From assembly GCA_027618255.1 (NCBI GenBank), contig JAQCFG010000016.1, positions 1-37,026 of the forward strand: a stretch of DNA of 37,026 nt. The letters are read 5' to 3'. The stretch is from Cyanobacteriota bacterium (GTDB lineage Bacteria; Cyanobacteriota; Vampirovibrionia; LMEP-6097). A model generated the notes under the pieces. It made no database searches. It saw only the letters and a program-made list of their open reading frames with translations, and had not been told where the DNA came from. Numbering within the stretch: position 1 is the stretch's first letter; the number at the start of each line of letters is the position of its first letter. The translations under genes were made by a program, and so were the position numbers. Of this stretch, positions 1-37,026 are shown one piece after another.

Positions 1-422
1 CAGAAAAATGGGCTAAATTAATTGACAAAATCAAAACAAAAAATCCAGAAACCGAAATCTACATACTTGGAACAATTAGAGACTTAATAGTGATTGAAGA
101 AATTATCTGCCAGACTAAATCACCATTACATATCGTTGTAAACAAAAGCCTTCAAGAGCTACCGGAATTTTTTAGTGAAATGTCTACCGTTATTGGAGTT
201 GACACTGGTCCTTTGCATATTGCTGCAGCCAGCCTCTATGGATCTAATGCCACAATTATTGGCTTGTATGGCCCTAGCTCTGGAGCCAGGACTGGACCTT
301 ATGGTTTTGAACATATCAGTGTAGATGAGTTTACTAATCACCAAGCCTGTAATAAGCGAAAAGATGATTATTCAATGAAATTAATTTCGGTTGATACCGT
401 TATTGCGAGCATCACGAAGTAA
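1..422 (+). CDS. Glycosyltransferase family 9 (heptosyltransferase-like), C-terminal part
   Basis: The reading frame is open from position 3, so the gene begins outside the window; a GTG at 90 is not a credible start because homologous-looking sequence continues upstream of it. The remaining ~139 residues contain VIGVDTGPLHIAAA followed by IGLYGPSSGARTGPYG. This is the sugar-nucleotide-binding C-terminal signature of ADP-heptose:LPS heptosyltransferases and relatives (GT9). Such enzymes add sugars to the lipopolysaccharide core at the cytoplasmic face of the inner membrane, which supports a diderm envelope. The sugar used cannot be told from this fragment. The last 24 bases, including the TAA stop, closely resemble the left arm of the palindromic repeat that starts 20 bp downstream (442), so the C-terminus may have been reshaped by a repeat. 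Confidence 0.85.
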   Translation, partial: EKWAKLIDKIKTKNPETEIYILGTIRDLIVIEEIICQTKSPLHIVVNKSLQELPEFFSEMSTVIGVDTGPLHIAAASLYGSNATIIGLYGPSSGARTGPYGFEHISVDEFTNHQACNKRKDDYSMKLISVDTVIASITK

Positions 423-441
423 ACCACTAAAGTTTTCTGAA

Positions 442-540
442 CGTCATTGCGAGCGAAGCGAAGTAATCTAGTTGATAGACTTAGCTTCTACACTGGATTG
501 CTTCGTCCCCTTCGTTACACTCAGGGTCCTGGCAATGACG
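442..540. repeat. Palindromic repeat, family A (CGTCATTGC ends)
   Basis: A 99-bp intergenic element begins CGTCATTGCGAGCGAAGCG and ends GGCAATGACG. The outer 9 bp are perfect inverted repeats (CGTCATTGC/GCAATGACG). Further in, GAAGTAATCTAG on the left pairs imperfectly with CTGGATTGCTTC on the right. The right arm carries about 20 extra bases, so the two arms are unequal. The same ends and the AAGCAATCC-like core recur at 597-658 and inside the alcohol dehydrogenase gene at 21975-22022. Repeats of this general sequence are common in several unrelated bacteria; that comparison is from memory. Confidence 0.8.
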
Positions 541-596
541 GCTTAATTCCTTGGTCTACTATACGTGAGTCTTAAGAAGCTTATGCGCAAACCTGA

Positions 597-658
597 GACG
601 GTGATTAGCTCAAATTATTGAGCTGTTAGGATTGTCACGCCCGTCAAACTCGCAATAA
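597..658. repeat. Diverged family A-like palindrome upstream of rseP
   Basis: Read on the minus strand, this stretch starts GTTATTGCGAG and contains GTGACAATCC, matching pieces of family A (CGTCATTGCGAG, GTGGCAATCC). It contains a perfect hairpin, AGCTCAA-ATTA-TTGAGCT (607-624), inside an outer imperfect pairing of GACGGTGA (597-604) with TCACGCCCGTC (635-645). Together with 399-422 and 442-540 it makes the 423-684 spacer almost entirely repeat-derived. Confidence 0.5.
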
Positions 659-671
659 CAAGAGAACCAGT

Positions 672-677
672 TATAAT
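672..677 (+). promoter_or_regulatory. -10 box directly before rseP
   Basis: TATAAT ends 7 nt before the rseP ATG. A transcript from it would start at or next to the start codon. There is no convincing -35 and no Shine-Dalgarno sequence in between. Confidence 0.45.
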
Positions 678-684
678 AATAAGA

Positions 685-1803
685 ATGGATTTCCTCTTTG
701 TCATAATTAGCTTATTAATGATCACCGTACTAATCGTGGTACATGAATTTGGGCATTTTCTTGCAGCCAAGTACTACGGCTTTCAAACACCAGTTTTTGG
801 AATTGGATTACCATTTGGACCATCAATCAACCTTGGCAAAAGATGGGGCACTCAATTTAAGTTTTACTGGGCACTTATTGGTGGCTTCGTAGCAATCCCT
901 GAGCTTGGTGATGAAACTGATCCAGACACAATCAAAGAATACAAGATAGACAAACCGCTTAGAGAGTTTCCTGTGCACCAAAGAGCTGTCGTTGCCAGTG
1001 GTGGTATTGTTTTCAATATCTTGTTTGCTTTTTTACTTGCCATAATCATGGCTGCTACAATCGGCTTGCCAACTGCCAATGCAACCAACAGCATCTCTGC
1101 TTTCATAGATGAAGCTAGCGCCGCTCAAGCTGCCGGACTTAAAGCGGGCGATCAAATCATCCAAATAAATTCAACACAAATCAACACTGGTACAGAATTA
1201 CAACAAGCAGTCAAGAGCTATAGCTACCAAGACATCAATGTCAAAATCAGAAGAGAGACAAGTGCCAAACAATATCAGATCATCAACACCAAATTCTACT
1301 CCAAAGGTAGTCTAGGAGTAATACTCGGACACCAAAAAGCCTATCAAAAATATCCAATGAACCCACTTACTTGGATTATTGAAGCCTTCAAATTCACAGT
1401 GAATACCATGATTGGAATGCTAGTTTCAGTGATTGCGATCTTTGCTTCTCTCTTTAGCAAAATCGCTTCTCTCTTTGGAGCGAGCGTTGGACCGGCTGTC
1501 GTTGAGCTTGGAGAAGTCAAAGGCATAGTTGGCATTGTGCAAATTATTTCTCAAGACATCAAATCAAATGCCTTTCTTTTATTGGAGTTTGCAATTTTGC
1601 TTAGTCTCAACCTTGCTGTAATCAACGTCCTGCCAATCCCAGCGCTTGATGGCGGGCATCTGGTATTCATGGCTTATGAAGCTATTGCTGGCAAAAAACC
1701 ATCAGAGAAAGTGCTCAATGGCGCTATGCAAGCTGGTTTTGTGTTTTTACTTAGTATTATTGCTTTGACCACTTTGAATGATGTTAAGAATTGGATTTTT
1801 TAA
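685..1803 (+). CDS. rseP: RseP-type site-2 intramembrane metalloprotease
   Basis: A 372-residue integral membrane zinc protease of family M50B. The zinc-binding HEFGH motif is at residues 20-24 in the first membrane helix. The second active-site motif NVLPIPALDGGH lies near residues 314-325, where D322 should be the third zinc ligand. One PDZ domain (about residues 120-205) separates the halves; E. coli RseP is ~450 residues with two PDZ domains, so this is the shorter one-PDZ form. The family cleaves anti-sigma factors and leftover signal peptides within the inner membrane. The gene stands alone on this strand after a repeat-rich spacer; the usual neighbours dxr and bamA are not present. The ATG at 685 is chosen because the HExxH helix begins directly after it. 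Confidence 0.93.
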   Translation: MDFLFVIISLLMITVLIVVHEFGHFLAAKYYGFQTPVFGIGLPFGPSINLGKRWGTQFKFYWALIGGFVAIPELGDETDPDTIKEYKIDKPLREFPVHQRAVVASGGIVFNILFAFLLAIIMAATIGLPTANATNSISAFIDEASAAQAAGLKAGDQIIQINSTQINTGTELQQAVKSYSYQDINVKIRRETSAKQYQIINTKFYSKGSLGVILGHQKAYQKYPMNPLTWIIEAFKFTVNTMIGMLVSVIAIFASLFSKIASLFGASVGPAVVELGEVKGIVGIVQIISQDIKSNAFLLLEFAILLSLNLAVINVLPIPALDGGHLVFMAYEAIAGKKPSEKVLNGAMQAGFVFLLSIIALTTLNDVKNWIF

Positions 1804-1825
1804 ATATTCACATTAAAACATGGTG

Positions 1826-1946
1826 AGCCTATTCGAAAATCTTCCATGTGCAAGGCCCACGAGAGCCCGCAGGGCGTTCCCGAAGTTTGCTCAGGCAAAT
1901 GAGGGTGAGTGAAACACAGCAGATAGAGGTTTTTTGCGGATAGGCT
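1826..1946. repeat. Structured repeat, family B, copy 1 (between convergent gene ends)
   Basis: A 121-bp element whose ends pair (AGCCTATTCG with CGGATAGGCT, one mismatch), with further pairing of the flanking arms. Inside are the hairpins GCCC-GCA-GGGC and TTTGC-TCAG-GCAAA. The arrangement and the sequences CAAGGC near the left arm and CACAGCAGAT near the right arm are shared with copies at 4017-4142 and 22388-22510. It fills the gap between the convergent ends of rseP and the membrane protein gene, so it could act as a two-way transcription terminator; that role is inferred. Confidence 0.65.
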
Positions 1947-1947
1947 A

Positions 1948-2469
1948 CTAATCAGTCAACTTAGCTACAACCGAGCCACCCAAGAACCAAGCAATCACTT
2001 GATCAACGAGCATAACTAAACTATAGTCTAGTCCAAAGCCCCACCAATTCATGTTTGGCACGCTAGCAACTATAGCTGTTACAAGACCAATGACAGTAAC
2101 AAACCTAACCTTGCCCCAATAATTTAATCCCGTTGTTTGCATCAATAACCAAGTAATCAAAAAAGCAATAAGGATTTGTGTGGCTAAGCCCTTAAGCATC
2201 ATCACTGGTGACATCTTTAGTCCCATTGGATTTAACGCAATAAAAGCAAAAGGTCCTGTAGCTTCATGATTCTCCATCGATGGCAAAGAATAAATCGCAG
2301 GTTCTTTTGAATCTATATTTTGCAGCAAACTCAATTGCACAGCTTGTTCATTCTTGAATGACTTAATAGTCATCGAATGCCAAGGTAAAGCCATCCAGGA
2401 AATCATTCCCCAGGCAAAGACAGCAAGTCCAGTGAGCATTGCGGTTTTATAAATACAAGAGCATTTCAT
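1948..2469 (-). CDS. Conserved-looking small membrane protein of unknown function
   Basis: A 173-residue protein from the ATG at 2469; a TTG 18 bp upstream would overlap ubiD. It has an N-terminal membrane helix (about residues 9-28, ending in WMALPWH), then a soluble stretch with FKNEQAVQ and an IYSLPS segment, then three hydrophobic helices in the C-terminal 80 residues. The W..LPWH...F.NE.AV pattern resembles a recurring family of uncharacterised bacterial membrane proteins, but I cannot name it. It starts 7 nt after the ubiD stop on the same strand, so it may be cotranscribed with ubiD. A TATAAT at 2476-2481, overlapping the ubiD stop codon, ends 6 nt before this start and could also serve it. 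No enzymatic motif is visible. Confidence 0.7.
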   Translation of the reverse strand: MKCSCIYKTAMLTGLAVFAWGMISWMALPWHSMTIKSFKNEQAVQLSLLQNIDSKEPAIYSLPSMENHEATGPFAFIALNPMGLKMSPVMMLKGLATQILIAFLITWLLMQTTGLNYWGKVRFVTVIGLVTAIVASVPNMNWWGFGLDYSLVMLVDQVIAWFLGGSVVAKLTD

Positions 2470-2476
2470 TCTTATA

Positions 2477-3973
2477 TTATAAACCAAGTTTTATCCATTT
2501 CTGATCAACCCTAGCCTTAATCTCATCAGACATAGTAATCAAATCTGGCCATTCTCTAGCAAAGCCTTCATCAGCCCATTTGCGCGTGGCATCAAAACCA
2601 GCCTTGGAGCCGTAGCCCATAATTGGTGCAGCGTGATCAAGAATATCCACAGGTCCTTTAGTAAATAAAATATCACGCTGCGGGTCAGTGTTGCCAAAGG
2701 CATACATAGCTGCTTCATTATAATTATGGATATCAACTTCTTTATCAAAGACAATAATATATTTCGTCCAAGCCATCTGTCCCACTCCCCAAATAGTGTT
2801 CATGACTTTTTGGGCATGCCCGGCATATTGCTTATCGATTTTGATCAAAGCGCAATTGTGAAACACTCCATCCCAAGGCAAATCCATGTCAATAATCTCA
2901 GGACAAATCATTTGCAAGAGTGGTAAGAAAATCCTCTCAGTTGCTTTGCCAAGATAGCAATCCTCTTGCGGCGGGATGCCAACAATAGTTGTCGCATAAA
3001 TCGGATTCTTGCGATGCGTAAGTGCTGTCAAATGAAACAAGGGATATTTATCAGCAAGTGAATAAAACCCAGTGTGATCCCCGAAAGGCCCCTCAGTCAC
3101 TGGATCTTCTTCAAGATCAATATAGCCCTCTAGTACAATTTCTGCTGTCGCCGGCACTTGAATATCTATAGTCTTGCATTGCACTAATTCAACGGCTTTA
3201 TTGCGAATCATGCCAGCAAGGATCATCTCATCAATTGCAGCAGGTAAAGGAGCAGTACCGGCATAAGCTATCACTGGATCAGTACCAATCGCAATTGCCA
3301 TCTCCATGCGCAAGGATTCTTTATCTCCATCCTTAACTCGCTTAAGTGATTTTTTGTAATTATGCGCGCCGTCGTGATGCTTGTGCCAGTGCATTCCAGT
3401 GGTCACGTTGTCAAATTTTTGCAAACGATACATTCCAACATTACGTCCAGAACCCAGTGAATCAGGGTCTTTGGTAAAAACAGAAGTGAGAGTAATAAAC
3501 GGTCCGCCATCCTCAGGCCAGCACTTGAGTATTGGTAGCTTGTCGAGCATGGGCTTAGCATCTTCTGGCTTGAGCACTACTTCCTGGCAAGGCGCATTGG
3601 TTACCGTCTTTGGAAGGAAATTACGCGCCTGAGCGAGCTGAAATAATTTAGCGATCTTGTCACTCATCGCTTCAGGAACTTCTGGTTTTATAAACTCTCT
3701 AATACGATCAGCAATTTGATCGTATTGCTTAACACCGAGTGCCATTTGCATACGCTTGTGCGAGCCCATTTGATTTATCAAAACTGGCATAGCATAACCC
3801 TCAACATTCTCAAACAAGAGTGCTTTGTTGTGAGACCCTGGTGCTTTAGAGACTCTATCTGCAATTTCTGTAATTTCTAAATCTGCACTAACAGACTCAG
3901 TGATGCGTATTAATTCACCAGCGGATTCTAAGTCAGTTATATATTCTCGGAGATCTTTGTAAGGGAAGGGCAT
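2477..3973 (-). CDS. ubiD: UbiD-family prenylated-FMN-dependent decarboxylase
   Basis: 498 residues, the same length as E. coli UbiD. Family signatures are NVGMYRLQ (178-185), MHWHKHHDGAHNY (194-206), IVLEGYID (279-286) and VTEGPFGDHTGFY (292-304). R183 and E282 sit where the conserved arginine and glutamate near the prenylated FMN are expected. UbiD (4-hydroxy-3-polyprenylbenzoate decarboxylase) acts in ubiquinone synthesis, but relatives decarboxylate other aromatic acids or serve menaquinone via futalosine, so the substrate is not fixed. No ubiX flavin prenyltransferase is in the window. The ATG at 3973 follows an extended -10 box at 8 nt and has no Shine-Dalgarno sequence, suggesting a leaderless transcript. 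Confidence 0.9.
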   Translation of the reverse strand: MPFPYKDLREYITDLESAGELIRITESVSADLEITEIADRVSKAPGSHNKALLFENVEGYAMPVLINQMGSHKRMQMALGVKQYDQIADRIREFIKPEVPEAMSDKIAKLFQLAQARNFLPKTVTNAPCQEVVLKPEDAKPMLDKLPILKCWPEDGGPFITLTSVFTKDPDSLGSGRNVGMYRLQKFDNVTTGMHWHKHHDGAHNYKKSLKRVKDGDKESLRMEMAIAIGTDPVIAYAGTAPLPAAIDEMILAGMIRNKAVELVQCKTIDIQVPATAEIVLEGYIDLEEDPVTEGPFGDHTGFYSLADKYPLFHLTALTHRKNPIYATTIVGIPPQEDCYLGKATERIFLPLLQMICPEIIDMDLPWDGVFHNCALIKIDKQYAGHAQKVMNTIWGVGQMAWTKYIIVFDKEVDIHNYNEAAMYAFGNTDPQRDILFTKGPVDILDHAAPIMGYGSKAGFDATRKWADEGFAREWPDLITMSDEIKARVDQKWIKLGL

Positions 3974-3981
3974 TAAGGATG

Positions 3982-3990
3982 ATTATAGCA
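3982..3990 (-). promoter_or_regulatory. Extended -10 box before ubiD
   Basis: On the minus strand TGC-TATAAT ends 8 nt before the ubiD ATG. TGn directly before a perfect TATAAT is an extended -10 promoter, which needs little or no -35. Its spacing predicts transcription starting at the start codon. Confidence 0.5.
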
Positions 3991-4016
3991 AGCCTAGAAC
4001 CATGGAGCTATAGACC

Positions 4017-4142
4017 AAAACTGTTCAGAAAGCTCCCAGATGCAAGGCTTGCGAATTTTCTGCAGACTGAGTTGACTGAGCCGTCAATGATGGCTGCAGC
4101 AAATGAGCGTAACGCCGCAGATGGGACTTTATGGGCAGTTTT
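4017..4142. repeat. Structured repeat, family B, copy 2
   Basis: A 126-bp element with paired ends (AAAACTG 4017-4023 with CAGTTTT 4136-4142). Outer arms run on through AGAAAGCTCCCAGATGC on the left and GCAGATGGGACTTTATGG on the right. Inside is the perfect hairpin TTGAC-TGAGCC-GTCAA, identical to that in copy 3. It lies between ubiD and the branching-enzyme homologue. Its right arm supplies the last codons and the stop of the latter gene (stop at 4129-4131). Confidence 0.7.
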
Positions 4143-5904
4143 TAAAGATGAGAGCGGAGCGCGGTGGTATATCCATCTTAAGACTATAAGGTCTATTATT
4201 AGACGGCCTGTCAGAACTATAAACACCATCATCATTGCCATTAGCAAGTCCAGCGTATTTGGCAGCGTCGCTATTCAATAGCTCAAGATACAAACCAGGC
4301 TGCGGCACTCCAAGTAGATGTCCCTTAATGTCTTTACTGTGCAAGTTCATAATAAACAAAACCAATTCTTTGTAATCACAAGACCAGCGCAAAAAACTCA
4401 CCAATCCATCTTCACCATAGTTCAACCATTCAAAACAGCTATCTTTAAAATCAGTACCAGAGAGTGCTTCATTCTCAGCATAAATCTTATTCAAGTCCGC
4501 TACATAAGTTGCAAGATCAAACTCATTAGAGTCCAAACCCAAAAACTTACGAGAGCTAGTACAGAAATATTCTTCCATCATAGAGTTTTCCATTTCAAAA
4601 CCCATTTGCAAACTATTCATAAGCTCTGCAGAGCTTAATTTCTTTCCCGGGAAAGCATAACTATAAGCAAGGATCAACTTGACGGTGTTCAGATCCAAAG
4701 CTTCAAGGCGGGAATCAGCAAAGTTGAGCATTTGGTTTTCAGCAAATGCATAACTAGAATTGAGATGTAATTTACTTAGATCATCAGGCGTAATGAAATA
4801 ATCAACGATAGCTTTTTCAAAACTCGTATTCAAACTCATATTGAAGCCAAAACCACCTCTGTATGTAGGTTTAGTCAGTTCAGGCATACCACTATCATCT
4901 TCTATTACAGTAAAAACTCCTTTGGATCTACTATAAATTACCTCAGTTAATGACTTCATAAATTCAACCAAAGCATCTGACTTGTGGGTTAATAATTTAC
5001 GCCTATCATCTTGCACCGTACTAAAAAAGAAACCATCAATATGATATTCTTCAAGCCAAAAAACAGCACTGGATAAAAGCATATTGTTATTGGTTTTCTT
5101 CGCATAATCCGACAATTGTCCAAATACCGGCAAATCCAAAACCAAACCAATTGAATTGCTGTGTAAGTAATTCACAAAACACTTGAAGTCCTCAGGATTA
5201 CCATGCACATGATTTGCTGCAAAATATTGATAGTCCTTGCCATAACTCAAGTCTTCAATAGCATCAACAACAGAACTCAAAAGCAAATGAGTAAAACCTT
5301 TGGATTTCATCTCTTCAACAATCTCTTTAGCCAAGGCTTGGTAATTATTTTCCTCACCAGCTAAGTCATAGCGATAAATAGAAATTGCATTCACCGAAAG
5401 TTCATTTTGTTCTCTTTGTTTAATCCAAGCTACATCATCCCACTGATAATCATCATCTTTATATACTGAAGCGAGCCTGCTGACCAAGCCTTGCCTATCA
5501 GTTGCAGCTAAAGGTTTAGCAAGACTCGCTCCGTCTGTAAAACCAATTTGCTTAGCATAAGGATCATTAAGGTATTCAACTCTACCATCTTCAAATTGAA
5601 GAGCAAATTGATAAGCAAAATCTCGCTTGAGATTTGGGATAAAACTAGACCACAATCCAGCATCAAAAATCTTAGTCATTGGATTAGCATTCAAACGCCA
5701 GTTATTAAAATCACCAACTACAGAAACTGCCTTCACTTTGTTTGACCAAAATCCAAAGCTTATGCCTTCTTGATCATCAAGCCTATTTTTATTTACGCCC
5801 AAGAATTTATATGCATGATAATGCACCGACTCTGTGTATGAATAAAAATCATACTCAGAAATCAATTCTGCTTTCTGGGGCTTTGTTTTTATTAAACCAA
5901 GCAC
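4129..5904 (-). CDS. Glycogen-branching-enzyme (GlgB) homologue lacking catalytic residues
   Basis: 591 residues, clearly related to 1,4-alpha-glucan branching enzyme (GH13). Residues 18-36 match the GlgB N-terminal region. A CBM48-like beta domain spans about 46-125 (VKAVSVVGDFNNW). A barrel follows with GFTHLLL (203-209), GNPEDFKCFVNYLHSNSIG (235-253) and FWLEEYHIDGF (282-292). The active site is broken. The family's DG-F-R-V-D-A-V reads D-G-F-F-F-S-T-V (290-297), so the arginine and nucleophilic aspartate are F293 and S295. The region I histidine is missing, about 35-40 residues are absent before 282, and SHDE is reduced to FADS (395-398). E335 (acid/base position) and D397 remain. It probably binds glucans or acts as a non-catalytic partner. 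The start is a GTG behind an extended -10 (TGC-TATACA, 5914-5922); no nearby ATG exists. glyQ lies 46 bp upstream on the same strand. Confidence 0.85.
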   Translation of the reverse strand: MLGLIKTKPQKAELISEYDFYSYTESVHYHAYKFLGVNKNRLDDQEGISFGFWSNKVKAVSVVGDFNNWRLNANPMTKIFDAGLWSSFIPNLKRDFAYQFALQFEDGRVEYLNDPYAKQIGFTDGASLAKPLAATDRQGLVSRLASVYKDDDYQWDDVAWIKQREQNELSVNAISIYRYDLAGEENNYQALAKEIVEEMKSKGFTHLLLSSVVDAIEDLSYGKDYQYFAANHVHGNPEDFKCFVNYLHSNSIGLVLDLPVFGQLSDYAKKTNNNMLLSSAVFWLEEYHIDGFFFSTVQDDRRKLLTHKSDALVEFMKSLTEVIYSRSKGVFTVIEDDSGMPELTKPTYRGGFGFNMSLNTSFEKAIVDYFITPDDLSKLHLNSSYAFAENQMLNFADSRLEALDLNTVKLILAYSYAFPGKKLSSAELMNSLQMGFEMENSMMEEYFCTSSRKFLGLDSNEFDLATYVADLNKIYAENEALSGTDFKDSCFEWLNYGEDGLVSFLRWSCDYKELVLFIMNLHSKDIKGHLLGVPQPGLYLELLNSDAAKYAGLANGNDDGVYSSDRPSNNRPYSLKMDIPPRSALIFKNCP

Positions 5905-5913
5905 TGCTTATAA

Positions 5914-5922
5914 TGTATAGCA
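5914..5922 (-). promoter_or_regulatory. Extended -10 box before the GlgB homologue
   Basis: TGC-TATACA on the minus strand ends 9 nt before the GTG start. The overlapping TATAAG nearer the start is a weaker alternative. No Shine-Dalgarno sequence is present. Confidence 0.35.
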
Positions 5923-5950
5923 ATTTCGTAATCTTATCAACTCCGGGTTA

Positions 5951-6820
5951 TTACGAAATTGGGGATAAGGATTTTGCTGTGTAAATCCTGGCTGTTTTCT
6001 CAGCCAAAGATCTAATCTCTAAGATATAGTTTTGTCTTTCATCCTTGCTAATGGCGCCTCTAGCATCTAATAGGTTGAAAGTATGCGAGCACTTAAGCAC
6101 ATAGTCATAAGCCGGTATCGCAAGCTGGGCATCAAGACAAGCCGTCGCTTCACTAAAATATAATTTGTACAAGTCTAATAATCTCTCAGAACTACTCACT
6201 TCAAAGTTGTACTTACTTTGTTCAACTTCATTACGATGATAAACATCACGATAAAGTACCTTCTTACCATTATGCTCATGCCAAATCAAATCATAAACCG
6301 AGTCAACATTTTGCAAATACATAGCGATGCGCTCAAGACCATAAGTTAGCTCTACGGCAACAGGTTTAATTTCAATGCCACCGGCTTGTTGAAAATAAGT
6401 AAACTGAGTAATCTCCATGCCATTAAGCCAGACCTCCCAACCGCAACCCCAAGCACCAAGTGTTGGACTTTCCCAATTATCCTCAACAAAACGAATATCA
6501 TGCTCTAGTGGATTTACGCCAAGCGCTTTTAAACTATCCAAATAAAGCTCTTGAGAATTACTTGGATTGGGTTGCATGATCACTTGATACTGAAAATAAT
6601 GTTGAAGACGATTTGGATTCTCACCATAACGCCCATCAGTCGGTCTACGACAGGGCTCAATACAAGCCATCTTCCATTCTTTGTTTGCCAGCACCCGCAA
6701 AAAAGTTGCTGGGTTCATGGTACTTGCACCCTTCTCGATGTCATAAGGTTGCATTATGATACAGCCCTGGTCCGACCAGAATTGATTGAGTTTGAATATG
6801 ATTTGTTGGAAGCTGATCAT
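5951..6820 (-). CDS. glyQ: Glycine-tRNA ligase alpha subunit
   Basis: 289 residues, close to the usual ~300 for GlyQ, the catalytic alpha subunit of the bacterial alpha2beta2 glycyl-tRNA synthetase (class II). Typical sequence runs from [19 protein letters not shown] at the N-terminus through [57 protein letters not shown] and [17 protein letters not shown]. It charges tRNA-Gly only together with the GlyS beta subunit; glyS is not in this window, so the two genes are separated in this genome. The ATG at 6820 fits the family N-terminus. The bases just upstream form a perfect 8-bp hairpin that also contains an extended -10 box (TGA-TACAAT). Confidence 0.96.
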
Positions 6821-6838
6821 TTGATAATTGTATCAAAT
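6819..6838 (-). promoter_or_regulatory. Hairpin and extended -10 box at the glyQ start
   Basis: ATTTGATA (6819-6826) and TATCAAAT (6831-6838) are perfect inverted repeats separated by 4 nt. The arm nearest the gene includes the first two bases of the glyQ ATG. On the minus strand, TGA-TACAAT (6827-6835) ends 6 nt before the ATG. The palindrome therefore overlaps the likely -10 box. A similar inverted repeat, TTGATA-CT-TATCAA, lies at 8227-8240 upstream of the YadA-like gene. A repressor site is possible but unproven. Confidence 0.4.
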
Positions 6839-6874
6839 CTAGTGCCTCTTAGCTAAAAGCTAGTATAAAACTAA

Positions 6875-8200
6875 TTACTCCGCAAGTATAGGCGAACCTA
6901 TCGGTATACCTACTATTGGCTTTACTGGACCTCCTATAGGCAAAGGATTTGTAGGGTACAGCCCTGGAGGATTTGTAGGGTACAGCCCTGGAGGATTTGT
7001 AGGGTACGGCCATGGAAAAATAAATTCTTGAGTTGCGCAATCTCCATGACCACCAATTTTTTCCCAATAACCCTCGCCATCTTCATAACTAAAATATGCA
7101 CACAGTGCTCCAGACTTATTCATATAAATATCTCCCATTGCTGGGTTTTCTGGTGGCGAGTTCAAAGGCTCTAAACGCATCGCATCACCAATATGAAGCT
7201 TACGTTGAGGGTCTAGCGTGCCAATACCAACTCGACTATCTGGCTTATAAAAAAATTCAGCCATTGGCAGCAAAGGGTCACTAACATTAGTAGTTGTAGC
7301 GTAATCACCAATATACAATGCCGCTTCACCATAGCCAAGTACTATGGATTTTTCTCGAGCTACATTGGTCAAGCCAGAACCGATTGCAATTGCATCACTA
7401 CTAACCACTAAATTACTAGAACCTATGACAACACTGCGGTTCGCTCTTACAGTGTTTGAATCACCAAGGACAACTGAGTGATATCCTTGAATGGAAGACC
7501 CAGAACCAAGTATAGAGGAGTCACCTCCTTCAATATGAGAATAAGTACCGACCACAAATGAGTTGTAATTCTTCACTTCTGGATCATTAGGTAGGCTATT
7601 CAGAAGTAAATTATTTGCTTTCACATTGCCAAAGCCAGCTTCACTAGCAGCAATAACCTTAGTTGTGACAGAACCACTAACCTCAAGATCACCACTAACA
7701 AAAAGCGTCCCTGTGCTAATATGATCTGCCGACACATTACCAAGATCAGCCTCAACTGTTTTAAGCTTATCCGAAATAGTACTCGTAGCTTTTATTTGAG
7801 AGCTAGTCAATGCAGCTGAATCAAGTCTGGTAATTCTAGCAGATGAAGCCCTTATACGACTAGAACTTAAAGTGCTAGTATGAAACCGGCTAGCGGAGCC
7901 AGTTCGTAGATTAATGTCTCGAGCATTTATTTTAATAGCTTTAATATCAGCAGCGACATCAAGCTTAGTGTTGATATTAACACTAGCAGCATTCACTTCT
8001 AAGCTAGGCTTACTAGTACCAAAGCCTACTGCAAGACTATTCGCCTTGTCATTTTTAAAATGATGTCCAATAGCAATTGCACCATTAACCGTTGCCTCTG
8101 CTCCATTACCAATACTTATTTTGTCGTCAGCTAATACCGCCAAACCTGTAAGCCCAATACAAGAGATTATCAAACTAATTTTTATAAAACTTTTTTTCAT
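6875..8200 (-). CDS. Secreted protein with YadA-head-like repeats and proline-rich tandem tail
   Basis: 441 residues from the third of three consecutive ATG codons. That start is chosen because GAGGTG (8208-8213) lies 7 nt upstream, an ideal Shine-Dalgarno spacing. A signal peptide (KKSFIKISLIISCIGLTGLAVLA) precedes short repeats of the kind found in trimeric autotransporter heads: ISIGNGAEATVNGAIAIGH, YSHIEGGDSSILGSGSSI, SVVLGDSNTVRANRSVVIGSS, AIAIGSGL. Then come RVGIGTLDPQRKLHIG, seen in tail-fibre-like and autotransporter stalk proteins, and a small domain with GDIYMNKSGALCAYFS. The tail holds three YPTNPPGL repeats. No outer-membrane anchor domain is present, so it is probably released or held by a partner. 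Function unknown; adhesion or surface coat is a guess. Confidence 0.75.
   Translation of the reverse strand: MKKSFIKISLIISCIGLTGLAVLADDKISIGNGAEATVNGAIAIGHHFKNDKANSLAVGFGTSKPSLEVNAASVNINTKLDVAADIKAIKINARDINLRTGSASRFHTSTLSSSRIRASSARITRLDSAALTSSQIKATSTISDKLKTVEADLGNVSADHISTGTLFVSGDLEVSGSVTTKVIAASEAGFGNVKANNLLLNSLPNDPEVKNYNSFVVGTYSHIEGGDSSILGSGSSIQGYHSVVLGDSNTVRANRSVVIGSSNLVVSSDAIAIGSGLTNVAREKSIVLGYGEAALYIGDYATTTNVSDPLLPMAEFFYKPDSRVGIGTLDPQRKLHIGDAMRLEPLNSPPENPAMGDIYMNKSGALCAYFSYEDGEGYWEKIGGHGDCATQEFIFPWPYPTNPPGLYPTNPPGLYPTNPLPIGGPVKPIVGIPIGSPILAE
6945..7016. repeat. Three tandem 24-bp repeats in coding sequence
   Basis: Copies at 6945-6968, 6969-6992 and 6993-7016; the first two are identical and the third has two changes. 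They encode YPTNPPGL-type octapeptides at the C-terminus of the YadA-head-like protein. As a whole number of codons, the copy number can change by replication slippage without a frameshift. Confidence 0.9.
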
Positions 8201-8258
8201 CATCATTCACCTCATCTTTCCTATTTTTGATACTTATCAACTCAATATTAAGGGCTAG

Positions 8259-9137
8259 TTAAATGCAAGAAGATAGTTCAGACCGGTGATTTTTTAATTT
8301 ACTTGCAATATAATCCTTCATCGACTCTCTAAAAGCCTTATGCCAGCTTGAAGGGCAAATAGACTCTAGCTTAATTAAAATCTTAGTAAGCTCGACTTGT
8401 AATTTATTAAACTTGAGGGCACCAGGATTGAGACGTGTTTTTGTAAATAGCTTATTAAACTGTCTAAGTACAAAACAACTCAAAAAAGAAAGACCTTGAT
8501 TAGATAGACTGGCATAAGGTAAATCCTGCAACTCTTCAGCTCCTGCAAAACTAGTGATCTTAGAGCAAAATTCTCGAGGGGCTTTGACAAAATCCTCATA
8601 ATGCAAAACTAGAACATCATTAAACAAACTCTGATAATAATTGATTAGTTTATTGTAATTAAAATGCTCAAAATTAAACAAAGGCACAACAGCAAGCCCA
8701 TCACGAGTTGGCTCTATATAGTCCTTGAGAGAGCAAACTCCACCACTCTTAACATACTGCAAATAGCAAGAAGCAATTGCAGCAATAGGCTCACGGATCA
8801 CAATCAAAATCCGCGCATTTGGGAAAACCGCTGCAATCCTATCAGCGTTTTGCTTGCTATCATAGCCGCCAGAGTGCGGGTTACCTGAAATACGTTCACT
8901 TGAGACGACAGGAATTTTTTCTTCAAATCCACTTGCATCTTCATCAACTTTAGACTTGTACCAAGCTTGAACTGAAGCAGCATCAAAATCCAAGCCATGA
9001 GGCAAAATGATTTTGTCACGAATTTCATTTTTGGAAATATATCTTTTGAAACCAAGCTCGTGATTATCAAGCAAGTTGTGTTGTAACCACGTAGTCGCTG
9101 TCTTGTGATAGCCAATATGTACTAAGGGCTGCTTCAC
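8259..9137 (-). CDS. Sulfotransferase-family protein (copy 2 of a tandem pair)
   Basis: 292 residues. HIGYHKTATTWLQ (7-19) is the 5'-phosphosulfate-binding loop of PAPS-dependent sulfotransferases. RILIVIREPIAAIASCYLQY (109-128) is the 3'-phosphate-binding segment with its conserved arginine and serine. The family moves sulfate from PAPS to hydroxyl groups of sugars or other acceptors in the cytoplasm. It overlaps the start of its upstream neighbour's stop region by 4 bp and is the last gene of the galE-flippase-sulfotransferase operon, so the likely acceptor is a surface polysaccharide. It is paralogous to the gene at 9134-10093 along most of its length. The C-terminus is shorter and differs, which suggests different acceptors. 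Confidence 0.85.
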   Translation of the reverse strand: MKQPLVHIGYHKTATTWLQHNLLDNHELGFKRYISKNEIRDKIILPHGLDFDAASVQAWYKSKVDEDASGFEEKIPVVSSERISGNPHSGGYDSKQNADRIAAVFPNARILIVIREPIAAIASCYLQYVKSGGVCSLKDYIEPTRDGLAVVPLFNFEHFNYNKLINYYQSLFNDVLVLHYEDFVKAPREFCSKITSFAGAEELQDLPYASLSNQGLSFLSCFVLRQFNKLFTKTRLNPGALKFNKLQVELTKILIKLESICPSSWHKAFRESMKDYIASKLKNHRSELSSCI

Positions 9138-10093
9138 GAAACAAGCTCACTTTGTTTTGAACAATAACCGTAGGCTGCTAAATCCAAACCTGTCAACTCA
9201 GCCAATTCCTGATTTACTTTTTGGTATCTATCGCCAATTGTCTCTTGAATAATTTTATTCAATCTATCGTCAAAGAATTCATGCACCGACTTAGGTATTA
9301 AAGAATCAATCGCAAGTATTTTGCCATAAGAGCCGCCTTCACCAGAACCTGTCCCCAAATAGCTTTGCTTCTTACCTAATGCTGATGGATTAAGCCTAGT
9401 CTTAGCAAATAACTTATTGCTTTGCCTCAAAAACATCGAACTTAAACTAGAGATGCGTTTATTTTTTGTTTTGGTAAACGGCAAAGTCTCAGCTGCAGCC
9501 AGTCCAGTAAAATCAGTGATCTTCGAACAAAAACCGACAGGGTTGTTTTTGAATAATTCAAACGGCAAAACTAAAACCTTGTCTTTGCCAAATAAATCAT
9601 AGTAATAACTCACCAAGCGACAATAATTAAAATGCTCAAAATTAAAAAGCGGCAAAATCGGAATATTGCGCACTGTTGGCTCTAGATAGTCATCAATTGA
9701 ACATGGTCCGCCTACTCTAATATATTGAATATAACTAGAAAATATTGCAGAGACCTGTTCTCGAATCACAATCAAGACCTTGGCTTCAGGAAAACTAGCA
9801 TAAAGTCTATCAGCAAGCTCTTTACTGTCATAGCCGCCAGAATGTGGATTACCAGAAAGGCGCTCGTTACTAATTACCGAAACAAACTCTCCGTTAGTCA
9901 CGCAAGAATCATAATAGCTACGCAATTCAGTTGCCTTAAAATCAAGTGCGTTAGGCAAAACTATCCTGTCACGAATCTCTGATTGAGCAATAAATCTCTT
10001 AAAACCATAATCATCAAACAAATTAGCTTGAAGCCAGCTCGATGCTGTCTTATGGTAACCAATATGAATGAGTGGTGGTTTACTTGTTTGCAT
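9134..10093 (-). CDS. Sulfotransferase-family protein (copy 1 of a tandem pair)
   Basis: 319 residues. HIGYHKTASSWLQ (10-22) binds the 5'-phosphosulfate and KVLIVIREQVSAIFSSYIQY (105-124) the 3'-phosphate of PAPS. It shares long stretches with the next gene (SGNPHSGGYDSK, PLFNFEHFNY, LFAKTRLNP), so the pair arose by tandem duplication. Compared with that copy it has an extra glycine- and serine-rich segment (about 236-250) and a longer tail. It overlaps the flippase gene by 14 bp at its start and the second sulfotransferase by 4 bp at its end, which implies translational coupling. The substrate is inferred to be a sugar of the exported polysaccharide. Confidence 0.85.
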   Translation of the reverse strand: MQTSKPPLIHIGYHKTASSWLQANLFDDYGFKRFIAQSEIRDRIVLPNALDFKATELRSYYDSCVTNGEFVSVISNERLSGNPHSGGYDSKELADRLYASFPEAKVLIVIREQVSAIFSSYIQYIRVGGPCSIDDYLEPTVRNIPILPLFNFEHFNYCRLVSYYYDLFGKDKVLVLPFELFKNNPVGFCSKITDFTGLAAAETLPFTKTKNKRISSLSSMFLRQSNKLFAKTRLNPSALGKKQSYLGTGSGEGGSYGKILAIDSLIPKSVHEFFDDRLNKIIQETIGDRYQKVNQELAELTGLDLAAYGYCSKQSELVS

Positions 10094-11312
10094 ATTTAGT
10101 TTGATACCTCAACTGCATCAGCACAAATTTGGCAAAATTGGCTGCAATAGTTGCCTGTATCGCACCAATGATACCAAAGCGTGGGATAAAGATGCAATTC
10201 AGTCCTATATTTAGAAGAATACTAATAAGTTGAATTATATTTCTGCCTTTGTGATCCGCTTTAGCAGCCAGTAACATATTAGGTGCAGTATTGAGGAACC
10301 AAAGTAAAGCAATAAAAGCAAATAAAGGTGCCAATTGAATGGCAGCCTGATATTCTTCATTAAAGAACATCGCCAGGACTGGTTTTGAGAAGAAATAAAT
10401 ACCTAAGAATAAAGGCAAGCCAGCAATAAGCAATATCATGATTAATTTTCTTAGTATCGGCTTTAGTTCTTCAGTACTTTTGACTTTGTGTAGTTGTGGC
10501 AAAAATACTTGCCTAATAGAAAGTGGTATCATTTTAATCAAACGATTGAGCTTTGATGGAATAGAATAAAAAGCAACTGCGCTTGGCCCCAGAAAATAAT
10601 TAAGCATCAACCTATCTACCTTATTTTCAGCACCATCAAGAAAATCGAAAATCCCATAGAGTGCTGAATCCTTCATCATCGGCACAATATCTGGCAATGA
10701 AAGACGAGGCTTGATTAGATTCATCGTTGCAAAGAAAGATATCAAAAACTTGATCACTTCCATCAAAACAAAAGCATAAACAAGTTCAAGCAAACCTCCA
10801 AAATACTTGAAGACAACGAAAATTAATCCAAGTTTGATTATTTTATTAGTTGCTGTAATTGTAGCAATCAATTTAAATTGATCCAGTGCTCTTCTTACAA
10901 CTCCAAATATATTACTTAGGCTCATAAAAAATTCAATCAAAACATACAGTCCGATAATTTCTACCAAAACAGGGTCTGAGTTAAATTTACCGGCAAGAAA
11001 ATATATCAATAAGCCAATAGGAGTTCCAACTAGCAAGCGAACTAGCAAGGCATTACCCATTGCGTCCCTCAAACCCTCATTAAAACCATCAACATGATTT
11101 GAAGCATATTGAAAGATGGAGTTTTTGAAACCCATAGTATAAAAAAAAGAAAACATCTCAACAAATGCTTCTGCGGTAAGTAAAATTCCAAGCTCATGAG
11201 GCTTCAAGAATCGTGCAATTAATACAGTTGCAAAAGCAGTTGCCGGAATAACAACGACATTACTCAAACTTAAGTATGAAAATGATTTAAATAAATTTTT
11301 ACCTGTTTGCAT
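10080..11312 (-). CDS. Polysaccharide flippase (Wzx-like, MOP superfamily)
   Basis: 410 residues with roughly 12 hydrophobic helices and few charges between them, as in Wzx/RfbX-type lipid-linked oligosaccharide flippases. Recognisable features are the N-terminal amphipathic stretch then SNVVVIPATAFATVLIARFLKPHELGI, a central VDRLMLNYFLGPSAVAFYSIPSK, and GIIGAIQATIAANFAKF near the end. The family turns undecaprenyl-linked sugar units across the inner membrane. It overlaps galE by 14 bp and the first sulfotransferase by 14 bp, tying it to one polysaccharide pathway with an epimerase and two sulfotransferases. No polymerase (wzy) is seen in the window. Confidence 0.88.
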   Translation of the reverse strand: MQTGKNLFKSFSYLSLSNVVVIPATAFATVLIARFLKPHELGILLTAEAFVEMFSFFYTMGFKNSIFQYASNHVDGFNEGLRDAMGNALLVRLLVGTPIGLLIYFLAGKFNSDPVLVEIIGLYVLIEFFMSLSNIFGVVRRALDQFKLIATITATNKIIKLGLIFVVFKYFGGLLELVYAFVLMEVIKFLISFFATMNLIKPRLSLPDIVPMMKDSALYGIFDFLDGAENKVDRLMLNYFLGPSAVAFYSIPSKLNRLIKMIPLSIRQVFLPQLHKVKSTEELKPILRKLIMILLIAGLPLFLGIYFFSKPVLAMFFNEEYQAAIQLAPLFAFIALLWFLNTAPNMLLAAKADHKGRNIIQLISILLNIGLNCIFIPRFGIIGAIQATIAANFAKFVLMQLRYQTKYANK

Positions 11313-12396
11313 GAAATTTTTTGCGGTGCTCTAGCGCATCCTCGATTATTCTATCAATGGAAGCTCTCTCTGGCTTGAAAAACCCAGCAGCAATAGCTTT
11401 AGTGTTATCAGCAACTAAACGATCTGGATCACCAGCACGTCTATCAGAATACTCAAGCGGAATTGCTTGACCAGCCATCTTTTCTATTGACCGCACGATC
11501 TCCAGTACCGAGAATCCTTTGTTGTAGCCAAGATTGTATGCTTGATTAATGCCTTTCCCTGACTTAAAGAGATCTAAGGCAGCAATGTGCGCCTTACAAA
11601 GATCAACCACATGAATATAATCTCTGACTGCAGTACCGTCCGCAGTATTGTAGTCAGTACCAAACAACTTAAAAATCTCACGATGTCCAAGAAGAGCATC
11701 TAAAGCAATTGGAATAATATGACTCTCTGGTTCATGCTCCTCGCCAATATCACCATAAGCTCCTGCAACATTGAAATAACGCAATGCAATATATTTAAAA
11801 TCCTCTTCTTGAGACTTGAGTTCTAAGTATTTTTCAACCGCTAATTTATTTTCACCATAAGGATTGATTGGCATAAGCTCAGAATCTTCCTTCAAAGCAA
11901 TATCCATAATTGGTAGTCCATAAACAGCCGCCGTACTAGAAAAAATCAAATTCTTGATTCCAAGATTAATTAATTTATCAACCAATACCGTTGTCTTTAT
12001 ATAGTTGTTTTCTTTGTATAGACCCGGCTTCTCAACAGATTCAGCAACTTCAATAAATGCAGCAAAATGCATAACCGCTTCTATATTAGACTTGTTTTGA
12101 AAGTCGGAATTATCTCCAAAGGCAACACGCGCATTCCGCGCGGTTCCGACATTTTGTGTGTCGACATCACTAGCAAAACTTCGTTTTGCATGATGTCTAT
12201 TATGCTTCCCAACAATCTCCTCCAAAATCTTCTCATCAGAAATACATGCCTGATAAAATTCTATTCCATCAACTAAATGACTTGGTTTCGACCTTGAAAG
12301 ATCATCAATACCAATTACTTGATAGCCAGCCTCAAGTAGAAGTTTGCAAGCTATCGCTCCAATATATCCAGCACAACCTGTTACAAGTATTGCCAT
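11299..12396 (-). CDS. galE: UDP-glucose 4-epimerase with an in-frame palindromic element
   Basis: 365 residues from the ATG at 12396; a GTG 6 bp upstream is less likely. The NAD-binding GCAGYIG is at 7-13. The catalytic tyrosine and lysine are Y180 and K184 (PYGENK), with FSSTAAVYG before them. It makes UDP-galactose, a polysaccharide precursor, and leads the operon with the flippase and sulfotransferases. Residues 67-103 are not galE sequence. They are encoded exactly, codon for codon, by a 111-bp palindromic repeat. Without them, the protein reads EEIVGKHN then NIEAVMHFAA, which lines up with E. coli GalE at the loop between a helix and the next strand (ILHDHAIDTVIHFAG). The insert sits on the surface of the Rossmann fold, so activity may survive. 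TGG-TATTAT ends 8 nt before the start. Confidence 0.93.
   Translation of the reverse strand: MAILVTGCAGYIGAIACKLLLEAGYQVIGIDDLSRSKPSHLVDGIEFYQACISDEKILEEIVGKHNRHHAKRSFASDVDTQNVGTARNARVAFGDNSDFQNKSNIEAVMHFAAFIEVAESVEKPGLYKENNYIKTTVLVDKLINLGIKNLIFSSTAAVYGLPIMDIALKEDSELMPINPYGENKLAVEKYLELKSQEEDFKYIALRYFNVAGAYGDIGEEHEPESHIIPIALDALLGHREIFKLFGTDYNTADGTAVRDYIHVVDLCKAHIAALDLFKSGKGINQAYNLGYNKGFSVLEIVRSIEKMAGQAIPLEYSDRRAGDPDRLVADNTKAIAAGFFKPERASIDRIIEDALEHRKKFHANR
12088..12198. repeat. 111-bp coding palindromic element (copy in galE)
   Basis: Starts AGACTTGTTTTGAAAGTCGG on the plus strand and ends GATGTCT. It is exactly 37 codons and begins and ends on codon boundaries of galE, giving the peptide that starts RHHAKRSF and ends NSDFQNKS. 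57 bp (12088-12144) are identical to 35994-36050 in the beta-propeller gene. It contains the hairpins GACTT/AAGTC near the left end, GCGC/GCGC-type pairing around ATTC, and GCAAAAC-TTC-GTTTTGC (12173-12189). The used frame and its antisense frame are both free of stops. Confidence 0.93.
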
Positions 12397-12404
12397 AAGC
12401 ACTA

Positions 12405-12413
12405 ATAATACCA
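12405..12413 (-). promoter_or_regulatory. Extended -10 box before galE
   Basis: TGG-TATTAT on the minus strand ends 8 nt before the galE ATG at 12396; no Shine-Dalgarno sequence lies between. It is the probable promoter of the polysaccharide operon. Confidence 0.42.
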
Positions 12414-12447
12414 GTAAAGCTAGAATCAGATCTTAGCTAGCCACAAT

Positions 12448-12479
12448 AGACTTGTTTTGAAAGTCGGGATTGTCCCAGC
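12448..12479. repeat. Truncated copy of the 111-bp element, intergenic
   Basis: The first 20 bp (AGACTTGTTTTGAAAGTCGG) are identical to the left end of both full copies. The next ~12 bp (GATTGTCCCA) are a diverged version of AATTATCTCCA. Similarity then stops; an AGTCT at 12498-12502 might be a remnant of the other end. It lies in the divergent galE/korA spacer, where no reading frame has to be kept. Confidence 0.8.
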
Positions 12480-12555
12480 TTGCAAAAGATAACTCCCAGT
12501 CTCTCTAGGCACAAATATTTAGTTAGCCATAAACATTGAGGGTATATATAGACTA

Positions 12556-12561
12556 TATAAT
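12556..12561 (+). promoter_or_regulatory. Possible -10 box for korAB
   Basis: TATAAT inside an alternating TATATA-rich stretch, ending 16 nt before the korA ATG. It would give a 5' leader of only about 8-10 nt. No matching -35 is visible. Confidence 0.35.
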
Positions 12562-12577
12562 ATTGAGAATAAAGACC

Positions 12578-14416
12578 ATGTCAACCACCAAAGAAAAACT
12601 TAGTTCAGTCACCATTCGCTTTTGCGGAGATAGTGGCGATGGAATGCAATTAACTGGAAATCAGTTTACAACGACCAGCGCACTTTTTGGTAATGATATC
12701 GCAACATATCCCAACTTTCCAGCAGAAATTCGCGCTCCTCTTGGTACTTTAGCTGGTGTCTCCGGCTTTCAAGTTCGATTTGCCTCTAACAATATTTTTA
12801 CAGCAGGTGATGAGCTTGACGCACTTGTAGCAATGAACCCAGCTGCAATGAAAACCAATCTGGAAGACCTTAAACAAAACGGCATCCTTATTATTAACGA
12901 AGATAGCTTTACAGACAGTAATCTAAGCAAAGCAGGTTTTAATCCTGAAGAAGATATCCTCGAAACTTATAGATCCAAATACAGAGTTTACGAAGTGCCA
13001 ATCACCAAGATGACACTTGAAGCACTTAAAGATTCACCAATACCGTCCAAACTCAAAGAGCGCTCTAAGAATATGTTTGCGCTTGGTTTGATGTATTTCT
13101 TATACAATAGATCACTTGAACCAACTATCGAATGGCTTGAAGGCAAATTTGGTAGCAAACCAGATGTCCTAGAAGCAAATATCAATGTAATGAAAGCTGG
13201 TTACAACTTTGGTGATACTTGCGAGATGATTCAATCAACTTATGAAGTACCCAAAGCTAAAATCAAGCCTGGTAAATATCGCAACATCACAGGTAATGAA
13301 GCGCTCTCTATAGGTTTTGTTGCAGCGAGTAAATTATCTAATAAATCATTATTTCTTGGTTCTTACCCAATTACTCCAGCTACCGAAATTCTTCAAGAAC
13401 TAGCGAAGTATAAACACTTTGGTGTGAAGACATTTCAAGCAGAAGATGAAATCGCTGGAATCGGTTCAGCAATTGGTGCTAGCTTCGCTGGTCAACTTGC
13501 GCTTACAACTACCTCTGGTCCTGGGATTGCGCTCAAATCTGAATTCATGAACCTGGCAATGATCACTGAATTACCATTAGTGATTGTTGATGTAATGAGA
13601 GGCGGACCAAGTACCGGTCTTCCAACCAAAACTGAACAAACAGATTTATTACAAGTGCTTTATGGGCGTAACGGTGAAAGCCCGATCCCTGTTCTTGCAG
13701 CAAAATCTCCATCAGATTGTTTTGATACAGCAATTGAGGCTTGTCGAATCGCACTTGAGTATATGACTCCAGTAGTGATTTTAAGTGAGACACAAATTGC
13801 AATTGGATCCGAACCCTGGCTATTACCCAATATTGAAGATCTCGCAAAAATCAAAACTCAAAGCCACACAGATCCTGATACTTTCCAACCTTATAATCGT
13901 AATAAAAATCTAGCTAGACCTTGGGCAATACCAGGAACACCAGGTTGCGAGCACACTCTTGGTGGTCTTGAAAAAAGTAATATCACTGGTAAAGTAAACC
14001 TAAGCGCTGAAGTGCATGAAGAGATGACGAGAATTCGCGCCCAAAAAGTCGCCAATATCGCCAAGCATCTTCCCGCTACAGAGAGATACGGTGAAACCAA
14101 AGGTGACCTACTCTTGCTTGGCTGGGGCAGCACTTACGGTTCAAATAGATCCGCAGTTGAAGAGTTATTAGCACGCGGCTACAAAGTTGCGCAAGCTCAT
14201 ATCAAGCACATCAACCCACTTCCAAATGATCTAGAATCAATTCTCAGAAACTACAAGCATGTAATGCTACCTGAACTTAACTCAGGACAGCTCAATATGA
14301 TACTGAGAGCAAAATTCTTAATCGACATCAAAGCAGTTAATCAAATTAACACTAAACCATTTAACCAAAGTGACTTAGTGAGAATCGCTGAAGAAATAAT
14401 TGAAGGGAAGCGTTAA
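12578..14416 (+). CDS. korA: 2-oxoacid:ferredoxin oxidoreductase, alpha subunit (gamma-alpha fusion)
   Basis: 612 residues from the ATG at 12578. The frame is open upstream to a TTG at 12536, but the added residues look non-homologous and cross the likely promoter. The N-terminal ~190 residues are the gamma domain (VTIRFCGDSGDGMQLTG, then EIRAPLGTLAGVSGFQV). From about 225 follows the alpha domain (GSYPITPATEILQELA, AEDEIAGIGSAIGASFAG, TTTSGPGIALKSEF). The fused gamma-alpha arrangement with a separate beta subunit is that of KorAB, which reversibly decarboxylates 2-oxoglutarate (or another 2-oxoacid) to the acyl-CoA and reduces ferredoxin. No ferredoxin-domain (delta) gene is present, as usual for KorAB. 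Substrate choice cannot be decided by eye. Confidence 0.93.
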   Translation: MSTTKEKLSSVTIRFCGDSGDGMQLTGNQFTTTSALFGNDIATYPNFPAEIRAPLGTLAGVSGFQVRFASNNIFTAGDELDALVAMNPAAMKTNLEDLKQNGILIINEDSFTDSNLSKAGFNPEEDILETYRSKYRVYEVPITKMTLEALKDSPIPSKLKERSKNMFALGLMYFLYNRSLEPTIEWLEGKFGSKPDVLEANINVMKAGYNFGDTCEMIQSTYEVPKAKIKPGKYRNITGNEALSIGFVAASKLSNKSLFLGSYPITPATEILQELAKYKHFGVKTFQAEDEIAGIGSAIGASFAGQLALTTTSGPGIALKSEFMNLAMITELPLVIVDVMRGGPSTGLPTKTEQTDLLQVLYGRNGESPIPVLAAKSPSDCFDTAIEACRIALEYMTPVVILSETQIAIGSEPWLLPNIEDLAKIKTQSHTDPDTFQPYNRNKNLARPWAIPGTPGCEHTLGGLEKSNITGKVNLSAEVHEEMTRIRAQKVANIAKHLPATERYGETKGDLLLLGWGSTYGSNRSAVEELLARGYKVAQAHIKHINPLPNDLESILRNYKHVMLPELNSGQLNMILRAKFLIDIKAVNQINTKPFNQSDLVRIAEEIIEGKR

Positions 14417-14475
14417 TCGAGTCGTAACGACTTGCCGCGTCGTAGCGGAGCGAAGACGGGAGAGAAGACGGAAGG
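14417..14475. repeat. GC-rich palindromic spacer between korA and korB
   Basis: After the korA stop come two small hairpins, AGTCGT-A-ACGACT and CCGC-GTCGTA-GCGG, then GGAGCGAAGACGGG and AGAAGACGG. The stretch is much richer in G and C than the genes around it and resembles pieces of the dispersed palindromes in this window (GGAGCGAAG also occurs in family A-type repeats). It is read in the same mRNA as both genes and could influence processing. Confidence 0.45.
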
Positions 14476-14483
14476 AAATAAAA

Positions 14484-15539
14484 ATGGCAACAATTACAAA
14501 CACAGACCCTAGTACATTAACCAAAAAAGACTTCGTTGCTGAAGGCGACGTTAAGTGGTGCCCAGGTTGCGGCGACTACTCAATCCTCTCTTCAGTACAA
14601 ACTGTTTTACCGACACTTGGTATTCCCAAAGAAAAGTTCGCATTTATCTCTGGAATCGGTTGCTCAAGTAGATTCCCTTACTATATGGACACTTATGGTT
14701 TTCATACTATTCACGGCAGAGCTTTAACAGTAGCTTCTGGTGTCAAAATGTCTAATCCTGATTTATCAGTTTGGGTAGTCACCGGTGATGGTGATGGCTT
14801 AAGCATTGGTGGTAACCATACTATGCACGCAATCCGCCGTAACATGGACCTCAAGATACTTTTGTTTAATAACAGGATTTATGGACTTACCAAAGGACAA
14901 TACTCACCAACTTCTGAACAAGGCAAAGTAACCAAAACATCACTCATGGGTTCTATTGATAGACCACTAAATCCAGTGAGTTTTGCAATTGCTTCTGGTG
15001 CAACATTTGTTGCAAGAACAGCAGCACACAATCCAAAACATTTACAAGAAACCCTAAGAGCAGCTGCAGCTCACAAAGGTACTGCATTTGTAGAAATCCT
15101 ACAGAACTGCAACATCTTCAATGATGGTGCTTTTGCAAAATACTTAAACAAAGAAACTAAAGAAGTAGAGAATTTGTTTCTTGAAGATGGTAAACCATTA
15201 TTGTTTGACAAAGACAGCAGAGGAATTGTACTTGAAAGTGGTAGCCACCCTAAACTAACAATTGAAGCTAATGATGGCAAAACCAACAAATTTATCACCC
15301 ATGATCCTAAGGCTGAAGATGCAACAATGGCATACCTAATCGGTCGCCTTGGTATTGATGAACCATCGATGCCAACTGTGATGGGAGTAATTAGATCTGT
15401 AAACCACAGCAGCTATGACGCTGCTATAGCAGAGCAAGAAGCTGCTTCTATTGCCAAAAAAGGTGAAGGCAAATTAGAATCATTACTCTTTAACAGTAGT
15501 ACTTGGACTGTTGGTGATGAAGTTACAGCTAATAAGTAG
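14484..15539 (+). CDS. korB: 2-oxoacid:ferredoxin oxidoreductase, beta subunit
   Basis: 351 residues from the ATG at 14484, which has AGGA 8-9 nt upstream. The open frame extends 84 bp further, but that part is the GC-rich repeat spacer and encodes an arginine-rich stretch unlike the family. WCPGCGDYSIL (25-35) starts the thiamine diphosphate domain. VTGDGDGLSIGGNHTMHAIRRN with later NNRIYGLTKGQYSPTS gives the metal- and pyrophosphate-binding segment. It forms the catalytic complex with KorA, passing electrons to ferredoxin. The length is near the usual 280-350. The C-terminal ~60 residues (from about DEPSMPTVMG) are an extension typical of KorB-like rather than short PorB-like proteins. Confidence 0.93.
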   Translation: MATITNTDPSTLTKKDFVAEGDVKWCPGCGDYSILSSVQTVLPTLGIPKEKFAFISGIGCSSRFPYYMDTYGFHTIHGRALTVASGVKMSNPDLSVWVVTGDGDGLSIGGNHTMHAIRRNMDLKILLFNNRIYGLTKGQYSPTSEQGKVTKTSLMGSIDRPLNPVSFAIASGATFVARTAAHNPKHLQETLRAAAAHKGTAFVEILQNCNIFNDGAFAKYLNKETKEVENLFLEDGKPLLFDKDSRGIVLESGSHPKLTIEANDGKTNKFITHDPKAEDATMAYLIGRLGIDEPSMPTVMGVIRSVNHSSYDAAIAEQEAASIAKKGEGKLESLLFNSSTWTVGDEVTANK

Positions 15540-15587
15540 ATTCTACAAACTCTATAAAATTGTTAATCTGAAAAGCCCCCTTAATTT

Positions 15588-15609
15588 TAACTAAATTAAT
15601 TTATAGTTA
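15588..15609. terminator. Possible hairpin between convergent korB and ANTAR gene ends
   Basis: TAACTA (15588-15593) pairs with TAGTTA (15604-15609), and the AT-rich interior can extend the stem. A second weak inverted repeat, AAACTGTTT/AAACAAGTTT, follows near 15627-15645. Neither has a clean U-tract, so termination is only suggested by the convergent position. Confidence 0.22.
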
Positions 15610-15675
15610 TGACTAGGGTTAAAACTGTTTGAAACAAGTTTACAAAATTGATCAGAGCTTAGCAGAAGAAGAGAA

Positions 15676-16278
15676 CTAACCAATATTCTTCAAAATAGCT
15701 TCAGAAATAGCTTTCAAGTTAGATCTTTGATCCATAGCAGCTTTTTGAATTCTTCTATAAGCGGTAGTTTCATCGAGATTGAATTTTTTCATCAAGAGCC
15801 CTTTGGCTTTTTCAACTATTTTACGAGTCTCAAGTTTGCCACTCAACTTGTTTAGTTCATCTTTGAGCTCTGTCATTTCCATTGCTCTAGCGATCGCAAT
15901 CTCAATAGCTGGAGCAAGGTCAGCTTTTCGTAAAGGCTTGGTGAGATAAGCAAAGACACCAGCCTTGGACGCTTCTTCATATAATTCTGGCTGACTATAA
16001 GCTGTCAGCATAATAATTGGCACACGACGTTGGATCTTTTCTTGGACCTCTTTAGCTGCAGCGATGCCATCTTTATTGGGCATGCGGATATCCATAAACA
16101 CGATATCAGGCTCATGCTCTTCAATTGCTCTCACTGCTTCATCACCATCCTTGGCTTCAGCTACTACTTTATATGTAGAAGCTTCTTCCAAAAGTTCTTT
16201 AAGATCCATACGAATCAAAGGCTCGTCATCAGCAATAACTACTTTAATAAGATCTGGATCTAGTTCAGTCGTTGTCAT
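15676..16278 (-). CDS. Response regulator with ANTAR RNA-binding domain (PdtaR-like)
   Basis: 200 residues. The receiver domain covers about 11-125 with acidic pocket D17-D18, phospho-acceptor D63 (IVFMDIRMP), T92 and K114 (YLTKPL). After a short coiled linker, an ANTAR domain (about 140-198) carries the family pattern KIVEKAKGLLMKKFNLDETTAYRRIQKAAM. ANTAR regulators bind paired hexaloop hairpins in nascent RNA and prevent termination, so this protein probably controls genes at the RNA level. Its partner is the HisKA_2 kinase directly upstream, as in PdtaS-PdtaR. A 125-bp gap and its own extended -10 box (TGC-TAAAAT, 7 nt from ATG) suggest that it can be transcribed apart from the kinase. Confidence 0.93.
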   Translation of the reverse strand: MTTTELDPDLIKVVIADDEPLIRMDLKELLEEASTYKVVAEAKDGDEAVRAIEEHEPDIVFMDIRMPNKDGIAAAKEVQEKIQRRVPIIMLTAYSQPELYEEASKAGVFAYLTKPLRKADLAPAIEIAIARAMEMTELKDELNKLSGKLETRKIVEKAKGLLMKKFNLDETTAYRRIQKAAMDQRSNLKAISEAILKNIG

Positions 16279-16285
16279 TAACCCA

Positions 16286-16294
16286 ATTTTAGCA
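16286..16294 (-). promoter_or_regulatory. Extended -10 box before the ANTAR regulator
   Basis: TGC-TAAAAT on the minus strand ends 7 nt before the ATG at 16278, with no Shine-Dalgarno sequence between them. Just upstream, TTGCCC and GGGCAA (16300-16333) form an inverted repeat with a ~20-nt middle that could be an operator. Confidence 0.45.
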
Positions 16295-16403
16295 TGTAGT
16301 TGCCCCTTTAGAGGATTTTGACTTTTAGGGCAAGTCTAATAAAGTATTACGGTGTAATCTAGCGCCCTAATGCAGAGCTACGGGGAATTAAACCCATGAG
16401 CGA

Positions 16404-17774
16404 TTAAACAGTCAACGGCATTTTAAGTTGAACTCTCACACCACGTTTACCGTCTTCTTCATAATTATCCACACTAAGCTCGCCACCCAAGCTTTCTTCA
16501 GTTATTGTACGCACAATTTCCCAACCTAAACCTTTACTGAGCTTATAATCAAAACCCTCAGCAAAACCACCGCCATCATCTACGACAAGCATGGTAAGGA
16601 ATTTCTCATCATTAAACAGTTTAATGTCAATTTTAGTTAATTGATCTATGGTGTGCTCAAGTGTGTTTGAGAGGATTTCATTAAGTACCAAAGCAAGGTT
16701 GGTAGCATCTTCGCTCACTACAAAAACTTTGTGCGGGCAATCATAATTCACGGTAATTTTCTCAGCACCAAAAGAGGAAATCAAACCCTTGAGAATCTTT
16801 TGTACCAAAAAACCAAAATCAATAGTCTCAATATCATGAGAACGAGATAAGTATTCATGCACCATTGCAATACTATTAGTACGATTGATAGCCTCATTAA
16901 AAGCCTCCGCCAACTCTGGATTACGGCGTTTTTGCATTCTCAGTAATGAAACAACTGTCTGCAAATTATTCTTCACCCTATGATGAATCTCCTTGAGCAA
17001 GGTCTCTTTGACTTTGATCTCAGAATTATCCTTAAGTAAAACCACCGACATCTCACCGCTCAATCTCACATGGCGAGCAGCGATAGTACGTTGACGTAGA
17101 CTTATTTCTTCAATTGCTTCTATAGAAAGTCCTTCGTCTTTGCCTTTGTACTTGCGCGGGAAACTGGCAAATAAATCATCGAGAGTCTGCCCGACTAGCT
17201 GCGAACCATGTTCCGCAAGCTCGGCAATCAAATTAAATGCTAGTGGATTAGCAAAAAATATCCGATCTGGCGCCTTAACAATCAAAGCCCCCTCACCAAA
17301 AGCCACATGCGGGAATCTCGTGCCGTCTTCAATTTTTTCCTTGAGCGCTTTAATCAAGTTATCAGCCATAAAATCCCAATGCTGCCCTAAAATATTACGT
17401 GTCACATAGATATCTCGCTCAACGGCAATCACAGCAAGCACATTCCCGTCCTCTCTAAGACGAATTGGGTAAGCAAACTCCTGGATTCTTCTGTTATTAA
17501 TCACCAAACCATATTGTCCGAGAATTGGTCTACCCAACTTAAATGCTTTATCAACTGAAATATCTTTATGAGCTAGGAAACGTTCTTCCTGACTTTGATC
17601 CATAGTCTTAGGTCCAAGATACAAAGAGTCCTGGTTAGGATGAAAATAATTATGGATAGTAATTCCATTGTCACTCTTAACAAAGAGCCTAATACTAGCC
17701 TGCAACATCTCAGAAACAAACTGAAGATTGTGATCTAGTGATTCTATTAGTTGGGTGATATTGGGTTGAGTCAT
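16404..17774 (-). CDS. Sensor histidine kinase, HisKA_2 type (PdtaS-like)
   Basis: 456 residues from the ATG at 17774, 2 nt after the tyrS stop; a GTG overlapping the stop is the alternative. An N-terminal GAF-like region (about 1-150, with GQYGLVINNRRIQEFAYPI and GNVLAVIAVERD) is followed by a PAS-like domain (about 160-235). Next is the dimerisation/phosphoacceptor helix LLKEIHHRVKNNLQTVVSLLRMQ (about 257-279), the HisKA_2 signature. The ATPase domain has NEILSNTLEH and VVDDGGGFAEGF. There is no membrane helix, so it senses a cytoplasmic signal. The same layout is found in mycobacterial PdtaS, whose partner is an ANTAR regulator, and such a gene follows here. The signal is unknown. Confidence 0.92.
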   Translation of the reverse strand: MTQPNITQLIESLDHNLQFVSEMLQASIRLFVKSDNGITIHNYFHPNQDSLYLGPKTMDQSQEERFLAHKDISVDKAFKLGRPILGQYGLVINNRRIQEFAYPIRLREDGNVLAVIAVERDIYVTRNILGQHWDFMADNLIKALKEKIEDGTRFPHVAFGEGALIVKAPDRIFFANPLAFNLIAELAEHGSQLVGQTLDDLFASFPRKYKGKDEGLSIEAIEEISLRQRTIAARHVRLSGEMSVVLLKDNSEIKVKETLLKEIHHRVKNNLQTVVSLLRMQKRRNPELAEAFNEAINRTNSIAMVHEYLSRSHDIETIDFGFLVQKILKGLISSFGAEKITVNYDCPHKVFVVSEDATNLALVLNEILSNTLEHTIDQLTKIDIKLFNDEKFLTMLVVDDGGGFAEGFDYKLSKGLGWEIVRTITEESLGGELSVDNYEEDGKRGVRVQLKMPLTV

Positions 17775-17776
17775 CA

Positions 17777-18967
17777 CTATGACAATCTCACAAACTTGCG
17801 CTTCCCAGCCTGCAAAACTGCTCCATTACAGGGATCTAACTCAGCCAACGGGTCACTAAGCTTGACGCCATCAAGCTTCACTCCGCCACCTTGGACTAAT
17901 CGCTTTGCTTCACCCTTGGTCTGGCAAAGTCCTGCAGCCACCATAACGTCAGCAAGAATATTGCTGCCATTGAGTTTATATTCAGGAATAACATCGGGGA
18001 TTTCTTTTTGAGCAAATTGTTTAGCAAAGTTGGCTGATTCTTGTTTGGCTTCATCCGCTGAAAAATAAATTGCCACAATAGTTTGAGCCAGCTGGTCTTT
18101 GATATGTCTTGGATTCTCTCCCGACTCAAGTCTTGATTTAATTGCTGCCACTTGTGTAGGATTCAAACGAGTAGCCAAAGTAAAGTAATCCAAAATTAAC
18201 TCATCAGGAATACTCATAGACTTGCCAAACATCTCTTTGGCGCTGTCATTGAGCGCAATAAAGTTGCCAGATGTCTTAGACATCTTCTTAGCGCCATCAA
18301 GACCAATCAATAAAGGCATGCACATGCAAAGCTGTGGCTTTTGGTCATTGGCTTTTTGCAAATCTCTACCTACCATCAAATTGAATAATTGATCAATACC
18401 ACCGAGTTCTATATCAGCCTTGATCTCTACACTGTCCTGTCCTTGCAAAAGTGGATAAAGAATCTCATGGGCATAAAGCGGGTTACCATCTTCAAGCCTC
18501 TTACCAAAAGCGTCCTTGGCTATCATTTGATTGACAGTTACTTTAGAAGCGAGCTTGACCATATCGGTCATTGTATATTTATCAAACCAATCAGCGTTAT
18601 TGACCACTTCTACTTTATCCAGATCAAGCACACGCGAGACTTGCTCAAGGTAGGTCTTGGCATAGCCGGCAACATCCTCGGCACTTAAGGATGGGCGCAT
18701 TTCATTACGTCCAGAAGGATCACCAACTTGCGCTGTGTAACCACCAATCAAGAGGACCGGTAAATGTCCAGCTTCCTGAAACTGCTTGAGCTTTTGAATA
18801 CAAACCATATGTCCCAAATGCAAATCGCTACTAGTAGGATCAATTCCAAGTTTAATTCTTAGCTGCTTACCATCAGCCTTGGCTTTAGCCAATAATTTCT
18901 CAAGAGCTTCTGAACCACCAGGCTTCAGCTCCATCACTCCACTCATTAAATTATCGATATCTTTCAC
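17777..18967 (-). CDS. tyrS: Tyrosine-tRNA ligase
   Basis: 396 residues, class I synthetase. KLGIDPTSSDLHLGH (39-53) carries the HIGH-type motif, followed by GDPSGRNEMRP. LGGIDQLFNLMVGRDLQ is the tRNA/ATP-binding middle segment, and KMSKTSGN (about 227-234) the KMSKS loop. A C-terminal S4 RNA-binding domain (KRLVQGGGVKLDGVKLSD) completes it. It activates tyrosine with ATP and charges tRNA-Tyr. It starts 5 nt after the TPR gene and its TAG is 2 nt before the kinase ATG, so TPR-tyrS-kinase form one operon, an unusual set of partners. Confidence 0.95.
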   Translation of the reverse strand: MKDIDNLMSGVMELKPGGSEALEKLLAKAKADGKQLRIKLGIDPTSSDLHLGHMVCIQKLKQFQEAGHLPVLLIGGYTAQVGDPSGRNEMRPSLSAEDVAGYAKTYLEQVSRVLDLDKVEVVNNADWFDKYTMTDMVKLASKVTVNQMIAKDAFGKRLEDGNPLYAHEILYPLLQGQDSVEIKADIELGGIDQLFNLMVGRDLQKANDQKPQLCMCMPLLIGLDGAKKMSKTSGNFIALNDSAKEMFGKSMSIPDELILDYFTLATRLNPTQVAAIKSRLESGENPRHIKDQLAQTIVAIYFSADEAKQESANFAKQFAQKEIPDVIPEYKLNGSNILADVMVAAGLCQTKGEAKRLVQGGGVKLDGVKLSDPLAELDPCNGAVLQAGKRKFVRLS

Positions 18968-18972
18968 AGAGC

Positions 18973-21096
18973 CTACAATGTTTGGGATTGCGTTATTAGA
19001 TCCGCTCCTCGCAATGTACGGCTACTCAACTCTTCCATTAAAAGATCTGCTTCAATAGCTTCCGGTTTAGCATCCATGGTTTTGCGTATTTCAGCCTTAA
19101 GGTTTTCATCTGCGGATTCTTCTAAGAATTTAGCCCAAAGCTCACTTGCGTTTTGCTTTTCACCTTGCTGCCAGTAAGCGAGTCCTAATACATAATAGGT
19201 TTGCAAGAAATTAGGATTAATCGCTAATACTTTTTCATAGTGCTTAATAGCAATTGCAAGTTCATTGGATTCTTGCAATAACAGTCCATAATTATAGTTG
19301 GCAAGTACATCTTCAGGGTGTGACTCACTTGCTTTTTTGTAGATATTAATCGCTTCATCTTTAAAACCAAGCGCCTTAAAATTATTTGCTGCACCTAATA
19401 GCGCATTTAAATTCTCTGGGTTAGCCTGTAAAATCATTTGATATTCAGCAAGCGCTTCATATAGATTGTTCTGCGCATGCAAGAGATTTGCAAGCTTGAG
19501 TCTTGATTCTATTGTCTGGTCAAGCACTGAAGCTAAGCGCAATTGGTCAACTGCTTTGCGCTCCTTAGAGACATGCACCAAGAAATCAGCATAGAGATTA
19601 CGCGCTTCAACATTCGCTGGGTCTTTTCTCAACCAATCATTGATGATCTTTTCAGCTTCTTCATCCTTGCCTAAAGCTATCTTAATGAAGCTAAGTTCCT
19701 TGAGGACGTCTTTTGTTTTATCAAATCCGGCTTGTTGCGTTTCCTCGTCTAATAATTTTTCAAAATTGCTTTCTGCTTTCTCGAACTCATTAGTTGCTTT
19801 GTAAGCAACAGCCAAGTTGTAATGAACGTTGTTCTTAATTAACTTTCCTTGCGCTGGCAAATTTGCTGCAACGCTTAGCTGTTCTGTTAATAAGCCAATG
19901 TAATACTTCGTGGCAATTTCAATATTGCCTTGCTCGTGTTCAAGGACAGCCAGGTAGAATAAAGTCTCTACATCATCAGGCTTTTGCTCAAGAACCTTTT
20001 GGTAGCCCTCTTTGGCAAGATCAAACTCAAGACTGTCGTGATAGAGTCTAGCCAAATTAAATCTTGTTTTGTGATCTTTTGGATCTAGTTCGATTGCTTT
20101 GTTGTAACTTACAATAGCTTCATCAAATTTGCCGAGGCTCTGGTATAAATAGCCACTGACTGAGTATTCACCAATCTCATCAAAGACTTCAATTGCTTCT
20201 TCAACTTGATTATTTGTCCAGAGAGTGTAAGCCAAAGCTTTTTTCCAATCATGATTGTCTTTAAGTTCTATCGCTTTGCGATAACTCTCAATTGCAAGAT
20301 CATAGTTTGCTTCAGTTCTAGCAACAAAAGCGATATCAGCATAAATATGCGGCACCATCGGATCAACTTCTCTCGCGAATTCATAGTTCTCACGCGCTTT
20401 ATCAAATTGCTTTAATGCAAGCCAACAGTCTCCCAGATTTTTGTGCATGCTGTAGTTATCAGGTTGATAGCCCAAAACATAGTTATACTGCTCAATTGCA
20501 GCAAGATAGTTCTCAGTAGCTTGCAATGCTGCACCCAAGTAACCTCTTGCTTTAAGATTATCAGGATAAACCAACACTATTTTACTAAAAATCTCGATTG
20601 TTTTTTTAAACTCTTTTTGTTCGAAATATAAAGATCCAAGACTGGTATTTAATAAAGCATTATCAGGCTCAAGGTTAGCGGACTTAGACAAAAACTTGAT
20701 TGCCTTTTCAGTCTCACCAATACTTTGGTAAGCTCTTCCCAGCAATAAAGCAACCATACTGTCACCAGGTTTAATTGAATTTGCTTTAGTCAAATATACA
20801 ATTGACTTGGCAACACTCTTGTCTTTAATCTCACCTGAGCTATCAGAATATAAATGCATCAGACCAAGTTTGGTCAAAGTCGCAAAATCTCTTGGTTCTA
20901 TATCACTTGCAACTTGAAAACTCTTGACGGCTTGTAAACGGTTTAACTCTTTCTCTGACTTAACAGCGGTTTCATATGCTGAAATGAATCTATTTTGTTC
21001 GATTTCGTTGTCATAAGCCCTAGCCGGAATGGCCAATATTATGGTAGCAACGGCTGCTAGTATGATTTTCTTTGAATTATTGTTCTGGTTTAACAT
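18973..21096 (-). CDS. Exported protein with many tetratricopeptide repeats
   Basis: 707 residues with an N-terminal signal peptide (NNNSKKIILAAVATIILAIPARA) and then TPR units over nearly the whole length. Examples are MVALLLGRAYQSIGETEKAIKFLSKSANLEPDN, GYLYQSLGKFDEAIVSYNKAIELDPKDHK and ANYNYGLLLQESNELAIAIKHYEKVLAINPN. Roughly 15 or more repeats can be counted. Such proteins are scaffolds for complexes in the periplasm or on the outer membrane; no catalytic domain is seen and the partner is unknown. It heads the operon with tyrS and the PdtaS-like kinase. The 5' leader of about 50 nt contains two small hairpins, unlike the apparently leaderless genes nearby. Confidence 0.85.
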   Translation of the reverse strand: MLNQNNNSKKIILAAVATIILAIPARAYDNEIEQNRFISAYETAVKSEKELNRLQAVKSFQVASDIEPRDFATLTKLGLMHLYSDSSGEIKDKSVAKSIVYLTKANSIKPGDSMVALLLGRAYQSIGETEKAIKFLSKSANLEPDNALLNTSLGSLYFEQKEFKKTIEIFSKIVLVYPDNLKARGYLGAALQATENYLAAIEQYNYVLGYQPDNYSMHKNLGDCWLALKQFDKARENYEFAREVDPMVPHIYADIAFVARTEANYDLAIESYRKAIELKDNHDWKKALAYTLWTNNQVEEAIEVFDEIGEYSVSGYLYQSLGKFDEAIVSYNKAIELDPKDHKTRFNLARLYHDSLEFDLAKEGYQKVLEQKPDDVETLFYLAVLEHEQGNIEIATKYYIGLLTEQLSVAANLPAQGKLIKNNVHYNLAVAYKATNEFEKAESNFEKLLDEETQQAGFDKTKDVLKELSFIKIALGKDEEAEKIINDWLRKDPANVEARNLYADFLVHVSKERKAVDQLRLASVLDQTIESRLKLANLLHAQNNLYEALAEYQMILQANPENLNALLGAANNFKALGFKDEAINIYKKASESHPEDVLANYNYGLLLQESNELAIAIKHYEKVLAINPNFLQTYYVLGLAYWQQGEKQNASELWAKFLEESADENLKAEIRKTMDAKPEAIEADLLMEELSSRTLRGADLITQSQTL

Positions 21097-21110
21097 GTTA
21101 AATTCGTAGA

Positions 21111-21161
21111 GTATTTCTGTGTAGAAATACCCTAAGTCTCAAAAGAGACTACTTTATTATA
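21111..21161 (-). promoter_or_regulatory. Leader hairpins and -10 box of the TPR-tyrS operon
   Basis: Two perfect hairpins lie in tandem: GTATTTCT-GTGT-AGAAATAC (21111-21130) and AGTCTC-AAAA-GAGACT (21135-21150). On the minus strand a TATAAT (21156-21161) sits immediately upstream, so the transcript would begin at the second hairpin. A 5'-end hairpin of this kind can stabilise mRNA. No clear -35 is found at 16-18 bp. Confidence 0.4.
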
Positions 21162-21222
21162 CTATTAGGATCCTCTTAAAATACAAATTCTCAACCCTTA
21201 TCTGACTTTCACTTGGCAGAGC

Positions 21223-21251
21223 TTGCCTATTTTGCCGGTTTTATTTATAAT
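21223..21251 (+). promoter_or_regulatory. Possible upstream sigma-70-type promoter for the dehydrogenase gene
   Basis: TTGCCT (21223-21228), a 17-bp spacer and TATAAT (21246-21251) fit a standard promoter. It would give a leader of about 80 nt. The near-palindrome TAGACG-CTATAT-CGTCTA (21268-21285) follows about 10 bp after the predicted start point, a position suited to an operator. The closer extended -10 at 21322 is an alternative. Confidence 0.4.
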
Positions 21252-21321
21252 ACCAGGCGCTAATACATAGACGCTATATCGTCTAAAAGGTTCTCGCCAA
21301 ATAGCCCAAGATAAAAACAGC

Positions 21322-21330
21322 TGCTAAGAT
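21322..21330 (+). promoter_or_regulatory. Extended -10-like box directly before the dehydrogenase gene
   Basis: TGC-TAAGAT ends 7 nt before the ATG at 21338, repeating the arrangement seen at ubiD, leuC and the ANTAR gene. TAAGAT is a weaker match than TAAAAT. Confidence 0.33.
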
Positions 21331-21337
21331 ATCGCCT

Positions 21338-22378
21338 ATGCTCTCCTGGCTCTTTTACGGTCCCAAAGATATTCGCTTAGAAGAAATCCCAAAACCCATA
21401 ATTGGCAAAGGAGAAGTCTTGGTCCAAATTGCAGCGGCCACTACTGGCGGCACTGACACTAAAACCTATCTTAGGGGTCATCCTCGGATTATCAAAACTC
21501 TACCTTCTGCTTTTGGTTATGAATTTGCTGGGGAAATTACAGAAAGCAATATCGATGGATTCAAGGCTGGCGATAGGGTAATTGCAGCGAACACTGCCCC
21601 TTGCTATGAATGTTTTTTTTGCAAAAAAAAAGAATTTCAACTTTGCGAGAACCTGGATTTTCTCAATGGTTCTTTTGCCGAATACATTAAAATCCCTGCA
21701 CAAATTGCAAAATACAATCTTTACAAAATTCCTGACAGCATAGATTACAAAGCAGCAGTGATGACTCAAACCCTAGCTGTTGCTTTGCAAGGATTTATCA
21801 AAACAGAAATTCAAACTGGTGACGTTATTGCAATCTATGGACTTGGTGCAATTGGACAATGCTTTATTAAGCTTTGTAAGAACTATATCGATGGTGTAAC
21901 TGTTGTTGCAATTGGCAGGTCAGAGCAGAAACTCAAACTCGCTAAAGCAAATGGGGCCGATCACTGCCTCAACTCGTCACAAGGGGATTGCCACATCACG
22001 CTTCGCGCTCCTTGCAATGACGGTGGGCTTGGCTATAGCTACGGCGCCGACAAAGTCATAGAAGCCGTTGGCAAGGTAGAAACTTGGCAAGAAGCTATGT
22101 CACTAGTGCGTCCTGGAGGCACTGTCAACTTTTTTGGAGGAGCGCCCAAAAGCAGCAAAATAGAATTAGATACTTATCAACTTCATTATCAAGAAACCAA
22201 AATTATTGGTAGCTTCCATCACCAACCTAAATATATTAAAGAAGCACTTGATTTGATTGCTTCAGGCAAAATCACAATGAATGATTTGATTAGTCATGAG
22301 ATGAAGCTGGAAGATCTAGAGCAAGCTTTGCAGATGATGATTAATGGGGAAGCGATGAAGGTGTTAATAAATTCATAG
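21338..22378 (+). CDS. Zinc-type alcohol dehydrogenase homologue with altered metal site and a repeat insertion
   Basis: 346 residues of the medium-chain dehydrogenase family. The start LSWLFYGPKDIRLEEIPKP matches the family N-terminus. The structural-zinc lobe CYECFFCKKKEFQLC (Cx2Cx2Cx7C) is complete, and YGLGAIG is the NAD(P)-binding turn. The catalytic-zinc ligands are altered. The usual CGTD reads GGTD and the usual GHEF reads GYEF, so cysteine and histidine are replaced and a normal zinc alcohol dehydrogenase reaction is doubtful. Residues 213-229, between the last Rossmann half and YGADKVIEAVG, are encoded by a 48-bp palindromic repeat kept in frame. The gene stands alone, divergent from the TPR operon. 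Substrate unknown. Confidence 0.85.
   Translation: MLSWLFYGPKDIRLEEIPKPIIGKGEVLVQIAAATTGGTDTKTYLRGHPRIIKTLPSAFGYEFAGEITESNIDGFKAGDRVIAANTAPCYECFFCKKKEFQLCENLDFLNGSFAEYIKIPAQIAKYNLYKIPDSIDYKAAVMTQTLAVALQGFIKTEIQTGDVIAIYGLGAIGQCFIKLCKNYIDGVTVVAIGRSEQKLKLAKANGADHCLNSSQGDCHITLRAPCNDGGLGYSYGADKVIEAVGKVETWQEAMSLVRPGGTVNFFGGAPKSSKIELDTYQLHYQETKIIGSFHHQPKYIKEALDLIASGKITMNDLISHEMKLEDLEQALQMMINGEAMKVLINS
21975..22022. repeat. Family A palindrome inside the dehydrogenase gene
   Basis: 48 bp starting CGTCACAAGGGGATTGCC and ending CTTGCAATGACG. The outer CGTCA/TGACG pair, and AAGG pairs with CCTT further in. Its reverse complement starts CGTCATTGCAAGGAGCGCGA and contains GTGGCAATCC, the same consensus as 442-540. 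Its length equals 16 codons, so the frame is preserved. It encodes the cysteine-containing segment SQGDCHITLRAPCNDG. Confidence 0.75.
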
Positions 22379-22387
22379 AGCAAGGAA

Positions 22388-22510
22388 AAGCTGCCTCGAA
22401 AGTTCAAGAACAAGGCATTTTCGAGCAGCGGAACGGAGTTGACTGAGCCGTCAATGATGACTTGTCTTGACGAGCGTAACACAGCAGATGGAGCTTTTCG
22501 AACAGGTTCT
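22388..22510. repeat. Structured repeat, family B, copy 3 (between convergent gene ends)
   Basis: About 123 bp. The left arm (AAGCTGCCTCGAAAGTTC) pairs imperfectly with the right arm (GGAGCTTTTCGAACAGGTT). The inner hairpin TTGAC-TGAGCC-GTCAA, the CAAGGC block and the GAGCGTAAC...GCAGATG block match copy 2 closely. It lies between the convergent dehydrogenase gene and the unknown gene ending at 22509. Its right end provides the last base or two of that gene's stop region. Confidence 0.7.
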
Positions 22511-23174
22511 AGGCGTCTAGGCGGAAGCTGCCGTCAGCCCCTGCTATATCCATATTCCCTCTAGCCTTCCACTCAACAAGCTTGAGTGCAAGCTCTTCAC
22601 GTTTGGCTTTACGCCCTTTGATACCATCTTCAAGTGCTTGAATTTCTCGTTCAATTCTATCGATATCAGATTTCTTGACTCGTTCTTGATCAAGTTCTTT
22701 GGTTAATCCATCGAGCTTGCTCAAAGCAAAATCATCTTGCCAATCAAGCTCACGAATTTGTTTGTGAATTTGTCTGTCGAGCTTTTCTTTATTGTTTGGT
22801 AAAGTAGAAAGAGTATCAACAAAGTCTTTGATATCTATTTGTCCGATTGCCATCATCAATAAGATCTCTTCTTTTTTACGCTTGAAACCAGGAACTAGTT
22901 TTTTACAATCTTTGATATAGTGATCCAAATCAAAAAGTATTTTTTTCACACCAACGTTTTTGAGTTTTTTTAATTCTTTTGCAAATAATCTAAGATGCTC
23001 ACCCCAAGCTTCTGGCGCTAAGGCATCCCAAAACTCTTGAAGCTCTGGTGGTGGTTCTGCTTTTTCTGCCTTACCGTAAGAAAGCACAGCAATTCTGATA
23101 GCAGCCTTTGCCATCATTAAATCGCGCTCTTCTCTCAACTGTTTTGCAGTTTTTTTAGGCTCTTCGGTAGCCAT
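22509..23174 (-). CDS. Unrecognised soluble helical protein
   Basis: 221 residues, not recognised. It is highly charged and predicted helical, with no signal peptide or membrane segment. The N-terminal 60 residues include KKTAKQLREERDLMMAKAAIRIAVLSYGKAE and a PPPELQEFWDAL segment. The middle has FDLDHYIKDCKKLVPGFKRKKEE. The region from about 145 to 210 (LDGLTKELDQERVKKSDIDRIEREIQALEDGI) looks like a coiled coil. It begins 37 nt after the stop of the gene at 23212 on the same strand. TAAAAT (23182-23187) ends 7 nt before its ATG, so it may also have its own leaderless transcript. The neighbourhood suggests a function shared with the other two unknown proteins. Confidence 0.7.
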   Translation of the reverse strand: MATEEPKKTAKQLREERDLMMAKAAIRIAVLSYGKAEKAEPPPELQEFWDALAPEAWGEHLRLFAKELKKLKNVGVKKILFDLDHYIKDCKKLVPGFKRKKEEILLMMAIGQIDIKDFVDTLSTLPNNKEKLDRQIHKQIRELDWQDDFALSKLDGLTKELDQERVKKSDIDRIEREIQALEDGIKGRKAKREELALKLVEWKARGNMDIAGADGSFRLDA

Positions 23175-23181
23175 TACTAGT

Positions 23182-23187
23182 ATTTTA
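23182..23187 (-). promoter_or_regulatory. -10-like box before the 221-residue unknown gene
   Basis: TAAAAT on the minus strand ends 7 nt before the ATG at 23174; no Shine-Dalgarno sequence is present. It lies in the 37-bp gap after the preceding gene. Confidence 0.35.
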
Positions 23188-23211
23188 CCCTGGTCTTAGG
23201 AAATTAGTCAC

Positions 23212-24183
23212 CTAGGCCGCTTGCAAGCTACCTTCCGGCCACTTAGGGCTAGGCAAACTAGCTGCCATCATAATAACTCTTTCGTGTTTTGATACTTTGA
23301 CTTCAGTTTGAATAAATTCTTTTGGTTTCAGTCTCACTCTATTTCGATCTGCCATTTGGCGTGATATATATAATTCTTGTTTTAAAGCAGTCGAACTACC
23401 ATGAGCCGTAGCTAAGCTAGTATTCAAAGCCTGCATGTCTTCTTTATTGTTAGGATCAATTTTGTCAGCAAAAAATCTCATTGCATGATCACCATCAACC
23501 ATTTCAGCTGGTGTCATGCGAGTAGTTTCTTTTAAAACATTTTCGTGAAAGCCATTAATTAAACCTTGTACTTCTTCATTAACTAAACCATCTATCGTTT
23601 GACTATCAACAAAACGAATAAAAGGTTTGGCCTCTGGTCCGCCTAAGCGCAAAATATCATTGCGTTTCTTCTTAAGATCTTTGCGTGCTTTGGCATCTGG
23701 ATCAATGTCTTCAGCAGATTGAGCTAGATGAGACACTAAGCTCTGATCTTCAGCTGCCTTACCTTCTTCAGCTAAAGCATCTTCCAATCCAAGCGAAGCA
23801 TTATTGAGATTGCGAGCTAATCGCTCACGATGTTGGCGTTGTTCTTGTTCACGAACATTGTAAGGATGACTTGCGAATCTAGAAACCAATTCAGTTCTAG
23901 CATTGCCAGTTTCAGTTCTACTAGAGTAAGAATCAACTTCGGCTGATCGGTTTTGTTCTACTTGTTTATGAATTCGTTGTGAATCTAATCTACGTTGTAC
24001 AACTTCATTAGCAATTGATTGCTTGTCTATAGTTGGTGTTGCAGCTTCTGTTGTTGGAGCTGTCTCTACAGGAGTCTGCGGGGCCGTCTTGCGAATGCTC
24101 TGCCCATTAGAGTTATTTGCTCTAAGATTTGGGTTATAAGGGGAATTGAATCCACCTGCTTGTCCGCCGCCTAATTCAGACAT
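23212..24183 (-). CDS. Unrecognised protein with disordered N-terminus
   Basis: 323 residues, not recognised. The first ~150 residues are rich in Gly, Asn, Gln, Ser, Thr and Arg (SELGGGQAGGFNSPYNPN; NVREQEQRQHRERLARNLNN) and probably disordered. The C-terminal half looks folded: KPFIRFVDSQTIDGLVNEEVQGLI, TPAEMVDGDHAMRFFADKIDPNN, then LKQELYISRQMADRNRVRLKPKEF. There is no signal peptide or membrane helix. AAAAGGA lies 7 nt before the ATG, a clear Shine-Dalgarno sequence. Upstream is a 15-bp motif shared with the gene at 24394-25056, which indicates common control. A role in a secretion-linked or surface complex is possible from the low-complexity N-terminus, but nothing shows it directly. Confidence 0.7.
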   Translation of the reverse strand: MSELGGGQAGGFNSPYNPNLRANNSNGQSIRKTAPQTPVETAPTTEAATPTIDKQSIANEVVQRRLDSQRIHKQVEQNRSAEVDSYSSRTETGNARTELVSRFASHPYNVREQEQRQHRERLARNLNNASLGLEDALAEEGKAAEDQSLVSHLAQSAEDIDPDAKARKDLKKKRNDILRLGGPEAKPFIRFVDSQTIDGLVNEEVQGLINGFHENVLKETTRMTPAEMVDGDHAMRFFADKIDPNNKEDMQALNTSLATAHGSSTALKQELYISRQMADRNRVRLKPKEFIQTEVKVSKHERVIMMAASLPSPKWPEGSLQAA

Positions 24184-24232
24184 TGTTTTCCTTTTCTTCT
24201 AATCATTGTGTCTCTCATGATTTCTCGACTCG

Positions 24233-24249
24233 TGGAACCTATAGTTCCA
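24233..24249. promoter_or_regulatory. Inverted repeat in the leader of the 323-residue unknown gene
   Basis: TGGAAC-CTATA-GTTCCA, a perfect 6-bp inverted repeat about 50 nt upstream of the ATG at 24183 and downstream of the shared motif at 24285. It could be an RNA hairpin or an operator. Confidence 0.3.
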
Positions 24250-24284
24250 AGCTTTTCCTATGTACTATATGTAAAAAATTTAGA

Positions 24285-24300
24285 TTATGCTTCAGTTAAC
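24285..24300 (-). promoter_or_regulatory. Shared upstream motif, copy 1
   Basis: On the minus strand TTAACTGAAGCATAA lies about 100 nt upstream of the 323-residue unknown gene. It matches copy 2 (TTAACCGAAGCATAA) at 14 of 15 positions and both are followed by a T/A-rich TAAA. CATAAT here could serve as a -10 box, but no common -35 was found. Confidence 0.45.
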
Positions 24301-24335
24301 AATCAAGAAAAATTTCTAAAATCTAATTTTCTTAC

Positions 24336-24363
24336 AAAAAAAATGGGCTCCAGTGGAGCCCAT
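24336..24363 (-). terminator. Rho-independent terminator of the 24394-25056 gene
   Basis: A perfect 9-bp stem, ATGGGCTCC/GGAGCCCAT (24343-24351 and 24355-24363) with a 3-nt loop, is followed on the minus strand by a run of eight T. It lies 30 nt past the stop of the unknown gene at 24394. It is the clearest terminator in the window and separates that gene from the next one. Confidence 0.85.
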
Positions 24364-24393
24364 AGGGAGGGAGGGAGAATTGTAAACCTGTTC

Positions 24394-25056
24394 TTAAGTG
24401 CTCGCTTCAGAGCTACCTGCTGCTGCTTTTAGGGCAATACCCTTATCAGCACTAGCACCACTTGAACTGGTCGTTGAACTTGTTATTGCAGAGCTATTTG
24501 CATTAGTTGGACTAGCCAAACCTTTACTAGCTACTTCCTCAGAGCCTGCCTTTGGAGCTTCGGCTTCTTTAGTAGGGACAGCTGCTTGCTCCACAGATGC
24601 TTTTTGTAATTTCGCTACTTCAGCTAGAATTTCTACTTGGGTCATTGGTTTATCAGAACGTACTATGTCATCACCAGTAAACTTAGTGAGCCCGGGAGCC
24701 TTACTAGAACTGTCTTTGCTAGTAGTCTTAGCATCATCCTTTTTCTCTTGAATTTGTTTTTTGTTTTTGTCTTTAGCTTCTTCTTTCTTAATCGCATCTT
24801 CTTGCTTAGCTTCCCTTTCATTACTTGCAACTTTACGTTCATAACTTTCTGCCTGTCTATGCTGTGCAGAAGCAGCAGCCTTCTCCGAAATCGCAAATGC
24901 TAAATCAGCCATAGCTTTGGCAACTTTGGCTTTGAGGCCTTCGGATTCATTGGGACCAGCATTAGACTCGTCTCTGATTGCTATGGAAAATGCTATTTGA
25001 GCCTGGCTTGCACTTTGAGCTGCGTCATTTAATTCTTGTCTTGATTCAATCGTCAT
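24394..25056 (-). CDS. Unrecognised Ala/Lys/Ser-rich low-complexity protein
   Basis: 220 residues, not recognised. Residues 1-85 are Ala-rich and probably helical (QELNDAAQSASQAQIAFSIA; AKAMADLAFAISEKAAASAQ). Residues 85-120 are a Lys/Glu/Asp-rich coil, followed by a short conserved-looking LTKFTGDDIVRSDKPMTQVEILAEVAKLQKA. The last ~60 residues are Ser/Ala/Thr-rich and disordered (SAITSSTTSSSGASADKG). There is no signal peptide. AAAAGGA lies about 12 nt before the ATG. The motif TTAACCGAAGCATAA is 55 nt further upstream and a strong terminator follows, so it is a single-gene unit under the same apparent control as the next two genes. Confidence 0.65.
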   Translation of the reverse strand: MTIESRQELNDAAQSASQAQIAFSIAIRDESNAGPNESEGLKAKVAKAMADLAFAISEKAAASAQHRQAESYERKVASNEREAKQEDAIKKEEAKDKNKKQIQEKKDDAKTTSKDSSSKAPGLTKFTGDDIVRSDKPMTQVEILAEVAKLQKASVEQAAVPTKEAEAPKAGSEEVASKGLASPTNANSSAITSSTTSSSGASADKGIALKAAAGSSEAST

Positions 25057-25111
25057 TTACATACCCATCCTTTTCTCAGACTGTTTACTCACTATCTCTA
25101 ACATCTTTAAG

Positions 25112-25126
25112 TTATGCTTCGGTTAA
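25112..25126 (-). promoter_or_regulatory. Shared upstream motif, copy 2
   Basis: TTAACCGAAGCATAA on the minus strand, 55 nt upstream of the 220-residue unknown gene, in the spacer shared with the divergent chaperonin gene. See copy 1 at 24285-24300 (14 of 15 identical). I saw no third copy in the window. Confidence 0.45.
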
Positions 25127-25152
25127 ATTAGCAAAGTTTTTTTGAAAAAAAC

Positions 25153-25180
25153 ACAAGAACTCTTGTTAACGAGCTAAAAT
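25153..25180 (+). promoter_or_regulatory. Inverted repeat and -10-like box before the chaperonin gene
   Basis: ACAAGA-AC-TCTTGT (25153-25166) is a 6-bp inverted repeat unlike the CIRCE heat-shock operator. AGC-TAAAAT (25175-25180) ends 10 nt before the ATG, and AGGA (25181-25184) may act as a Shine-Dalgarno sequence in between. The inverted repeat lies where a repressor could block this promoter. Confidence 0.35.
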
Positions 25181-25190
25181 AGGATATTAT

Positions 25191-26654
25191 ATGGACAAAG
25201 CAATTAAATACCCAGAGATACTCAGCTCTAATATAAAAGCAATTAGCGCAATCATGGCCCCAATCCGAGCAAGCATCGGCCCTAAAGGCTTAGACGTAAT
25301 GTTGGTTGATGAGTTTGGAGCATTTACTTGCACTAATGATGGCGTTGAAATTCTTTCTAATATCAAAATCGATCACCCAGTTGCCAAATTAGCAGTTGAA
25401 GCAGCAAAATCACAAGAAACTCAAGTTGGTGATGGTACCAGTACTGTTGCAATCTTGTGTGATTCAATACTTCAAGCAGCACTTGAAAAAATTAATCTTG
25501 GCGCTAGCCCAAATAGGATTGCAGAAGGGATCAACATTGCCAATACACAAATCCTCAAAGAACTTCAAGCAAGCTCAATTCAAATCAAAGACCTTAAAGA
25601 CCCTGCTCTTAAAGCAATTAGTAAAATCTCAGCAAGAGGTTCAGAGGAGATTGCCAGCTTGATAACTGAAGCAATGAACAAATCTCAAGATCCAAATGAT
25701 TTAGCCAATTCAATTATTGCTCGTTGCGGCTTAGAATCCAAAGTGCTTGATGGACATTTCATTAAGAAAAAAACTCATTTTAAATACTCACGAGAATTTA
25801 GGAATATCAACCTAATTCTGGTTCAGGGTCCAATGGAACCAGAACCGATGAGCAGTGAAGCTATCAACACCAATGAAGGTGTCAAGAAATACGAAAACAA
25901 TATTCAGTCGTTAATGGAAGCTGCCAAAAAGATCATCAAAGCCGGTACCCAAGCGATTATTTGCTCAGCTTCGATGTTTCCAGCAATGGAGGAATTCTTT
26001 GCCAAAGAAGGTGTCTTTGTTTTAACTCACGTCAAAGATTCTGATATCAAAGCATTAGAAAAAATCTCCGGAGCAAAATTAATTACAAGAAATCAATTAA
26101 TCAGCTCTGATATAGAAACACTCAAAACCCTTAATAGCAAACTTAATTCCATTATTCTTGCTGAAGAGCTTGGTGGGTTTATTTTTCAAGGACCCAAAGC
26201 ACAAAGAGCAAGTATTTTAATTTCGGCAGAAACTGAAACCATCTTAAATGAACGCACACGTATAATAATTGATGCTTGCAAAGCAATGGCAGCTGCAGCC
26301 AAATCAGGTTATGTCTTAGGAGAAGGTATTGCAGAATTGAATATCATTCCTGCTATCGAAAAACTCAAAACTCAATATCAAGATGAAGAAATCATTTTGG
26401 GTATTGAAGTGATGATCAAAGCGCTGAGTACTGTATTTGATCAAATCGTATTAAATGCTGGTTTTAATCCTCACGAACTTAAAAACAAACTCAAGTCTTT
26501 GGGTACTGGCATTGATTTATCAACCGGCTCAAGTATTGACTTAATAGAACAAGGTATTCTAGATCCTCTTACTGTTAAAAGCTCGGCTTTCAAAATTGCT
26601 ACAGAAATAGCTTGTCAAATTTTGAGGATTAATATGATTGTGCAGGCTAGATAG
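25191..26654 (+). CDS. Archaeal-like (group II/III, TCP-1 family) chaperonin homologue
   Basis: 487 residues. The sequence follows thermosome/CCT chaperonins rather than GroEL. Evidence is IGPKGLDVMLVDEFG (29-43), TNDGVEIL (48-55), HPVAKLAVEAAKSQETQVGD (62-81) with the ATP-binding GDGTST (80-85), and the ending DPLTVKSSAFKIATEIACQILRI (458-480). D361 (in IIIDACKAM) lies at the catalytic aspartate position. GEG (377-379) replaces the usual GGG. An apical segment at about 213-245 could be the helical protrusion that replaces GroES in this group. It is ~40-60 residues shorter than typical thermosome subunits, mainly lacking the flexible tail. Bacterial archaeal-like chaperonins (group III) are known mostly in Firmicutes next to dnaK; here leuC-aroA follow. 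No groES-like gene is nearby. Confidence 0.88.
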   Translation: MDKAIKYPEILSSNIKAISAIMAPIRASIGPKGLDVMLVDEFGAFTCTNDGVEILSNIKIDHPVAKLAVEAAKSQETQVGDGTSTVAILCDSILQAALEKINLGASPNRIAEGINIANTQILKELQASSIQIKDLKDPALKAISKISARGSEEIASLITEAMNKSQDPNDLANSIIARCGLESKVLDGHFIKKKTHFKYSREFRNINLILVQGPMEPEPMSSEAINTNEGVKKYENNIQSLMEAAKKIIKAGTQAIICSASMFPAMEEFFAKEGVFVLTHVKDSDIKALEKISGAKLITRNQLISSDIETLKTLNSKLNSIILAEELGGFIFQGPKAQRASILISAETETILNERTRIIIDACKAMAAAAKSGYVLGEGIAELNIIPAIEKLKTQYQDEEIILGIEVMIKALSTVFDQIVLNAGFNPHELKNKLKSLGTGIDLSTGSSIDLIEQGILDPLTVKSSAFKIATEIACQILRINMIVQAR

Positions 26655-26728
26655 ATGAAAGTCCGTCCATTATTTTTTCTTTAGTTTTGCTCTCGTCCAT
26701 GCTTGAAAAAGCAGACGGGGCCTTAATT

Positions 26729-26737
26729 TGCTAAAAT
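26729..26737 (+). promoter_or_regulatory. Extended -10 box before leuC
   Basis: TGC-TAAAAT ends 8 nt before the leuC ATG at 26746, without a Shine-Dalgarno sequence. A small hairpin, TGCTT-GAAA-AAGCA (26700-26713), lies just upstream. Confidence 0.45.
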
Positions 26738-26745
26738 CACTAATC

Positions 26746-28089
26746 ATGGCAAAGAATTTATTTGAAAAAGTATGGGACACGCATGTAGTTGAAGAACTAG
26801 CTGGTGAAAACTATCTAATATTTATGGATAGAATTGTTGCTCATGAAATTACTACTCCTCAAGGTGCTATTCAAATTGATGAAGAGTTTGGTGGGAGAAT
26901 TTTTGATACTAATAGAATATTGGCAATTAATGACCACGTTGCTCCAGCCAAAGATACTGCAACAGCAATTCAAGCTGAAGTCTTGCGCAAATGGGCAAAG
27001 AAACACAATATACGTCACTTTGATATTGGCGAGAATGGCATCTGTCATATCGTGGCTCCAGAAAGAGGTTACGTAGAACCAGGCACTACTTTGTGTTGCG
27101 GGGACTCACACACTTGTACCAATGGCGCTTTTGCATGTTTTGCTTTAGGTATCGGTACTACTGCCAATGCTGGCGCGATGTTGTCTCAATGTCTTTTACT
27201 CAAAAAACCAAAAGTAATGAGAATCAATGTAACTGGCAAACTCAAACCAGGTGTCTATGCCAAAGACATCATCCTTGCAATCATCAACAAAATTAGTTTT
27301 AGAGGCGGCACTGGTTATGTGCTTGAATACACAGGTAATGCAATTACTGACTTGAGTATGGAAGAGCGCATGACTGTATGCAATATGGCAATTGAAGCAG
27401 GTGCGACCAGTGGCATGATTGCCGCTGATGAAGTTACACTTGAATACCTCAAAGGCAAAGAACAAATCTCAGACAACAAATTTGCTGAAATGAAAGACAA
27501 GTGGTTAAGCTTTAGAGCAGACGAAGGCGCGACTTATGACGCTGAAGTTGAACTTGATATTAATGACCTTGATCCAATGGTGACTTGGGGAATCAATCCT
27601 GGAGAGGCTTGCCAGACTACTGGAGAAATCCCAGCAGATGCTGAAGACAAAGCATTAGAGTATATGGGAGTTAAGCCCGGCGACAAAATGGCTAGCTTAG
27701 AACTTGATCAAGCATTTATTGGTAGTTGTACTAACGCAAGAATTTCTGATTTGCGTATTGCTGCTGAAATTCTCAAAGGCAAAAAAGTAGCAATCCCAAC
27801 AATCATCACTCCTGGTTCGCAATTAGTGAAACGTCAAGCTGAGAAAGAAGGGCTTCATGATATTTTTCAAGATGCTGGTGCGCTTTGGACTCATGCAAGT
27901 TGTGGCCCTTGCCTAGGAATGAGCATGGGTGTTGTAGCTCCGCAAAATCGTTGCATCTCATCAACCAACCGTAACTTTCCTGGACGTATGGGCGCTGGTG
28001 CTAGAACTCATTTGGCAAGTCCGGCGACCGTGGCAGCGTCAGCCTTAACCGGTAAGATCACCGCTGCAAAACCACTAGTCACAAAATAA
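26746..28089 (+). CDS. leuC: 3-isopropylmalate dehydratase large subunit
   Basis: 447 residues from the ATG at 26746 (MAKNLFEKVWDTHVV, the family start); six codons of upstream open frame are not used. It is an aconitase-family [4Fe-4S] hydro-lyase that isomerises 2- to 3-isopropylmalate in leucine synthesis. The cluster cysteines are C328 (GSCTNARISDLR), C386 and C389 (CGPC). CGDSHTCTNGAF and GGTGYVLEYTG fit the bacterial LeuC branch. The enzyme needs the small LeuD subunit, which is not in this window. The TAA shares its last base with the aroA ATG, so the two are translationally coupled. Homoaconitase is the main alternative assignment. Confidence 0.9.
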   Translation: MAKNLFEKVWDTHVVEELAGENYLIFMDRIVAHEITTPQGAIQIDEEFGGRIFDTNRILAINDHVAPAKDTATAIQAEVLRKWAKKHNIRHFDIGENGICHIVAPERGYVEPGTTLCCGDSHTCTNGAFACFALGIGTTANAGAMLSQCLLLKKPKVMRINVTGKLKPGVYAKDIILAIINKISFRGGTGYVLEYTGNAITDLSMEERMTVCNMAIEAGATSGMIAADEVTLEYLKGKEQISDNKFAEMKDKWLSFRADEGATYDAEVELDINDLDPMVTWGINPGEACQTTGEIPADAEDKALEYMGVKPGDKMASLELDQAFIGSCTNARISDLRIAAEILKGKKVAIPTIITPGSQLVKRQAEKEGLHDIFQDAGALWTHASCGPCLGMSMGVVAPQNRCISSTNRNFPGRMGAGARTHLASPATVAASALTGKITAAKPLVTK

Positions 28090-29393
28090 TGGCTGAACAA
28101 ACTATAAGTAAAATCACCAAAGCTATTCAGGCAGAGATTAATATCCCTGGCGACAAATCAATTTCACACCGTTCAATTATTTTTGGCTCTATTGCAAACG
28201 GGCTTACTGAAGTTAGTAATTTCCTTACTGGCGAGGATTGTATTTGTACCATGAATGCTTTTAAAGCACTAGGCGTCAAGATTGATTTTGATGAGAAAGC
28301 AAAGACAGTCAAGATACACGGTCAAGGTTTTAATGCTCTTAAAGCTCCCAATGGAGATATCTATCTCGGCAATTCAGGCACCGGCATGAGATTACTTGCT
28401 GGACTTTTTGCTGGCTTGCCTTTTGAAACTACTCTTACGGGCGATGAGTCGCTGTCGGGAAGACCGATGGCTAGAGTCATTGACCCACTAACTAAGATGG
28501 GCGCAGTAATTGAGAGCCAAGAAGGCGGCAAGGCTCCACTGGTGATCAAACCAAGCCAAGGATTGAAGGCAATAAGCCACCAGTCAAAAATAGCCTCTGC
28601 TCAAGTCAAGTCATCTATCTTACTAGCTGGACTCAATGCCCAAGGCACGACAACAGTAACTGAACCAGAAAAATCACGTGATCATACTGAGCGTATGATG
28701 CAGGGTTTTGGGGTGGATCTTGAAGTCAATGGACTAGAAGTCTCAATCAATCCAGGTAAAGAGCTTCAAGGGCAGGTCCTGGAAGTTCCGGGAGATATTT
28801 CGAGCGCCGCATTCTTTCTGGTCGCAGGGGCGATACTGGATGACTGCAAGCTCAAATTAAACAATGTAGGCATCAATCCAACCAGAACCGGCATTCTTGA
28901 TGTGCTTACAGCAATGAAAGTCAATTACCAACTAGAAAACAAGCGTGAAATAAATAAAGAACCAATTGCCGATATCATCATCCGCAGTTCCAAAATCAAA
29001 GCAACGACGATAGAAGGTGATATCATCCCAAGACTTATTGATGAGATTCCTGTGATTTCTATTCTTGCTGCTCAAGCAGAAGGTACTACTATCATCAAAG
29101 ACGCTGCTGAACTTAAAGTCAAAGAATCAAATAGAATCGCAACTACCATTAATATGCTCAAGACTCTTGGAGTTGAAGTTGAAGAAACTGATGACGGTAT
29201 GATAATTCAAGGAAGAGCTGGTAAGGACTTTGAACCTATCCCAGAAGCTCAAATAAACTCCTTCGGAGACCACCGCCTTGCTATGAGCTGCGGAATTGCC
29301 GCCCTTAAATCAACTAAACCAATCACAATACTGCAAACTGAGTTTGTAGCGACTTCATTTCCTAACTTCTTTGATATCATTGAAGGGCTATGA
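28089..29393 (+). CDS. aroA: 3-phosphoshikimate 1-carboxyvinyltransferase (EPSP synthase)
   Basis: 434 residues. It joins shikimate-3-phosphate and phosphoenolpyruvate in the shikimate pathway. Visible motifs are IPGDKSISHRS (19-29), GNSGTGMRLLAG (about 93-104), GRPMARVIDPL, SAQVKSSILLAGL, the DE-containing IPRLIDEIPVISILAAQAEG with KESNRI after it, and FGDHRLAMS near the end. The GNSGTGMRL and SAQVKS wording is nearer to class II than to E. coli-type enzymes. It overlaps leuC by 1 bp and the next gene by 4 bp, so leuC, aroA and the nucleotidyltransferase form a tight operon. Confidence 0.95.
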   Translation: MAEQTISKITKAIQAEINIPGDKSISHRSIIFGSIANGLTEVSNFLTGEDCICTMNAFKALGVKIDFDEKAKTVKIHGQGFNALKAPNGDIYLGNSGTGMRLLAGLFAGLPFETTLTGDESLSGRPMARVIDPLTKMGAVIESQEGGKAPLVIKPSQGLKAISHQSKIASAQVKSSILLAGLNAQGTTTVTEPEKSRDHTERMMQGFGVDLEVNGLEVSINPGKELQGQVLEVPGDISSAAFFLVAGAILDDCKLKLNNVGINPTRTGILDVLTAMKVNYQLENKREINKEPIADIIIRSSKIKATTIEGDIIPRLIDEIPVISILAAQAEGTTIIKDAAELKVKESNRIATTINMLKTLGVEVEETDDGMIIQGRAGKDFEPIPEAQINSFGDHRLAMSCGIAALKSTKPITILQTEFVATSFPNFFDIIEGL

Positions 29394-30157
29394 AAACGAG
29401 TAGCACAATCGAATCACTACTACAAGACATTGGCTCAGCGGCCTTTGCCTTAGGTCATGAAATATATTTGGTAGGCGGTTATGTGCGCAATCAATTAATG
29501 CATGAAATGCATGGCACAGAACTCAAGCCTTGTTATGACTTAGATCTAGTGATCAACACCAATGCTATTGAATTCACTCGCAAATTCCAAAAATACAGAC
29601 AAGACAATCACCCTCATCATTTGACTTTTGAGATAGTCGAAGAGTTTAAACAATTTGGCACTGTCAAAATCAAAGACCCAGAAGCGCCAGAATACAGTAT
29701 TGAATTAGCCAGCACTAGGACCGAGATCTATGATGAACCAGCTGACTTCCCTCAAGTAACTATAATTGACAGTATCAAAGAAGATTTGCATCGACGCGAT
29801 TTTACTATTAATGCCCTGCTTGAATCAATCAATCCCCCCAAAGCCAAACACCCATTTGGTGAAATTCTTGATTATGTTGGTGGGATGAAAGATATTCAAC
29901 ACCGTTTAATTAGAGTCTTTAACAAATATAGTTTTATTGATGATCCAACAAGGATCTATAGAGCAGCCCGCTTTGCCGCTGAATATAATTTTGCAATTGA
30001 AGCTCAAACTCTAGAGTGGATGCAAGTAGCCATGAGGGATCCACAATATCCAGAATGGTTAGAGAAGCGGAAGAATAGATTTGCTATTGAGATGACGCGG
30101 ATTGAAGAACTTGAGAATAAAGATAGAGCACTTGAGTTATTAGCAGAGGCTCGCTAG
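29390..30157 (+). CDS. Short CCA-adding enzyme / poly(A) polymerase family nucleotidyltransferase
   Basis: 255 residues. The catalytic head is complete: YLVGGYVRNQL (about 24-34) and YDLDLVI (about 47-53, metal-binding aspartates) form motif A. Then come ELASTRTE, RRDFTINALLE and DDPTRIYRAARFAAEYNF. Family members usually have 400-480 residues, with neck, body and tail helices that measure the tRNA. Here the protein ends soon after the head/neck junction (NRFAIEMTRIEELENKDRALELLAEAR). It may work with a second polypeptide carrying the missing domains, as in bacteria with split CC- and A-adding activities, or have a different RNA role. It starts 4 bp inside aroA (ATGA overlap). The TAG at 30155 leaves 24 bp to the convergent AsmA-like gene. 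Confidence 0.85.
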   Translation: MKTSSTIESLLQDIGSAAFALGHEIYLVGGYVRNQLMHEMHGTELKPCYDLDLVINTNAIEFTRKFQKYRQDNHPHHLTFEIVEEFKQFGTVKIKDPEAPEYSIELASTRTEIYDEPADFPQVTIIDSIKEDLHRRDFTINALLESINPPKAKHPFGEILDYVGGMKDIQHRLIRVFNKYSFIDDPTRIYRAARFAAEYNFAIEAQTLEWMQVAMRDPQYPEWLEKRKNRFAIEMTRIEELENKDRALELLAEAR

Positions 30158-30181
30158 AGTCTTGAGTCGAATTGCAAATGG

Positions 30182-33100
30182 CTACTGCCATTTAAAATTG
30201 GACTTCAAACTCTCTGCCGTCTTATCAGGATCACTAATAGGACCAACCATCGAGAAATCAAAGAAGCTCTTCTCCATAGAGCCACCATCACTTAGATCAT
30301 CCAATGATAGTAAATTACCAAGATTAACTTTACCAATTCCAATCCCTTGCAAGATACTCTTAGATTTTTTAGGAATCAAACCACTGCCTTTCACCCAAAG
30401 CTGATCTTTATTGTAATCAAAGTAACCATTGAGATTAAGCTCCATTTGTTGAGCTTTCAGTAAGAGCTTCTCGGAACTCATGACTCCATGGTCATACTTG
30501 ATAGAACTAATGACATAATCAAAAGTACCACCCTTATAGGTAACCAGGGTTTGAAAAATATTGTTCAAATCAAAATTACGTAAGGTGTTAACAGCGGTGA
30601 GAACCTTCTGCATCAAAATTAACTGTGATAACTTGCCATTTTTTAGAATCAGGTTAGTAGTCCCTTCCATATTATAGAACATTGGATCAGGCATATAACC
30701 ACTAGTAGTTCCTTCAAAAACCCCACTAATAATGCCTTCTGGCACCTCTGAACCAAAGCCCCAAATGCCTTGAGCAAGATCGTGTGCAGGCAAATCGCTG
30801 CCTTCTAATTTAAAACGAGAATCAAATGTTTTGATGTCGTAATCAATCTCTCCTCTGACAACACCATCACCAGAACGGGCTTTAATATCCCGAATAAAAA
30901 TATCATTACCATTAGCACTCAAATCTAGTTTGAGTTTACGATAAGGAATACTATTCCAATCTCCTTCTTCGAGTGCAACTTGCACCTCAAGTGGTTTGTT
31001 AGCAATAGACAAAAGATCTACAGAAATATCTTTGGCATGCAAATCACCGATACCATATTTCTGAGCAACTGCTTCGCCCCCCTTAAATTCACAAATGGTT
31101 TGCCTATCATGGAAATTACCAAAAGTATCACAATTGATTCCACCTGCGCCAAGCTTCAGGTTGAGCGGTGCCAAAGAACTTATATGCGGCTCAATAAAAG
31201 ACAAATCGGAAATCCCATCTTCTTGTTTTGTTTTAAAACTCAAGAAATAACTTAATTCATCTTTATTTTTGTAGTCTTCTATATGAAACGTAGACCGAAC
31301 TTTGGTCTTCTTGAGGCCAGAATCTGTATCTTTGATAAAAACCAAACGGCAATCAGTAGAACTAATTAACTGAGGTGTCAATGTAAACTTGCTAATTACT
31401 TTAAAACGAGTTGCCTCTTTATCCATAATAAACCAGTCGCCAAAATTGAAATCATTAGCCTTACTTATATCAGCATTAATTTTGATATTACTTTTGAGTT
31501 GATTCCCTTTGACAAAAATATTCACTGGAAATTTTCCACTGATCTTGAGGAATTTTTTCATTGTATCTGGCATTACAGTATAGAAATCATCAATATTGAC
31601 TTTACTGTATAAACCAAGATCTACAATCCTATCCAGATCCTTACTTTTATAATTCTCAACCATGCAAGTTCCGTTCTCTATAAGGCTTTCGCCGTAATGA
31701 GCCCTTATATTATCGAAATCAAGGTTATTACTAATCAAAAGATCAGCATTAAATCCAGTGATTGGGTATAGCTTAAGATTCTTATAGTTAAAATCTAAAT
31801 CCTTAAAAGCTACACGACCATTAATAGAATCAGCATAGAAATCTAAGTCAGCACCTAAGCTACCAGCCAAAGCTTCTATACCTAATTTAGAACCATTAAC
31901 GAAATTCATTAATTTAACAAAATCCAAATTATCAGCTTTAATATTTATTCTAGGTTGCGACAAATCATTCTCAACAGAACCATCCAAGGAAATCAAAGAC
32001 TTATCATTCAAAGAGAAGCTCACTTCATTGAAGTTAACTCGACCATGCTTGTATGACAAGCTTCCACTCAGATTGGTTAAAGACTCGCTTCCACTAAGAA
32101 AGCCGACTGAATCCATATCCATATCAAGATCCATATCAAAATTGGTACCATTACTATCTAATCTCATCAAAACATCATTAAAACTACCAGTACCGAGATC
32201 TATTTTAAGTTTCGGAGAAAGCAATCTAATAATCCCAGACTCGATAAGCGTCTGTGCATCAATAGTGGGAGACGCCATCTCAAAATGAATATCAGGCTTC
32301 GACAAACGAAAGCGTCCCTTGGCTTCTATATAATTCTCAGACTCAACTTGACCAAAACTAGAGTGATAAGCATAACCACCGAAGTTATTAATGATCACTT
32401 GGTCAGAATCTATCTCAAAACTTGCGTTCACACCACCGATGGTCAACGGATAAGTTAAAGATTTATAGCTCAATTTAGCAAAACGACAAGGACCCTTAAC
32501 AACTGTCTCCAATTGCTTTTGAGCATTAAACTGTCTACTCAGGTCCAAGTCAAAACTAGCATAACCAATAATCGCTGATTCCGTTAAGCTAGTACGGTAA
32601 GCCTCAAGCATTGGGATACTCGCTGCAATAGGACGTATTTTACTTAAAGGTAAATCTTCTGCGGCAAGATGAATCTGAAAGCTATGTTCGTCCAAATCAT
32701 AATTACCACTTAATACAAGCTCAGAATAATTTACTGGCAATATAAATTCACGGACTACAATCTTAGAACCCTCGTAATGCAAATCAGCAATCACGTCACC
32801 TTGCTTATCAACCAAGCTTGGCACGATTTCTTCCTCTTTTGAACTCAGGAGTCGTTCTTGCTTAGTGTTAATCTTGAGCTTGGCAAGCAAGTCAGGCGCA
32901 CTCAATTTGGAGCTCAAATTCAATCTACCATTGAGATAATCGTTACCATGTAGGATATTGAAAATCTCCAAAATAAAACCAGGTATATAGTACTCAAGCT
33001 CAGGGAAACGATCTACCAGATCAAACAAATTAAGATCTACCAAATCAAGAGTCAAACCAAGCTCAGCATCTGCTTCTTGCCAATCCTTGATAAAACCACC

Positions 33101-34033
33101 AAGGTCAATAGTCGTAGCACCATAAACCAAAGATGCTTTTTCAAATTGAATATCTTTATCCAAAAGGAAACGAGATTCAAACACTAGATCTTCTATATCT
33201 TCTGAATTCGCTATCTTGGATTCAATACGTACTAATTTTCCACCCTTGTCATAATTATCATAATCAAAATTGAGAGAAAATGTAGTATCGCCAATATAAC
33301 TATCAATTAATGCATTCAATTCTGCATCAGAAGCCAAAAGAGCACTCATCAAGCTGATAGACAAAGGTTCAAGATTGATGATTTGTAATTTAAGCTTGGA
33401 TTGTTTACTTAAAAGATTCTTTTTCTTAGCTTTAGCTATCATTCCAAAAGCTCGAATATAATTATTTGGTGTTTTTTGAGTTTCAATATTGATATTGTAA
33501 TGTCCGCTTTCTGGCTTAATCTCCAAGCGCAATCCTTCATAGTTCACTTGATTCAAGCTAAGCTGATCTATCACTTCAAGATCTATATTGCCAAGATCCA
33601 CTTCACCAAAACTAAACGCAAACAATTTTTTTTTGGACTTGAAAAGATTTGCTAGGTTCCATTCGAGCTTGTCATCTCGCATAGCATTGACTTGCAAGTA
33701 CTCAGACGCAATACGCTTCAATTTAATTTTCAAGGCAAGTAAACGAGTAATATCAACATCAATACTCAACTTATTAGCTTTAATTACTGTGTTATCAGAT
33801 AAATCTTTAACTAATAAATTATCAAGACTTAGTAAAAAATTAGCTTTAGAAAATTCAAAATCAAAATTGTCAAAGTTCAAATCACCATTGAGACTGCTGT
33901 TAATTTGTTTTTTTAAAATAGAACCAATTTCATGTTTCCAATCAACTCTGTTCAGTAATGTAAAAACAAGTGCAACAGCTAAGACTGAAGAAATAATAGT
34001 TATAATAAACTGCTTTTTGCCTTTAGGAAACAT
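30182..34033 (-). CDS. Giant AsmA/YhdP-like envelope protein
   Basis: 1283 residues from the ATG at 34033, 5 nt after the hemW stop; a TTG 18 bp upstream overlaps hemW and is less likely. One N-terminal membrane helix (about 9-26) is followed by a long, beta-rich periplasmic part with the alternating polar/apolar pattern of AsmA-like proteins. The C-terminal ~250 residues (LEGSDLPAHDLAQGIWGFGSEVPEGIISG; NLILKNGKLSQLILMQKVL) resemble the AsmA-2/YhdP-type C-terminal region. YhdP and TamB are long grooves that help carry phospholipids from the inner to the outer membrane. The exact subfamily is uncertain. TGC-TATCAT ends 8 nt before the start, so it may have its own promoter within the hemW end. 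Confidence 0.78.
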   Translation of the reverse strand: MFPKGKKQFIITIISSVLAVALVFTLLNRVDWKHEIGSILKKQINSSLNGDLNFDNFDFEFSKANFLLSLDNLLVKDLSDNTVIKANKLSIDVDITRLLALKIKLKRIASEYLQVNAMRDDKLEWNLANLFKSKKKLFAFSFGEVDLGNIDLEVIDQLSLNQVNYEGLRLEIKPESGHYNINIETQKTPNNYIRAFGMIAKAKKKNLLSKQSKLKLQIINLEPLSISLMSALLASDAELNALIDSYIGDTTFSLNFDYDNYDKGGKLVRIESKIANSEDIEDLVFESRFLLDKDIQFEKASLVYGATTIDLGGFIKDWQEADAELGLTLDLVDLNLFDLVDRFPELEYYIPGFILEIFNILHGNDYLNGRLNLSSKLSAPDLLAKLKINTKQERLLSSKEEEIVPSLVDKQGDVIADLHYEGSKIVVREFILPVNYSELVLSGNYDLDEHSFQIHLAAEDLPLSKIRPIAASIPMLEAYRTSLTESAIIGYASFDLDLSRQFNAQKQLETVVKGPCRFAKLSYKSLTYPLTIGGVNASFEIDSDQVIINNFGGYAYHSSFGQVESENYIEAKGRFRLSKPDIHFEMASPTIDAQTLIESGIIRLLSPKLKIDLGTGSFNDVLMRLDSNGTNFDMDLDMDMDSVGFLSGSESLTNLSGSLSYKHGRVNFNEVSFSLNDKSLISLDGSVENDLSQPRINIKADNLDFVKLMNFVNGSKLGIEALAGSLGADLDFYADSINGRVAFKDLDFNYKNLKLYPITGFNADLLISNNLDFDNIRAHYGESLIENGTCMVENYKSKDLDRIVDLGLYSKVNIDDFYTVMPDTMKKFLKISGKFPVNIFVKGNQLKSNIKINADISKANDFNFGDWFIMDKEATRFKVISKFTLTPQLISSTDCRLVFIKDTDSGLKKTKVRSTFHIEDYKNKDELSYFLSFKTKQEDGISDLSFIEPHISSLAPLNLKLGAGGINCDTFGNFHDRQTICEFKGGEAVAQKYGIGDLHAKDISVDLLSIANKPLEVQVALEEGDWNSIPYRKLKLDLSANGNDIFIRDIKARSGDGVVRGEIDYDIKTFDSRFKLEGSDLPAHDLAQGIWGFGSEVPEGIISGVFEGTTSGYMPDPMFYNMEGTTNLILKNGKLSQLILMQKVLTAVNTLRNFDLNNIFQTLVTYKGGTFDYVISSIKYDHGVMSSEKLLLKAQQMELNLNGYFDYNKDQLWVKGSGLIPKKSKSILQGIGIGKVNLGNLLSLDDLSDGGSMEKSFFDFSMVGPISDPDKTAESLKSNFKWQ

Positions 34034-34038
34034 CTTTG

Positions 34039-35205
34039 TTAATGATAGCAAAGCTCTGCAATAATCCGGTTACTTAGCATCTGCGCCTTATCTGTTAATT
34101 TGATATTTTTGTCACCACTGATAAAACCAGCTTTCTTCATCTTTTCAAGATTGTCTACATTAATATATGCTTGGATTTGCTGATCTAAATCCAAGCCCTC
34201 AGCAAGTCTCATTTGTAGCATTATTTTTTCTTCAAGTTTTTCTTCATTATCAATTTTTACAGATTCCACCTGGATTGCCGCAACTTTGATACCCCCATTG
34301 CTTGCAACGGTACTAGCATTAATATATTCATCCAAATCGCGAGTATTGTGATAACGGTAAGAATCTACGTAACCATGTGCACTCAAGCCAAAGGCATAAT
34401 ACTCCTGAGCACGCCAATAAATCAAGTTGTGTCTAGCTTCATGCCCGGGCTTTGCCCAATTACTAATCTCATAACGCTGTAAACCAGCTGTAGCAAAAAG
34501 TTCATTGGCTCTTTCATACATTGTTACCAAATCTTCCTCTTGAGGCAAAGTGGCATGTGAAGAATCCTTATATATTTTGCCATAAGGGGTATTTTTCTCA
34601 ATACTCAAACAATAAGCAGAGATATGTGGCGGTTTATAACTAAGCGCCGTCTCCACTGTTGAGAGCCAGGATTCAATAGTCTGTCCGGGCAAACCATAAA
34701 TCAAATCAAAGCTCCATGAATTTAAAGAATCAGGAAAGAGCTCAGTTAATACCTCAATAAAATTAATTGAGTCTTGCACACTATGTCCGCGCCCAAGTTT
34801 ATCTAATAATGCAGCATCAAAACTCTGCGCACCGAAACTAATTCTATTAACACCAAGCTCAAGAAATTGCTCAAGCTTGCTTCGATCTATAGTCCCAGGA
34901 TTCGCTTCTAGAGTGATTTCCACTGAATCAGCTAAGCTAAAGTGTTGCTTGACTTTATCCAAGACCTGGGCAAGCTCAGCTTTACTATGCACACTTGGAG
35001 TGCCGCCACCAAAAAATATAGTCTCAATAGTCCCAGGCTCAAATGCCCATTTTTGCATACGCGCATCAATCTCACGAACTAAAGCATCAATATAAACCTG
35101 ACGTTTATCATCTTCTTTGGCGAAACTAGCAAAATCACAATAAGGGCATTTGGTTTTGCAGAAAGGTAAATGAATATAGATACCGCGTGGTTTATCCAAA
35201 ATCAT
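34039..35205 (-). CDS. hemW: HemW-type radical SAM heme chaperone
   Basis: 388 residues. GIYIHLPFCKTKCPYCDFASF (8-28) carries the CX3CX2C cluster motif (C16, C20, C23) of radical SAM enzymes in its HemN/HemW form. GGGTPS and LEANPGT follow, then RISFGAQSFD and SFDLIYGLPGQT. Many HemW proteins were annotated as oxygen-independent coproporphyrinogen III oxidases, but the single compact CxxxCxxC start and the length fit the heme-chaperone branch, which inserts heme into respiratory enzymes. No other heme-synthesis gene is near. The ATG overlaps the stop of the beta-propeller gene by 4 bp, so both are coupled. Confidence 0.9.
   Translation of the reverse strand: MILDKPRGIYIHLPFCKTKCPYCDFASFAKEDDKRQVYIDALVREIDARMQKWAFEPGTIETIFFGGGTPSVHSKAELAQVLDKVKQHFSLADSVEITLEANPGTIDRSKLEQFLELGVNRISFGAQSFDAALLDKLGRGHSVQDSINFIEVLTELFPDSLNSWSFDLIYGLPGQTIESWLSTVETALSYKPPHISAYCLSIEKNTPYGKIYKDSSHATLPQEEDLVTMYERANELFATAGLQRYEISNWAKPGHEARHNLIYWRAQEYYAFGLSAHGYVDSYRYHNTRDLDEYINASTVASNGGIKVAAIQVESVKIDNEEKLEEKIMLQMRLAEGLDLDQQIQAYINVDNLEKMKKAGFISGDKNIKLTDKAQMLSNRIIAELCYH
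34042..34050 (-). promoter_or_regulatory. Extended -10-like box before the AsmA-like gene
   Basis: TGC-TATCAT on the minus strand lies inside the last codons of hemW and ends 8 nt before the ATG at 34033. It fits the pattern at other genes but could be chance within coding sequence. Confidence 0.3.
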
Positions 35206-36833
35206 AATGCCAACAAAATACTAGAACTATCACCAATATCAATTTTGTGAACCATGGACCAAGTAGCAAGATCAAAAACTGCGATTGTATTTGTGCCAGA
35301 ACTTGAAATCAACACAAACTTGCCAGTATTAGCAAAAGTCATATTTTGTGGATCAATAATATCAGGAGCGAGATTGGCATTTTCAACCGAATAAGACTTC
35401 TCAAAATCAATTTTTGAAACAAAGGCTGCATCTTGGTTTGAGCCAAGTGCATAAACATGCTTATTGTCTTTTGCCAGCAAAAGATCTATTGGTACATAAT
35501 CTAAATCAATTGAAGAAATCAATTGACTGGTAACTGCATCAAGTACTAAAACCTTACCTTGAACAGCAAATTGTTTTTGAGGATTGGCATTAATTGCTTC
35601 AACTGCCACAAAAACCTTGGATTCATTTACAGCAAGTGCATGTGGTACATAACGAAAATCCTTGCTTAATAAATTCAAATCAAGAGTCTTAGACATTCGG
35701 TAATCAAAACTATTAATACTCAACAAACTTGACTTTGACTTCGACAGCATCATAATCTGCACTGGTTCAGCACTACTACGTGAGACTTTAATCATATCAG
35801 AGCAACCAGCAGGAATAGTGATTGTCTTAATGAGCCTCTTTGCTTTAATATCGACAACAAAAATATTAGACCCAAGGCTATCTAAGAAATATGCGACTCC
35901 ATTTTCTTTTTCAATCTGAAAATCACGCAAACCAGCTACCAGACCGAGGTCAGTTAGGTCAAACAGTTCAGTCATCTCTAAGTTTGATTCAATAGACTTG
36001 TTTTGAAAGTCGGAATTATCTCCAAAGGCAACACGCGCATTCCGCGCGGTTGCTACCTTTGTTTGATCAACCTGTACATCGAAACTTCGTTTCGAAACAG
36101 GTCTAAATATTTCCTCATTAGGTTTTAACGAATCATATTTAATTTCGGGACTAGTAATCTGAAAAACTTTTGCTTGATGGTAATCAAGCAAATACAAATC
36201 ACCATCGATGGTTTTAATTTCAGATACATAACTAAGTCCAGCACTCATCTCATCCAAATTCTCAACCAATGGTAGATCACTAAAACCAACTCGTTTGAGT
36301 AATCCTGTTTTAATAGAATAAGAAATCGCATCAATAGGCTTATTAGCTTTTTCTTCTAATAATCTCTCTTTGAAACGCAACTCTCTATCAGAAGCAAGCT
36401 CTACGCTTCTTAAGCTAAGCGGCAAGCGCCCCATTGTAATAGCTAAATCACGCGGTAACTCAAAGCTGTCCGGTACCAAGAAAGTGGGGACGATATTAGT
36501 TGCAAGTATCTTTGCTTGAATTTGTGGATCAAAGAAATCAAAACTTTTGACAGTCTTGTTGACAATAGGTGTAAAAATCCAATCGTTAATCTCATCAGAA
36601 AATAGAAAATCGTCTCCATCTTTAATAACTAATTGAATCTCAGAGCCGTTACTAACTTGAAGAGCTTTGTTTTCGGATCTAAACAACAACCAAGTTTTGT
36701 TATCAGCTTGCATCAAACCATCTGCTCTTTCTTTTGCATTCTTATAGTGCTGTTTAAACTCAGTAACTATTGCTTCAGGCAAAGCTGCTGAAGCTGGAAG
36801 AAATATCAGTAATAGAGCAATTAATAAACGCAC
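35202..36833 (-). CDS. Exported beta-propeller-like protein with an in-frame palindromic element
   Basis: 543 residues from a GTG at 36833. The signal peptide RLLIALLLIFLPASA begins there and no ATG is available. The mature part has repeated four-strand blades of the YncE/NHL kind. Examples are VSEIKTIDGDLYLLDYHQAKVFQI, VAYFLDSLGSNIFVVDIKAKRLIKTITI, GKVLVLDAVTSQLISSIDL and GKFVLISSSGTNTIAVFDLATWSMVHKIDIG. It probably acts in the periplasm as a binding scaffold; no ligand can be named. Residues 244-280 come exactly from the 111-bp palindromic repeat also found in galE, in the same frame, between PNEEIF and IESNLEMTELF. It overlaps hemW by 4 bp. TAGAAT ends 7 nt before the start. Confidence 0.78.
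   Translation of the reverse strand: MRLLIALLLIFLPASAALPEAIVTEFKQHYKNAKERADGLMQADNKTWLLFRSENKALQVSNGSEIQLVIKDGDDFLFSDEINDWIFTPIVNKTVKSFDFFDPQIQAKILATNIVPTFLVPDSFELPRDLAITMGRLPLSLRSVELASDRELRFKERLLEEKANKPIDAISYSIKTGLLKRVGFSDLPLVENLDEMSAGLSYVSEIKTIDGDLYLLDYHQAKVFQITSPEIKYDSLKPNEEIFRPVSKRSFDVQVDQTKVATARNARVAFGDNSDFQNKSIESNLEMTELFDLTDLGLVAGLRDFQIEKENGVAYFLDSLGSNIFVVDIKAKRLIKTITIPAGCSDMIKVSRSSAEPVQIMMLSKSKSSLLSINSFDYRMSKTLDLNLLSKDFRYVPHALAVNESKVFVAVEAINANPQKQFAVQGKVLVLDAVTSQLISSIDLDYVPIDLLLAKDNKHVYALGSNQDAAFVSKIDFEKSYSVENANLAPDIIDPQNMTFANTGKFVLISSSGTNTIAVFDLATWSMVHKIDIGDSSSILLAL
35994..36104. repeat. 111-bp coding palindromic element (copy in the beta-propeller gene)
   Basis: The plus strand starts AGACTTGTTTTGAAAGTCGG and ends TTTCGAAACAGGTCT. 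The outer 15 bp at each end are near-perfect inverted repeats. It has the same length as the galE copy, falls on the same codon boundary and encodes a peptide starting RPVSKRSF and ending NSDFQNKS. 35994-36050 is identical to 12088-12144; the rest has drifted. The hairpin TCGAAAC-TTC-GTTTCGA (36079-36095) corresponds to GCAAAAC-TTC-GTTTTGC in galE, with two base pairs exchanged on both sides of the stem. Confidence 0.93.
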
Positions 36834-36840
36834 TAAGACT

Positions 36841-36846
36841 ATTCTA
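36841..36846 (-). promoter_or_regulatory. -10-like box before the beta-propeller gene
   Basis: TAGAAT on the minus strand ends 7 nt before the GTG at 36833, in the 15-bp gap after the panE stop. There is no Shine-Dalgarno sequence. Confidence 0.3.
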
Positions 36847-36848
36847 CG

Positions 36849-37026
36849 TCATTGCAGCATCTCTCGCAATAACATATACACATTACTTGAACAAGGCGTC
36901 TTAAGCCCTAATTCTTTCCCCTTACGCAACACAACTCCAAGCAAATCATCAAGCTCAATCTCTTTACCTTTTTGATGATCTTGCAGCATTGAAGTTCTAA
37001 AGCTATACCACTCGGGAGTATCTGTT
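36849..37026 (-). CDS. panE: Ketopantoate reductase (PanE/ApbA family), C-terminal fragment
   Basis: The last 58 codons of a gene entering from the right edge, with its TGA at 36849-36851. The fragment reads WYSFRTSMLQDHQKGKEIELD and then DLLGVVLRKGKELGLKTPCSSNVYMLL. This matches the end of 2-dehydropantoate 2-reductases (RTSMLQD...G..tEid.l.G.vv..g...gi.tP.n). The full enzyme reduces ketopantoate with NADPH in pantothenate synthesis; related family members reduce other 2-oxoacids. It lies 15 bp upstream of the beta-propeller gene on the same strand. The final bases (GTTATTGCGAGAG, GCAATGACG) resemble the two ends of the family A palindrome. Confidence 0.82.
   Translation of the reverse strand, partial: TDTPEWYSFRTSMLQDHQKGKEIELDDLLGVVLRKGKELGLKTPCSSNVYMLLREMLQ

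Follow-up and report, generated by a model that had tools for sequence, protein, structure and literature searches.

How do two otherwise unrelated proteins come to carry much the same segment of 37 residues? The question is raised by the window studied here, a stretch of 37,026 nucleotides that forms contig 16 in a draft genome of 1.99 Mb (the host genome, G000) from an uncultured member of the Melainabacteria/Vampirovibrionia, the non-photosynthetic sister lineage of cyanobacteria. A preliminary description had placed a palindromic element of exactly 111 bp at 12088-12198, in galE, and at 35994-36104, in a beta-propeller gene, in the same orientation and with both ends at codon boundaries, and had proposed that it is mobile and resembles the Rickettsia palindromic elements (RPEs). 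Two relatives figure repeatedly in what follows: G001, another species of the same genus, and G004, from another genus of the same family (bin CAIYXB01, Loclat_bin-07551).

Two copies of a 111-bp element in the window

Re-reading of the sequence upheld the coordinates, lengths, orientation and codon-boundary ends given above. The identical block that the two copies were said to share is also real and starts at 12088, but it is 58 bases long, not 57. The features are:

11299..12402, minus strand: galE (UDP-glucose 4-epimerase), insert at about residues 67-104
12085..12087, no strand: left target-site duplication ATT (flanks; single ATT at the empty site of G001)
12088..12198, plus strand: full 111-bp copy of the element in galE (sequence, genome search, flank check)
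12088..12102, plus strand: left terminal repeat AGACTTGTTTTGAAA
12184..12198, minus strand: right terminal repeat, reading inward AGACATCATGCAAAA
12199..12201, no strand: right target-site duplication ATT (flanks; single ATT at the empty site of G001)
12448..12486, plus strand: 39-bp fragment (left end) of the element, between galE and the pyruvate:ferredoxin oxidoreductase gene
35202..36833, minus strand: YNCE-like beta-propeller gene, insert at about residues 243-281
35994..36104, plus strand: full 111-bp copy of the element in the beta-propeller gene, flanks AAT/AAA

Both full copies begin with AGAC and finish with GTCT, they are 81-83% identical, and each is a plus-strand copy within a minus-strand open reading frame. 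The net gain per insertion is 38 codons, namely 37 from the element and one from the duplicated target. By comparison with PDB structures, the GalE insert maps to residues 64-66 of 2c20_A, right before the conserved NIEAVMHFAA. The terminal inverted repeats of the element are imperfect and about 15 nt long (AGACTTGTTTTGAAA and AGACCTGTTTCGAAA), and there are hairpins in its interior (fold z about -4 to -6); with such short imperfect ends, the word palindromic describes it only in part.

The window holds other repeats as well. A 24-bp unit occurs three times in tandem at 6944-7016, in the open reading frame 6875-8206 (AGGATTTGTAGGGTACAGCCCTGG), and two short repeat families, GAGTTGACTGAGCCGTCAATGATG (4066-4095 and 22433-22462) and ACACAGCAGATAGAG (1907-1933 and 22472-22498), look unrelated to the 111-bp element.

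Target site, reading frame and empty sites

Identical trinucleotides border the element in 31 of 56 copies of the host genome, and all of them are of the form ANT (AAT 18, ATT 9, ACT 2 and AGT 2). At any other register identical flanking trinucleotides are found in 0-3 of the 56, and the chance expectation is 0.13 in 57. In G004, which carries a sister element, nearly all copies have perfect ANT pairs. Since 111 bp plus the 3-bp duplication makes 114 bp, or 38 codons, the reading frame survives the insertion of a full copy. Frame-neutral length is found in 9/9 copies in genes and in 23/41 outside (p = 0.018), a comparison that is partly circular.

When the consensus is read together with the target duplication, two of the six frames are open, one on each strand, in the G000 and G004 families alike. 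Two open frames are not unusual for such a composition, as at least two are found in 11% of shuffles. The minus frame specifies the more hydrophilic of the two peptides, the stop-free RPVSKxSFDVQVAQKKVATARNARVAFGDNSDFQNKS, with QSFDVQVAQK and VAFGDNSDFQNK among its predicted tryptic peptides. When it is read in this way, the duplicated ANT makes up one complete codon, so that Asn, Ile, Thr or Ser is repeated on either side of the insert. The preliminary description had suggested that either orientation is tolerated. This is contradicted by the use of the minus frame in all 14 scored internal gene insertions (binomial p = 0.0001 if both frames were equally good). The insert peptide is presumably translated.

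At least 11 genes of the host genome have internal in-frame insertions. They encode GalE, the propeller protein, the cell-wall enzyme MurE, BirA, an ElbB-like protein, a histidine kinase, an ABC permease with two inserts in tandem, ResB, an endonuclease/phosphatase-like protein, a VirB4-like ATPase, and the product of one small open reading frame. Insertions near the C-terminus are found in a methyltransferase and in TruB. Pfam assigns families to several of the hosts (MurE, BPL, HisKA/HATPase, BPD_transp_1, ResB, TruB and methyltransferase) and gives no match for the ElbB-like and endonuclease/phosphatase-like proteins; these two names and VirB4-like are what we take the proteins to be from reading of their sequence. 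The same holds for two further in-frame hosts, presumably an RluA-like protein in G001 and, in G004, a BioF/KBL-like one that contains the peptide of the sister element.

Several of these sites are empty in a relative. After removal of 111 + 3 bp, birA is identical to G001 at 87/87 bases, murE is 91% identical and galE 87%, and in each case G001 has a single ANT. The murE site is empty in G002 also. The ABC permease of G001 is 75 residues shorter, which corresponds to two missing inserts, and in that genome the ElbB-like and histidine kinase genes are likewise without the segment. It is missing from the G001 propeller gene too, but there the difference fits removal of 111 bp, not 114. The copy in the histidine kinase gene is truncated at one end, and some bases of the host gene are gone as well. 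The irregularities in these two genes look like later small deletions. In resB, G000 and G001 carry the insert at the same codon with private variants in common, and the insert is therefore older than their split. As the two assemblies are separate, the concern that an assembly artefact had joined the genes was not borne out. One gene carries a copy at a matching codon in both species (C61:7361-7471 of G000, C57:16575-16687 of G001), but the duplications differ, AGT/AGT and AAT/AAT; this could be due to parallel insertion or to coordinated change.

Copy number, distribution and the probable mobilising enzyme

With the galE copy as query, 45 matches were obtained in the host genome. The end motif, allowing at most 2 mismatches, occurs there 37 times and a reversed control not at all. 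A profile built from the copies yielded at least 78 copies or fragments, at least 57 of them near-complete; these counts are lower bounds, the profile having been run over 198 kb around copies rather than over the whole genome. With so many copies, a chance resemblance between two sequences is ruled out and, together with the empty sites at galE, murE and birA, the claim of mobility is supported. The element is short (111 bp), multi-copy and free of a transposase gene, as is typical of MITEs. Several subfamilies are present in G000, with ends AGACTTGTTTTG..CGAAACAGGTCT, AGACTTACTGCA or AGACTTCCTGCG..TGCAGGATGTCT, and AGACCTTTTGCG..CGCAAGATATCT. The galE copy is a chimera: its left part is that of the first of these (subfamily A), its right end that of the second (the TGCA..GATGTCT subfamily).

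G001 has 8 matches and G004 about 21. The sister element of G004 is 74% identical to that of the host genome and is likewise 111 bp long; its copies are about 100% identical to each other, and this near-identity together with the perfect ANT pairs indicates recent transposition. A screen of 382 genomes from the class identified only G000, G001 and G004 as carriers, at the sensitivity used. An exact scan for the end motif in 84,980 species genomes gave matches only in the Melainabacteria lineage, apart from three that are chance-like. The former include JABHOV010000049 ('Candidatus Melainabacteria bacterium SI037S4_bin4'), which has the same element as G001. The pattern matches in Rhodopila and a Deltaproteobacterium come without the rest of the element and were set aside as chance or unrelated. 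The element has no match in Rfam or in the plasmid, phage and viral scans.

Two smaller observations concern element ends. About 10 sites in the host genome carry a two-ended mini-palindrome of 22 bp, AGACCTGTTTCGAAACAGGTCT, among them C2:34495-34516, C9:26872-26893, C12:14945-14966 and C18:26371-26392; four have perfect ATT pairs. These are probably deletion products of the element. At C28:14503-16177, a HipBA-like pair lies between two opposite element ends, either as a composite unit or by coincidence.

A search of the class for DDE_Tnp_4 identified insertion sequences in three genomes, G013, G032 and G270, whose ends read AGACCTTTTGCGAAAGTC / AGATCTCTTGCGAAAGC, AGACTTATTGCGAAAT, AGACCTCTTGCATGAA and AGACTTGTTGCGAAATA. 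The G013 end AGACCTTTTGCGAAAGTC is identical at 18/18 nt to the subfamily D copies on contig C9 of the host genome. The end of the G004 element differs from the G013 insertion-sequence end by one mismatch in 16, the best of 2,000 random 100-bp windows having 4. G004 also retains a remnant end, ATT|AGATCATTTGCGAAAGT, adjoining a DDE_Tnp_4 fragment at a contig edge. Both flanks can be read in three of the insertion sequences, and these have ANT on each side, but the middle base differs between the two sides, so that a duplication of their own is no more than possible; a fourth copy, in G270, has TAG at its left end. A 3-bp ANT duplication is characteristic of the ISL2 group of ISfinder. The insertion sequences of G013 and G270 encode HTH_Tnp_4 and DDE_Tnp_4, in G013 in two overlapping open reading frames; two overlapping transposase frames are also present in the ISL2-group element ISCaa3 (PMC3196728).

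The element shares with these HTH_Tnp_4 and DDE_Tnp_4 insertion sequences of the class, which we take to be ISL2-like (IS5 family), the ends AGACCTTTTGCGAAAG, but unlike them it is itself gene-free. It is likely to be an ISL2-group (IS5 family) dependent MITE, membership being only likely because there is no cognate transposase in G000 or G001. The absence of a DDE_Tnp_4 gene from these two genomes as assembled is a weak one, as both are drafts and repeats break assemblies. As for other candidates, a parent element was sought in G000 between opposite ends separated by 1-1.7 kb, but such intervals hold ordinary genes (HipBA-like, LexA-like and others) and no transposase, and the DDE_Tnp_1 transposases of the family have unrelated ends.

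Alternative explanations and relation to known elements

We consider it very probable that the element is a MITE with ISL2-like (IS5 family) ends which inserts at ANT and is kept in genes as a tolerated insert of 38 residues. A transposase acting in trans would insert it at the trinucleotide ANT with duplication of the target, as read from the flanks, and a full copy, by adding 38 codons, would leave the frame unshifted. Gene insertions in the open orientation and phase would be tolerated and kept, whereas others would truncate the gene and be lost by selection; the galE and propeller copies would be two such tolerated events. The peptide would then most likely be a passenger, mostly harmless, rather than a selected function.

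The same peptide, in the same frame, in unrelated proteins might also be a conserved domain or exon-like module that was spread by gene conversion or recombination and not as transposable DNA. However, most copies lie outside genes or in other frames, the element has precise boundaries in the DNA with ANT duplications, and the flanks are unrelated, all of which makes such a module very improbable. It is unlikely too that the inserts have been recruited, that is, that the peptide is selected for, as a localisation signal or binding loop, and the element kept as a protein-modifying cassette. The preference of the 14 scored insertions for one of two open frames is in keeping with recruitment, as is the maintenance of the same length and open frames by the sister element in another genus. 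Three copies common to G000 (on C61, C8 and C2) and G001 have in addition diverged less than their 300-bp flanks (17/333 versus 257/1800 differences, p = 7e-7). But the intergenic common copy has diverged slowly as well, so the slowness is not about the peptide. Between G000 and G001, the two common in-gene inserts differ by 10 codon changes, of which 5 are synonymous and 5 replace an amino acid; outside the inserts, the same genes have 223 and 84. The 10 changes, which have little power, give no sign of peptide constraint. The host proteins also have no common theme.

The strong hairpins, and the mini-palindrome sites described above, would suit a REP/BIME-like regulator, in the form of an RNA or DNA hairpin, that is moved by a REP-associated tyrosine transposase and enters genes by accident. 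Single-strand tyrosine transposases (IS200/IS605-type chemistry) make no target duplication, however, while more than half of the copies scored here have one, and with no Rfam match either, a regulator of this kind is scarcely credible. The size range and in-frame habit are those of RPEs (PMC2229807), but acquisition of an RPE by horizontal transfer is extremely unlikely given that the end-motif scan returned no Rickettsia, and that there was no plasmid or phage match.

The element behaves much as RPEs do; these are 105-146 bp long and enter conserved genes without breaking the frame, and one product that was tested had kept its activity (PMC2229807, PMC10969869). RPEs and the Wolbachia protein-coding palindromic repeats resemble it in size, terminal repeats, hairpins, and occurrence both in frame in conserved genes and between genes (PMC2229807, PMC10969869). 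Unlike RPEs, the present element belongs to a different phylum, and the sequence reveals both how it duplicates its target and the likely kind of transposase; for RPEs, the target duplication is entered as '?' in Table 1 of PMC2229807. There is no likeness in sequence by the end-motif scan, and the two are set apart by that scan, not by alignment. The preliminary description knew of nothing comparable outside the alpha-proteobacteria, which remains true of this sequence but not of in-frame small mobile sequences generally, since these have been described in Enterobacteria, Neisseria, Coxiella and Anabaena (PMC2229807, PMC10969869, PMC5896051). A 2024 review considered such protein evolution conceivable in other prokaryotes (PMC10969869), and the present element provides an example. 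ERIC/RU-1 and YPAL/RU-2 of enterobacteria, the Correia elements of Neisseria and QMITE2 of Coxiella are likewise MITE-like, with open frames at times fused to genes (PMC2759123, PMC2229807, PMC5896051). Their sequences and target duplications are different, however (7-9 bp in QMITE2), and their reported fusions are mostly in hypothetical frames or at gene ends, whereas here the inserts are inside conserved enzymes. With its copies, terminal inverted repeats, constant 3-bp duplication and precise empty sites, the element is most aptly classified as a new family of MITEs. The RPE-like reading therefore holds for its mobility and in-frame working, now specified by the 3-bp ANT duplication and ISL2-like ends, and RPE identity has no support from the end-motif scan.

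It is possible, though doubtful, that the element is under selection as a frame-neutral cassette with one open frame. On this view, two diverged families, in two genera, would have preserved the 111-bp length and a minus frame free of stops because copies sitting harmlessly in genes survive better. The element would then be specialised for invading coding regions and would steadily supply new protein segments, each of 38 residues. Gene-invading palindromes are best known from Rickettsia and Wolbachia, which are obligate intracellular bacteria, and the mobilising enzyme and target duplication are unclear there. The present case is in a different phylum, and the target site and its duplication, the frame arithmetic, the empty sites and the likely transposase family can all be read, so the origin of new protein segments from mobile DNA becomes testable. 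In annotation and structural work on this Melainabacteria group, enzymes that are conserved in other respects should be expected to contain inserts of 38 residues.

Follow-up and report, generated by a model that had tools for sequence, protein, structure and literature searches.

The window analyzed here, a 37,026-nucleotide stretch of a genome labeled Cyanobacteriota bacterium, carries an ORF that is real, given that its product matches the Pfam family Cpn60_TCP1 far above chance (294 bits, E = 2.6e-87, residues 25 to 486 of the 487-amino-acid protein) (Table 1). The protein ends in ...INMIVQAR, without a Gly-Met tail, and the GC content of its gene is 0.372, compared with 0.391 for the window. 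The surrounding genes are ordinary bacterial ones, namely, leuC, aroA, a poly(A)-polymerase-head/tRNA-nucleotidyltransferase-like gene, a W/Y-type tRNA synthetase, an M50 peptidase with a PDZ domain, and others. On the other side, neither the divergent low-complexity gene P3 nor two further genes behind it produced a Pfam match.

Table 1. Genes of the chaperonin locus and sites within the chaperonin gene, in window coordinates
Feature	Position	Strand	Basis or remark
P3, divergent low-complexity gene (context only)	24394..25056	-	No Pfam match
Group III chaperonin gene	25191..26654	+	ATG start, 487 aa plus stop, no internal stop
Asp50, catalytic (Ch-CPN Asp56)	25338..25340	+	8/8 f1, 3/3 f5
GDGT phosphate-binding motif, residues 80-83	25428..25439	+	Alignment; Ch-CPN has GDGTTT
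Leu103-Gly-Ala105, site of Ch-CPN Lys109 and Val111, both replaced	25497..25505	+	Alignment
Arg149, Group III gamma-phosphate arginine in shortened loop (Ch-CPN Arg155)	25635..25637	+	Alignment
Apical lid helices, residues 222-250	25854..25940	+	AlphaFold2 model
Asp361, catalytic (Ch-CPN Asp373)	26271..26273	+	8/8 f1, 3/3 f5
GEG for GGG, residues 377-379	26319..26327	+	Alignment
Glu400 to Leu403, site of Ch-CPN Met411 and Tyr414, replaced	26388..26399	+	Alignment
His428, site of Ch-CPN Leu439 (inter-ring pivot)	26472..26474	+	Alignment; 7-residue deletion after
leuC	26728..28089	+	73 bases downstream; NCBIfam PRK12466, 532 bits

The window is contig C16 of a genome (G000; 1.99 Mb, 104 contigs, 95.7% complete, 0.75% contamination) that belongs to a Melainabacterium of the Caenarcaniphilales type, equipped with normal GroEL/GroES. 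Its other chaperonin is a normal-length GroEL whose tail is rich in Gly and Met; it is encoded on contig C6 next to GroES, and GroES adjoins GroEL in all nine genomes of the family. A profile built from 11 proteins detected the gene of the window in 11 of the 382 genomes of the class, at 607 to 765 bits, and the next-best match, at 165 bits, lay in a frame of GroEL length, leaving a clean gap. The carriers belong to two families: that of the window, denoted f1 (G000 to G008), where the gene is present in eight of nine genomes and the ninth (G008) is only 54% complete, and a second, denoted f5 (G012, G017, G022, G027, and G036), where it is present in three of five. In a 292-genome sample of the phylum Cyanobacteriota, no genome besides the window's own passed an E value of 1e-60; in a 249-genome sample of the phylum of Seinonella (G542), 85 passed. 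A scan of named genomes, which was limited by its search pattern and is not a survey, returned 96 stretches, of which 16 were relatives; these are mostly labeled Candidatus Melainabacteria, Caenarcanales, or Caenarcaniphilales, and the nearest (JABHOV010000073.1, isolate SI037S4_bin4) is 95% identical. Among viruses, a likewise pattern-limited search gave 10 pattern matches and no true relatives. The gene is therefore a lineage-specific second chaperonin within the Melainabacteria. No chaperonin report for this order was found in the open-license PMC literature.

Several observations made along the way concern other genomes. Group III genes were also seen in metagenome-assembled genomes of other phyla, namely, Gloeobacterales ES-bin-141 (L052) and Armatimonadetes (L051 and L055). 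In the f5 genome G012, two chaperonin C-terminal fragments (contig C88, 7592 to 7816 and 8571 to 8771; L039), one of them with an inner stop, lie downstream of the intact gene, which suggests a decayed duplication. The label of L049 (JAAFJH010000047.1), Synechococcales cyanobacterium, looks wrong; the position of its gene is that of the Melainabacterial contig C88 of G012.

To assign the protein to a chaperonin group, sequence searches, structure comparison, and diagnostic residues were combined. Against the PDB, the best sequence match was 9rwq (289 bits), followed by the Group III chaperonin of Carboxydothermus hydrogenoformans, Ch-CPN (5x9u, 228 bits), 9rwp (176 bits), thermosomes (∼173 bits), and GroEL (∼112 bits). 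The molecule name of 9rwq in the sequence file is ACII, and the entry title and the paper identify it as the Group III ancestor ACIII. Thermosome models scored 222 bits versus at most 169 bits for GroEL models, all under the curated cutoffs of those models. An AlphaFold2 model derived from 17 sequences has a confident full-length fold (mean pLDDT 90.4, pTM 0.83). Foldseek ranked the closed and open states of Ch-CPN first and second, at 30% identity, and VIA-align placed ACIII on top (Z = 42.6, 329 aligned residues, 1.8 Å). However, the GroEL, Group II, and Ch-CPN rows fall within a few Z units of ACIII, so the fold alone is insufficient to determine the group, and individual characters, namely, the arginine and the missing loop described below, assign it better.

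The first of these characters is Arg149, which corresponds to the gamma-phosphate arginine of Group III chaperonins: its column contains Arg in all 8 f1 proteins, all 3 f5 proteins, and all 35 Group III references but in none of the 6 Group II proteins or the 21 GroELs. The six-residue nucleotide-sensing loop of Group II is a gap in the f1, f5, and Group III rows, as opposed to three Group II rows, and because the GroEL rows lack these columns as well, the gap separates f1 from Group II only. The lid is modeled as helices at residues 222 to 225 and 228 to 250; in the alignment it is equal in length to that of Ch-CPN and shorter than that of Group II, and GroEL has no lid columns. The lid tip of f1 is still mostly hydrophobic but has lost both Phe residues, and the way in which clients or partners bind may therefore be different. 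The nucleotide site is well preserved in f1 (0.68 identity and 0.95 similarity over 15 positions), with Asp50, Asp81, Arg149, and Asp361 retained in 8/8 proteins of the alignment. A substitution there, GEG for GGG, falls on the nucleotide-contacting backbone; the middle position is Glu in four of the eight f1 proteins and Gly in the other four, in 3/3 f5 proteins, and in 35/35 references.

Phylogenetic analysis points to the same group. In a careful tree of 33 rows, f1 and f5 form a clade (support 100/99) inside Group III (95/84), and Group II (100/100) and GroEL (100/100) stand apart. The long f1 stem branch (1.84) is the weak point of this placement. In approximately unbiased (AU) tests, a grouping of f1 with GroEL was rejected (P = 0.0145, 33-row set), and a grouping with Group II was not firmly rejected (P = 0.085 with 33 rows and 0.536 with 49 rows). 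The first, quick trees made f1 the sister to all other Group III sequences; constraining f1 and f5 to be together raised the likelihood over these trees, and the 33-row tree then recovered this clade unconstrained. Three sequences were dropped before all trees: III_L115 and I_L015, which were in the wrong frame or had no GDGT, and L111, which repeats the gene of L054; near-duplicates were left out of the 49-row and 33-row trees, and the latter also omitted several of the longest or oddest rows, among them F1_G004, F1_G005, and L052. By its characters and its position in the tree, the protein is thus assigned to the Group III, or “archaeal-like bacterial,” chaperonins. Membership in Group I conflicts with the AU rejection, the presence of a lid, and the lack of a Gly-Met tail, and membership in Group II with the absent loop and the separate clade, although the constraint joining f1 to Group II was not firmly rejected.

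An earlier note, made from this DNA alone, had described a thermosome-like chaperonin that was archaeal-like and possibly Group III rather than GroEL, with GEG in place of GGG, a missing C-terminal tail, and a possible helical protrusion, and had proposed phylogeny with the three groups, structure prediction of the ring and lid, and a search for groEL and groES elsewhere in the genome. All of these features are borne out by the present results, the protrusion being the modeled lid helices, and groEL and groES were located on contig C6. Neither of the two outcomes that the note had named as counting against it was obtained: a grouping with GroEL is rejected, and base composition, synteny, and the wide presence in the family speak against contamination or a very recent transfer. 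The protein may, as the note further suggested, be specialized for a few clients. The suggestion of a new branch needs amending: f1 is a distinct, fast-evolving branch, but the tree places it as a clade within Group III and not as a group beside it.

Sequence divergence within f1 is high, with 32 to 41% identity between most genera and 95%, 74%, and 65% among the closest pairs listed. Nevertheless, dN/dS, obtained by a simple Nei-Gojobori count, is low for the chaperonin (0.055 for G000/G001, 0.059 for G003/G007, and 0.077 for the f5 pair G012/G036) and similar to the values for leuC (0.066) and aroA (0.058). The f1 chaperonins have evolved fast yet under strong purifying selection. Given the low dN/dS, the catalytic residues retained throughout f1, and a GC content near that of the window, this is a selected, native gene. 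Two other genes of the window differ sharply in rate: P3 evolves very fast (dN/dS of 0.57 for G000/G001), and P1 (22509 to 23174), which has no Pfam match and is found in eight of nine family genomes, is among the slowest (0.017).

The genes of published Group III chaperonins covered in PMC5635000 are located in a dnaK operon, with one exception, an arrangement that is typical but not defining. In the Bacillota-type loci from the Seinonella-phylum sample (L097 to L126), DnaK-coding DNA is present within ∼1.5 kb in 29 of 30, and the thirtieth (L123) is cut short. In the Melainabacteria, dnaK and the chaperonin gene are on different contigs in all eight genomes tested; in G000, dnaK is on C28, and the contig of the window contains none. 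Similarly, DnaK was detected in none of the 10 Melainabacterial loci L032 to L041, some of which are short (6.5 to 19 kb). Two further loci, L051 and L057 (labeled Symbiobacterium), have no DnaK within 18 to 21 kb. The association with dnaK may therefore be less strict than published; for L052 and L055, the stretches are not long enough to judge. Prefoldin_2 was found in none of the nine family genomes, with four archaeal controls positive. A search with the consensus of the HrcA/CIRCE element, allowing up to 3 mismatches, yielded no match in either the window or the GroEL locus (16 kb), a result that says little because the GroEL locus gave none either.

The gene neighborhood varies among carriers. 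In five f1 genomes (G000, G001, G002, G004, and G005), the gene precedes leuC, aroA, and the tRNA-nucleotidyltransferase-like gene, and in the other three (G003, G006, and G007), it is near a nucleotide-sugar gene and a GTPase-like gene. Among f5 genomes, it follows a gene with a ribosomal protein S13-like start in G012 and G036 and adjoins a gene with a MurG-like start in G022; all these names were read from N termini, except for leuC, aroA, and the nucleotidyltransferase. The known clients of chaperonins include aconitase-type proteins, and leuC was considered as a linked gene and rejected: it is the same-strand neighbor in five of eight genomes and is elsewhere in three. Cotranscription of the chaperonin gene with leuC is possible, and the shared strand is at best a hint of coexpression. 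P1 was also rejected as a fixed partner; it is on another contig in G002, G003, G005, G006, and G007. Thus, the gene does lie outside the dnaK context and between the divergent gene and leuC-aroA, as the earlier note had it, but its neighbors do not hold as fixed partners, with the chaperonin elsewhere in three genomes and P1 and leuC persisting apart from it.

The f1 proteins also differ from other Group III chaperonins at the contacts that join the two rings. According to the structural account in PMC5635000, the ring-ring residues of closed Ch-CPN are L439, K109, V111, M411, Y414, and the E102-K109 pair, and all six positions are altered in f1. The 439 position is Leu in 35/35 references and 3/3 f5 proteins and is H, H, A, K, a gap, Q, E, and N in f1, with deletions of at least three residues after it in 8/8. 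V111 is conserved in 34/35 references and 3/3 f5 proteins but in 0/8 f1 proteins; Y414 is Tyr or Phe in 35/35 references, Tyr in 3/3 f5 proteins, and neither in any f1 protein; K109 is Lys or Arg in 32/35 references, Lys in 3/3 f5 proteins, and neither in the eight f1 proteins; and E102 is Glu in 27/35 references, 3/3 f5 proteins, and 0/8 f1 proteins. Five inter-ring positions (111, 405, 411, 414, and 439) reach at least 80% conservation among the references; here, f1 keeps 0.00 identity and 0.20 similarity, compared with 0.52 and 0.76 at 121 conserved equatorial positions. Random draws were as low in 0.17% (identity) and 0.07% (similarity) of cases; the positions came from the paper, but the loss had already been observed before the test, so these P values are post hoc. 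By similarity, f1 keeps 0 or 1 of the 5 key residues and f5 keeps all 5; L052 and L056, which diverge most among the Group III references, retain 4 and 5, respectively, but are less divergent than f1 (0.66 to 0.69 versus 0.38 to 0.50). These comparisons predict a changed ring-ring interface in f1. Part of the loss may be general surface drift because the intra-ring contact residues named in PMC5635000 are also poorly kept (0.15 identity and 0.40 similarity for the five conserved ones). The main intra-ring joint, where the stem loop meets the C-terminal strand, seems from the alignment to be preserved in f1, and a ring is therefore still expected. At the Ch-CPN intra-ring pair Asn76-Glu362, all eight f1 proteins combine an acidic residue (Glu or Asp) with Thr or Ser, which could be a compensating swap that preserves the contact.

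Taken together, these features make it probable that the f1 protein is an active, self-lidded Group III ATPase cage, independent of DnaK, whose ring-ring interface was lost or rebuilt; the latter point is suggested because the contacts that join the Ch-CPN octamers are gone. For and against a rebuilt interface, under which the protein would still form a stable double ring held by other, mostly polar contacts, the case is evenly balanced. Position 411 is acidic in all six f1 proteins that have a residue there, as it is (Asp or Glu) in 21/21 GroELs, a hint that the interface could be charged; the ring-ring contacts of GroEL and Group II are of other kinds, and purifying selection acts over the whole protein. 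On the other hand, no common replacement is shared by f1 at positions 102, 109, 111, and 439, and the deletions after the 439 site affect every f1 protein. The interface might instead be gone altogether. A chaperonin that is naturally single-ringed and carries its own lid, which would have shed the second ring along with the DnaK link and been selected beside GroEL/GroES, is a tentative possibility: the changes at six of six closed-state positions agree with it, and the L439 position aligns with the E461-to-V464 region of GroEL, the site of three of the four single-ring SR1 changes. However, the test behind it is post hoc and spans five positions, and intra-ring residues drift too.

Two further explanations deny the working cage or its bacterial history. 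Some chaperonin-like proteins, such as BBS/MKKS, serve as holdases or assembly factors, and by analogy the f1 protein might be a degenerate, noncycling relative. The fast divergence, GEG in half of the family, the loss of the lid-tip Phe residues, and the loss of peripheral intra-ring contacts are compatible with this idea, but the retention of Asp50, Asp81, Arg149, and Asp361 in all eight proteins, the preserved stem loop and C-terminal strand pattern, the dN/dS of 0.055, and the confident full-length fold make it improbable. It is far less probable still that a true archaeal thermosome gene was recently transferred or entered the assembly by contamination, a possibility that the earlier note had itself named. 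The thermosome-like scores and the AU test, which does not firmly exclude Group II, are the points in its favor, but the base composition matches the window, the neighbors are bacterial and syntenic with those of relatives, and the characters are those of Group III; moreover, the gene is present in eight of nine family genomes, has diverged to 32 to 41% identity between most genera, and is at most ∼27% identical to haloarchaeal plasmid thermosomes among the matches listed.

Under the preferred reading, an active cage with a lost or rebuilt interface, the f1 protein would be an ATP-driven folding ring that uses its apical helices as its own lid and operates alongside ordinary GroEL/GroES. By comparison with Ch-CPN, ATP binding would draw the stem loop and the intermediate domain together, the apical domains would then turn inward so that the helical lid shuts around the client, and ATP hydrolysis would reopen it. 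Clients would arrive without an operon-coupled DnaK or prefoldin, and each ring would work with less dependence on the other or entirely by itself. Uncoupling of the rings would not necessarily halt this cycle because the Hill coefficient of Ch-CPN is near 1. As for the origin of the gene, the simplest view is that f1 and f5 owe it to a single acquisition or inheritance, and the tree is silent on the source. The gene may have been present in an ancestor shared by both Caenarcaniphilales families or passed between them, with fast evolution in f1 afterwards.

Among known systems, Ch-CPN (5x9u and 5x9v), as characterized in PMC5635000, shares with the window protein the fold, the catalytic residues, the gamma-phosphate Arg, the lack of a nucleotide-sensing loop, the short helical lid, and coexistence with GroEL/GroES. 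Unlike Ch-CPN, the window protein is not encoded beside dnaK, is 30% identical in the structural match, lacks the ring-ring contact residues, and is shortened by several deletions within its intermediate and equatorial domains; in f1, the lid-tip Phe residues are replaced by Val, Leu, or Ile, and GGG by GEG in half of the family. ACIII (9rwq), the closest match in both PDB sequence search and VIA-align, was seen as eight-subunit double rings in the data reported in PMC12696368, whereas in the f1 protein the contacts of rings of this kind are missing. Group II thermosomes and CCT have the built-in lid and general fold in common with the window protein but differ in their six-residue nucleotide-sensing loop, longer lid, and Thr or Ser at the arginine column, and they work with prefoldin, for which the window family gave no match. 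Ring independence, only predicted for f1, is known from the single rings of mitochondrial Hsp60, the phage EL and OBP chaperonins, and ACI, as covered in PMC5934643 and PMC12696368, but these are Group I or phage proteins, whereas f1 is Group III with a built-in lid. For Group II, ACII is presented by Severino et al. (PMC12696368) as, to the authors' knowledge, the first single-ring structure reported.

Three things give the f1 chaperonin its value: the lineage that carries it, its separation from dnaK, and a ring-ring interface that is predicted to be lost. It adds a Cyanobacteriota-related lineage to the debate over the origin of Group III. Because f1 and f5 keep the gene without the operon, the question of whether Group III chaperonins need DnaK is now testable, as is that of whether a self-lidded chaperonin needs two rings. 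The two families, f5 with the interface kept and f1 with its predicted loss, offer natural sister states in which ring number, cooperativity, and folding can be compared. If true, a self-lidded chaperonin that naturally functions as one ring would represent a new working state.

Follow-up and report, generated by a model that had tools for sequence, protein, structure and literature searches.

Selfish DNA that inserts in frame into functional genes has long been exemplified chiefly by the Rickettsia palindromic elements (RPE). In the parts of two reviews that deal with them (PMC2229807, PMC10969869), no transposase is named for these elements. Palindromes of this kind can also be shaped during replication, as template switching creates and maintains hairpins and yields multi-base compensatory changes (PMC8794818).

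The window analyzed here, a 37,026-nucleotide stretch from a genome of the cyanobacterial phylum, harbors a 111-bp hairpin element inside genes. The original prediction placed one copy in an open reading frame at 35994-36104 and another full copy in galE, and both were confirmed. We consider it highly probable that the element is an IS5-family MITE which is read through in frame within genes, that its stems are re-paired partly by template switching, and that the two window copies differ by recombination. The relevant features are as follows.

11299-12402, minus strand: galE-like NAD-dependent epimerase gene with an in-frame copy
12088-12198, minus strand: second full copy, in galE, A-type in its left half and B-type in its right half; flanks AAT/AAT
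12448-12474, minus strand: third copy, a truncated right-end fragment between galE and a divergently transcribed 2-oxoacid oxidoreductase gene
35202-36833, minus strand: 543-codon open reading frame for a secreted-looking protein of beta-propeller type (its YNCE match is weak and below the cut-off), host gene of the copy at 35994-36104
35994-36104, minus strand: MITE copy of subfamily B, 111 bp, 96% identical to the B consensus (hereafter the propeller-gene copy)
35991-35993: target duplication on the element-downstream side, ATT in element orientation, assigned from the family-wide ANT duplication
36105-36107: degenerate target duplication on the element-upstream side, TTT in element orientation versus ATT
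36069-36103, minus strand: hairpin H1 of the propeller-gene copy, whose left arm doubles as the left terminal inverted repeat
36079-36095, minus strand: inner 7-bp stem of H1, the stem named in the original prediction
36027-36057, minus strand: hairpin H2 of the same copy, with outer stem GCAAC/GTTGC and inner stem CGCGC/GCGCG
35995-36011, minus strand: terminal hairpin H3 of the same copy, with the right terminal inverted repeat (GACTTTCAAAACAAGTC)

Two other regions of the window stand apart from the element. Three 24-bp tandem repeats at 6944-7015 (AGGATTTGTAGGGTACAGCCCTGG) encode YPTNPPGL-like repeats close to the C-terminus of a head-domain-like surface protein (6875-8206), and a Cpn60/TCP-1 family protein with a strongly diverged look is encoded at 25191-26654, which may be a second, non-canonical chaperonin.

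Copies, ends and mobilization of the element

The comparison of two copies on which the prediction was built considerably underestimated the family. With the galE copy as the query, 45 matches were obtained in the window genome (G000, 1.99 Mb), and a second consensus gave 44 further matches that overlapped in part with the first set. The resulting catalogue comprised 199 places in three genomes (G000, G001 and G004), each represented by the stretches around the matches only; G001 and G002 belong to the same genus as G000, and G004 to the same family. When copies covering at least 60% of a consensus were counted as substantial, there were about 86 in G000, 42 in G001 and 37 in G004, the latter two being counts of sampled loci. 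Of the subfamilies, G000 contains chiefly A, B and C, G001 contains A and B, and G004 contains D, E and F; none of the element ends was found in G002. Types E and F have interiors unlike those of types A to D, yet they share the same ends and duplication. Viral contigs searched with the 3' core gave no match, and in the genome collection the pattern was found in one lake metagenome bin only, the window's own relatives (possibly absent there) aside.

The element ends, AGACNTNNTGCRAAA, are about 15 bp long, and most full copies read AGAC...GTCT or close to it. The terminal inverted repeats were kept in both window copies, as predicted, with an imperfect match between the left and right repeats in types A to D. 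An exact 3-bp target duplication flanked 54 of the 82 copies with both ends, and all 54 duplications were A-N-T with a matching middle base (A/A in 27, T/T in 21, G/G in 3 and C/C in 3). Among the same 82 copies, a duplication of 2 bp was found in two and of 1 bp in three, while duplications of 4-6 bp were found in none. The 3-bp ANT duplication was present in all 20 of 20 copies in G004, and the reversed end pattern, used as a control in the relatives' genomes, was nearly absent. A 3-bp ANT duplication together with an ISL2-type transposase would mark the ISL2 subgroup of the IS5 family, of which the element is at most a candidate member. The ISL2 elements of Amoebophilus are listed without direct repeats (PMC3196728).

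The insertion sites could be compared with those of relatives. At the galE locus the window reads AAGCATAAT-[111 bp]-AATATAGAA, and the sister genome G001 reads AAGCATAATATAGAA, with a single AAT and no element (AAGCATAAT|ATAGAA), which makes it a precise empty site. Orthologues of the beta-propeller gene in G001 and G002 lack the insertion at the site of the propeller-gene copy, and in G002 the alignment runs straight through this site. The G001 orthologue has 3 bp beyond a clean empty site there (ATATTAATCGAA). These three additional bases and the degenerate TTT/ATT flanks point either to loss of the duplication or to the footprint of an excised copy in G001. The same G001 orthologue (L187, G001:C8) carries an A-type copy elsewhere in the gene, so this gene is hit at two positions in two species.

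Elements with the same ends that encode a transposase were found within the phylum. A scan of 244 genomes detected the element ends in 36 of them, with zero matches of the backward control in each genome, and at several of those places the ends bounded complete insertion sequences of 0.9-1.1 kb with A-N-T duplications. The protein of such insertion sequences matched NCBIfam NF033581 (transpos_IS5_4) with an E value of 5.6e-52, passing the cut-off, as well as Pfam PF13359 (DDE_Tnp_4) and PF13613 (HTH_Tnp_4). In addition, annotated cyanobacterial relatives of the IS702, ISCysp19 and ISMae4 families have similar ends. Within the window's class, a decayed IS5 transposase lies 19 bp off an end of the same type in G022, and G004 contains a transposase fragment near a degenerate end. 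Two internally deleted IS5 derivatives, L260 and L261, of 580 and 311 bp, show the route from an IS5 element to a MITE.

The element is 111 bp long, multi-copy and without a transposase gene, and it combines terminal inverted repeats, a target duplication, an empty site in relatives and ends common with an autonomous element, which together identify it as a MITE whose ends are of the IS5 family. From the ends, the duplication, the empty site and the IS5 elements of the same phylum, all directly observed, we infer that an IS702/ISMae4-like transposase (transpos_IS5_4) moved it. Such a transposase would recognize the terminal AGACNTNNTGCRAAA and insert the MITE at A-N-T, duplicating these 3 bp. 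Points against this reading are the imperfect terminal repeats of types A to D, and the degenerate duplication of the propeller-gene copy with the three extra bases in its G001 orthologue. A further one is that the search of G000 yielded no complete transposase between such ends: PF13359 gave no match and the sole PF01609 match lacked a proper end pair, so the mobilizer is absent, unassembled or lost in this genome. The PF01609 transposases of the three host genomes were ruled out as the mobilizer, as matching ends were absent.

Two further repeats were seen in related genomes. In G022, G012 and G036 (L208-L227), which represent another family of the class, a different MITE has the same ends and ANT duplication and measures 147-200 bp, mostly 196-200 bp with duplications. 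In G004, type-E copies are nested at nearly the same spot in several loci (L194, L189, L201 and L206) of a dispersed repeat about 490 bp long; this repeat was considered as an autonomous element and rejected, being a host repeat with MITEs nested in it.

Reading frames of the genic copies

Together with its duplication, the 111-bp element inserts 114 bp, or 38 codons. An internal copy was scored as in frame when an open reading frame ran through it with at least 12 codons on each side, and 41 copies satisfied this definition (24 of 86 in G000, 15 of 42 in G001 and 2 of 37 in G004). The propeller-gene copy is read through as 37 codons, RPVSKRSFDVQVDQTKVATARNARVAFGDNSDFQNKS. Because the insertion spans 38 codons and its main frame lacks stops, insertions into genes can be read through, and the genic copies probably add 38 residues to the host protein. 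The hosts checked against Pfam included a MurE-like ligase, RarA/MgsA, RNase HII, a uracil-5 methyltransferase, a KdsB-type cytidylyltransferase, a biotin ligase, a PurL-like synthase and a histidine kinase.

In 18 further cases the copy is close to a reading-frame end, and 9 of the 18 are N-terminal insertions whose reverse-strand frame is hydrophobic. Several N-terminal copies in the hydrophobic frame sit directly ahead of segments that resemble signal peptides. The N-terminal copies on the opposite strand include G000:C7:4884, C19:21230, C8:2687 and C42:13565 and G001:C113:5964 and C20:18162, and two N-terminal insertion sites are common to G000 and G001.

The prediction had stated that more than the peptide is preserved. 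This holds insofar as the majority of copies lie outside genes, but the frame matters as well, as 33 of the 41 in-frame copies share a single one. It might therefore be argued that the peptide itself is the conserved unit, i.e., that the element is a selected coding cassette whose palindromes are a by-product. Type A has four stop-free frames, which exceeds shuffled sequences (P 0.002), and despite this choice the genic copies are concentrated in one frame; in 19 of the 25 internal type A cases it is the hydrophilic frame RHPAK...RRKS. However, the open frames of types B and D are no more numerous than in shuffles, among the recent D copies in G004 a single one falls within a detected reading frame, and types E and F and the 110-bp C copies break the frame or are closed in the plus frame and are still mobile. 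As the peptide is also found in unrelated host proteins and the majority of copies lie outside genes, we regard selection for the peptide as very unlikely.

A location in conserved enzymes together with strong folding would also suit an insert that is excised from the mRNA or bypassed during translation, such as a mobile intron or a bypass element, and is thus absent from the protein. The genic copies lack stops and strongly favor one frame, neither of which removal or bypass would call for. Moreover, the Rfam search of the window returned no family at the gathering score and no intron family, and a DDE transposon is what the ends and target duplication correspond to. Such an explanation is extremely unlikely, and an in-frame read-through of the MITE is favored.

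Subfamily mosaicism and the pairing of the hairpins

The identity over 57 bp between the galE and propeller-gene copies, which the prediction had noted, was confirmed for the final 57 bp read in element orientation; within the first 54 bp, 21 positions (39%) differ rather than about half. It had been suggested that the identical half could be a functional core or recently converted, with the other half drifting. The identity of the 57-bp block between the two copies is compatible with such a reading, but the alignment of all copies places both halves of both copies in well-defined subfamilies. The left 55 bp of the galE copy match A at 51 of 55 positions and B at 34 of 55, and its right 56 bp match B at 56 of 56; thus the supposedly drifting half is simply A-type. 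The propeller-gene copy is B-type all along (51 of 55 on the left and 56 of 56 on the right), and a mosaic of the same A/B style occurs in another copy, G000:C37:3658. Homogenization of one half, or a functional core within it, is accordingly highly improbable. Instead, the galE copy is a recombinant between subfamilies A and B, which accounts for the difference between the halves of the two window copies.

The prediction also described a stem, GCAAAAC/GTTTTGC in galE, that became TCGAAAC/GTTTCGA in the propeller-gene copy, two of its seven pairs having changed on both sides; this was borne out. Likewise, both window copies folded better than all 200 of 200 dinucleotide shuffles when treated as single-stranded DNA (z -3.9 and -5.2) or as RNA (z -4.1 and -5.2). 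It was concluded from these paired changes that selection, or else the copying mechanism, preserves folding. One alternative is thus a function of the folded RNA or single-stranded DNA, for example in mRNA stability or transposition, with selection keeping the pairs by compensatory mutation.

Covariation was examined in an alignment of 108 unique full copies of types A to D, in which H1 comprises 14 pairs and H2 comprises 11. An R-scape-like test of all 1540 pairs against simulations on a FastTree tree gave none at E<0.05 (best 0.41), with the structure pairs holding most of the top ranks; no single pair was significant because most H1 changes separate whole subfamilies. An event test restricted to the stems was clear. 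It counted 32 compensated branch events, compared with a mean of 1.7 and a maximum of 6 under the tree null (400 simulations), and every part of the hairpins was above all its simulations, including the 7-bp stem of the original prediction (4 compensated events against a mean of 0.16 and a maximum of 3). About 5 of the 32 events derive from G001_C5_18376 and G001_C89_4564, which are probably mis-registered in H2, and the result is unchanged by them. Thus the predicted excess of paired substitutions was upheld across all copies by the event test, and not by the test of individual pairs.

Variation was greatest in the inner stem of H2, where pairing was nonetheless kept (GTGC/GCAC, CATGC/GCATG, CATAC/GTATG, GTAG/CTAC, GTGT/ACAC, CGCGC/GCGCG, CGAGC/GCTCG, CGCAAC/GTTGCG and CGCC/GGCG). 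In type A, the three-base loop of H1 (element positions 17-19) has a mean entropy of 1.67 bits, compared with 0.13-0.18 bits in the arms.

The excess of compensated events in both H1 and H2 and the folding of both window copies are what a functional fold would predict. The same may be said of the three-hairpin layout that types E and F retain despite their completely different interiors, and of the left and right terminal repeats, which co-vary over six subfamilies (permutation P about 0.003). Furthermore, four orthologous pairs of copies in G000 and G001 showed none of their 18 differences in the H1 arms (chance about 0.6%), although one partial orthologous pair does differ there. These unchanged arms could reflect some constraint after insertion, possibly one on the ends or stems of mobile copies. 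Against this, one-sided stem changes numbered 127, compared with the 32 that were compensated. The recombination junction of the galE copy disrupts the outer stem of H2, with CGGAAC opposite GTTGCC and four of six pairs remaining, and folding is therefore not preserved throughout. No Rfam family matched, and pairing was in several copies evidently restored by copying, as described below. A selected fold is, on balance, rather unlikely, and that selection preserves folding does not follow from the paired changes.

The second half of the predicted alternative, the copying mechanism, was better supported. In four copies (three of type B and one of type C), the left arm has been replaced by a sequence that exactly complements 17 nt of the right arm; these rewritten left arms include bases that are absent from the normal left arm; an older A copy, C39:10479, has a similar rewrite with two mismatches. 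In the copy G000:C5:14690 (L024), the upstream host flank CTTTTATACATT recurs reverse-complemented within the element, just past the right arm of H1, as an exact inverted match of 20 nt that spans the element's end. The simplest explanation of this pattern is copying off a folded-back strand. As this copy shows, fold-back copying can keep hairpins paired without selection on the folded molecule. Loop inversion, which is a mark of template switching, was not seen when the loop counts were inspected by eye (no TTC, GGG or AGG versus GAA, CCC or CCT).

The footprint of template switching is present in a few copies, and its role may extend to the remaining compensated events; ordinary double substitution under selection could be another source of most compensated pairs. 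The element is a string of three hairpins, and in the mechanism that we propose a mutated arm can be re-copied from the other arm during DNA synthesis by fold-back template switching. Combined with a constraint that mobile copies may be under at their ends, this would generate the compensatory changes; the half-difference between the window copies arises from one copy being a recombinant of two subfamilies. A stronger version, in which pairing is renewed mainly by fold-back template switching, so that covariation arises from mutation alone and a frame-neutral 114-bp insertion spreads as a 38-codon cassette, is put forward tentatively, as its probability is somewhat below even.

Comparison with known systems

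The closest relatives by their ends are the cyanobacterial IS5 elements (IS702, ISMae4 and ISCysp19; NF033581), which have terminal repeats AGACCTCTTGCAAAA(GTC) and a 3-bp A-N-T duplication, as does the MITE, and transposase remnants lie beside such ends in the window's class too. These elements are 0.9-1.1 kb long and encode a transposase, whereas the MITE is 111 bp long, has no transposase and possesses its own interior of three hairpins.

Small non-autonomous elements with terminal repeats and target duplications, as here, include the 107-bp Correia element, ERIC, YPAL and the Coxiella QMITE, according to the relevant parts of the two reviews (PMC2229807, PMC10969869), and the same parts describe IS-derived bacterial MITEs with reading frames that occasionally form in-frame fusions, as here. 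In comparison with Correia, ERIC, YPAL and QMITE as they are described there, the present element has other ends and hosts, its stems co-vary, and its subfamilies coexist and recombine.

The rewriting of arms as perfect reverse complements, with compensatory changes made in one event, resembles the template-switch hairpins described in RNA genes (PMC8794818); here it is found in a mobile element, with the host flank as the template in one copy. Because fold-back copying was caught in the act in this MITE family, compensatory substitutions in a hairpin alone should not be taken as proof of selection on the fold.

The RPE are similar in that, in the portions of the reviews concerned with them, they measure 105-150 bp, have hairpins, terminal inverted repeats and an internal open frame, and occur in many copies in frame within unrelated metabolic genes (PMC2229807, PMC10969869). 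This likeness is one of habit, and the hosts differ. Rather than a Rickettsia, the host of the MITE is a member of the phylum of G190, whose transposase, encoded between ends of the same type, is 100% identical to one of Geminocystis sp. NIES-3709, and a search for an alpha-type tmRNA gave none. Within the cyanobacterial phylum the window falls into a different class, probably the non-photosynthetic Vampirovibrionia. We would not file the MITE as an RPE, its host being of another phylum. The target duplication, which is known for the MITE, is given as '?' for RPE in the part of the 2007 review that covers them (PMC2229807), and the ends of the MITE, unlike those of RPE, are traceable to an IS5 transposase. 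A coding habit similar to that of RPE is found here in the cyanobacterial phylum, and as the ends, duplication, empty site and transposase family are all visible here, its mechanism becomes testable.
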